Below are positions 1 through 38,889 of a stretch of DNA of 38,889 bases, in pieces. The DNA lies in the NCBI GenBank assembly GCA_021166845.1, contig JAJPEP010000060.1:1-38889 (forward strand), written 5' to 3'. The notes under the pieces are model-generated. The model saw only the letters and a list, made by a program, of their open reading frames with translations, was not told the origin of the DNA and made no database searches. Positions within the stretch are counted from its first letter, which is position 1. Each line of letters begins with the position of its first letter. Made by a program: the position numbers and the translations under genes. Source of the DNA: Thiobacillus sp. Lineage in GTDB: Bacteria; Pseudomonadota; Gammaproteobacteria; Burkholderiales; Thiobacillaceae.

Positions 1-1165
1 CGGTCGAACGTGACCGCTGCGCATCAGGTGGTGTTACGCGGTTAAATTGTAATGCCGTCGGTCACGATGGGTCGGTGTTTTTCTCCTTTCTGCTGGTTTT
101 TGGTCGTTCGGTGCGCAGTGAATCGCCGGTCAGCGTGAAGCCGGATGCGCCCCACGGTCTTTGCCCACCCGAAGCCTTGCTCGATGAGTTTTCTCTTCTG
201 CACCGAGATGGCGTAGCCCGCACTGGCAGCGATGGCATCCGGCATCGCGGAGCGGCGCCCCGAGGTGTTTTGCGCCACATGCGGGATGACGTTCATCTCA
301 AGGCAAGCGTCGATGAACTCCTTGGCGTCATAGCCCTTGTCGGCACCCAGCGTGATTTCTGCCTGCGGATTGTCTGCCGCTTGCCGGGCGTCGTCGATCA
401 TCGTCTTGGCCGCTTCGCGCTCGGCAAAGCCATCTGCGGTGGTGACCATGGCGTTGGCCACCAGTCCGTGACGGTTGTCGGTGAGGGTGTGGCCCATGTA
501 GCGCAGCCGGCTGGCGTTGTCGCCTTTGCAGTACAACCGTGCGTCGGCATCGGTGTTCGATACGTGCGTGTCGTTGCTGCGACTCTTGTCCTTGAAGTTG
601 CCGCTGTCGCTATCGTCGTCCGCGCCGTCCTTGCGCACAAAGCTTTTGTGGCCGGCCCACGCCTGGATGAGGGTGCCGTCCACGCTGAAGTGCTCGCCCG
701 AGAGCAGCCCTTTGTGCTCGGCCTGCTCCAGCACCAGGTTGAAGAGTTCAATAACGGCGTCGTGCTCGATCAGACGCTCACGGTTCTTGGTGAAGACGGT
801 GGGCACCCACACGGCGTCGTCCATGGATAGGCCGATGAACCAGCGAAACAGGAGGTTGTATTGGGTCTGCTCCATGAGCTGGCGTTCGGAGCGGACGCTG
901 TAGAACACCTGCAGGAGCATGGCGCGCAAGAGTTTCTCGGGCGCGATGCTGGGGCGCCCGCCTTTGATATCGGCTTCGTACATGCCGGAGAACAATGCAT
1001 CCATCTTCACCAAAGCGGCGTTGACCATCTGGCGGATCGGGCGCAGGGGATGGTCGGCTGGGACGAAGTCCTCCAGCTTGCGCAGGGTGAACAGGCTCTC
1101 GGTGAAGGTGTCGGGTCCGCGCATGAAGGGGGCTATGGCTGGGTCAATGGATCGGTAGCAGTTTA
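1..1165 (-). mobile_element. Probable IS5-family insertion sequence, ends not resolved
   Basis: The transposase frame covers almost the whole interval. The right boundary is placed near 1165 because the restriction-enzyme reading frame upstream loses family similarity at about 1200 and stops at 1163-1165, just beyond the transposase start. The left end is at or before the window edge. No matching inverted repeats were recognised by eye, so the limits are approximate and the element may be a remnant. Confidence 0.45.
42..1124 (-). CDS. IS5-type DDE transposase with aberrant C-terminus
   Basis: Cut-and-paste transposase of the IS5 type, 360 residues. The N-terminal helical region contains the GRPSIAPEKLLRAMLLQ helix that is typical of the family. 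The catalytic DDE set is visible: Asp in FSVDGTLIQAW, Asp in LGADKGYD, and Glu in KRKLIEQGFGWAK, which keeps the R(3)E(6)K spacing. After VGRIR the family normally continues with a segment ending in an AYNLxRxR helix. Here the frame instead reads a basic, low-complexity tail ending VTDGITI, so the 3' end is probably frameshifted, deleted or replaced, and the enzyme may be inactive. It points away from the neighbouring housekeeping genes and sits against a truncated restriction gene. I could not identify terminal inverted repeats or a target duplication. Confidence 0.85.
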   Translation of the reverse strand: MRGPDTFTESLFTLRKLEDFVPADHPLRPIRQMVNAALVKMDALFSGMYEADIKGGRPSIAPEKLLRAMLLQVFYSVRSERQLMEQTQYNLLFRWFIGLSMDDAVWVPTVFTKNRERLIEHDAVIELFNLVLEQAEHKGLLSGEHFSVDGTLIQAWAGHKSFVRKDGADDDSDSGNFKDKSRSNDTHVSNTDADARLYCKGDNASRLRYMGHTLTDNRHGLVANAMVTTADGFAEREAAKTMIDDARQAADNPQAEITLGADKGYDAKEFIDACLEMNVIPHVAQNTSGRRSAMPDAIAASAGYAISVQKRKLIEQGFGWAKTVGRIRLHADRRFTAHRTTKNQQKGEKHRPIVTDGITI

Positions 1166-1459
1166 ACTTCTGTGGGGCTGGAGGCGTGGACCGGGTGGGA
1201 GGTATTTCAGCAGCCTGTTAAGGTCTTTCCCGATGTCCTTGGCTTCTACAAAGCCGATGATGGTTGATCCTTTACGAACGATGTAATCTGGCTTGTTTTC
1301 CCTCTCACGGGTTTTGGGCTCATTGGTTGCGTGGAGATTGGGAATCGAAGCTTCGATCAGGGTTTGCAATGCCGGGCGATGCGTATGCTCGGTTGAGTCG
1401 CCACGTGCCAATGCTTTTTGCAGCAATTGCATGTAAACCAAAATGTGATCGCTGTTCAT
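1163..1459 (-). pseudogene. N-terminal fragment of a type ISP restriction-modification enzyme
   Basis: The 98-residue frame matches the start of large single-chain type ISP restriction-methyltransferases (usually well over 800 residues). Diagnostic stretches are TEHTHRPALQTLIE, ATNEPK, KPDYIV and GFVEAKDIGKDLN. The Asp of KPDYIV and the Glu and Lys of VEAKD fit the PD-(D/E)xK nuclease core that sits at the N-terminus of these proteins. After KDLNRLLKYL the family should continue into more nuclease, helicase and methylase domains. Here it runs into a proline/arginine-rich tail and stops. The break lies beside the insertion sequence, which suggests IS insertion or IS-mediated deletion removed the rest. 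No methylase or helicase part is present, so this is taken as a non-functional remnant. Confidence 0.75.
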
Positions 1460-1488
1460 ATGGGTAAGCTCGTTTAGAGTAAACAGAT

Positions 1489-2556
1489 TTACGGCTGGCG
1501 CCGCAATACCTCAATCGCGTCCAGCAGCGGCGTGACGACGGGCTGGATCTTGCGCCGCATCAGTGAGCCGACCGCGGTGGTCTTGAGGAAAATCGGGCGC
1601 ACGCTGTCGGCATCCGCCGCGGCCAGTGCGTCGAGCGCGGCACAATCCATTTCAAATTGCGGCGCAGCGCCGAGCAGGGCCGCGCGCGCCGCGTTGCGCG
1701 TGGCTTCGTCGGCCTGGCGCAAGGGCGCGCACCACTGCGCCAGCGCATCCAGGGTGTGGTTGACCACTTCCTGAATTTCCGGACGGTCGAGAACCAGCGC
1801 GACGGTGGCGAGGAAGGTCTGCCCCTGCGCCGACAGCGCTTTTTCCAGCAGCGCGCCGTAAGGGTTGCCGGCGAGATGCGGCACGCCGGCGTGATCGGCG
1901 CGCGCAGGACGCGGATTGGGCAGCTGGTCCGGCTGCAGTTCAAGGAAGGCCACGTAATACGAATTGCGGCTGTTGCCGCGCTTCCAGATCGCCAGCCGCT
2001 CGGCATCGGTGAGCACACCCGAAACCAGCATCACCGCGACGGTATCGAGAATGCCGACGTCGTCCTCGTGCAGGAACGCCAGGTGGTCGACCAGGAATTG
2101 GGCGAGCGTGCGCCCCATGCTGCCCCGGCACACCGCATCGCGCATCAGCATCAGCCGCGCATTCTCGAGGGTCGGCATGCACCACCAGGCGTAGCGCGCG
2201 AGTTCGTCGGTGAGCGCGGGCGAGTGCACCACCGCCACCACCGCTTCTTCTTCGGCGATCAACAGCAGCTGCGCCAGATGCTGGATTGACAACCCCGCCT
2301 GCGACTGCCGGGTCCAGCGCGTCAGATGTACCGGGTAGCCGCCGGGCGAACCGAGCGCGTGACCGGACAGCATCTCGCGCACCCGCTTCAGATAGCGGTC
2401 GGCGCGCTCGTTGGGTTTCAGCGGCACGCTGGCCTCGCCCTGCGGGGTCAGCGCCCACAGCGTCATGTTCGATTCGTCGATGCGGACGGCCTTGAGTTCG
2501 GTGTTGAACAGGACGTTGAGGCGCAGCTCGTCTTCGGGGGAAAGTTCGTCGTTCAT
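1489..2556 (-). CDS. dsrS: DsrS-like sulfur metabolism protein
   Basis: Soluble 355-residue protein without signal peptide or membrane segments. The N-terminus (LSPEDELRLNVLF), the GHALGSPGGYPVHLTRWTR segment and the ELARYAWWCMPT segment resemble, from memory, DsrS of sulfur oxidisers, the last gene of the dsr cluster in Allochromatium. Its biochemical role is not established. The frame stays open for 35 more codons upstream, but those codons translate an intergenic repeat, so I start at the ATG whose product begins MNDELSPED; a weak AAGG lies about 9 nt before it. It follows hemL on the same strand after about 110 nt. No other dsr genes are visible, so it is an orphan copy here. The family name comes from recalled similarity. 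Confidence 0.6.
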   Translation of the reverse strand: MNDELSPEDELRLNVLFNTELKAVRIDESNMTLWALTPQGEASVPLKPNERADRYLKRVREMLSGHALGSPGGYPVHLTRWTRQSQAGLSIQHLAQLLLIAEEEAVVAVVHSPALTDELARYAWWCMPTLENARLMLMRDAVCRGSMGRTLAQFLVDHLAFLHEDDVGILDTVAVMLVSGVLTDAERLAIWKRGNSRNSYYVAFLELQPDQLPNPRPARADHAGVPHLAGNPYGALLEKALSAQGQTFLATVALVLDRPEIQEVVNHTLDALAQWCAPLRQADEATRNAARAALLGAAPQFEMDCAALDALAAADADSVRPIFLKTTAVGSLMRRKIQPVVTPLLDAIEVLRRQP

Positions 2557-2598
2557 GCGGAAAAACCTTTTTTTATCCGCGAATACCCGGAGGGCATA

Positions 2599-2652
2599 AA
2601 GGACGCGAAGGAACGCGAAGGGGAAACCCTCTTTCGCGAACTTCGCGTCCTT
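2599..2652. repeat. Long imperfect intergenic hairpin with 12-bp perfect outer arms
   Basis: AAGGACGCGAAG at 2599-2610 is the exact reverse complement of 2641-2652. Between them a second dyad (CGCGAA...GGG and CCC...TTTCGCG) extends the pairing towards a short A-rich loop. It lies between hemL and dsrS, both on the minus strand. It probably belongs to a dispersed GC-rich repeat family. It could shape mRNA stability or attenuate dsrS relative to hemL, but no U-run follows to make it a classical terminator. Confidence 0.65.
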
Positions 2653-2666
2653 CGCGGACAAAGTCT

Positions 2667-3944
2667 TTAAAGCGTCTTGAACACTTCACGTGCGGCGGCG
2701 ACCGTGGCGTCGATGTCGGCGTCGCTGTGGGCGGCCGAGACGAAGCCCGCCTCGAACGCCGACGGCGCGAGGTAGATGCCGCGGTCGAGCATGGCATGGA
2801 AGAAGCGGTTGAAGGCCTCCTTGTCACACTGCATCACTTCGGCAAAACTCGCCGGCGGCCTGGCCGCGAAGTACAGGCCGAACATGCCGCCGACCGAGTC
2901 GGCGCAGAAGGTGACGGCGGCGTCCGCTGCGGCCAGGGTCAGCCCCTTCACCAGCCGCTCGGTGCTGGCGGCGAGGCGCGCGTGGAAGCCCGGTTCGGAA
3001 ATCGCGGCGAGCGTAGCGAGGCCGGCGGCCACCGCGACCGGATTGCCCGACAGCGTGCCGGCCTGGTACACCGGACCGTTCGGCGCCAGCTTGTCCATGA
3101 CGTCGGCGCGGCCGCCGAAGGCGCCCACCGGCATGCCGCCGCCGATGACCTTGCCGAGCGTGGTCAGATCAGGCTTGATGCCGAGCAGTTTCTGCGCGCA
3201 GCCGAGATCGACGCGGAAGCCGGTCATCACCTCGTCGAAGATCAGTAGCGCGCCGTGCGCATCGCACAGGCGGCGCATCGCGGCCATGAATTCGGCGGTC
3301 GGTTTGACCAGATTCATGTTGCCGGCGAAGGGCTCGACGATGATGCAGGCGATCTCGTTGCCGATCTCGGCGAAGGTGCGCTCCAGCCCGGCGACATCGT
3401 TGTAGTCGAGCACGATCGTCTGTGCCGCGGTTTCGGGCGGCACTCCGGCCGAGGTGGGGTTGCCGAAGGTAAGCGCGCCGGAGCCGGCCTTCACCAAGAG
3501 GAAGTCGGCGTGGCCGTGGTAGCAGCCCTCGAACTTGATGAACTTGCTGCGCCCGGTAAACCCTCTGGCCAGGCGGATCGCGCTCATTGTCGCCTCGGTG
3601 CCGGACGACACCAGCCGCACCTTCTCGATGCTCGGCACCAGTTCGACGATGCGGCGGGCGATGGTGAGTTCGGCCTCGGACGGCGCGCCGAACGACAGGC
3701 CGTTGGCGGCGGCGTCGGCAACCGCCTTCACCGTGCCGGGGTGAGCGTGGCCGAGGATGGCCGGGCCCCACGAGCCGACGTAGTCGATGTATTCGCGGCC
3801 GTCGGCGTCCCACACGCGCGATCCCTTGGCGCGGCTGAAGAACACCGGGGTGCCGCCGACGCTCTTGAAGGCGCGCACCGGCGAGTTCACCCCGCCGGGG
3901 ATGACGTGTTGCGATTGTTCGAAAAGCTGTTCGTTGCGGGTCAT
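2667..3944 (-). CDS. hemL: Glutamate-1-semialdehyde 2,1-aminomutase
   Basis: PLP-dependent cytoplasmic enzyme that converts glutamate-1-semialdehyde to 5-aminolevulinate in the C5 route of tetrapyrrole synthesis. The 425-residue length is normal. Family landmarks are the N-terminal [29 protein letters not shown] (phosphate-binding region), [20 protein letters not shown] with the PLP-contacting Asp, and [18 protein letters not shown] with the Schiff-base lysine at about residue 265. The start codon overlaps the thiE stop by 4 nt, which implies translational coupling. This places haem synthesis in the same transcript as thiamine synthesis genes and upstream of the DsrS-like gene. All expected active-site residues seen are intact. 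Confidence 0.97.
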
Positions 3945-4585
3945 TGTTCGGATTCCGTTTCAAATAAATGATTCAGGGCGCGCGCGGCTGCGCGGATGTC
4001 GGGCGTGTCGAACAGGGCTGACAGCACCGCGAGGCTGTCGGCGCCGGCGTCCAGCAACCGCGGCGCGTTCTCCAGCGTGATGCCGCCGATGGCGACCAGC
4101 GGCACGTGGATCCGCGGCGCCGCCTCGCGCAGCAGGTCGAGGCCGGCGCGCCCGGCGGCTGGCTTGGTCGGCGACGCAAAGAAGCTGCCGAAGGCGACAT
4201 AGTCGGCGCCGGCGGCTTGGGCGGCCAACGCCAGTTCGAGGCTTTGGTAGCACGATGCGCCGATGATTTTATCCTTGCCGAGAATGATGCGCGCCTCGCG
4301 CAGGCTGGCGTCGTCGCGCCCCAGGTGGATGCCGTCGGCTTCGCACAGGTCGGCCAGCCGCAGGTCGTCGTTGACGATCAGCGGCACGCCGAATTGGCGG
4401 CATAGCGTGACCAGTTCGCTCGCCTGTTCGTGGCGGCGCGCCACGTCGCCCGATTTATCGCGGTATTGCACGGCGGCCACGCCGCCCGCCAGCGCCGCTT
4501 CGACCTGCGCCAGCAAATATCCGGTGTCCGCGGTTTCGGGGGTGATGGCGTACACGCCGCCGGGGAATTTTGCCGAATCAGGCAT
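3941..4585 (-). CDS. thiE: Thiamine-phosphate synthase
   Basis: Joins HMP pyrophosphate and the thiazole phosphate to give thiamine monophosphate; cytosolic TIM-barrel enzyme. Visible motifs are VYAIT at strand 1, [10 protein letters not shown] with the pyrophosphate-binding residues, [22 protein letters not shown] and the phosphate-binding VAIGGIT. I chose the ATG at 4585 (about 214 residues, starting MPDSAKF) because GGAAGG lies just upstream and it reduces overlap with thiD to 8 nt. An in-frame ATG six codons earlier (4603) is possible. The gene overlaps thiD upstream and hemL downstream, so the three are very likely co-transcribed and coupled. Confidence 0.95.
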
Positions 4586-5420
4586 TGCCTTCCGTCTGTC
4601 CATCCTGGGCCCAGAAGAAACGCTCGGGGATGTATTGCCCCATGCCGGGGCGGAAGGCGGCCTTCAGCGTTTCATAGGTGAAGTGCTGGGCATCGCGCAC
4701 CGCGGTCGGCACGTCCTGGCCATACGCCAGCGCGGCCGCGATGGCCGAGGCGAGCGTGCAGCCGGAGCCGTGGTAGCTGCCGGGCAGGCGGTCCCAGGCA
4801 TCGGTCTGCACGTGGCCGTTGGCGTCGTACAGGCTGTTCAGCACGCGCGGCGTGGCTTCGTGGGTGCCGGTGATGAGCACGTATTCGCAGCCGAGATCGG
4901 TCAGGTGCGCGGCGCAGCCGGCGAGGTCCATGTCGTCCTCGTCCGACTCGAACAGCGCCAGACGGCGCGCCTCGTGGCTATTGGGCGTGAGGATGCTGGT
5001 CTGCGGGATCAGCAGGTCGCGCATGGCGGAGATCATGTCCTCGGTGGCGAGTTCGTCGCCGCGTCCGGACGCCAGCACCGGGTCGAGGATGACCGGGATG
5101 TCGGGGTAGTCGGCGAGGATTTCGGCGATGACCGCCATCGACTCGGGGCTGCCCAGCATGCCGAGCTTGAACGCGGCCACCGGCACGTCTTCGAGCAGCA
5201 TGCGCGCCTGATCCATCACCCATTCGGCATCGATGGCGAGCACTTCGTCGACCCGGGCGGTGTCCTGCACCGTGATCGCGGTGATGACCGACAGCGGATG
5301 GCAGCCCATGCTGGCCAGCGTCAGCAGGTCGGCCTGGATGCCCGCGCCGCCGGTCGGATCGGACGCGGCAAAGCTGAGCACCAGCGGCGGCGTGGTTCTG
5401 GGGACGAAAATAGGGGACAT
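4578..5420 (-). CDS. thiD: Bifunctional hydroxymethylpyrimidine / phosphomethylpyrimidine kinase
   Basis: Ribokinase-fold enzyme that phosphorylates HMP and then HMP-P to HMP-PP, the pyrimidine donor used by ThiE. The 280-residue protein begins with the substrate-binding ASDPTGGAGIQADL. It has VILDPVLASGRGDEL in the middle and the anion-hole/catalytic loop YHGSGCTLASAIAAALA near the C-terminus. The first gene of the thiD-thiE-hemL run, it is transcribed divergently from the rubredoxin gene across a 53-nt gap. No TPP riboswitch (THI box) is recognisable in that short gap, so regulation by thiamine is not evident from sequence. Confidence 0.96.
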   Translation of the reverse strand: MSPIFVPRTTPPLVLSFAASDPTGGAGIQADLLTLASMGCHPLSVITAITVQDTARVDEVLAIDAEWVMDQARMLLEDVPVAAFKLGMLGSPESMAVIAEILADYPDIPVILDPVLASGRGDELATEDMISAMRDLLIPQTSILTPNSHEARRLALFESDEDDMDLAGCAAHLTDLGCEYVLITGTHEATPRVLNSLYDANGHVQTDAWDRLPGSYHGSGCTLASAIAAALAYGQDVPTAVRDAQHFTYETLKAAFRPGMGQYIPERFFWAQDGQTEGNA

Positions 5421-5473
5421 GGCGTCGCTGCTTTAGAATCAAGCGCTGATTTTAGCTGATTCCTTTACCTCCC

Positions 5474-5656
5474 ATGTCCGACCCCGCCGAATACAAAAGC
5501 TGGATGTGCCTGATCTGTGGCTACATCTATCGCGAGGAAACCGGTGCACCCGAGGACGGGATTGCGCCCGGTACCCGCTGGGAGGACGTGCCGATCAACT
5601 GGACCTGCCCGGATTGCGGGGCGCGCAAGGACGATTTCGAGAGGGTTGCGTTTTGA
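5474..5656 (+). CDS. Rubredoxin
   Basis: A 60-residue one-iron electron carrier. The four iron ligands are Cys12 and Cys15 (CLICG) and Cys45 and Cys48 (CPDCG). The acidic loop between them has the usual rubredoxin pattern, with GAPEDGIAPGTRWEDVP. It is cytoplasmic, without a signal peptide. It is divergent to thiD and has no recognisable redox partner (rubredoxin reductase, alkane hydroxylase) in the window. Small rubredoxins beside haem or thiamine genes are common in betaproteobacteria, but the physiological partner cannot be read from this context. Confidence 0.95.
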   Translation: MSDPAEYKSWMCLICGYIYREETGAPEDGIAPGTRWEDVPINWTCPDCGARKDDFERVAF

Positions 5657-5819
5657 CGTTTGGCTTTTTGTGTGCACCCGCTCAAGAATGTGCCGGAACC
5701 GGCGATAGTGCATAGGCATATCGAGTATGTGGCCATAGTAATGGCCCGCTGCCATGAATCGACCCTGTCAATGGTGCGGCAAGATAAAAACCGGGGTAAA
5801 TATCAATCAGGAGACGACG

Positions 5820-6722
5820 ATGATTTTGCGGTGGATGACAGCGTGGGTTCTGCTTGTTTTTTCGGCAAGCGTGTGGGCGGTTTCCCCTTATATTCAAGGG
5901 GACCCGGTTGCGGGCGGCAACGTACAGGCAGCGGCGGCGGCAGTCGAGGCCAAGCTCAAGGGCGGCGGCTTCAAGGTGGTCGGCAAATATTTCCCCAAAA
6001 GCCTGGCGGGGTATGGGGTGGTGATTGCCACCGACAATGCCATGCTCGATGAAGTGGGATCGGCGGGCGGCCACGCGGTGCTGGGCGCGGCGATCCGGGT
6101 GGGGGTGAAAGCGGACGGCAGTGTCGCCTACACCAATCCGGATTACTGGTACCGGGCCTATTTTCGCAAGGCCTTTGACAGGAAGGAGGCGGCGGTCAAG
6201 GCGCTGCAGACGCGTTTGCAGGGCGCGCTGGGTGCAGGCAAAGGACAGGGCGGGGACGAATCGCCCGGCAATCTGACCAATTACCGTTACATGATCGGCA
6301 TGGAGCGCATCGACTCGTACAAGAACAAGCTGGCCGAGTACGGCAGCTTTGCCGAGGCGGTGAAGACGGTTCGTGAGAACCTGGCCAAAGGGGTGAGCAA
6401 GACGACCAAGGTCTACGAAGTCGTGATGCCGGACCGCAAGCTGGCCGTGTTCGGGGTGGCGATGAACGACAGCGGCAACAGCGATGGCGAATGGATCAAG
6501 AAAATCGACATGCAGGGCAGCGTCGCGGGCCTGCCTTACGAGATTTACGTGATCGACAAGGTGGTGGGTTCTCCGCATGGCCGTTTCCGCATTGCCCTGG
6601 CTTTCCCCGATGTGGGGATGGGGCAGTTCATGCGCATTTCGTCCCTGCCGAACACCATCGTCGAGACCATGAGTGCCGTTGCCGGCGCCGAGAAGGCGTC
6701 CAGCGGAGATTCCTGGCAGTAA
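5820..6722 (+). CDS. Secreted protein of unknown function, first half DUF302-like
   Basis: A 300-residue exported protein. The start is set by a strong AGGAGA 5 nt before ATG 5820 and by the signal peptide it opens (about 20 residues, WVLLVFSASVWA). The mature part begins VSPYIQGDP. Residues about 38-110 contain AAVEAKLKGGGFKVVGKYF, then LGAAIRVGVKADGSVAYTNPDYWYR. That pattern of an amphipathic helix, Gly-Phe turn, and 'L-x-x-R-V-x-V-x-x-DG-x-V' strand recalls DUF302, but the match is weak. The second half has no family I recognise; it contains a lysine-rich GVSKTTKVYEVVMPDRK region. There are no cysteines in the mature chain, so no disulfide or haem site. It is monocistronic: a hairpin terminator follows 28 nt after the stop. 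Confidence 0.75.
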   Translation: MILRWMTAWVLLVFSASVWAVSPYIQGDPVAGGNVQAAAAAVEAKLKGGGFKVVGKYFPKSLAGYGVVIATDNAMLDEVGSAGGHAVLGAAIRVGVKADGSVAYTNPDYWYRAYFRKAFDRKEAAVKALQTRLQGALGAGKGQGGDESPGNLTNYRYMIGMERIDSYKNKLAEYGSFAEAVKTVRENLAKGVSKTTKVYEVVMPDRKLAVFGVAMNDSGNSDGEWIKKIDMQGSVAGLPYEIYVIDKVVGSPHGRFRIALAFPDVGMGQFMRISSLPNTIVETMSAVAGAEKASSGDSWQ

Positions 6723-6749
6723 GGCCGCGGCTTGTGCGGACACGAAGGG

Positions 6750-6774
6750 GGCGCTGCGCTGCAGCGCCTTTTTT
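6750..6774 (+). terminator. Rho-independent terminator
   Basis: GGCGCTGC and GCAGCGCC form an 8-bp perfect GC-rich stem around a GCT loop, followed directly by six T. It ends the secreted-protein transcript and isolates it from the pil genes. Confidence 0.9.
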
Positions 6775-6906
6775 CATTTGCGGATCGAAAAGCGCGCATG
6801 CGATGGCGTCGGCAGGCCGCTAAAGAAGCCGGAACCGCTGCCGTAATGGTAAGCACACAGGGTGTGCGGCAGGTGCTGCGCGCCCGAGCTCTGGTGGAGA
6901 AAACGT

Positions 6907-7299
6907 GTGGATAACGAAGCATTGAAAGGCATCAAAGTGATGGTCATCGATGACAGCAACACCATACGCCGCAGCGCGGAAATATTTCTGAATCAGGCGG
7001 GCTGTGAAGTCATCCTGGCGCAGGATGGCTTCGATGCGCTGTCCAAAATCACCGACCATGATCCGGATGTGGTGTTTGTCGACATCATGATGCCGCGACT
7101 CGACGGTTACCAGACTTGTTCGCTGATCAAGCGCAATGCCAAATATCGGGCCACCCCGGTCATCATGCTGTCGTCCAAGGACGGTCTGTTCGATCGCGCA
7201 CGTGGCCGCATGGTGGGATCGGATCAGTATCTGACCAAGCCTTTCACCAAGGACACGCTGCTGATGGCGGTGCGCGAGCACACGTGCGCCAGAACCTAA
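6907..7299 (+). CDS. pilG: Twitching-motility response regulator PilG
   Basis: Single CheY-like receiver domain, 130 residues with a GTG start. GGTGGAGA lies about 7 nt upstream and the product begins VDNEALKGIKVMVIDDS. The acidic pocket is MVIDDSNTIRR, the phospho-acceptor Asp is in VVFVDIMMPRLDGYQ, and the conserved switch Thr/Ser and Lys are in VIMLSSKD and YLTKPF. In the Pil-Chp system PilG is phosphorylated by ChpA and promotes pilus extension and cAMP signalling. First gene of the pilGHIJ-chpA cluster, with a 23-nt gap to pilH. The frame extends upstream to an ATG at 6862, but that segment (MCGRCCAPELWW) is not family-like. Confidence 0.93.
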   Translation: MDNEALKGIKVMVIDDSNTIRRSAEIFLNQAGCEVILAQDGFDALSKITDHDPDVVFVDIMMPRLDGYQTCSLIKRNAKYRATPVIMLSSKDGLFDRARGRMVGSDQYLTKPFTKDTLLMAVREHTCART

Positions 7300-7322
7300 C
7301 TGTTTTTCAAGGAGCATAGATT

Positions 7323-7688
7323 ATGGCGATCAGCCGAATTCTGGTTGTGGACGATTCCCCCACTGAACGTTTTTTCCTGTCCGAGTTGCTGGTCAAGAAC
7401 GGCTACCTGGTCAGCATGGCCGAAAGCGGCGAAGAGGCCGTCGCGCAGGCCAAACAGACACTGCCCGATCTGATCGTGATGGACGTCGTGATGCCAGGCA
7501 TGAACGGCTATCAGGCGACCCGCATGATCGGCAAGGAGGAGGCAACCAAGCATATCCCCGTCATCATGTGCACCACCAAGGGACAGGAAACCGACAAGGT
7601 GTGGGGCATGCGCCAGGGCGCGAAGGCCTATCTGGTGAAGCCGGTGAAGCCGGAAGACCTGCTGTCGCAAATCAAGGCGCTGGACTGA
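7323..7688 (+). CDS. pilH: Twitching-motility response regulator PilH
   Basis: Second stand-alone receiver, 121 residues: ILVVDDSPTERFF (acidic pair), LIVMDVVMPGMNGYQ (phospho-acceptor Asp), VIMCTTKGQETDK and YLVKPVKPEDLL with the conserved Lys. PilH acts opposite to PilG, favouring pilus retraction or draining phosphate from the kinase. AAGGAG is well placed 8 nt before the ATG. It is 10 nt upstream of pilI, in the same transcript. The domain fills the entire protein, so there is no output domain. Confidence 0.94.
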   Translation: MAISRILVVDDSPTERFFLSELLVKNGYLVSMAESGEEAVAQAKQTLPDLIVMDVVMPGMNGYQATRMIGKEEATKHIPVIMCTTKGQETDKVWGMRQGAKAYLVKPVKPEDLLSQIKALD

Positions 7689-7698
7689 GCGGACCGCC

Positions 7699-8223
7699 AT
7701 GGCCAAGAAATTCAACCTGCGCGAATTTCAGACCACGCTTTCGCAGAAATTGCAGGCCGCGTCCAGCCGCGACAACACCGGATCCCGTCTGGGTTTCCGG
7801 GTGGGCGACGTGAACTGGCTGGTGAGCCTCTCCGACACCGAGGAAGTCATCCCGGTGCCGCCCATCGTCAAGGTGCCCGGCGGCTGCCGGTGGTTTCGCG
7901 GTGTTGCCAATATACGTGGCAACCTGTTCGCGGTGAGCGATTTTGCCGACTTCATGGGGCAGGGCGTGACACCCGATCATGCCGATTGCCGTCTGCTGAT
8001 TCCGCACCACGATTTTGGCGTGAACGCGGCGCTGCTGGTGCGCAGCACCCTGGGCCTGAAGAACATCAACCGTTACCAGTTGCGCGGCGATCGCACGGCC
8101 CGCTATCCGTGGGTGGCTCGGCAGTACGCGGACGAAGCGGGCGCCGACTGGTGCGACATGGATTTCGGGCAATTGCTGGGCAATACCGATTTTCTCAAGG
8201 TTGAGGCGCAATTCGGCAACTGA
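7699..8223 (+). CDS. pilI: CheW-like scaffold protein PilI
   Basis: A 174-residue CheW-fold coupling protein that links the receptor PilJ to the kinase ChpA at the cell pole. The CheW core is visible as LGFRVGDVNWLVSLSD, EVIPVPPI, GCRWFRGVANIRGNLFAVSDF (the hallmark GxxNxRG turn) and LLVRSTLGLKN. The N-terminal ~30 residues (KKFNLREFQTTLSQKL) form a helical extension that is usual in PilI. It sits between pilH (10-nt gap) and pilJ (51-nt gap). No anomalies. Confidence 0.93.
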   Translation: MAKKFNLREFQTTLSQKLQAASSRDNTGSRLGFRVGDVNWLVSLSDTEEVIPVPPIVKVPGGCRWFRGVANIRGNLFAVSDFADFMGQGVTPDHADCRLLIPHHDFGVNAALLVRSTLGLKNINRYQLRGDRTARYPWVARQYADEAGADWCDMDFGQLLGNTDFLKVEAQFGN

Positions 8224-8274
8224 TTGGTTATTCAAAACGGGGCGCGCTGGCGCCGATAGCGGGGGATTGGAGCA

Positions 8275-10398
8275 ATGAACATGGCGATAACGATGAATGG
8301 CCTCAAAGGGCTGGCTGGCCGCATGACGGAAAAGGTTACCGGCAAGAGCGGGGGGGAGCACACCGCCCTGATCATGCAGGGGGTGCGCAAGCTGGCCGAC
8401 AGGGAGCCCGGCAAGTCTCCGCTGATCGGCCATTTGCCCGTCGAGAAGCAGTATCTCTATACGGGCGGCGCCTTGATCGTTTCGCTGCTGCTGGCAGCCG
8501 GCCTCACTGTTTATGGCTCGATTCAGCTTGGTAACCGTGCCGCGTACGAAAATCGGGCGGGAGAATTAAAGGTGTTGTCGCAGCGCCTGCCGCTGACGGC
8601 CCAGCAATCCGTTCTGGGAAATGCATCGGCTTTCAAGAAGCTGGCCGAAGGCAAGGTCGCATTTGAAGACACGCTAAGCCGGCTGGCCAAGGGCGACAGC
8701 GAAGTGCCTGCCACTGGCGGCGCGGCGCGCGACTCGCTGGAAAAAATCGGTGCGCAGTGGAAGACCTTCAACCCGCAGGTCGTACAGATTCTGTCGCAGC
8801 AGAAAAACCTGATGGCGCTGAACGAAAGCGTCAAGCGCATCAATACCCTGAGCATCGATCTGCAGGAGGTTGCCGAACAGCTTGCCAGCCAGTTGGCCGA
8901 CGCCAACGGCAGCGTGCGCGAGGTTTCGCGCGCCAACCACCTGGCCATGCTGAGCCAGCGTTTGCCGAAGAACGCCAACCTGCTGCTGTCGTCCGACCTG
9001 ATCGACCCGGAAGTGGTGTTGCAGCTTGAAAAGGACACTACCTCGTTCCGCGACACCGTGCAGGCGTTGATGGAAGGGGTGGCCAGCCGCAGCGAGGAGA
9101 GCATGCTGACCCTGGAAGATCTGGGCACCAACATGGCCGACATGGTCGAGGCGGTCGGCGCGGTGCTTGCCAACACGCAGCCATTGCTGCAGGCCAAGAT
9201 GGCTGCCAGCAACCTGTTCGCCGGCAGCGACGCGCTGCTCCAGGACACCGAGCGGCTGTCGCAGGACTACCAGGCCGCCGGCGGCGCCGGCTATTTGCTG
9301 GCCGCCCTGCTCAGCGGCCTGCTGACGATCGGCTCGCTGGTGATGCTGGGCCTGGTGAACATCAATGAAACCAAATCGCGGGCACGCAAGAGCGAAGAGG
9401 AAAACAGCCGCAACCAGGAAGCGATTCTGCGTCTGATGGACGAACTGGGCGAACTGGCCGAAGGCAACCTCACGATCAACGCCAGCGTGACCGAGGACAT
9501 CACCGGTGCGGTGGCCGACTCGATCAACTACACGGTGGAAGAACTTCGTAGCCTGGTGCGCGGCATCAACACCGCCACGGTGCAGATGGATCAGGCAGCG
9601 AGCCAGGCCGGCCAGGTCTCCGAATCCCTGCAGCAGGCCTCGCGCCGCCAGACCGAGGAAATCGAGGGAACCTCCGCTGCGGTGGTGAGCCTGGCGCAGT
9701 CGGTGCAACGGGTGTCGGGCAATGCCGCCGAGTCCGCCCGCGTGGCCGAACAGTCCCTGGCGGCAGCCGAAAAAGGCCAGCAGGCGGTGGCGAACGCCAT
9801 TGCAAGCATGAACGGCCTGCGCGAGCAGATCCAGGAGACGTCGAAGCGAATCAAGCGCCTTGGCGAATCGTCGCAGGAGATCGGCGAAATCGTCGAGCTG
9901 ATTTCCGACATTACCGAACAGACCAACGTGCTGGCGCTCAACGCGGCCATTCAGGCGGCGTCCGCGGGCGAAGCCGGGCGCGGCTTCTCGGTGGTGGCGG
10001 AAGAAGTGCAGCGGCTGGCGGAGCGTTCGGCCGATGCAACCAAGCAGATCGCGGCGATCGTGAAGACCATTCAGTCGGACACCCACGATACCGTGGCGGC
10101 GATGGAGATCTCGACCCAGGGCGTGGTCGAGGGCGCCAAGCTGTCCGACGCGGCGGGCCAGACGCTGGCCGAGATCGGCGCCGTGTCGAAAACGCTGGCC
10201 GGGCTGATTGCCGACATTTCCTCGGCCACGCAGAGCCAGGCGGAATCGACCGCCAAGGTGGCCGAAACCATGCAGGACATCAAGTCCATTTCGGCGCAGA
10301 CCAGCAGCGGCACGCAGCAGACGGCCGAGTCGATTGGCGGCATGAAGCAGTTGGCGCAGGATCTGAAGAATTCGGTCGCGGGCTTCAAGCTCGCCTGA
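8275..10398 (+). CDS. pilJ: Type IV pilus chemoreceptor PilJ
   Basis: Methyl-accepting chemotaxis-type receptor of 707 residues. A cytoplasmic N-terminal segment of about 60 residues is followed by TM1 (about 61-80), a periplasmic helical sensor region to about 335, TM2 (about 340-363), a HAMP-type linker and the long coiled-coil signalling domain. The hairpin tip reads [39 protein letters not shown] in overlapping pieces; the [13 protein letters not shown] variant is typical of PilJ rather than ordinary MCPs. The C-terminus ends at NSVAGFKLA with no CheR-binding pentapeptide. The start is ambiguous: ATG 8275 or ATG 8281, the latter being better spaced from GGAG. It feeds ChpA through PilI. 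Confidence 0.93.
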
Positions 10399-10468
10399 CC
10401 GGACCGGCCGCAACGCGAAGCAAGCAGCCGCGAACGGCCACTGCAATCAACCTCGGGAACAACACACG

Positions 10469-13400
10469 ATGAGCGCCTTACTCGATTACGACACCGGCCC
10501 GTTGAACTGGGTGCGCGGGGACATCGATGCCGCCCTGCAGGCCGCCTTGGGCCGCATACAGGCCTACAGTGTCGACGTCGATCTCACCAATGCCCTGCGC
10601 CTGGCGCGCGACGATGCACATCAGGTGACCGGCGCGTTGCGCATGGTTGGCCTGGAAGGCGCCGCCACGCTGGCGGGTGCGCTTGAGTCCTGCCTCGACG
10701 ACATCAATGAGAACCGTTTGACGGCAAGTGATGAAATCTTGCGCGCCGTGCGCAATGCCATGGAAGGACTGCAGCGCTGGGTCAAGGACCTGGCCGACGG
10801 ACGCGGCAGCGGTGAACTGGCGCTGTTCCCCCTGTACAAGCGCCTGCGCGAACTGCAAGGCGCCGAGCGGGTGTTCGAGGGCGAGCTGTTTTTCCCCGAC
10901 CTGCGCACCCGCGCGCATGGCAAGAAAGGCAACGACGGCCTGACGCAGGAAGCGCTGAGTGCCGAAGTCAGAGTCCTGCGTGGCGCGTTCCAGCGCGGCC
11001 TGCTGGCTTTTTTGCGCAATGTCGAGGCGGACCAGGGGCTGCAGCGCATGCGCGATGCGCTGGCCGCCATCGAGCGCATCGCACCGTCGCAAGCCTCGCA
11101 AACCTTCTGGTGGGCCTGCGTCGGCTTTGTCGACAGCCTGATCGCTCGCGGCGTCGAGGCCGATTTCCACGTCAAGCAGCTGCTTGCCCGCGTCGACCTG
11201 CAAATGCGCCGCCTGATGGAAGGCTCGCCGCAGGTCGCGGAACGCCTGCTGCGCGATGCGCTCTACTTCGTGGCAAAAAGCCAGGCCCTGGAAGGCCGCG
11301 CCGCGGAAGTCCGCGAAACCTTCGGCCTCGACCGCTATCTGCCGGGCCGCGGCATGCTCGATCCCGAAGCGCTGGCGCGCATGCGCCCGGTGCTGGATGC
11401 CCTGCAAACCGGCCTGAAGGCCGCGCGCGATAGTTGGCATGCCTGTGTGGAAGGCAATGACGCGCAGCAGGAGCAGTTTCAGACCCAGCTGGCGCGCATG
11501 CAGCCGCAGGCGCAGATGCTCGAAAGCAGCGGTTTGATGCCCCTGCTGGACGAACTGGCGGCGGCAGCCATTGCCGCTGTCGGGCGCGAAGGCGAAGCGC
11601 GCGAACAGATGAACCTGGAAGTTGCTTCCACGCTGCTGTTCATGCAAAACGGCGTCGACCAGGAAGACGTTCTGCACGCCGATTTTGCAATCCGCGCCGA
11701 AGGCCAGCGGGCGCGCCTGCGTGCCCTGATCGAAGGCCGCGAGATGCCGGCCAATGACCTGGAGTCCGCTAGCCAGCGCGAAGCCGAACGCGACATGCTG
11801 GTGCATATGGCGCAGGAAGTCGGCCAGAACCTGAGGCAGATGGAAGAAGCGCTGGATGCCTTCTTCCGCGATGTCAACGAGCGTGAAGCGCTGGCCAATC
11901 TGCCCGATCTGGCGCAGCAGGCGCAGGGGGCGCTGACCATGCTGGAACTGCCCGATGCCGCCAGCCTGCTTGCCGCAGCCACGGCAACGGCGCAATCGTT
12001 TGCCGGCGACGGCTATCCCGACGAGACCACCCAGCAGCGTCTGGCCACCGCCTTCTCCAGTCTCGGGCTGTTTGTCGAATCCTATTGCGCCGGGCGTACC
12101 GACGCCGCCGGCGTCCTGCGCCCGGCCCTGATCGAGTTCGGCGTGATCGAAGCCGAAAGCATGAACGACGGCGCTTTCGACGACACGGTTGAAGCCGGCC
12201 TTCCCGCACGCAAGGCCGCGGTGCAGGCTGGCTATCTGGATTGGCGCGACCAGCCCGACGCCGCCGCAAAAAAAAAATACCTTGATACCCTGACCGAACT
12301 CGGTCGCGACGCCGAACTGATCGACGACGCCACCCTGAAACAGCAGACCCGCGCCGCGCTCGACGCCAGCCGGGACGCTGCCGAAGCGCCGCTGGCGCTC
12401 GATGCCGACATCGCCGTCTTGACCGGTCTGGCCTTGCCCGAACGGGCCGCGGCTGAAGTCGGGCTGGCGCCGGAAGGGGTCGAGCCGCTTGCCTGGGAAA
12501 CGCACGCGCCTGCCGCCGCCGAACCGATTGAAGTCCTGCCTGTCGTCGATGCGCCTGAATTCGGTGCGGTCGTCGAAATTGCACAACCGGCGCCCGCTGC
12601 CGAAACGGCGATTGCCGAACCGGCGGCGGCCAGCGATTCCTCCCCTGCCGAGGGCGCCTTTGTGGCTGCGATCCCCGAAGGGGTCGAGCCGGAACTGCTG
12701 GAAATCTTCCTGGAAGAAGCCAACGAAGTGCTGGCGGCGATGGGCGAGTCCAGCGACGCCTGCCAGAGCAACCCCGACGACCAGGCTTCGCAGACGATCA
12801 TCCGCCGCGGCTTTCACACGCTGAAGGGCAGCGGTCGCATGGTCGGCCTTAACGAACTGGGCGAAACGGCGTGGCGCCTCGAACAGCTGATGAACGGTTG
12901 GCTGGCCGAGAAAAAACCAGCCAGCGGCGAGCTGCTGCGCCTGATCGGACGCGCCCGCGGTGTGTTCCAGGATTGGGTCGGCGCCCTGCAGGCCAGTCGG
13001 CCCGTGGCATTGCCGGTATCCGCTTTGCTGGCCGCGGTTGACCGCGTGGCACAAGGACAACCGCTGGATGCCGTGCCAATGGCTGCGTCCGCAACCGGGG
13101 CGGGATGGCCCGAAACGGCGGCGGAGACCGATGTTGCAGCCGAAGCTGCCGCTGAGCCGGAAACCGGGGCAGCGATCGAAGTGGATGGGCCGGAAGCCGG
13201 GCCGGCAGCCGAGGCGGAACCCGAGTGGCTGCCGCTGCCGGTTATCGAGGCTGAGCCGGCCGCCGGACATGACGATGCATTCATCGTGCAAGAACAGAAC
13301 GAGCTTGCGGATGAGGCCGCGGTCGAGATAGCCGCAGCCGAGGCCGCGGTGGCTCGGGCGGACGATGCGCCGCCTGAAGCGGCGGCGCCGCCGTCCGAAG

Positions 13401-16400
13401 CGGTCGCGCTGGATGTGGGCGCCCTCGTCGAATACGCGGTCGCGCCTGCCGTCGCCGAATCCGCGGAACCGGCTGGCCTGGAGAGCGCCGATCTGCCGAG
13501 CACCGCGGCTCGCGTGGAATCGGATGCGACGGATGAAATCTGTATCGGCTCGATCAGCCTTTCCACTGGCCTGTACGAGATTTTCATGGCCGAAGCGCAT
13601 CAGCGCCTGGCGGTGTTGCGGGAAGAAGCCGAACGTCACGCCGAGCTTGCCAACAGCACGGTCAGCGAGCATGCGCGCCGCGCCGTGCATACCCTGGGCG
13701 GTATCGCGGGCACCGCGGGCATCGCCGTGCTGAGCGAACTGTCGCAAGCGCTCGAACAGTACTGGAACCGTTTCGTGCAGGCGCCGCTGCCGCCCGCGCA
13801 TCTGCCGCTGGTTCAGGATACGGTCGCGCGCCTGCACGAGATGATCGCGACCATCGAAAGCGAACATCTGCCCGAGTCGGCGCACGATCTGATCGCGGCC
13901 TTGGGCGAGCTGGAAGACGAGCAGGCCATGCCGGCCGCCGAATCCAGCTTCACGCTGGCTGCCGAAATTGTTGACGAAATCGCCCCGCAAGCTGCCGAAA
14001 CGCCAGCCGAAGCTGCGGTCGATGAAACACCCGCCAGCGCGCCCTCCGGCTTGCCGGACGTCAGCGCGCTGGTGCCGGACTTCAAGCCCGCTGCAGCAGC
14101 GCCGGTGTTCGAGCGGCGCGAAGTGGCCGATGAAATCGATCAGCAGCTGCTGCCGATTTTTCTAGAAGAAGCAGAGGTGCTGGCCCCGGATGCCAGTGCG
14201 CAACTGCGCGCCTGGCGCGCCGCGCCGGGCGAGGCCGCGGCACGCGATGCGCTGCAGCGCAGCCTGCACACCATCAAGGGCAGCGCGCGCATGGTTGGCG
14301 CGATGCGCCTGGGCGAATTGACGCACGTGATGGAGTCGCGCGTGATCGCCGTGATCGAGGGGCATCTGGGTGCGAGCGCCGACGTGTTCGACACGCTGGA
14401 AGCGCAGCTCGACCGTCTGGCCGATGCGGTGGAGCACTTGAAGATGGGCGATCTTGCCCCGCTTGCCGAAGAGGCCGCTGCGCCGCTGCAAGCGCCGATC
14501 GAGCCGGTGCTGGCTGATGCCGGGGCTGCCTCAGCGGCGGCCGTCGCGATGTCCGATCCGCTTGAGCCTGCGCAGCCGGCCACGCGCGACAGCAATGCCC
14601 TGACCCTGAGGGTGCGCGCCGACTGGGTCGACCGCATGGTCAACCAGGCGGGCGAAGTGGCGATTGCGCGTTCGCGGATTGAAAGCGAAGTGTTTGCCTT
14701 CAAGCGCCACGTCAACGAATTGTCGGAAGCCCTGGTGCGTCTGCGCGGCCACATTCGCGAAGTCGAGATCCAGGCCGAGTCGCAGATGCAGGCGACCTTC
14801 CAGGCCCAGGAGGGGGGCGACGAGTTCGATCCGCTGGAGTTCGACCGCTTCACCCGCTTCCAGGAAGTCACCCGCTTCCTGGCCGAAAGCGTGAACGACA
14901 TTTCGACCGTGCAGCACATTCTGCTGGCGCGCCTGGGCGAAGCGGACGCCGCGCTGATCCAGCAGATGCGCCTCAACCGCGAGCTGCAGCAGGATCTGCT
15001 ACGGGTGCGCATGGTGCCGCTGTATTCGGTGGCCGAGCGGTTGTATCGCACGGTGCGCCAGACCGCGCGCGACGTGGACAAGCGCGCCCAGCTCGACATT
15101 CAGGGCGGCGAGCTGGAAATCGACCGCTCGGTGCTGGAAAAAGTCACCGCGCCGCTCGAGCACCTGCTGCGCAACGCGCTGGCGCACGGCATCGAATCGG
15201 CCGACGCCCGCCGCGCCGCGGGCAAGGCGGAATTCGGTGAAATCGTGCTCTCGGCGCGCCAGTCCGGCAACGAAATGGTGCTGACCGTGAAGGATGACGG
15301 CGCCGGCCTCAATTACGGGCGCATCCGCGAAAAGGCCGAAGCCAGCGGCCTGCTGCTGCCGGGCGTCGAACCGACCGAATCCCTGCTGGCGCAGATGATC
15401 TTTGCCGCCGGCTTCTCCACCGCCGAGGTTGTAAGCCAGGTCGCCGGGCGCGGCGTCGGCATGGACGTGGTGAAGAGCGAAATCTCCGCGCTGGGCGGCC
15501 GCATCGACATTACCTCCACGCCGGGCGCCGGCACCTGCTTCAACATCTATCTGCCGCTCACCCTGGCGATGACCCAGGCAGTCATGATCCAGGCCGCCAG
15601 GCACGATTACGCCCTGCCGACGCCGCTGGTGCAGCAGGTGCTGGAACTCAAGCCGCAGGAACTTGAAAAAGCGATGGCGGCGGGCGAAGTGGTGTGGCGC
15701 GGCGCGCGCTACCCATTCTCCTACCTGCCGCATCTTTTGGGCGACACCGGAGCGGTACACGAAGTCCAGCGCTACAACCCGGTGGTGCTGCTCGCCAGCG
15801 GCGCCAGCCAGGCGGCCGTGCTGGTCGACCTGATCGAGGGCACGCACGAAATCGTAGTCAAGAACATCGGTCCGCAGGTGGCGCGGATTACAGGCGTGGC
15901 AGGCGCCACCGTGCGCGGTGACGGGCGCGTGATCCTGATCCTCAACCCGGTGCCGCTGGCGCTGCGCTGGGCCAGTCTGCCGCGCACCGCGGTGGAGCGC
16001 GCGGCGCCCGCCGAGGCGGTCGAAGTCAGCGCCGTCCTGCAACCGCCGCTGGTGCTGGTGGTCGACGATTCGCTCACGGTGCGCAAGATCACCACGCGCT
16101 TGCTGACGCGCGAGGGTTTCCGGGTGGACAGCGCGAAGGACGGCGTCGATGCGCTGGAAAGAATGCACGACCTGATCCCGGACGTGGTGCTGCTCGATGT
16201 CGAAATGCCGCGCATGGATGGCTTCGAACTGGCCCGCGTGATGCGTAACGACGAGCGCCTGAAGTCGGTGCCGATCGTCATGATCACCTCGCGCACGGCG
16301 GACAAGCACCGCAACCACGCGATGGAAATCGGCGTCAACGTGTACCTGGGAAAGCCCTATCAGGAACAGCAACTACTCGACAGCATTGCCGAGCAGCTGG

Positions 16401-16426
16401 AACAGAAGGCGGCGGTTCCGGCGTAA
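10469..16426 (+). CDS. chpA: ChpA/PilL hybrid chemotaxis histidine kinase of the Pil-Chp system
   Basis: A 1985-residue cytoplasmic CheA-type kinase that phosphorylates PilG and PilH. The first ~560 residues are a FimL-like helical region with a degenerate Hpt-like motif (His51 in AHQVTGALRMVG). Hpt domains follow: His783 in FHTLKGSGRMVG, a degenerate one at His1074 (HTLGGIAGTAG, lacking the Lys), and His1267 in LHTIKGSARMVG. Ala/Glu/Pro-rich linkers separate them. The catalytic core has the N box HLLRNALAHGIE (about 1567), DDGAGL and GRGVGMDVV. A CheW-like domain (about 1690-1830) and a receiver (VVDDSLTVRK, phospho-acceptor Asp1910 in LLDVEMP, Lys in LGKPY) end the chain. Hpt sites are fewer than in Pseudomonas ChpA. 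An A10 run lies in codons 600-603. A terminator follows. Confidence 0.95.
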   Translation: MSALLDYDTGPLNWVRGDIDAALQAALGRIQAYSVDVDLTNALRLARDDAHQVTGALRMVGLEGAATLAGALESCLDDINENRLTASDEILRAVRNAMEGLQRWVKDLADGRGSGELALFPLYKRLRELQGAERVFEGELFFPDLRTRAHGKKGNDGLTQEALSAEVRVLRGAFQRGLLAFLRNVEADQGLQRMRDALAAIERIAPSQASQTFWWACVGFVDSLIARGVEADFHVKQLLARVDLQMRRLMEGSPQVAERLLRDALYFVAKSQALEGRAAEVRETFGLDRYLPGRGMLDPEALARMRPVLDALQTGLKAARDSWHACVEGNDAQQEQFQTQLARMQPQAQMLESSGLMPLLDELAAAAIAAVGREGEAREQMNLEVASTLLFMQNGVDQEDVLHADFAIRAEGQRARLRALIEGREMPANDLESASQREAERDMLVHMAQEVGQNLRQMEEALDAFFRDVNEREALANLPDLAQQAQGALTMLELPDAASLLAAATATAQSFAGDGYPDETTQQRLATAFSSLGLFVESYCAGRTDAAGVLRPALIEFGVIEAESMNDGAFDDTVEAGLPARKAAVQAGYLDWRDQPDAAAKKKYLDTLTELGRDAELIDDATLKQQTRAALDASRDAAEAPLALDADIAVLTGLALPERAAAEVGLAPEGVEPLAWETHAPAAAEPIEVLPVVDAPEFGAVVEIAQPAPAAETAIAEPAAASDSSPAEGAFVAAIPEGVEPELLEIFLEEANEVLAAMGESSDACQSNPDDQASQTIIRRGFHTLKGSGRMVGLNELGETAWRLEQLMNGWLAEKKPASGELLRLIGRARGVFQDWVGALQASRPVALPVSALLAAVDRVAQGQPLDAVPMAASATGAGWPETAAETDVAAEAAAEPETGAAIEVDGPEAGPAAEAEPEWLPLPVIEAEPAAGHDDAFIVQEQNELADEAAVEIAAAEAAVARADDAPPEAAAPPSEAVALDVGALVEYAVAPAVAESAEPAGLESADLPSTAARVESDATDEICIGSISLSTGLYEIFMAEAHQRLAVLREEAERHAELANSTVSEHARRAVHTLGGIAGTAGIAVLSELSQALEQYWNRFVQAPLPPAHLPLVQDTVARLHEMIATIESEHLPESAHDLIAALGELEDEQAMPAAESSFTLAAEIVDEIAPQAAETPAEAAVDETPASAPSGLPDVSALVPDFKPAAAAPVFERREVADEIDQQLLPIFLEEAEVLAPDASAQLRAWRAAPGEAAARDALQRSLHTIKGSARMVGAMRLGELTHVMESRVIAVIEGHLGASADVFDTLEAQLDRLADAVEHLKMGDLAPLAEEAAAPLQAPIEPVLADAGAASAAAVAMSDPLEPAQPATRDSNALTLRVRADWVDRMVNQAGEVAIARSRIESEVFAFKRHVNELSEALVRLRGHIREVEIQAESQMQATFQAQEGGDEFDPLEFDRFTRFQEVTRFLAESVNDISTVQHILLARLGEADAALIQQMRLNRELQQDLLRVRMVPLYSVAERLYRTVRQTARDVDKRAQLDIQGGELEIDRSVLEKVTAPLEHLLRNALAHGIESADARRAAGKAEFGEIVLSARQSGNEMVLTVKDDGAGLNYGRIREKAEASGLLLPGVEPTESLLAQMIFAAGFSTAEVVSQVAGRGVGMDVVKSEISALGGRIDITSTPGAGTCFNIYLPLTLAMTQAVMIQAARHDYALPTPLVQQVLELKPQELEKAMAAGEVVWRGARYPFSYLPHLLGDTGAVHEVQRYNPVVLLASGASQAAVLVDLIEGTHEIVVKNIGPQVARITGVAGATVRGDGRVILILNPVPLALRWASLPRTAVERAAPAEAVEVSAVLQPPLVLVVDDSLTVRKITTRLLTREGFRVDSAKDGVDALERMHDLIPDVVLLDVEMPRMDGFELARVMRNDERLKSVPIVMITSRTADKHRNHAMEIGVNVYLGKPYQEQQLLDSIAEQLEQKAAVPA
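12268..12277 (+). other. A10 homopolymer inside chpA
   Basis: Ten consecutive A residues encode the end of an Ala codon plus three Lys codons, around residue 600 of ChpA, upstream of all catalytic domains. A run this long is conspicuous in a GC-rich gene and is a possible slippage site. Confidence 0.9.
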
Positions 16427-16447
16427 GCCGGACACCGTCGGCAGCAG

Positions 16448-16476
16448 AAAAAAACGGGCTTGATGCCCGTTTTTTT
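16448..16476. terminator. Bidirectional Rho-independent terminator
   Basis: A7-CGGGC and GCCCG-T7 form a 12-bp perfect stem around a 5-nt loop. It lies between chpA (plus) and the convergent minus-strand gene whose stop is at 16480-16482. The flanking A and T runs let it terminate in both directions. Confidence 0.93.
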
Positions 16477-16479
16477 CGC

Positions 16480-17535
16480 CTAGAGTTTGAGGCCTGCGAG
16501 GTCGCCGCTGGCCAGCAGGTTAAGTTGCGCGTCTCCCTGCCGCGGATCGCGGTGATAGGTTGTGGTCAGCCGCTGTGCGACTTCCAGCCAGTGCGCTTCG
16601 GCGGCTTTCACCACACGGGCCAGCCGGGCGGTATCGCGGCTGTCGAGCCAGACTTCATAAGCCTGCGGCAGCGCCGGGAACAGCGCGCGGCGCAGCCCGG
16701 ACAGGTTGGCCAGATAGAAATGCAGCGAGCCGATGGCTTCGCGTTCGAGCAGGGTCGGCAGCGTCATCAGGCAGTCGGCCAGATGGTCGCGTACCGCGCG
16801 CGCCAGCAGCTCGGCGTGGCGGGAGGTGAGCTGGCCGAGCATGGCGTTCCAGGCTTCGCCCAGCAAGGATTCGACGCGTGCCTCGCCGATCTCGTGCAGG
16901 ATCATCGCCTCGCTTTCGGCCTCGGCCATGCGATCGAGGCCGCGCTCGATGTCGCGCTCGAAGTCGTAATGGGCAAACGCGCGCCCCAGCGCGGTGTCCT
17001 TTTCCTTCCACTGCCATTCCTCGTACTTGTTCCAGAGCAGGCGGCGCACCGCGTCCATCCGCAGGAAAATGGCGCCGTCGCGCATCGCCGCCGGCGGCGC
17101 GATCAGATCGCGCGCGTATTCACAGCCGGCCACCAGCACCTGCACGCCTTCGCGCACCTCGGCGCGCTTGAGCTCGGCCAGCACGAAATGCGGCTTGCGA
17201 AAATGCCCCAGCCCGCTGCTGTAGACCAGCCCCAGCGGGACCAGCGCGCGGTTGATGTCGTCGGCCTCGAACGGGTCGATGCCGGTTTCGGTGAGAGGAA
17301 GCGGCGCGAAATTCTCTTCTTCCACCGCATCCCACAGGCTTTCGCGTGCATTCAGCCAGTCGCCGAGTTCGTCCTTGGGCAGGCGCGCGCCGTAGGGGAT
17401 TTCCATTTCCCAGCGGTAGTACTCGCGCATTTCCAACAGGAAGGTGCACATCGTCATGTCGCGCGCGTGGCGGGCATCGGCGATGGTGCAGTTCTTCTGC
17501 ACCGTGTCGATGAGGGCGGAGAGATTGTCGACCAT
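16480..17535 (-). CDS. Sfum_1244-family protein of unknown function
   Basis: Soluble 351-residue protein. The pattern QKNCTIADARHARDMTMCTFLLEMREYYRWE at the N-terminus (seen in shorter blocks), EYARDLIAPPA, LLWNKYEEWQW and AEAESEAMILHEIGEAR matches what I recall of the conserved Sfum_1244 family. HEIGEAR looks like an HExxH-style helix without the second His, so no catalytic claim is made. The ATG at 17535 begins MVDNLSALIDTVQKN; the frame stays open for 111 more codons upstream, but that part is Arg-rich and not protein-like. It is convergent with chpA, and a hairpin terminator ending the gene upstream isolates it, so it is probably monocistronic. The function is unknown. Confidence 0.75.
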   Translation of the reverse strand: MVDNLSALIDTVQKNCTIADARHARDMTMCTFLLEMREYYRWEMEIPYGARLPKDELGDWLNARESLWDAVEEENFAPLPLTETGIDPFEADDINRALVPLGLVYSSGLGHFRKPHFVLAELKRAEVREGVQVLVAGCEYARDLIAPPAAMRDGAIFLRMDAVRRLLWNKYEEWQWKEKDTALGRAFAHYDFERDIERGLDRMAEAESEAMILHEIGEARVESLLGEAWNAMLGQLTSRHAELLARAVRDHLADCLMTLPTLLEREAIGSLHFYLANLSGLRRALFPALPQAYEVWLDSRDTARLARVVKAAEAHWLEVAQRLTTTYHRDPRQGDAQLNLLASGDLAGLKL

Positions 17536-17576
17536 GGAGCGCTCCTGAAAACAGCTACGCCTCCAGTCTACAAGTA

Positions 17577-17604
17577 AAAACAGCCCGAGCAACCGGGCTG
17601 TTTT
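17577..17604 (-). terminator. Rho-independent terminator
   Basis: AAAACAGCCCG pairs perfectly with CGGGCTGTTTT around a 6-nt loop. On the minus strand it follows the helical-repeat gene (stop at 17655) by about 50 nt and ends in a T run, so it terminates that transcript. The 119-nt gap it occupies must also contain the promoter of the Sfum_1244-like gene. Confidence 0.88.
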
Positions 17605-17654
17605 CAAGGGTATTGCAGTGCGCCTGGCGCTGCTACAAAGACGGCAAGCCGCTG

Positions 17655-19487
17655 TTAATGGCGGCGGGTGGAGCCGAAGTAATTGAGGTCGGCGCGCGAG
17701 CGGCGGGACAGTTCGAAGCGCGCCGCATCGGCGCCGCTGAACTGCCCGGCGAGCTGACCGTAGACTTCGGTTGCCCAGGCCTTGTCGTTGAGCGCGTCGG
17801 CGATGCCTTCGGCCCAGCGCAGTTTGTCGGCGGGTTTGTTGAGATGCGTGCCGCACTCGGCATACCATTTCTTCAGCGACTCTGCGGGCAGGGCAAAGCC
17901 CCTCAGGCGATCGATGAACTGGATGCAGGCATCGCCGCTGGGGCAGGCCGCCGCGGCCGCAGCATACAACTCATCGGCTTTGGCGCTGTTGCCCATGGAG
18001 GCGTACAGGCGGCCGATGTGGGTCAACGCAAAGTGATCTTTGGCTTTGGCGCGCGCGGCCTCCAGCAGACGGCTGGCTTCGGTCGCATCCCGGGTCGCGG
18101 CAAAGCTTGCTTCCGCAAGTTTGGCGAGGTCGTACACCGTGGCGTCGGCATCCGCCGCCAGCGCAGCTTCGCGCATGGCGAGGTAGGCGCGTGCCTTGGA
18201 CACGCCAAGTTCGCGGTGCTTCAGCTGGGCGGCAGTGACGACCAGATCCTTGAAGGCGACGAAGTCGGTGGCGTTTTCCGCCGCGCGATCGAGCTGGCGG
18301 GAGAGCCACTCGGTATCGTCCAGGTTCTTGTCCACGGCGAGGAGGATCGGCTTGTAGCGCGAGAACTGGTAGCCGGTGCCGTCGAGCAGGGTCTCGGCCG
18401 CTTCGATCAGCTTGGCGGAATAGAACGGGTCTTCCAGTTCCAGCCGCACGCGTTCGGCCAGCGCGAGGAATTGCTTGACGCTGACGGCGTCCTTTTCCAG
18501 CTGCTGGAATTCCATATAGCGGGCGTGGTTGGCCTGGCGCTTCTCCAGCTTGACCTTCACCCGGGCGAGTCGCTCGGTATCATCGGCCAGGTGCGCTTCC
18601 ACCGCGGCCACCAGTTTCTGCATCTCGTCCAGCCCGGCCACCGCATCCTCGGCCTTGTCCAGCAATGCCGTGGCGCCTGCTTTGTCGCCCACCCCCGCCA
18701 GCCCCTCGGCCAGTTCGATGTATTCGCCGGTGGCGGTTGCCAGATCGCCCGCTTTTTTCAGCGCGGTTTGCATGAAGGCGGCATCCCCCGTCTGTCTGGC
18801 GGACTCGATCAATGTTTTTGCCGCGGCGAAGTCGGTCGCGCCTTCGAGCGCGCGCTGATACAGCGCCTTTGCCTTTTGCGGATCGCCCAGCGTCCTGGTG
18901 ACCTCGCCCGCCAGCGCCAGCAGGTCGGGAACGCTGGAGAGCTTTTCCGCCGCCTTGTTGAAAATCGCTTCCGCGTACTCCTTGTCGAGCAGGTGCTCGG
19001 CCGAGGCGGCCGCCAGCTTGCTGTATTCCACCGCGCGTGTGATTTTCGCCTCGGCCTTTTCCAGCACCTTCTTGGCGAACGTGCTGTCGGCGATCACGCG
19101 CATCACGTCCTTCGCGAGGTCGATCAGCGGGTCGAGGTTGTTGGTTTCCTTCAGCGCCTTTTCGTAGGCGCCCACCGCTGCCGCCTTGTCGCCCAGCACC
19201 TTGAACTTGGCTTCCGCCAGCACGACCTGCTCCTCGCCCGACATGCAGTAGTCTTCCGCGGTCTGCAGCAGTTCCTCGGCGCGAGCCTGCTCGCCCAGCG
19301 CCTTGTAGGCGATGGCGCAGGCCGCCAGGTCCTTGGTGAACTGGCAGTCGTCCGCCACGCGGTCCATCAACTCCTTGGCGTAGGCGGCGTCCGCGGGTTC
19401 CTGCAGGGCTTCCAGCGCCAGCGCGGCGTACTCGGCGCCGCTGCTGCATTGGGCTTCTTTGGGGGTGAGGGTGTCGCGGGTGGCCAT
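17655..19487 (-). CDS. Large helical-repeat (TPR/Sel1-like) protein of unknown function
   Basis: A 610-residue, Ala/Leu/Glu/Lys-rich protein made almost wholly of consecutive helical hairpins of roughly 30-40 residues, for example ACAIAYKALGEQARAEELL, VLGDKAAAVGAYEKAL and LGDPQKAKALYQRALEG. The last two carry the A-x-x-x-Y-x-x-A-L spacing of TPR motifs. There is no signal peptide, membrane segment or catalytic motif, so a cytoplasmic scaffold or binding solenoid is likely. Scattered cysteines (CSS, DDC, CAIAY, DYCMSG near the N-terminus; CPSGDACI and YAECG near the C-terminus) are notable. The ATG at 19487 was chosen because GGAG lies 8 nt upstream; an earlier in-frame ATG eight codons up lacks one. 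It is monocistronic, with a terminator behind it. Confidence 0.75.
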   Translation of the reverse strand: MATRDTLTPKEAQCSSGAEYAALALEALQEPADAAYAKELMDRVADDCQFTKDLAACAIAYKALGEQARAEELLQTAEDYCMSGEEQVVLAEAKFKVLGDKAAAVGAYEKALKETNNLDPLIDLAKDVMRVIADSTFAKKVLEKAEAKITRAVEYSKLAAASAEHLLDKEYAEAIFNKAAEKLSSVPDLLALAGEVTRTLGDPQKAKALYQRALEGATDFAAAKTLIESARQTGDAAFMQTALKKAGDLATATGEYIELAEGLAGVGDKAGATALLDKAEDAVAGLDEMQKLVAAVEAHLADDTERLARVKVKLEKRQANHARYMEFQQLEKDAVSVKQFLALAERVRLELEDPFYSAKLIEAAETLLDGTGYQFSRYKPILLAVDKNLDDTEWLSRQLDRAAENATDFVAFKDLVVTAAQLKHRELGVSKARAYLAMREAALAADADATVYDLAKLAEASFAATRDATEASRLLEAARAKAKDHFALTHIGRLYASMGNSAKADELYAAAAAACPSGDACIQFIDRLRGFALPAESLKKWYAECGTHLNKPADKLRWAEGIADALNDKAWATEVYGQLAGQFSGADAARFELSRRSRADLNYFGSTRRH

Positions 19488-19823
19488 GGTGGGTCTCCAG
19501 GTAAACATCATTTAATTTCCTGATTTTCCGCCTGTGGGCGGCGGCCAGCCAATAAGTAATGTCGATGGCGGTATTAGTGCATGACGGAAGTGTTTGATTC
19601 CGTCCGGCGGCCCGCCAGGAGGGCGATTGGATGGAGCATAATCGGGGACGGCCGTTTGTCGGTCTTCCCCATCGGGCGCCGGCGATGCGGAAGCGCCTGG
19701 CTGCCCATCCGGAGGGCGGCCGGGAGGCCATAGAGACAGGCCCTGGCGATGCTGTATAGTATATAAAAATATACTAATGTATTAATTTTGATATGATTTA
19801 GCTTCTCATGAATGGGGGTGATT
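19488..19823. other. 336-nt divergent intergenic region
   Basis: It separates the helical-repeat gene (minus) from the cytochrome-DUF302 operon (plus). The first part is GC-rich and carries a short CCGCC/GGCGG dyad near 19530. The last 75 nt turn strongly AT-rich, with the palindrome at 19757-19776. No ORF or RNA gene is evident. Both transcripts must start here. Confidence 0.7.
19757..19776. promoter_or_regulatory. Perfect 8-8 palindrome in AT-rich promoter region; candidate operator
   Basis: TAGTATAT and ATATACTA are exact reverse complements separated by AAAA. It lies 48 nt before the cytochrome gene start, in a stretch almost free of G and C while the surroundings are GC-rich. Position and symmetry fit the operator of a dimeric repressor overlapping a promoter. 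The TATAAT-like content prevents exact assignment of the -10. Confidence 0.6.
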
Positions 19824-20873
19824 ATGCTCACGCATCTAGTATTGGCGGCGACCCTGCTTGCCGGCCTCGGCATGTCTTCCGCCATGGCCGGGTCGGACGG
19901 CGCGGAGCTATACGGGCGCCACTGCGCCGCCTGCCACGGCGAGAATGGTGACGGCGGCATCGGCATACCGCTTTCTTTGAACGCCTTTCAGGCCGGCGCC
20001 AGCGACGACTATTTAAGCAAGACCATACGCCATGGTCGACCGGGCCGGGTCATGCCGGCATTTTCAAAGCTGGACGAATCCGAAATAAAGGCCATCGTGC
20101 GTCATGTGCGCAGCTGGAACAAGGGGGCTTCCGTCACCTATTCCGGGCAATACGTGAAGGGCGACCCGTTGCACGGCAAGAAGCTGTTCGCACAATACTG
20201 CGCCGCCTGCCATGGCGCGGACGGCGAAGGGGGGAAGGGGACCGGCGTCACCTACTCGCGGCCACGGGACCTGCCTATCATGGCGCCTGCGCTGCACAAC
20301 CCGGGTTTTCTCGCCGCGGCGCCCGACGCCATGATCAAGGCGACCTTGATGCACGGGCGGGAAGGCACGCCGATGATGTCGTTCCTCAAGCAGGGCCTGA
20401 AGGAAAAAGACATCGACGACATCGTCAGTTACGTGCGTGAATTCGAAAAGCAGCCGCTGCCGGGAAGCGCAAGGGTATTAAAGGTGGAAAACCCGGTGAT
20501 CGTCAGGGATTCCCCCTACGATCTGGCGACCACCGTGGAAAACGCCAAGCGGGCGGTGAGCAACAACAATTTCTTTTATGGCCGGGTGCAGACGCTGGAG
20601 TATGGGCTGACCGCCCCGGCGGATGAAAACCCGAAACAGGTCATCGTCTATTTTTGCAACATCAGCCTGCTCAACCAGGCGCTGGCCATCGATCCGCGCG
20701 TCGGCATGTTCCTGCCCTGCCGCATCACCATTCTGGAGACGAACGGCAAGGTGCAGGTGATGTCGGTCAACCCCAATGTGCTGAGCCGGCTGTTCAACAA
20801 CTCCGAGCTGAACCGCCTGTGCGATGAAATGACCAAGAGCTATACCGCGATCGTCGAGGAGGCAACGCTATGA
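19824..20873 (+). CDS. Exported dihaem cytochrome c fused to a DUF302 domain
   Basis: A 349-residue periplasmic protein. The signal peptide is MLTHLVLAATLLAGLGM followed by SSAMA. Two class-I cytochrome c domains follow, each with a CAACHG haem site (CAACHGENGDGG near residue 34, CAACHGADGEGG near 126) and a later Met-containing segment (GRVMPAFSKL; TPMMSFLKQ) that could give the axial Met. From about residue 225 the chain becomes a DUF302 domain (TTVENAKRAVSNNNF, IVYFCNISLLNQAL, PCRITILETNGKVQVMSVNP). ATG 19824 is preferred over ATG 19812 because GGGGGTGA precedes it and the signal peptide starts there. It overlaps the next gene by 4 nt (ATGA). It probably handles electron transfer, perhaps linked to sulfur chemistry; the substrate is unknown. 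Confidence 0.88.
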   Translation: MLTHLVLAATLLAGLGMSSAMAGSDGAELYGRHCAACHGENGDGGIGIPLSLNAFQAGASDDYLSKTIRHGRPGRVMPAFSKLDESEIKAIVRHVRSWNKGASVTYSGQYVKGDPLHGKKLFAQYCAACHGADGEGGKGTGVTYSRPRDLPIMAPALHNPGFLAAAPDAMIKATLMHGREGTPMMSFLKQGLKEKDIDDIVSYVREFEKQPLPGSARVLKVENPVIVRDSPYDLATTVENAKRAVSNNNFFYGRVQTLEYGLTAPADENPKQVIVYFCNISLLNQALAIDPRVGMFLPCRITILETNGKVQVMSVNPNVLSRLFNNSELNRLCDEMTKSYTAIVEEATL

Positions 20874-21328
20874 AACATTCGTTGAAGTGGGCGGGCGCCG
20901 TCTGGTTGGCCTTGCTGCTGTGCATGCCCGCTGCCGCGGATGACTTGCTGATGGCGCGCGCGAACCGGATGTTTCCGGAGGCGATGACCCTGCTGCAATC
21001 CGCCATTTCCTCGCGGGGCTATACGGTTACGCGCCTGCAGCAAGTGAACGAAAACCTGCAGCGGCGCGAATTCCAGAGCGATATGTATCGCGTGGTGTAT
21101 TTCGGCAAGCTCGAGGAAGTCAGACGGGCGACGGCAAGGAACCCGAATCTGATTCCGTTTTTGCCGCTTAATATCACGATCTTTGCGGAAGGCGATCAGA
21201 GCATCCTGGTGGCAAGCCATCCGCAAATGCTGCAGGAGTTCTTCCCCGATCCCGAACTGAAAACGCTTTTCGAGCGCTGGGAAAAAGACATGGTGGAAAT
21301 CATGGACGAGGTGCGCGAAGAGAAGTAA
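20870..21328 (+). CDS. Exported DUF302-family protein
   Basis: A 152-residue protein with a clear signal peptide (VWLALLLCMPAAA, cleavage before DDLLMAR). The mature part is a single DUF302 domain: EAMTLLQSAISSRGYTVTRLQQVNENL, then YRVVYFGKLEEV, FLPLNITIFAEGDQSILVASHP and a C-terminal amphipathic helix rich in Lys and Glu. It starts inside the stop of the cytochrome-DUF302 gene (ATGA overlap), so the two are translationally coupled and probably act together in the periplasm. The two DUF302 units are homologous but divergent, which suggests heterodimer formation. Function of the family is not established. Confidence 0.85.
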   Translation: MKHSLKWAGAVWLALLLCMPAAADDLLMARANRMFPEAMTLLQSAISSRGYTVTRLQQVNENLQRREFQSDMYRVVYFGKLEEVRRATARNPNLIPFLPLNITIFAEGDQSILVASHPQMLQEFFPDPELKTLFERWEKDMVEIMDEVREEK

Positions 21329-21334
21329 GCCGCC

Positions 21335-21359
21335 GCGGGAATGCCGGCGTGCATCCCGC
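21335..21359. terminator. Possible hairpin between convergent genes
   Basis: GCGGG-A-ATGC pairs with GCAT-CCCGC, leaving one bulged A, across a short loop in the 46-nt gap between the DUF302 gene and the convergent TIGR00645 gene. There is no strong T run on either side, so termination efficiency is uncertain. Confidence 0.35.
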
Positions 21360-21374
21360 CGGCGCCTGCCTGCT

Positions 21375-21908
21375 TCAATGTTTCGCCGGATGCGGCATCA
21401 GCTTGTCGATGTACGCGATCGAGATGGCCGAGAAGACAAAGGTCATGTGGATGACGGTCTGCCACAGCAGCACCTTGTCGGTGAGGTTGGGGGCGTTGAT
21501 GAAGGTCTTCAGCAGGTGGATGGACGAGATGCCGATGATGGCGGTGGCCAGTTTGACTTTCAGTACGTTGGCATTGACGTGCGACAGCCACTCGGGCTCG
21601 TCGGGGTGGCCTTCGAGATTCAGGCGCGAGACGAAGGTTTCATAGCCGCCGACGATGACCATGATGAGCAGATTGGAAATCATCACCACGTCGATCAGGC
21701 CCAAGACAATGAGCATGATGGCTTCTTCGGTGAGGGTGAAGGTGCCGACGACGAGGTGCTGGAGCTCAATCATGAAGTGAAAGACATAGACGAGCTGCGC
21801 GGCGATCAGACCGAGATACAGGGGCACTTGCAACCAGCGGCTACCGAACAGGATGGTGCTGAGGAATGTGCCGCGCGCCTCGATGGGCGGAAGGGTTTCG
21901 GATTTCAT
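21375..21908 (-). CDS. TIGR00645/UPF0114 (YqhA-like) inner-membrane protein
   Basis: A 177-residue integral membrane protein with about four hydrophobic segments: VPLYLGLIAAQLVYVFHFMIEL, IMLIVLGLIDVVMISNLLIMVIVGGY in two parts, VKLATAIIGISSIHLL and VLLWQTVIHMTFVFSAISIAYI. The block GLIDVVMISNLLIMVIVGGYE is the family hallmark (given here in pieces up to the limit). Function is unknown; a DedA/channel role has not been demonstrated. The start codon directly abuts a 7-nt tandem repeat and has no Shine-Dalgarno sequence. It lies downstream of hslU on the same strand. Confidence 0.9.
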   Translation of the reverse strand: MKSETLPPIEARGTFLSTILFGSRWLQVPLYLGLIAAQLVYVFHFMIELQHLVVGTFTLTEEAIMLIVLGLIDVVMISNLLIMVIVGGYETFVSRLNLEGHPDEPEWLSHVNANVLKVKLATAIIGISSIHLLKTFINAPNLTDKVLLWQTVIHMTFVFSAISIAYIDKLMPHPAKH

Positions 21909-21912
21909 GGCT

Positions 21913-21947
21913 AGGGGATAGGGGATAGGGGATAGGGGATAGGGGTT
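21913..21947. repeat. Tandem repeat AGGGGAT x4 plus partial copy
   Basis: Four exact head-to-tail copies of the 7-mer AGGGGAT span 21913-21940, followed by a degenerate fifth, AGGGGTT, that reaches the hslU stop codon. It fills the whole gap between hslU and the TIGR00645 gene and takes the place of a ribosome-binding site for the latter. Short tandem repeats can expand or contract, which would change the spacing. Confidence 0.9.
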
Positions 21948-23268
21948 AGAGGACGTAGCGCGCCAGGTCTTCGCGGGCGGCCAGTGCCGCCAGGCGGGCG
22001 GTGACCACGTCGGCGTCGATCACGTAGTCGCCGGTGACGCTGCCGGCATCGAAGGAAATATCCTCCAGCAGTTTTTCCATCACGGTATGCAGGCGGCGGG
22101 CGCCGATGTTCTCGGTGCGCTCGTTCACCTCGAAGGCGATCTCGGCGATGCGGCGGATGCCGTCGTCGGTGAATTTCAGCGTCACCCCTTCGGTCGCCAG
22201 CAGGGCTTCGTACTGGCGCGTCAGGCAGGCGTCGGTGGCGGTCAGGATGCGCTCGAAATCCTCCACCGACAGCGCCTGCAGCTCGACGCGGATCGGCAGC
22301 CGTCCCTGCAGTTCTGGGATGAGGTCGGACGGCTTCGACAGGTGGAACGCGCCGCTGGCGATGAACAGGATGTGATCGGTCTTCACCATGCCGTACTTGG
22401 TCGAGACGGTGGTGCCCTCGATCAGCGGCAAGAGGTCGCGCTGCACGCCCTGGCGCGAGACGTCGCTGCCGTGGGCGTCGCTGCGGGTGGCGACCTTGTC
22501 GATCTCGTCGAGGAAAACAATCCCGTTCTGCTCGACCGCTTCGAGCGCCTGCTGCTTGGTGTCCTCGTCGCTGATCAGCCGTCCGGCCTCTTCCTCGGTC
22601 AGCAGCTTGAATGCCTCGCGCACTTTCAGCTTGCGGGCCTGCCGGCGGCCTTGCCCGATGTTCTGGAACATGCCCTGCAGCTGCTGCGACAGGTCTTCCA
22701 TTCCCGGCGGGGTGAAGATTTCCATGCTGGGACTGGCGGCAGCGATCTCGATCTCGATTTCCTTGTCGTCGAGCTCCCCTTCGCGCAGCATCTTGCGGAA
22801 ACGCTGGCGCGCCGCGCCTTCCCCGCGTTGCGGTTCGGACTCGCCCAGGCCGACGCCGCGCGGCGGCGGCAGCAGCGCGTCGAGGATACGATCTTCGGCG
22901 GCTTCTTCGGCGCGAAACTGAACCTTGGACGTGGCTTGTTCGCGCATCTGCTTGACCGCGGTTTCCATCAGGTCGCGGATGATGGTGTCGACATCGCGTC
23001 CGACGTAGCCGACTTCGGTGAACTTGGTCGCTTCGATCTTGATGAAGGGCGCGTTGGCGAGTCGCGGCAGTCGGCGCGCGTTCTCGGTCTTGCCGACCCC
23101 GGTCGGCCCGATCATCAGGATGTTCTTCGGCGTGATTTCCTGCCGCAGCGGCTCATCGACCTGCTGGCGCCGCCAGCGGTTGCGCAGCGCGACCGCGACC
23201 GCGCGCTTGGCGGCGGCCTGGCCGACGATGTGTTTGTCGAGTTCGTGGACGATTTCTTTGGGGGTCAT
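21946..23268 (-). CDS. hslU: ATP-dependent HslVU protease ATPase subunit
   Basis: AAA+ unfoldase that feeds proteins into the HslV peptidase. 440 residues, as expected. It has the N-terminal [16 protein letters not shown], Walker A GPTGVGKT, the pore loop GYVGRD, an intermediate I-domain rich in acidic residues, Walker [11 protein letters not shown], sensor region [25 protein letters not shown] and the C-terminal DISFDAGS...ARYVL tail that docks into HslV. Oddity: the helix after Walker A reads [10 protein letters not shown], where TEIARRLAKL is usual, an Ile-to-Asn and an Ala-to-Pro change in a near-invariant helix. It is separated from hslV by a 78-nt gap holding an inverted repeat. Confidence 0.97.
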
Positions 23269-23383
23269 AGGGGTCAGGATTCAGGGGCCAGGGATCAGGG
23301 GGCTTGTCGCTTCGCGGGCTTTTTTCAGGGCGCGGCTAGCGGCCGCTCAATCCCTGCCCCCTGAATCCTGACCCCTGTCTCCT
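23269..23383. repeat. Long inverted repeat between hslV and hslU
   Basis: The arm from 23269 (AGGGGTCAGGATTCAGGGG, then CCAGGGATCA) and the arm ending at about 23380 are near-perfect reverse complements over about 27-30 nt, with a loop of roughly 46 nt. The outer arm overlaps the last codons of hslV and the inner arm abuts the hslU start codon. In the hslVU mRNA this could fold next to or over the hslU translation start. The loop also carries a GGCCGCTAGCCGC segment able to form a small hairpin. Confidence 0.8.
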
Positions 23384-23913
23384 AGCACTTCAATCACATG
23401 ATTCTGGTTCGAATAAATGCAGATGTCCCCCGCAATAGTGAGGCTCTTTTTGACGATTTCAAGCGGGGACAGATCGGTATTTTCTTGCAGCGCGCGGGCT
23501 GCGGACTGGGCAAAGGCGCCGCCGGAGCCGATGGCGGCGATGCCGAGTTCGGGTTCCAGCACGTCGCCGTTGCCGGTGATGATGAGAGAGTACTCGCGGT
23601 CGGCCACCACCAGCATGGCTTCGAGGCGGCGCAGCATGCGGTCGGTGCGCCAGTCCTTGGCGAGTTCGACCGCGCTCCTCAGCAGATGCCCGGAGTGTTT
23701 GTCGAGCTTGGCTTCGAAGCGCTCGAACAGGGTGAAGGCGTCGGCGGTGCCGCCGGCGAATCCGGCCAAAACCTTTTCCTGATAGAGCCGGCGCACCTTG
23801 CGTGCGGTGGCCTTGATGACGATGTTGCCGAGGGTGACCTGGCCGTCGCCGCCGAGGGCGACTTCATTGCCCCGGCGGACGGAGAGAATGGTGGTGCCGC
23901 GATATTGTTCCAT
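23347..23913 (-). CDS. hslV: ATP-dependent protease peptidase subunit HslV
   Basis: N-terminal-nucleophile threonine peptidase that forms the proteolytic chamber of HslVU. Starting at ATG 23913 it reads [14 protein letters not shown]. The short MEQYRG propeptide ahead of the catalytic Thr is usual in betaproteobacteria. [53 protein letters not shown] and [15 protein letters not shown] are canonical. The 72 codons open upstream are not family-like. Oddity: after NQNHVIEVL the chain continues [11 protein letters not shown], translated from one arm of an intergenic inverted repeat, where most relatives stop within a few residues. Upstream is the tandem STAS gene, about 150 nt away. Confidence 0.96.
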
Positions 23914-24064
23914 GAGCGGGATTGTCCTGAAAAAGTGGAGTGACCGCAAAGGGTGCAAAGGTGAAGGCTGTCCGGTCTCGCCTGCTCGCCGCCGCGCCCT
24001 GCGCAAAACCGGGAAGCAAACCGCGGGTTTGGCGCCCCGACCTGCGCGATCGGGGGACTCGGCG

Positions 24065-25183
24065 TCAGTCCGGGTGGTGCGGGACGAGTTGTGCCAACTG
24101 ATCGATACCCATGACGCGAAAAAGTTCATGGATAAGCGCGTTGTGGCCGCGCAGGGTGATGGTCTTGCCGCTGCCCAGGCACTGCATCAGCACGCTGATG
24201 AACTGGCTGACGCTGCCGTAGTCGACGCGGGTGACCTGGGTCAGGTCGACCAGCACGTCGTTGTGGGTGGCGGCATAGCTGCCAAACTGCTGCAGGGCGC
24301 TGTCGTTGGCGGGCGTGATTTCACCGGAGAGCCGCAGCGCATCGTCGCGGGGCTCGGCAGGCGCGGCCTGCACCACTTCGGCGGCATGTACTTCGCTCCA
24401 GGACGGCGGCGAGACTTCAAAGCGCACGGCGTAGTCCACCGCCAGGTCTTCGAAGTTTTCCTCCTGCCCGAGCGTCTGGTAAAGCTCCAGCAGCAGCAGC
24501 CAGTGCACCGCGCGGCTGTGGGTGGCGCGGTTGAGGTCCTGCAGCAGCGCAATCAGGCGGTCGACGCCGCTGACCTGCAGCTTGCGCTTGGCTTTGCGTG
24601 CGGCGGCGAGGATTTGGGCGCATTCGTCCGCACCCGCTTCGTCGACCATCGCGATGCCTGAAAAGTCGATTCGCACCACGGCATTCTTGGCGGTGGCGGC
24701 GATGCCCTGGCGCAGGGTGGCTGCCGCTTTTTTGTCGAGCAGGCCGGGCAATTCCAGGCTGGTCGTCTGGGCTTGCTGGGGTTTGGCCGCGTCGTTGCCG
24801 CCTATTTTTTGCCAGACGGGAGGCGAGGTCTCGAAGCGCATCGCGTAATCGAGCGCCAGTTGCTCGAATTCCTTTTCGCGGTTCTGGATGCCGTACAGAT
24901 CGAACAGCATGAGCCAGGCGCGGCGATCGCCCTTGGCCAGAATGTCTTTCAACAAATGCTCGACCGTTTCGGCCTGGCCGCTGGCATAAAGAATGGCGGC
25001 CTCGTCCACCAAGGACTGCGGCGAGCCGCTGGTTTCCTCCACCACGATGCCGCTGGCCCCCATGTTCATGGTAAACAGGCTTTCGGTGGGCGGGGCGTCC
25101 ATGGCGTGAGCGGGCGCCGGCGCGGTTTTTTGCGCGGAGCCGGGTGCCTTGTCCTTGCTTTTTTTGAAAAACGGAAGGGTCAC
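24065..25183 (-). CDS. Tandem STAS-domain protein with duplicated SPPxW motif
   Basis: Soluble 372-residue protein with a GTG start. It is an internal duplication of [helical motif-STAS]. Motif 1 (Trp90-Trp124, ending [20 protein letters not shown]) and motif 2 (Trp228-Trp262, ending [20 protein letters not shown]) are close copies 138 residues apart. Each precedes a STAS-like unit: [20 protein letters not shown] (166-186) and [18 protein letters not shown] (311-328). STAS domains bind nucleotides or partners in anti-sigma-antagonist and transporter systems; the second has Ser324 (VDYGSVSQF) near the phospho-acceptor position, while the first has Ala. The linker and N-terminus are Ala/Pro/Lys-rich. 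The helical motifs resemble FimV-type W...Y repeats. Upstream of hslV; partner unknown. Confidence 0.78.
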
Positions 25184-25222
25184 GGAATATGCGTGCTTTG
25201 GTCAGAGGTTCGATAGTGAATA

Positions 25223-25990
25223 CTAGCGCTGTCCCCCGCTTGCAGCAAGCCGCAGCAGCGTGCCGGCGAGGAGGGCGAACCCGGCGAGCGCAATGACAAT
25301 CGCGGGCCCGGCCGGCCAGTCGAGCCGGGCAGACGCAGCCAGTCCGGCCGCATACGCCAGCGCGCCCATCGCCCAGCCGGCCCGCAGGCCGCTGCCCGAT
25401 GGCAGGCCGCGCACCGCCAGCGCCGGCAGGATCAGGCTGGCGAACACCAGGTACACCCCCACCAGCTGCACCGACGCGGTGATCGCCAGCGCAAAGACCA
25501 GATAGAACCCGAGTCCGCCGAGGCGTTCGCCGCGCCAGGCCATGAACGCCAGCAAGGCGCCGTACAGCGCGGCGATCCGGATCGCCTGCGCGGGCGTCGC
25601 CCACAGGATTTGCCCGCTGAGCAGTTCGGCCAGGTGCTCGCCGCCGTGCGGGTCGCCCGCCAGCAGCAGCACCGCGGTGCTGGCGGCGACCACGAAGGTG
25701 GAACCGATCAGCGCCTCCTGGATCTGCGGCCAGCGCCGCTCGCATCCGGCCAGGAGCGTCGCGCCGATCAACGCGGCGGCCGCTGCTGCCAGCTGGGTGG
25801 GCCAGCCGTCGGCGGCGAGATCCAGCGCGTGCGCCGCAACCACGCCGAGCACGGCCAGCTGCGCCACTGCCAGGTCGAGGAAGATGATGCCGCGTGCCAG
25901 TACCCGGCGTCCCAGCGGGACGTGGGTCGCCAGTACCAGCAGGCCGATGATGAACGGCCACATCAGCAGATCGAGCGCGGCAGGGTTCAT
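25223..25990 (-). CDS. Metal ABC transporter permease, ZnuB/ABC-3 type
   Basis: Inner-membrane permease of 255 residues with seven to eight hydrophobic segments. The ABC-3 pattern is seen as LARGIIFLDLAVAQLAVLGVV (in part), SGQILWATPAQA and the late SVQLVGVYLVFASLILPA. The last is the family's conserved region facing the ATPase. It probably imports zinc or manganese, inferred from the upstream binding protein and cluster. The start overlaps the binding-protein stop by 4 nt. No ABC ATPase gene follows (the next gene is the STAS protein), so the nucleotide-binding subunit must be encoded elsewhere. Confidence 0.88.
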   Translation of the reverse strand: MNPAALDLLMWPFIIGLLVLATHVPLGRRVLARGIIFLDLAVAQLAVLGVVAAHALDLAADGWPTQLAAAAAALIGATLLAGCERRWPQIQEALIGSTFVVAASTAVLLLAGDPHGGEHLAELLSGQILWATPAQAIRIAALYGALLAFMAWRGERLGGLGFYLVFALAITASVQLVGVYLVFASLILPALAVRGLPSGSGLRAGWAMGALAYAAGLAASARLDWPAGPAIVIALAGFALLAGTLLRLAASGGQR

Positions 25991-26904
25991 GGCGCGGCCT
26001 TCAGCAGTTGCTCAATCGTGTCGTCGAACAGGCCGAACAGATTGCTTGCCCGTGCGCTGCCCCCCACGGTGTAGGGCAGCGCCAGCGCCGGAATGCCGGT
26101 GCGCTGCGACAGCCAGTCGGCCGGGCGCGGGCTCTGGTAGGACGCCCGCAGCACGGCACGGGCAGGCGTGGCCTGCAGCTGCGCGGCCACACCCGCCAGA
26201 TGGCCGACCGAGGGTTCGACCCCCGGTTTGGGTTCAAGCACCGCCACCTCCTTTAGTCCCAGCCAGTTTTCCAGATAGGGGAAGCCCTTGTGCTGCACGA
26301 CGACGGGCAACCCCCGGAGCGGAGCGGCTTGCTGCTCCCAGCGTACGATGGCGGCCTGCCAGCGGGTTGAGAAATCCTTCCAGCGCACCTGGTAGACCAC
26401 CGCTTGCGCGGGGTCGAGTTCGGCCATGCGGCGGGCGAGCGCCTCGCCGACACGAGCGATGTTGCGCGGGTCGGTCTGGATATGCGGGTTGCCGGCGGCG
26501 TGGACGTCTCCCGCCGAGCGGTCAAGCGCGGCGGGCTTTTCCAGCATCGTCACATGGGACGCGGCGAAGAACTGCCCCGGCTGTCCGGTCTGGATGGCCG
26601 GATTCCCCGATTCGGCCAGGATCACCGGCAACCAGCCGATTTCCAGTTCTGCACCGGTGCAGACCAGGAGATTGGCGTTGCGGGCGCGGGCGATGAGCGA
26701 GGGTCGCGCCTCGATGCGGTGCGGATCCTGCATTGCCGTGGTGGCGGTGTAGACGTTGACGTGCGCGCCGCCGATTTCTTTCACCAGCGCGCCCCATTCG
26801 GGCTCGCAGGCAAACACCTTGAGATCGGCATGCGCAGCAACCGGCAGCGCCGCGGCCAACGCCAGCAGGGCGGCGCGGGCGATAGGGGTAGCGATGAATT
26901 TCAT
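25987..26904 (-). CDS. Periplasmic metal-binding protein of ABC importer (ZnuA-like)
   Basis: Cluster A-I solute-binding protein, 305 residues. The ATG at 26904 opens a clean signal peptide (RAALLALAAALPVAAHA, then DLKVFACEPEW). Metal-ligand candidates are the His of MQDPHRIEARP, the His of NPHIQTDP, the His of VVVQHKGFPYLENW and the acidic FGLFDDTIEQ. This is the three-His plus carboxylate arrangement of ZnuA/AztC proteins. The His-rich loop of classical ZnuA is absent. The 25 in-frame codons upstream of this start overlap the previous gene and are not signal-like. It is 10 nt after the outer-membrane barrel gene and overlaps the permease gene. Confidence 0.88.
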   Translation of the reverse strand: MKFIATPIARAALLALAAALPVAAHADLKVFACEPEWGALVKEIGGAHVNVYTATTAMQDPHRIEARPSLIARARNANLLVCTGAELEIGWLPVILAESGNPAIQTGQPGQFFAASHVTMLEKPAALDRSAGDVHAAGNPHIQTDPRNIARVGEALARRMAELDPAQAVVYQVRWKDFSTRWQAAIVRWEQQAAPLRGLPVVVQHKGFPYLENWLGLKEVAVLEPKPGVEPSVGHLAGVAAQLQATPARAVLRASYQSPRPADWLSQRTGIPALALPYTVGGSARASNLFGLFDDTIEQLLKAAP

Positions 26905-26914
26905 GTGCGTCACC

Positions 26915-28276
26915 TTAGAATTTGTGCGCGCCGTGGCTGCCCAGGCTGTAGATGTACTGCACGTAGAACTGGTCCTCATCCACCCCCTGCTGCGCTTTGT
27001 CGAGTGAGTATTGCAGGCGGATACGCGTGAACTCGGACGGGTTGTAATCGAGCATCAGGCTGTGGCGTTTGGGGTCGTAGTCGGCCAGCGATCCCAGCGT
27101 GGCGCCGGCATCAGCGCCATTGAACGCCACGTCACCGCGAAACAGCTGGTCGTAGCGATAGCCCGCGCGCCAGCGCGGCATGAACTGATAAACGCCCTGC
27201 GCGTAGAAGCCGGACTGGTCCACCGAAAAGGGCGCGGCGAGCCCGTCAGTGCATAGGCTTGGGTCCAGCGGATCGGCATCGTCACAGGCCAGCTCACCCG
27301 ATTCGTCGCGCCGGAAATATTCGGCAGCGAACTTGAAATTCTGCTGCGTGGCGTTGCCATTGGGCGCCCATTTCCAGACAAAATCGGCCAGCCAGGTGCG
27401 GCTCTTGCCGGAGAAATCGCCGCCGACTTCGACGTCGTTGATGTCGTGGCCGTCAAATTCGCGTCCCCGCGGCTTTGCGCGCAGCCACGACAGCCCGGCG
27501 CGCCAGCTATTCGACACGCCCACATCGCCGCCCACATGGCTGAACAGCGCGATGCTGGAAAAGCCGTTGTTGTCGTTGTTGGTGGCGGGGAAAGCACTGC
27601 CGTTGCCGATTTCCGCGCCGAATTCGAGGAAAGTATCGGTAGGCGCCAGCCACTTCATTTGCAGGCCTTCCTGCACGTAGCCTTCGCCGAAAAGCGCTTC
27701 GTAGACCAGGTTGTTGGTGGCGAAGTCCCACGCGTGCGGATGTTGCTCGTTCTGATAGCCGATGCCGGACTTGAATCGCCCGCCCTTGATGCTGAGGCCC
27801 TGACCCAGTCCCAGCGTCTGGAACCAGGCTTCCTCGACTTCGACTGACTCGTCGACCAGCGCCGCGTTGAGATAACCGCGGAAATAAGGGTCGATCCTGG
27901 CGGAAATAACAAGCTCAGTGCCATCGATCGAGAAACCGCGTCCACCGCCGCCGTGGCCGTGTTCGCCTGCGGCCATGAAGCCGGTGATGCCGCGCTCGTC
28001 GAGTTTTTCGAGGTGGGCGTATTTGCCTTGCAGGATGAGCGAGATGTCCGGGTTGAAGCTGCTGCTGCGCGCGGCCGGCTCAGCGGCTGGCGCGGCGGCG
28101 GCAATGGCTTCGGTTTTGGTTTCGGCTTGTTGCAGTCGTGATTCCAGTGCCTGGATGCGCGTTTCGTAAGCCGTTTTCATTTCTTTCAATTCGGCGCGCA
28201 AGGCATCGAGGTCGGCATCGGCGTAAACCGGAAAGGCAGCCGCAAGCGCGGCCACCAGCAGGGCGGGTCGTAACAT
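26915..28276 (-). CDS. Outer-membrane beta-barrel (porin-like) protein of the metal-uptake operon
   Basis: 453 residues: signal peptide (LLVAALAAAFPVYA), a coiled coil (about 22-55, LRAELKEMKTAYETRIQALE), an Ala/Pro hinge, then a barrel with alternating strands such as FRGYLNAALVDESVEVEEAW, GWRAGYRYDQLF-like and RIRLQYSLDKAQ. Coiled coil plus barrel is seen in trimeric or stationary-phase porins. A His/Gly patch (GEHGHGGGG) after about 105 and the C-terminal SHGAHKF suggest metal contact. The C-terminal Phe is the usual barrel assembly signal. GGAG is 8 nt before the ATG. It heads the binding-protein/permease genes, so a role in metal entry is inferred from context and His content, not shown. 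Confidence 0.8.
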   Translation of the reverse strand: MLRPALLVAALAAAFPVYADADLDALRAELKEMKTAYETRIQALESRLQQAETKTEAIAAAAPAAEPAARSSSFNPDISLILQGKYAHLEKLDERGITGFMAAGEHGHGGGGRGFSIDGTELVISARIDPYFRGYLNAALVDESVEVEEAWFQTLGLGQGLSIKGGRFKSGIGYQNEQHPHAWDFATNNLVYEALFGEGYVQEGLQMKWLAPTDTFLEFGAEIGNGSAFPATNNDNNGFSSIALFSHVGGDVGVSNSWRAGLSWLRAKPRGREFDGHDINDVEVGGDFSGKSRTWLADFVWKWAPNGNATQQNFKFAAEYFRRDESGELACDDADPLDPSLCTDGLAAPFSVDQSGFYAQGVYQFMPRWRAGYRYDQLFRGDVAFNGADAGATLGSLADYDPKRHSLMLDYNPSEFTRIRLQYSLDKAQQGVDEDQFYVQYIYSLGSHGAHKF

Positions 28277-28280
28277 GGTT

Positions 28281-28346
28281 GAACTCCATCAAAAATGAGA
28301 ACGCGGTCGGCAGGCCTTGCGGGCCTCTGACCGTCAGGTCTGGATT
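28281..28346 (-). promoter_or_regulatory. 70-nt leader with imperfect hairpin upstream of the barrel gene
   Basis: GGTC-GGC-AGGCC and GGCCT-CT-GACC around TTGCG form an imperfect stem at about 28299-28326. On the minus strand it is followed by TCATTTTTGA, so it could be a weak attenuator or processing site separating the small His/Cys gene from the barrel gene. No Zur box could be confirmed by eye. Confidence 0.3.
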
Positions 28347-28646
28347 TCAGATGGCGGCAGGCGGGGCGCGGGCTTGCGCAAAGCGGGGCGAGACAGCGGC
28401 GGGCGGTAGTGCCGGGGCGGACACATCGAGGCAGATGCCGGACACGACAGGCAGGCTGAACACGGTTGCCGGTGCGGCGCTGCCGAGACTGGCCTGGGCG
28501 ACGCAGACTTCGCAGACCTTGTCGGGCAGCGCGCTGTCGTGCGCATCCAGGTGGCCGAGCGCATGCGCGAACGCCGTCGCCTGACCGAACAGCAGGGTCA
28601 GTACGAACAGCCAGGGAAACAGGCGGCGCGGCAACATGGGCGGCAT
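28347..28646 (-). CDS. Small exported His/Cys protein (DUF2946-like)
   Basis: A 99-residue protein with an N-terminal hydrophobic signal or anchor (LFPWLFVLTLLFGQATAFA). A compact motif follows: HALGHLDAHDS, then CEVC at about 45-48. The rest is Ala/Pro-rich. H-x3-H-x3-H plus CxxC is a plausible transition-metal site and is the pattern of DUF2946-type proteins found beside metal transporters. ATG 28646 is used; an ATG three codons in is also possible. It directly follows yidD (1-nt gap). Family assignment is tentative. Confidence 0.65.
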   Translation of the reverse strand: MPPMLPRRLFPWLFVLTLLFGQATAFAHALGHLDAHDSALPDKVCEVCVAQASLGSAAPATVFSLPVVSGICLDVSAPALPPAAVSPRFAQARAPPAAI

Positions 28647-28647
28647 T

Positions 28648-28884
28648 TTACTTGCGCGGCTCGACCGGCGGCACCGGGTCGTAGCCGTGGCTGCAGCCGG
28701 GACGGCAGCGGCCGATGCGCTTGGCGGCGAGCCAGCCGCCCCTGAGTACGCCGTGTTTTTCGATCGCTTCCTTGCCGTATTCCGAGCAGGTTGGCAGGTA
28801 GCGGCACTGCCGCCCGAGCCAGGGCGAGAGCGCCAGCTGGTACACGCGAATCAATCCGATCACCAGCTTTTGCCCGAGGTTCAT
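28648..28884 (-). CDS. yidD: Membrane protein insertion efficiency factor YidD
   Basis: A 78-residue amphipathic protein that assists YidC-dependent insertion. Characteristic blocks are [31 protein letters not shown] (in parts), [16 protein letters not shown] and GYDPVP, with Cys in RYLPTCSEY and CRPGC. It is normally found in the rnpA-yidD-yidC locus near the origin. Here it lies inside the metal cluster, overlapping the COG0523 GTPase gene by 4 nt. This may be the only copy relocated or a second one; that cannot be told from the window. Confidence 0.92.
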
Positions 28885-29939
28885 GGCGACACCGCGGCAG
28901 GGTTTTGCGCCGCGCCGGAGAAATCGGCCAGCAGTTTGGCGACGAATTCCGGGTCGAGGTCGCGCACGATGAAGACGAAGCGGCTGCGATGATCATCGTC
29001 CGGCCAGGCGTCGAGCTTTACTTCCGGATAGAGCACGTGCTGCACGCCGTGCAGCACCGTGGGCTGCGGCTCGCCCTGCAGGTTGACGATGGCTTTGAAG
29101 CGCAGCAGGTTCTCGGCGCGGAACGACGTGAGCATGGAAAGCGCCGACTGCAGGCCGTAGCGGTCGAGCGGGGTGTCGAGCACCACCGAGAAGGCCTGGA
29201 TGCGGGCATCGTGCAGGGCCGGGACGGGCTTGCCGCCAAGCTTGCCCGCGTGGGCAGGCTGGTAGCGCTGCGGTTTCAGCCAGCGCGCCACTTCGAGCGA
29301 ACGGGTTTCGGCGTTCCACAGGCCGAGGTTCTGGATCACGGCGGGGTCAAGCTCGCCGTGCGTCACCGTCACGATGTCGGCGGCCGGGTTCAGCGTCACC
29401 AGCCGCTCGCGCAATGCGGCCACGCTGTCGGCGGATGCGAGATCGGTCTTGGTCAGCAGCAGCCGGTCGGCCACCGCGACCTGCTTCACCGCCTCGAAAT
29501 GCTCGCCCAGCTGGCCCATGCCGAACAGCGCGTCGACTGTGGTGACCACGCCGTCGAGGCGGAAGCGTGCGCGCACCCAGTTGTCGTGCAGCAGGTTGTC
29601 GAGCACCGGCGCCGGGTCGGCGATGCCGGTGGTTTCGATGACGACGCGCTCGAATGGCGGGATGTCGCCCTTCTGCCGCGCCATCCACAGGTTTTTCAGG
29701 GTCGGCGACAGGCTGCCCGAAATCGTGCAGCAGACGCAGCCGCCGGAGAGCAGCGCCAGCGGGCCTTCCATCTTCTGCAGCAGCTGATGATCGAGCGCGA
29801 CCTCGCCGAACTCGTTCATCAGGATGGCGGTGCGCGGCAGCGTGCGCACCAGGTGGTTCAGCACCGTGGTCTTGCCGCTGCCCAGAAAGCCGGTGAGCAG
29901 GGTGACGGGAAGTGAGCCGGAGTCCTTCAGGGCGTCCAT
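28881..29939 (-). CDS. CobW/COG0523 GTPase, candidate zinc metallochaperone
   Basis: 352-residue G3E-family GTPase. Walker A is GFLGSGKT (17-24). The metal-binding CxCC is GGCVCC (Cys68, Cys70, Cys71). [11 protein letters not shown] is the switch II/Walker B region and LLTKTDL provides the base-specificity motif. The C-terminal CobW domain contains an acidic/His patch DDDHRSR. Relatives such as YjiA, YeiR and ZNG1 bind zinc and deliver it to client enzymes under scarcity, while others serve cobalamin or nitrile hydratase. Zinc is favoured here because the operon also has a ZnuA/ZnuB-like pair and a DksA. It lies 19 nt after dksA and overlaps yidD. Confidence 0.88.
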
Positions 29940-29958
29940 CCTGGGCGCTTCCGCAATA

Positions 29959-30378
29959 TCAGGCGCGCAGCTTTTCCATCATTTCGTGGCGCTCCTGCGC
30001 CTCGATCGAGTATTCGGCGGTGGGGCGCGCGAGCAGACGCGGCAGGCCGATGGGATCGCCGGTTTCTTCGCACCAGCCGTACTCGCCGCTGTCGATGCGC
30101 TTCAGGGCGGAATTGATTTTTTTCAGCTGCTTGCGCTCGCGGTCGCGCACGCGCTGCTCCAGCATGTGCTCCTCTTCCATCGAGGCGCGGTCGTTGGGGT
30201 CGGCAAAGTTCTCGTTTTCCTTCAGGGCCGCACCGGTGTTGGCGGCATTGCTGAGCATTTCGTCGCGCAGGGCTTCGAGGCGGCTGCGAAAGAACGCCAG
30301 CTGGTCCGCATTCATATAGGCGGAAGCCGGCATTTTCAGCAGCTCGGCTTCGGTGAGGGGTTTGGATGAGGTGGGCAT
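29959..30378 (-). CDS. dksA: RNA polymerase-binding factor DksA, zinc-finger degenerate
   Basis: 139 residues from ATG 30378, with GGAG 8 nt upstream; the 10 codons before it are not family-like. It binds the RNA polymerase secondary channel and with ppGpp regulates rRNA and amino-acid promoters. The coiled-coil tip carries FADPNDRAS with the two functional Asp. The globular part reads GWCEETGDPIGLPRLLARP followed by AEYSIEAQ, whereas classic DksA has four zinc Cys. Only the first Cys remains (CxxT, then S and A), so zinc cannot be held as in E. coli. This type is common in beta- and alphaproteobacteria and recalls DksA2 of Pseudomonas. First gene of the metal cluster. Confidence 0.93.
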   Translation of the reverse strand: MPTSSKPLTEAELLKMPASAYMNADQLAFFRSRLEALRDEMLSNAANTGAALKENENFADPNDRASMEEEHMLEQRVRDRERKQLKKINSALKRIDSGEYGWCEETGDPIGLPRLLARPTAEYSIEAQERHEMMEKLRA

Positions 30379-30582
30379 CGAGACGCTCCATGAGTCGAAA
30401 TATGGCAAATTTACCGCCCGGACGTGCCGGTGCGGAGGGGCGCAGTCTGAACGTCATACGCCAAAGGTGCAAGCCGCCAGCCTGGGCGCGGGTTGCCGGC
30501 TTGCACTATGACGTCCGTGATTACACAATGAATCGATACGCGATTGTTGCACTGCCCGCGTGATACCTTGCAAGGAGACGGG
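30379..30582. promoter_or_regulatory. 204-nt divergent promoter region of dksA and the lipoprotein-PPK2 pair
   Basis: It separates dksA (minus) from the lipoprotein gene (plus). An AT-rich stretch (AAATATGGCAAATTT) sits about 20-35 nt before dksA and is the best local promoter or operator candidate; its symmetry is imperfect. On the other side AAGGAGACGGG precedes the lipoprotein ATG. No RNA gene is evident. Confidence 0.5.
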
Positions 30583-31134
30583 ATGAAACGCATTGGAATT
30601 TGGCTGGCGTTGCTGCTTGGCGGCTGTGCCGGGCTTGAGTCGCCGGATCCGGCCTCGCCGTACTACGCCTATTCATCGGGCTGGACGGCGCAGTTGAACC
30701 GGCCGCTGACGATTCCGCCGGACGCCGCCACGGTGCGCCTGCAATACGGCCGCATCGTGCCGCGCAACAGCGTGCAGGAGCACGATCCGTTCTGCGTGGT
30801 GGAACTGGATACGGTGCGGGCCGGGCCGCAGACCCTGCAGCCGGGGCGCTTCGAGGTGTGGCGGGTGACCCGCAGCGTCAGCCCCGTCGCCGCGGCGGTT
30901 TCACCCTTTGTCAAAACAAGGTTCGTCGCCGACGACGGCGATCCGACTTTCCTCTACTTCAAAACCGAATTCCGCCTGCGCGACGCGGCACAGCCGAATC
31001 TGCGCGGCATGAGCTGCGCCTGGAACCAGATGGCGCCCGGCAATCGCGCGTTGATGCGGCATCTCACCCTGGACGAGATCCGCCAGGCGGTGGGCGGCTG
31101 GATGAGCCTGATTCCGCCCGGGGAACGCCTGTGA
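30583..31134 (+). CDS. Lipoprotein of unknown function
   Basis: 183 residues starting at ATG 30583, 4 nt after AAGGAGACGGG. A signal peptide of type II ends in LLLGGC (lipobox Cys at about 17), so it is lipid-anchored in the envelope. The mature domain is rich in beta strands (ATVRLQYGRIVPRN, CVVELDTVRAG, FLYFKTEFRLRD) and ends with a helical DEIRQAVGGWMSL. Two further Cys (FCVVEL, SCAWNQ) may form a disulfide. No family recognised with certainty. Its stop overlaps the PPK2 GTG start (GTGA), so the two are co-translated. Confidence 0.8.
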   Translation: MKRIGIWLALLLGGCAGLESPDPASPYYAYSSGWTAQLNRPLTIPPDAATVRLQYGRIVPRNSVQEHDPFCVVELDTVRAGPQTLQPGRFEVWRVTRSVSPVAAAVSPFVKTRFVADDGDPTFLYFKTEFRLRDAAQPNLRGMSCAWNQMAPGNRALMRHLTLDEIRQAVGGWMSLIPPGERL

Positions 31135-31940
31135 AGCCTGCCGAGACCCGTATTGCCCCGGATACCAGGGTCAAGCTGTCGAAATGGGATGCCGGCGACA
31201 GCGCGATCGTCGGCAAGGAAAAAGCCGATGCGCGCGAGCGTCTGGATGACTATCGTGAACGCCTGGAAACGCTGCAGGAGCTGCTGTACGCCGAAGGCAG
31301 GCACAAGCTCCTGGTCGTGTTGCAGGCGATGGACACCGCCGGCAAGGATTCCACCATCCGTCACGTATTCCAGGGCGTCGACCCGCTGGGGGTGCGCGTG
31401 GCCAGCTTCAAGACGCCCACGCCGCACGAGCTGGCGCGCGACTATTTGTGGCGGGTGCACCACCACGTGCCGGGCGCCGGCGAGATCGTCATCTTCAACC
31501 GTTCGCATTACGAGGATGTGCTGATCACGCGGGTGAATGGCTGGATCGATGCCGCCGAATGCAGACGGCGCTTCCGCCAGATCAACGACTTTGAAAGAAT
31601 GCTGGCGGAAACCGGCACCACCATCCTGAAGTTCTATCTGCACATTTCCAGGGACGAGCAGAAAAAGCGTCTGGAAGAGCGCCGCGACACCCCCGAGAAA
31701 CAGTGGAAATTCCAGCCTGGCGACCTCGCGGTACGCGCGCAGTGGGACGATTACATGGAAGCCTACGAGGCGGCGCTGTCGGCCACCAGCACGGCGCATG
31801 CGCCGTGGCACGTGATTCCCGCCAACAGCAAGCTGGCGCGCAACCTGATGGTATCCAGCCTGCTGATCGAGGCGCTGGAAAACCTGAAAATGCGCTATCC
31901 GGATCCGGCTGACGGGGCGGCGGATACTGTGATCGTCTGA
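31131..31940 (+). CDS. PPK2-family polyphosphate kinase
   Basis: Cytoplasmic P-loop kinase of 269 residues that transfers phosphate between polyphosphate and nucleotides. Walker A is QAMDTAGKDSTIRHVFQGVDP (Asp68, Gly71-Lys72). Walker B and the acidic residue lie in EIVIFNRSHYEDVL (118-131), and the lid has the basic RRRFRQINDFERML and DEQKKRLEERRDTPEKQWKF blocks, quoted in shorter parts. The length and NRSHYEDVL fit single-domain PPK2 enzymes of class I/III; substrate class cannot be fixed from sequence. The start is the GTG at 31131, in the lipoprotein stop. It meets the convergent GGDEF-EAL gene with only a 4-nt gap and no visible terminator. Confidence 0.92.
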   Translation: MKPAETRIAPDTRVKLSKWDAGDSAIVGKEKADARERLDDYRERLETLQELLYAEGRHKLLVVLQAMDTAGKDSTIRHVFQGVDPLGVRVASFKTPTPHELARDYLWRVHHHVPGAGEIVIFNRSHYEDVLITRVNGWIDAAECRRRFRQINDFERMLAETGTTILKFYLHISRDEQKKRLEERRDTPEKQWKFQPGDLAVRAQWDDYMEAYEAALSATSTAHAPWHVIPANSKLARNLMVSSLLIEALENLKMRYPDPADGAADTVIV

Positions 31941-31944
31941 CGGG

Positions 31945-34746
31945 CTATCTGACCAGCGTCAGCTGCGGCGGCCGTGCAGCGCCGGCGTGCGAAACCGGTT
32001 GCCAGTGCGGCAAGGCTTCTGGGCGATGGATGTGGTAGCCCTGTAAATAATCCACCCCGATGTCCTTCAGCAGCGCGGCCATGTCGGCGTCTTCCACCTG
32101 CTCGGCCACAGAATGCATGCCGAAGTCGCGCGCCAGCTGCGCGATCGAGCGCACGATGGCCTGGTCGCGGCGGTCGTCCAGCATGCCGCGCACGAAGGCG
32201 CCGTCGATCTTGAGGAAGTCGGCCGGCAGGTGCTTGAGGTAGAAGAACGAGGAGGCATCGCGACCGAAATCGTCCAGCGCGAACTGGCAGCCGCGTTCGC
32301 GCAGGCCGTGGATCAGGCGTTGCGCATCCGCCAGATTCACCACCGCCGCGGTTTCCGTGACCTCGAAGCCCAGGCGCTCGCCGGCCACGCCATAGTGGTC
32401 GAGCAGATGGCAGACGGTGCCGAGGAAGGATTCGTCGGCCACCGTCTTGCCCGACAGATTGATGAAATACACCGCATTGTCGCCGGGCTGCGCCGCCAGG
32501 TAGGACACCACGGCTTCCAGCATCCAGCGGTCGAGGATCGGCGCCTGCCCGTAGCGTTCGAGCGCGGGTAGCAGCTTGGCCGGCCCCTCGATCGCGCCAT
32601 TGCGCTGCCAGCGGATCAGCACTTCGTAATGCGGCTGTCCACTGCTGGAAACCGGCTGGATCAGCTGGCGGTAGGGCAGGAACTGGTTGGCTTCCAGTGC
32701 CTGCGCGAAATCGGCGGCCCAGCCCATTTCCGCCTCCAGGCGGCGGAACCCGATCTCGTCCGCCTCGTACAGCATGATCCGGCCGCTGCCTTCGGATTTG
32801 GCACGGTAGCACGCCATGTCGGCCTGGATCATGAGATCGCCGGCGGTGGTCGCGGACTGGGTGATGGGCGCGATTCCGGCGCAGGCGCCAAGAGTGAAAC
32901 GCCGCCCCTTGTGTTCGAAACGGAAGTCGCGGATGCGCTGCACCAGCTGCCGGCAGACCGCGCTGGCCGCGTCGGGCTGGGTGTCGAACAGGATAAGGCC
33001 GAATTCGTCGCCGCCCAGACGGCCCAGATAGGCATGCTCGGGCAAGGCTGCCTGCATGGTCTGCGCAATGTTCATCAGTAGGGTGTCCCCCACCGAATGG
33101 CCGCAGGTGTCGTTCACCAGCTTGAACTGGTCGAGATCGATGTAGCAGAACGCGTGTTGTTGTGCCTGCTCGCGCGCGGTGCGCAGGGCGCGTGCCAGCC
33201 GGCCTTCCACCGCGCGGCGGTTAGGCAGCGTGGTCAGGGTATCGTGGAAGGCCATCTCGCGCAGGCTGTCGAGCAGCTGCTTTTTCTCGGTCTCGTCGCG
33301 CAGCACGTAGACCGCGCCGAAACCGCCGTTTCCGGTCAGCGGCGCGCAGCTGTAGCTAATGGCCAGGTCCTGCCCCAGGTGCGTTTGCAGGCGGGCAGAG
33401 CCGGTCTGGCCGAGTTGCGGCGAATTGGGCGCGAGGAAACAGACCGGGGCTTCGTCGCCGCCGCCCGGCCGATCGAATTGCAGCAGGCTTTTCAGCGGGC
33501 TCGATACGGCATCTTCAAGCGCGATGCCGAGCAGGCTCTCGGCGGTCGGGTTGATATAGACCACGTGATTATGGGCATTGGTGACGATGACGGCGTCGTT
33601 GATCGATTGCAGCGTGACCTGCCAGCGCTCCTTTTCCTCGCTGAGCGCGGCTTCATCAAGCTTGCGTTGCGTGATGTCGACGTGGATCGACAGATACCTC
33701 AGCGGCAGGCCGTCGTCGCCCTTGATCGGCGTGATGGTCGAGGCCGTCCAGAACAGCCGGCCATCCTTGGCGCGGTTGCATATTTCGCCGCGCCAGGTTC
33801 GCCCGCGCGAGATGGTCTCCCACAGTTGGGCAAAAAATGCGGCATCGTGCCGGCCCGAACGGAGGATGCGGTGGCTCTGGCCGAGGAGTTCTTCGTGGGT
33901 GTAACCGCTGACGATGCAGAACAGGTCGTTGGCGAAGGTGATGTTGCCGGCGAGATCGGCTTCGGACACGCTGGCGGCGCTATCAAGGGCCTTCTGATGC
34001 TCCTTGAGGTCGGTGAGCAGGCGCTCCAGCGCTGCGCCCATATGGTTGAAAGCGCACAGGGTCTCCTGCAGTTCGGGCGGACTGCCGGCCCGAATGGGAA
34101 TCCGCGCGCTGTAATCTCCGGCTTCGATCCGGCGCGCGGTCGCGCGCAGCCGCTCCAGGTCCTTCAGGTTGATTTTGAGCAGCCTGTAAGTCAGCCAGCC
34201 GAGCAGGATGAAAGCGGCGCCGAGCAGCATGGACAGGCGGGTGCCGAGATGCCACAGAAAGTCCTCGTATGCATGGGCGGACGGCTGGATGAGCAGGCGG
34301 CCATGGTAGGCGCCGTCGACGACCAGGGACTCCTGCATGACGGGGGTGACCAGATCGGTCAGCCCGGCAAACCAGCCGGGACGGTCTACCGGGAAAGGCG
34401 GCGCTTGCCGGCGCAGGAGGCGGCCATCGGGCGCGGTGTATTCCACCCGCTGCAGGTTGCCCTGCGCAATCGGAATGTCGAGCCGCGCCTGCACTGCGCT
34501 GTAGTCGCCCCGGCTGGCCGCGTCGGCCACCGCCTGGGACAGCGCCGCCAGTTGTGCCGATGCCTGCACGCGCAATGCGGCACCGGCATCCTGGTGGGCG
34601 ATGTGCAGCGCCTGCCGCCCGGCGAGGACGAATACTGCGAGCAGGATGAGCAATACCGCACCCATGACCCGGCCCTGCGTGCTGAGATAGGCGGGGCGCA
34701 AATCCTGCACAAGGCGGACAAGCCGGGAGAAGGGAATGGCGCGCAT
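31945..34746 (-). CDS. Membrane PAS-GGDEF-EAL c-di-GMP protein
   Basis: 933 residues from ATG 34746; the longer GTG start (34818) has no better ribosome site. TM1 (28-43), periplasmic sensor (44-168), TM2 (172-190), HAMP (190-245), PAS-PAC 1 (about 258-362), PAS 2 (about 372-485), GGDEF (about 495-660) and EAL (about 680-915) follow. The cyclase motif GGDEF (578-582) is intact. The RxxD inhibitory site is absent (PEHA). The EAL signature is EVL (708-710); LDDFG, LKID, VAEQVE and LQGYHIH are otherwise in place. It may make and degrade c-di-GMP, which often controls pili and attachment. Convergent with PPK2, on the same strand after xerC. Confidence 0.92.
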   Translation of the reverse strand: MRAIPFSRLVRLVQDLRPAYLSTQGRVMGAVLLILLAVFVLAGRQALHIAHQDAGAALRVQASAQLAALSQAVADAASRGDYSAVQARLDIPIAQGNLQRVEYTAPDGRLLRRQAPPFPVDRPGWFAGLTDLVTPVMQESLVVDGAYHGRLLIQPSAHAYEDFLWHLGTRLSMLLGAAFILLGWLTYRLLKINLKDLERLRATARRIEAGDYSARIPIRAGSPPELQETLCAFNHMGAALERLLTDLKEHQKALDSAASVSEADLAGNITFANDLFCIVSGYTHEELLGQSHRILRSGRHDAAFFAQLWETISRGRTWRGEICNRAKDGRLFWTASTITPIKGDDGLPLRYLSIHVDITQRKLDEAALSEEKERWQVTLQSINDAVIVTNAHNHVVYINPTAESLLGIALEDAVSSPLKSLLQFDRPGGGDEAPVCFLAPNSPQLGQTGSARLQTHLGQDLAISYSCAPLTGNGGFGAVYVLRDETEKKQLLDSLREMAFHDTLTTLPNRRAVEGRLARALRTAREQAQQHAFCYIDLDQFKLVNDTCGHSVGDTLLMNIAQTMQAALPEHAYLGRLGGDEFGLILFDTQPDAASAVCRQLVQRIRDFRFEHKGRRFTLGACAGIAPITQSATTAGDLMIQADMACYRAKSEGSGRIMLYEADEIGFRRLEAEMGWAADFAQALEANQFLPYRQLIQPVSSSGQPHYEVLIRWQRNGAIEGPAKLLPALERYGQAPILDRWMLEAVVSYLAAQPGDNAVYFINLSGKTVADESFLGTVCHLLDHYGVAGERLGFEVTETAAVVNLADAQRLIHGLRERGCQFALDDFGRDASSFFYLKHLPADFLKIDGAFVRGMLDDRRDQAIVRSIAQLARDFGMHSVAEQVEDADMAALLKDIGVDYLQGYHIHRPEALPHWQPVSHAGAARPPQLTLVR

Positions 34747-34836
34747 ACGGAATGAATCGGCCGAATTTCCCGTTTCTGAAGGGATTGTAAAACCGCGGGC
34801 GCCGGATGGTGCGAGCACGCGCGCCCGGCAGCAAAC

Positions 34837-35727
34837 TCAGGGTTTCTTGCGGGCGCGCGGATGCGCCTGATCGTACACCTTGGCGAGGTGCTGCCAGTCG
34901 AGGTGGGTATACACCTGGGTGGTGCTGATGCTGGCGTGGCCGAGCATTTCCTGCACCGCGCGCAGATCGCCGGACGACTGCAGCACATGGGTCGCAAACG
35001 CATGGCGCAGCATGTGCGGGTGAACGCGCTGGCTGAGTCCCGCCTGCAGCGCCCAGCGGCTGAGCCGCAGCTGCACGCTGCGCGGGGTGAGGCGGGTGCC
35101 GTTGCGGCCGATGAACAGCGCGTCGGCGGGGTCGCGCAGCAGCGCCTGCCGCTGCGGCAGCCAGGCGGCAATGGCATCGAGCGCCGCCTTGCCCACCGGC
35201 ACGACGCGGGTCTTGCGGCCCTTGCCGGTGACCTGCGCTTCGCCGGATTGCAGGTCGAGGTCGCCGAGATCGAGTCCGGTCAGTTCCGACAGCCGCAGGC
35301 CGGACGAATAGAGCAGTTCGAACATGGCGCGGTCGCGCGCCAGCAGGGCGTCGTCGCCCGCCGGGGCCGCTGCGCCGTCGAGCAGCTGGGTGCAGGTGTC
35401 GGGCGACAGGATGTCCGGCAGGGCCTTGGCCGCCTTGGGCGGGCGCAGGCCGAGACAGGGGTTGCGCGGGTAGCCGAGCCGGCGGCAGGCGAAGGTGTAA
35501 AACCCGCGCCAGCTCGAAAGCTGCCTCGCCACGCTGGTGGCTGCCAGGCTCTGGCTGCGCAGCTTGACGATGGCGCCGCGGATGTCGGCGACGCCGAGCT
35601 CGGCCAGCGGCCTGCCGGCAGTCAGTCGGGACAGGTTGGCCAGATCGCGCTCATAGGCCGCAACCGTATGCGGCGACAGCCGCCGCTCGGCGGCAAGGTG
35701 CTGCAGGTAGTGCGCGACTGCGCTCAC
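34837..35727 (-). CDS. xerC: Tyrosine recombinase XerC
   Basis: 296-residue site-specific recombinase that with XerD resolves chromosome dimers at dif. The N-terminal SAM-like DNA-binding domain (about 1-95) is followed by the catalytic domain with Arg145 (SGLRLSELTGLD), Lys169 (GKGRKTRVVP), His238 and Arg241 (HPHMLRHAFATH), His264 (LGHASISTTQ) and the nucleophile Tyr273 (QVYTHLD). All six catalytic residues are present. The 11-nt gap from DUF484 puts it at the end of the lpxL-GNAT-CoA-dapF-DUF484 run, an arrangement common in proteobacteria. Confidence 0.97.
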   Translation of the reverse strand: MSAVAHYLQHLAAERRLSPHTVAAYERDLANLSRLTAGRPLAELGVADIRGAIVKLRSQSLAATSVARQLSSWRGFYTFACRRLGYPRNPCLGLRPPKAAKALPDILSPDTCTQLLDGAAAPAGDDALLARDRAMFELLYSSGLRLSELTGLDLGDLDLQSGEAQVTGKGRKTRVVPVGKAALDAIAAWLPQRQALLRDPADALFIGRNGTRLTPRSVQLRLSRWALQAGLSQRVHPHMLRHAFATHVLQSSGDLRAVQEMLGHASISTTQVYTHLDWQHLAKVYDQAHPRARKKP

Positions 35728-35738
35728 TGCTGCGGGGT

Positions 35739-36416
35739 TTATCCCTGCATCCGCACCAGCGCGGCGCCGACCAGCTGGCTCAGCCGTTCGAGGTACAGCG
35801 TGCCCATGCCGGGGTACAAGCGCTTGGCTTCTTCCGATGCCAGCACCCGGAGGCCGATCGGCGCCGCCGCGGGTGCGGGCCGCAGCGGGATGCTGGCGAA
35901 GGAGCGCAGATGCGGCGACGCCTCGCCGAACCAGTCGCTGGCCTCATTCACCGCCAGCGCGCCGCACACCGGATGGGGCATGCCAGCCACGCTGTCGCGC
36001 ACCGCCTGCGAAACCGGGTCACCCAGGCCCGGCATCGGCTCGCCCGTCAGGGTCCATGCCCGCAGCGCATGGTGCGGCACGGCAAAGCCGTCGCGCAGAT
36101 GGATGGCCAGCGCTGCGGTAATGTCCTGCGGAACGGAAGCGGTCACCAGCGCCAGCGTGAGTGCGTGCAGCTTTTCCGAAATGCCGTCGTTCTCCTCGCC
36201 GAACTGGATCAGCTCCGCGAGCTTGCTTTCCAGCATCCGCACCTTGTCGCGCATCGCGATCAGCTGGCGTTCGCTCATCGACACCGCGTGGGTGCCGTGC
36301 GGGTGCGGGATGTGCAGATCCGCCAGCAGGGTGGGGAAGTCGTTGAAGAAATTCGGGTGCCGGGTCAGAAACTCGGCAATTGCCGGTGCGTCCAGCGTGG
36401 TGGGTTGCGTGTCCAT
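35739..36416 (-). CDS. DUF484 family protein
   Basis: 225 residues. The N-terminus is the DUF484 signature AIAEFLTRHPNFFNDFPTLLADLHIPHPHG (in parts), followed by a coiled-coil (MRDKVRMLESKLAELIQFGEEN, about 55-80). A GAF-like C-terminal part (FASIPLRPA, GLRVLASEEAKRLYPGMGTLYLERL) may bind a small ligand. It is commonly found between dapF and xerC, yet its function is unknown. The start codon shares one base with the dapF stop (TAATG), so it is translationally coupled. Confidence 0.93.
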   Translation of the reverse strand: MDTQPTTLDAPAIAEFLTRHPNFFNDFPTLLADLHIPHPHGTHAVSMSERQLIAMRDKVRMLESKLAELIQFGEENDGISEKLHALTLALVTASVPQDITAALAIHLRDGFAVPHHALRAWTLTGEPMPGLGDPVSQAVRDSVAGMPHPVCGALAVNEASDWFGEASPHLRSFASIPLRPAPAAAPIGLRVLASEEAKRLYPGMGTLYLERLSQLVGAALVRMQG

Positions 36417-37279
36417 TAGAGTTCGATCTCCCCTTCAAATACCGTTTCGGCCGGGCCGGTCATGCTGACCGGCCGGTCCTTGCCTGCCCATTCGATGACC
36501 AGGTCGCCGCCGCGCATGTGTACGCTGACCGGGCTTTTCAGCCAGCCCTGGCGGATGCCGGCGACCGCCGCGGCACAGGCGCCGGTGCCGCAGGCCAGGG
36601 TTTCGCCGGCGCCGCGCTCGTACACGCGCAGGCGGATGTCGTGCGGGGTCAGCACCTGCATGAAGCCGGCATTGACGCGCTGCGGGAAGCGCGCATGCGA
36701 TTCGATGGCGGCGCCGAGGATGTTCACCGGCGCGCTGTCGAGGTCGTTCACCCGCAGCACCGCGTGCGGGTTGCCCATCGACAGCGCGGCGATCTCGATG
36801 ACATGCTGGCCGACTTTCAGCGGATAGGCGAGCGCTTCGGCCTCGGCCGCGAACGGGATGTCGGCCGGCGCAAAGCGCGGCGCGCCCATGTCCACCGCGA
36901 CCTGGCCGTTGCCGAGCAGGCGCGGCTCGATGACGCCGGACGCGGTTTCCACGCGGATCGCGGTCTTGGCGGTGAGGCCTTTTTCGTGCACGAAGCGCAC
37001 GAAGCAGCGCGCGCCGTTGCCGCATTGCTCGACCTCGCCGCCATCGGCGTTGAAGATGCGGTAGCGGAAATCGACGTCGTCGCGGGTGGGTTTCTCGACC
37101 AGCAGGATCTGGTCGCAGCCGACGCCGAAGTGGCGGTCGGCGATGCGGCGGCACTGTTCGGGGCTGAGCGCGACGGCCTGGCCGACGCCGTCGAAAACGA
37201 CGAAGTCGTTGCCGAGGCCGTGCATCTTGGTGAAGCGGAGTTTGGTGCCCGGTTGGGCTCTTGTGCCTGCGGTTTTCAT
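36416..37279 (-). CDS. dapF: Diaminopimelate epimerase
   Basis: Converts LL-DAP to meso-DAP in lysine and peptidoglycan synthesis. PLP-independent, cytoplasmic, 287 residues. The two catalytic cysteines are Cys86 ([11 protein letters not shown]) and Cys230 ([11 protein letters not shown]). The N-terminal [12 protein letters not shown] and internal GNPHAV are conserved. The 12 residues before LRFTKMHG ([13 protein letters not shown]) are an extension compared with most relatives, but the ATG is fixed by the 4-nt ATGA overlap with the CoA-binding gene. It overlaps the DUF484 gene by 1 nt. All active-site residues are present. Confidence 0.97.
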
Positions 37280-37731
37280 GCGGTTTTGAGCCTGACGTAT
37301 TCCTTGAGGATGCAGCGGTCCATCACCACCGTCATGCCGCCGTCCTGCGCGCGTTGCGCGGCGGCCTCATGCACGATGCCTTCCTGGATCCAGATGGCTG
37401 CCGGTAGCCGATGCGCCGTCGAATCGGACCGCTGCAGGGAGTGTAGCGCCAGGCATTGTTCGACGATAGCCGGCACGTGCTCGGCGGCGCGGAACACGTT
37501 GACCAGGTCGACCCCGAACGGGATGTCGGCGAGGCTGGCGTAAGCCTGTTCGCCGAGCACCCGGTCCACCAGCGGCCGCACCGGCACGATGCGGTAGCCG
37601 TAGCGCTGCATCGCCTGCGCCACGCGGTAGCTCGGACGCGCGGGTTGCGGCGACAGGCCGACCACCGCGATCGTCCGGGTGCGGTCGAGCAGGGCGCGCA
37701 GGCCGGCGTCGTCGGGATTGGCAAAGCTCAC
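37276..37731 (-). CDS. CoA-binding (YccU-type) protein
   Basis: 151 residues with a GTG start (37731), set by the GTGA overlap with the GNAT stop; upstream codons in this frame belong to the shadow of the GNAT gene. It is a small Rossmann-fold protein: [20 protein letters not shown] (about 18-37, glycine-rich loop), [19 protein letters not shown] (NP-x-x-x-x-ILG-like, here [11 protein letters not shown]), [12 protein letters not shown], and [13 protein letters not shown] with [13 protein letters not shown] at the C-terminus. Cys in [10 protein letters not shown] is the family's conserved one. Relatives bind CoA; the physiological role is unknown. Overlaps dapF by 4 nt. Confidence 0.9.
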
Positions 37732-38231
37732 AGCGTCAGTTCCATCACGTGATCGTCCATCACAAAACCGCCGCCGATATCGAACACCCGCGACTCGACG
37801 ATGCGGAAGCCGTATTTCCGGTAGGCGGCAATGGCCTGCGCGTTGCCGCGATTGACTTGCAGGCGCAGGCAGCGGGCCCGCTGCTGGCGCGCCCAACTGG
37901 CGACGGCGCGCAGCAGCGCGGCGCCGATGCCCTGGCGCTGGCTGTCCGGATGGACGTAGAGCTTGTCGAGCTTGCATGCGGTGCCCTCCAGCACCGCATG
38001 GGCAAAGCCAACCAGAGCGTCGTCCCGGCGTATCCCCCACCAGGCCTGGCGCGGATCGTCCAGCTGTTCCCGCATCCGTTTGGGCGCATAACGGTCGGCC
38101 AGCATGGCCTCGATCTGCGCCTGCGGGATCAGCGCCGGATAAGTGGCCTGCCACACCACGCGCGCCAGCGCACCGACGGCATCGGCGTCGGCGGCCGCCA
38201 GCCGCGACAGATCGGTCCGCGGCTCATTCAT
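37728..38231 (-). CDS. GNAT-family N-acetyltransferase
   Basis: 167-residue acetyltransferase. Motif A is LDKLYVHPDSQRQGIGAALL (Q/R-x-x-G-x-G/A acetyl-CoA loop at QRQGIG), followed by LQVNRGNAQAIAAYRKYGF, the usual motif B. FDIGGGFVMDDHVMEL closes the fold. An N-terminal region VWQATYPALIPQAQIEAML and DRYAPKRMREQLDD defines the acceptor side. The substrate cannot be predicted. It overlaps lpxL upstream (8 nt) and the CoA-binding gene downstream (4 nt). Confidence 0.92.
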   Translation of the reverse strand: MNEPRTDLSRLAAADADAVGALARVVWQATYPALIPQAQIEAMLADRYAPKRMREQLDDPRQAWWGIRRDDALVGFAHAVLEGTACKLDKLYVHPDSQRQGIGAALLRAVASWARQQRARCLRLQVNRGNAQAIAAYRKYGFRIVESRVFDIGGGFVMDDHVMELTL

Positions 38232-38889
38232 ACAGGCTGGCCTCGCCTTCCGGGCGGGTCTTGAAGCGGCGGTGCAGCCACAGGTACTGCGACGGCATCT
38301 CGCGGATGCGGTCTTCGATGAACGCGTTCATGCGGGCGACGTCGGCCTCCAGGTCGCCGCTCGGGTAGTTGTCCCATGGCGGATAGAAGCGCACCGCGTA
38401 GCCCCGCCCCCACGGCAACTGGCGGGTGATGGCCGGGATGATCTGGGCGCCGGTGAGTTTGGCCAGGCGCGGCAGCGCCGATACGGTGGCAGCGGGAATG
38501 CCGAAGAAAGGAACGAATACGGCGTTGAGGCGGCCATGATCCTGATCCGGCAGGTAATAGAACGGCAGGCCGTCCTTGAGCGCCTTGAGCACGGGTTTGA
38601 TGCCGTCGCTTTTGGCGATCAGCACCGGGGAAAAGAAGCGGGAACGCCCGTGCCGCATCATTCTGTCGGCGACGGGGTCCTTGGCGCGCGCGTACATCGA
38701 AGCGGCGGTGCGATCCATCGCCAGCCGCACGCCGCCCATGTCGAGCCCGACAAAGTGCGGCGCCAGCCAGATCACCGGGCGCTTGCCGTCGCCCAGCACC
38801 GCTTCGGGATTGTCGATCCGGATCAGCCGCCGCAGGCGTGCCTCCGACCCCCACCACAGCACGCCGTGTTCGAGCGCTGCGCGCATCGA
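38224..38889 (-). CDS. Lipid A biosynthesis acyltransferase, 5' part outside window
   Basis: Inner-membrane acyl-ACP-dependent lipid A acyltransferase (LpxL/HtrB type). 222 codons are visible and the frame continues past the window, so the N-terminal membrane anchor and true start are missing; relatives are near 290 residues. The catalytic H(x4)D is APHFVGLDMGG. Further landmarks are VYARAK-like MYARAKDPVAD, PFYYLPDQDHG, VPFFGIPAATVSALPRLA and YLWLHRRFKTRP. It adds a secondary acyl chain to the lipid A precursor. It is upstream of the GNAT gene in a tightly overlapping run; which acyl position it serves (lauroyl or other) cannot be told. Confidence 0.9.
   Translation of the reverse strand, partial: SMRAALEHGVLWWGSEARLRRLIRIDNPEAVLGDGKRPVIWLAPHFVGLDMGGVRLAMDRTAASMYARAKDPVADRMMRHGRSRFFSPVLIAKSDGIKPVLKALKDGLPFYYLPDQDHGRLNAVFVPFFGIPAATVSALPRLAKLTGAQIIPAITRQLPWGRGYAVRFYPPWDNYPSGDLEADVARMNAFIEDRIREMPSQYLWLHRRFKTRPEGEASLYE

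Follow-up and report, generated by a model that had tools for sequence, protein, structure and literature searches.

Two overlapping genes in the genome of a Thiobacillus sp. raise the question of what a dihaem cytochrome c does with a C-terminal domain of the DUF302 family, and why the fused gene is followed by a second one whose product adopts the same fold. The genes, denoted A for the fusion and B for its partner, lie on contig JAJPEP010000060.1 in a stretch of 38,889 nucleotides that was analysed as a whole and is referred to as the window. Its nearest named relative, judged by A, is a contig of a Thiobacillus sp. metagenome-assembled genome with 99% identity across the DUF302 domain. The genome of the window itself is 86% complete with 6% contamination, and contains soxB and two copies of dsrA above the respective cut-offs. 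In sulfur oxidisers without SoxCD, the handling of sulfane sulfur is a long-standing gap.

Two overlapping genes for probably exported proteins

The reading frame of A opens at position 19812 and comprises 353 codons, and residues of A are numbered from this position throughout. A start at 19824 yields a protein of 349 amino acids and is favoured by the stretch GGGGGT, noted by eye shortly upstream. Export of both A and B was likewise judged by eye, from their N-termini (Table 1). In A, Pfam recognises two cytochrome c stretches (Cytochrome_CBB3, E 1.9e-26; Cytochrom_C, E 3e-22) and a DUF302 domain (PF03625) at residues 272-321, with 43.4 bits and an E-value of 3.1e-11 against a gathering cut-off of 23 bits. 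Two CAACH sites, a C-terminal DUF302 domain and an ATGA overlap of the two genes had been described in the initial annotation, and all are present. No NCBIfam model matches A at or above its cut-off, and with 77.3 bits against CcoP (TIGR00782, curated cut-off 179.95) and 56.9 bits against actinobacterial QcrC (NF050122, curated cut-off 200) the protein is not a member of either family.

Table 1. Features of the A/B locus, in coordinates of the window. Rows are aligned fused sequences of A.
Feature	Position	Strand	Basis
Fusion gene A, dihaem cytochrome c and DUF302, exported (by eye)	19824..20873	+	ORF, Pfam, orthologues
Probable signal peptide of A, to AMA/GS	19824..19892	+	Translation, by eye
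Haem 1 attachment CAACH, C38-H42	19923..19937	+	C38 and C41 in 133, H42 in 134 of 134 ungapped rows
M81, probable axial ligand of haem 1	20052..20054	+	Met in 134/134 ungapped rows of 137
Haem 2 attachment CAACH, C130-H134	20199..20213	+	C130 and C133 in 134/134 ungapped rows of 137
M188, probable axial ligand of haem 2	20373..20375	+	Met in 137/137 rows
DUF302 domain of A, residues 229-353	20496..20870	+	Pfam; fold match 1Q9U, TMt 0.87
C282 (YFCN), Cys also in canonical DUF302	20655..20657	+	136/137 rows; Cys in 1Q9U and 1J3M
C303 (LPCR), Cys also in canonical DUF302	20718..20720	+	135/137 rows; Cys in 1Q9U and 1J3M
C337, third cysteine, substituted by Cys at B59 in one clade	20820..20822	+	130/137 rows; swap
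ATGA overlap, stop of A and start of B	20870..20873	+	Sequence
Partner gene B, exported (by eye) DUF302-fold protein without the DUF302 cysteines, 152 aa	20870..21328	+	Pfam, AlphaFold2, fold match
Probable signal peptide of B, to AAA/DD	20870..20938	+	Translation, by eye
V59 of B, Cys where A lacks C337 but has C303	21044..21046	+	V/I/L in 145, C in 5 of 150 pairs

The classification of B is less straightforward. Against PF03625 it reaches 19.9 bits (E 6.9e-4), which is below the gathering cut-off of 23 bits, so that B is not called a member of the family, and no NCBIfam model matches it. Its AlphaFold2 model (pLDDT 83.6), however, matches the DUF302 structures 1Q9U (E 8.9e-9, TMt 0.84) and 1J3M (E 8.4e-6), and BLASTP aligns B to the DUF302 half of A and of A orthologues with 22-27% identity over about 105 residues. 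The DUF302 domain of A and B are therefore old paralogues, B being the diverged copy. The second exported DUF302 protein claimed at the outset is thus upheld in its fold and in its signal-like N-terminus, but not as a Pfam assignment. Where A has C282 and C303, B most commonly has glycine (136/150) and leucine (126/150), and cysteine is absent among the residues listed. As a separate observation, two pairs (cls_L172 and gt_L148) have a lone cysteine in B although A keeps all three of its own, and in L172 this residue replaces the conserved W137.

The cytochrome half of A

Twice in its sequence A combines a CxxCH motif with a distal methionine, the pattern of a class I c-type cytochrome, with ligation by the methionines deduced from conservation. 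Conservation was assessed in 137 fused sequences, some genes being included twice; for haem 1 the count refers to the 134 of 137 rows that are ungapped, one of which has an X. Since M81, M188 and both CxxCH sites are essentially invariant, the alignment suggests that both haems are of the His/Met type.

The structure model of A (pLDDT 79.2) was built from 16 sequences. The best fold matches of its cytochrome half are 6h5l_B, 6adq_C and 7q21_C, from actinobacterial complex III supercomplexes and the Kustc0457/Kustc0458 complex. To our knowledge, neither QcrC nor Kustc0457/Kustc0458 contains a DUF302 domain. Far weaker matches were obtained for TsdA (4wq8, E 0.02) and SoxCD (E 0.12). TsdA and TsdBA are periplasmic dihaem cytochromes that act on sulfur compounds, and the active site of TsdA is a Cys-ligated haem. 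In A, on the other hand, the haems look His/Met-ligated and the conserved cysteines are located in the DUF302 domain; the conserved methionine after each haem site in the aligned sequences would argue against Cys ligation.

A and B are encoded side by side

A fused A with at least 55% identity was found in 17 of 200 genomes of the order, that of the window included, and B adjoins it in 17/17, with one partner (G135) interrupted by the end of its contig. When named genomes were scanned with the A domain, B was directly downstream in 80/80 of the best 80 of 214 relatives, a set biased to close relatives. The whole two-haem fusion is present at 76 of these 80 loci; L146 and L159 end at contig ends, L153 is short and has no haem sites, and L112 has a single one. 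Thiobacillus denitrificans and Sulfuriferula multivorans (loci L103 and L094) are among the sulfur oxidisers with the pair. A profile search of 274 genomes of the class retrieved 45 fused genes, counted as fused frames of at least 343 codons, with two CxxCH motifs in 44 and one in L190. Here, B was directly downstream in 45/45, with partners assigned by domain position; eight unfused matches over 77 bits were tallied separately, and weaker matches were not counted as pairs. Note that the order, named-genome and class sets overlap.

In every instance inspected A and B thus come as a pair, well outside the strain in which they were first noted, and a second gene of the DUF302 fold adjoins every fused gene examined, a point that the initial annotation had put forward for checking. 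Neither of the two findings that it had named as refuting, the absence of a DUF302 match from the C-terminal 125 residues and a pair confined to this strain, was obtained. As the same order recurs in all of these genes, the arrangement is more than chance. As a control, other DUF302 genes of the order sample and of the window's own genome were inspected over 1.5 kb per side or to the contig end, and 0/15 had a further gene nearby that matched either the A or the B model. The same holds for weaker matches from the class and phylum samples (0/11), those from the class sample being L220 and L221. Among 170 genomes of the phylum sample nothing scored above 68 bits except the window's own genome, and haem sites are absent from a frame of 469 codons at L231. 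A plasmid search with A returned 114 records, none of which covers 80% of the query, and in the 20 rows listed the match is confined to the cytochrome half.

There are also neighbouring genes for exported A-like and B-like proteins that both lack haem sites (loci L212-L219 and L083-L085), in three genomes of the order sample (G033, G078, G129) and in eight genomes from the class sample. The genes are adjacent or overlapping in 11/11, the A model gives the highest score for each of the 11 A proteins (78-168 bits) and the B model for each of the 11 B proteins (34-120 bits, with L216 and L085 lowest), and the same three cysteines of A are kept in 11/11. This constant adjacency, together with the preference of the B proteins for the B model, suggests that A/B is the core unit and that the cytochrome was added or lost, in a direction that is not settled by the tree. 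Some B proteins of the cytochrome-free pairs show, by eye, a lipobox-like N-terminus.

A third cysteine that resides in either chain

In 1Q9U and 1J3M (TT1751), which share the fold of both DUF302 parts, cysteines are found at the positions of C282 and C303; these are single-domain proteins without haem. The position of C337 is different: 1Q9U has no cysteine there and one about 11 residues further on, the alignment of 1J3M ends before it, and no counterpart was seen on reading four other DUF302 proteins of the window's own genome.

The distribution of this third cysteine was followed in 150 A/B pairs, 139 of them distinct as some genes are included twice, with L079 (G135) excluded for its incomplete B. 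The residue is found at A337 in 143 pairs and at position 59 of B in five, in both chains in none and in neither in two, and the latter two have also lost C303. In a quick tree of 97 rows from which the swap columns had been removed, the five exchanged pairs (L205, L206, L208, L210 and L211) form one clade (SH-aLRT 100) and three state changes suffice in all; one of the five, L211, sits on a long branch and was flagged as unsure. On this tree the exchange is one event, kept through long branches, which makes it suggestive and not a statistical proof. Because the third cysteine sits in A337 or in B59 and never in both, the two residues may well take up one common position next to C303 when A and B dimerise. 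This exchange is the best evidence we have for a contact between A and B, and we take it as a hint. The DUF302 heterodimer proposed in the initial annotation gains from it to that extent, through a single event, while the dimer as such is deduced; that the two DUF302 domains would form a heterodimer with the cysteine site of A near B59 has fair support from the sequences.

A fixed disulfide between C303 and C337 within A had been suggested by their joint loss in G132. It was weakened by the five rows that keep C303 and lose C337, and was recast when the partners of those five were found to carry a cysteine at B59.

Genomic association with sulfur oxidation

In the class sample, soxB is over its cut-off in 42/45 genomes with the pair as opposed to 70/229 others (Fisher p 9e-16), dsrA is found in 35/45 versus 52/229, and one or the other in 44/45; 70 genomes of this sample have soxB without the pair. 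Counted by genus, soxB exceeds its cut-off in 32/35 genera with the pair, against a background of 222 genera of which 94 have a soxB match (p 4e-11, a rough value as genera were counted by hand). The order sample gives the same trend, with soxB in 17/17 pair genomes versus 80/183 others, and dsrA in 12/17 versus 26/183. All of these tests are confounded by ancestry, as related genomes share both traits. In the order sample soxC occurs in 1/17 genomes with the pair and in 38/80 of the remaining genomes with soxB (p 0.001 within soxB genomes, p 0.08 when all genomes are compared). The gene dsrA was considered as the determinant of the pair and discarded: in the order sample only 12/17 are over the cut-off, G014 having dsrA in pieces and four lacking it, and among genomes with soxB and without soxC the presence of the pair does not depend on dsrA (p 0.39).

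Two exceptions deserve mention as anecdotes. In the class sample, all three cysteines are gone from the sole pair genome that has neither marker (G410, locus L204), and the sole order-sample soxC genome with the pair (G132) has lost C303 and C337, while C282 stays.

The pair of the window lies outside sox, and in three pair genomes no ORF predicted in the vicinity of soxB matched the A or B model, although picking the longest ORF may miss small genes. Flanking genes were scanned at every second of 80 loci (about 40) and gave 132 ORFs, some of them likely antisense, with ORFs of at least 700 codons excluded. Among the 25 most frequent Pfam and NCBIfam families (of 83 and 419, respectively), no sulfur family was found, and no metal resistance family other than MgtC-type magnesium-related membrane proteins. 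The families that could be named have housekeeping or regulatory functions (pyrC, rsmI, prfB, mraZ, response regulators), and the shared flanks read by eye are housekeeping genes as well. With no sulfur gene among the neighbours identified, the sulfur link of A/B rests on genome co-occurrence. The connection to sulfur oxidisers made in the initial annotation is thereby borne out by the distribution with soxB and dsrA, but not by the neighbourhood.

Upstream of the pair, at 19758-19775, there is a perfect AT-rich inverted repeat, AGTATAT-aaaa-ATATACT; it was dismissed as a conserved operator, being present in 1/80 relatives. A promoter scan yielded three promoter-like sites versus 0.9 expected, and a terminator scan one terminator-like site versus 2.1 expected.

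Several other loci were read by eye. Downstream of the pair at L136:6981-8393 and L139:4056-5519, the next protein has a haem site close to its N-terminus and is otherwise porin-like. In the window's own genome, single exported DUF302 genes at L222:9015-9521 and L223:4818-5330 are accompanied by thioredoxin-like and TonB-receptor-like proteins, one of the two loci adjoining a gene for a Cu/Zn superoxide dismutase-like protein, and at L225:8066-9015 a DUF302 gene lies directly 5' of a CrcB-like gene. The structure deposited in the PDB as fluoride transporter CrcB (7tj1) shows the fold of DUF302, a hint that its name was transferred from a fused or neighbouring gene.

Discussion

We favour a reading in which A and B form a conserved two-gene operon for a periplasmic complex, a heterodimer whose thiol site would feed electrons to two haems in sulfur oxidation, and assign it a probability of roughly 0.5. 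The cysteine site may react with a reduced sulfur compound or with a sulfur-carrying protein, which is the more weakly supported element of the scheme. C303 and the third cysteine could act as a disulfide or a thiol relay, with C282 as the reactive thiol, and electrons would pass from this site via the two His/Met haems of A to a c-type cytochrome or the oxidase pool. Such a module would work like a sulfur-compound:cytochrome c oxidoreductase beside a truncated Sox system. A more specific version, in which a three-thiol DUF302 site assembled across both chains takes sulfane sulfur or polysulfide, with SoxYZ as a possible donor where SoxCD is lacking, and passes electrons into the fused haems as an undescribed periplasmic sulfur oxidoreductase, can be offered only tentatively.

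The functional analogy to Sox is one of working principle. SoxYZ is a small heterodimer with a reactive cysteine that is served by haem proteins, and SoxY carries a C-terminal carrier motif of the GGCGG type. This motif is absent from the translations of A and B, neither of which qualifies as a SoxY, and unlike SoxYZ with SoxAX or SoxCD, A would unite the carrier-like domain and the cytochrome in one chain.

A less elaborate function, which we consider doubtful, would make the cytochrome a plain periplasmic electron carrier that the DUF302 dimer docks or stabilises, with C303 and the third cysteine as a structural disulfide. The resemblance of the cytochrome half to the dihaem cytochrome of actinobacterial complex III fits a carrier, and a structural disulfide is in line with the third cysteine not being seen in the four other DUF302 proteins read from the own genome and with G132, which loses C303 and C337 together and keeps C282. 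A disulfide, however, would not need C282, which is retained in 136/137 rows, and the same three cysteines persist in all 11 pairs that lack the cytochrome. Three thiols at one site that either subunit can complete would equally suit the binding of a metal or metalloid such as Cu(I), As(III) or Zn, the pair then being a cytochrome-coupled periplasmic protein for metal sensing, delivery as a chaperone, or detoxification. This we judge the least probable reading, as a chaperone would have no obvious use for two haems, the distribution over genomes tracks soxB, and the most frequent flanking families include no metal resistance, MgtC-type proteins aside.

Compatible with any of these functions is the view that the pair serves autotrophic or facultatively anaerobic Gammaproteobacteria in general, and follows sulfur oxidation by ancestry or lifestyle. 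The shared descent of both traits in related genomes and the lack of sulfur genes among the identified neighbours would be expected under it, yet soxB exceeds its cut-off in 32 of the 35 genera with the pair, and the one class-sample genome that has neither soxB nor dsrA has lost the cysteines, so that we find it unlikely.

The occurrence of DUF302 genes near sulfur genes has been published before. In Acidithiobacillia without soxCD, a 191-aa DUF302 gene is located between soxA and soxB, and a role in trithionate metabolism as well as a homodimer were speculated upon (PMC5037610, as far as accessible). These organisms are sulfur oxidisers, as are the likely hosts of our pair, but their gene is inside the sox cluster while that of the window is outside. 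In its accessible part the same paper describes as unknown what DUF302 and the sox genes do in these bacteria, and there is no mention of a cytochrome fusion or a second DUF302 gene. From similarly partial sources, T. thioparus has six DUF302 genes outside sox (PMC5248467), several Sulfitobacter have one between soxF and soxH (PMC11034169), and a DUF302 gene resembling one in the Synechocystis sqr operon has been noted (PMC5061849). In the portions of the DUF302 literature that were searched, neither a cytochrome-DUF302 fusion nor a constant DUF302 pair is mentioned. The undescribed module anticipated in the initial annotation therefore looks new, within this literature, in its fusion and its constant pairing, but not in the proximity of DUF302 to sulfur genes.

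Structures of DUF302 have been solved without its role being settled, and the A/B pair offers a way into its function; should the sulfur oxidoreductase reading be true, it would be the first biochemical role for this domain. The exchange of the shared cysteine makes a sharp and testable prediction on the interface of A and B. With its built-in haems and a distribution tied to sox and dsr, the A/B unit is a concrete target for the gap in sulfane sulfur handling, and a good candidate for a step of electron transfer in sulfur oxidation that has yet to be characterised.
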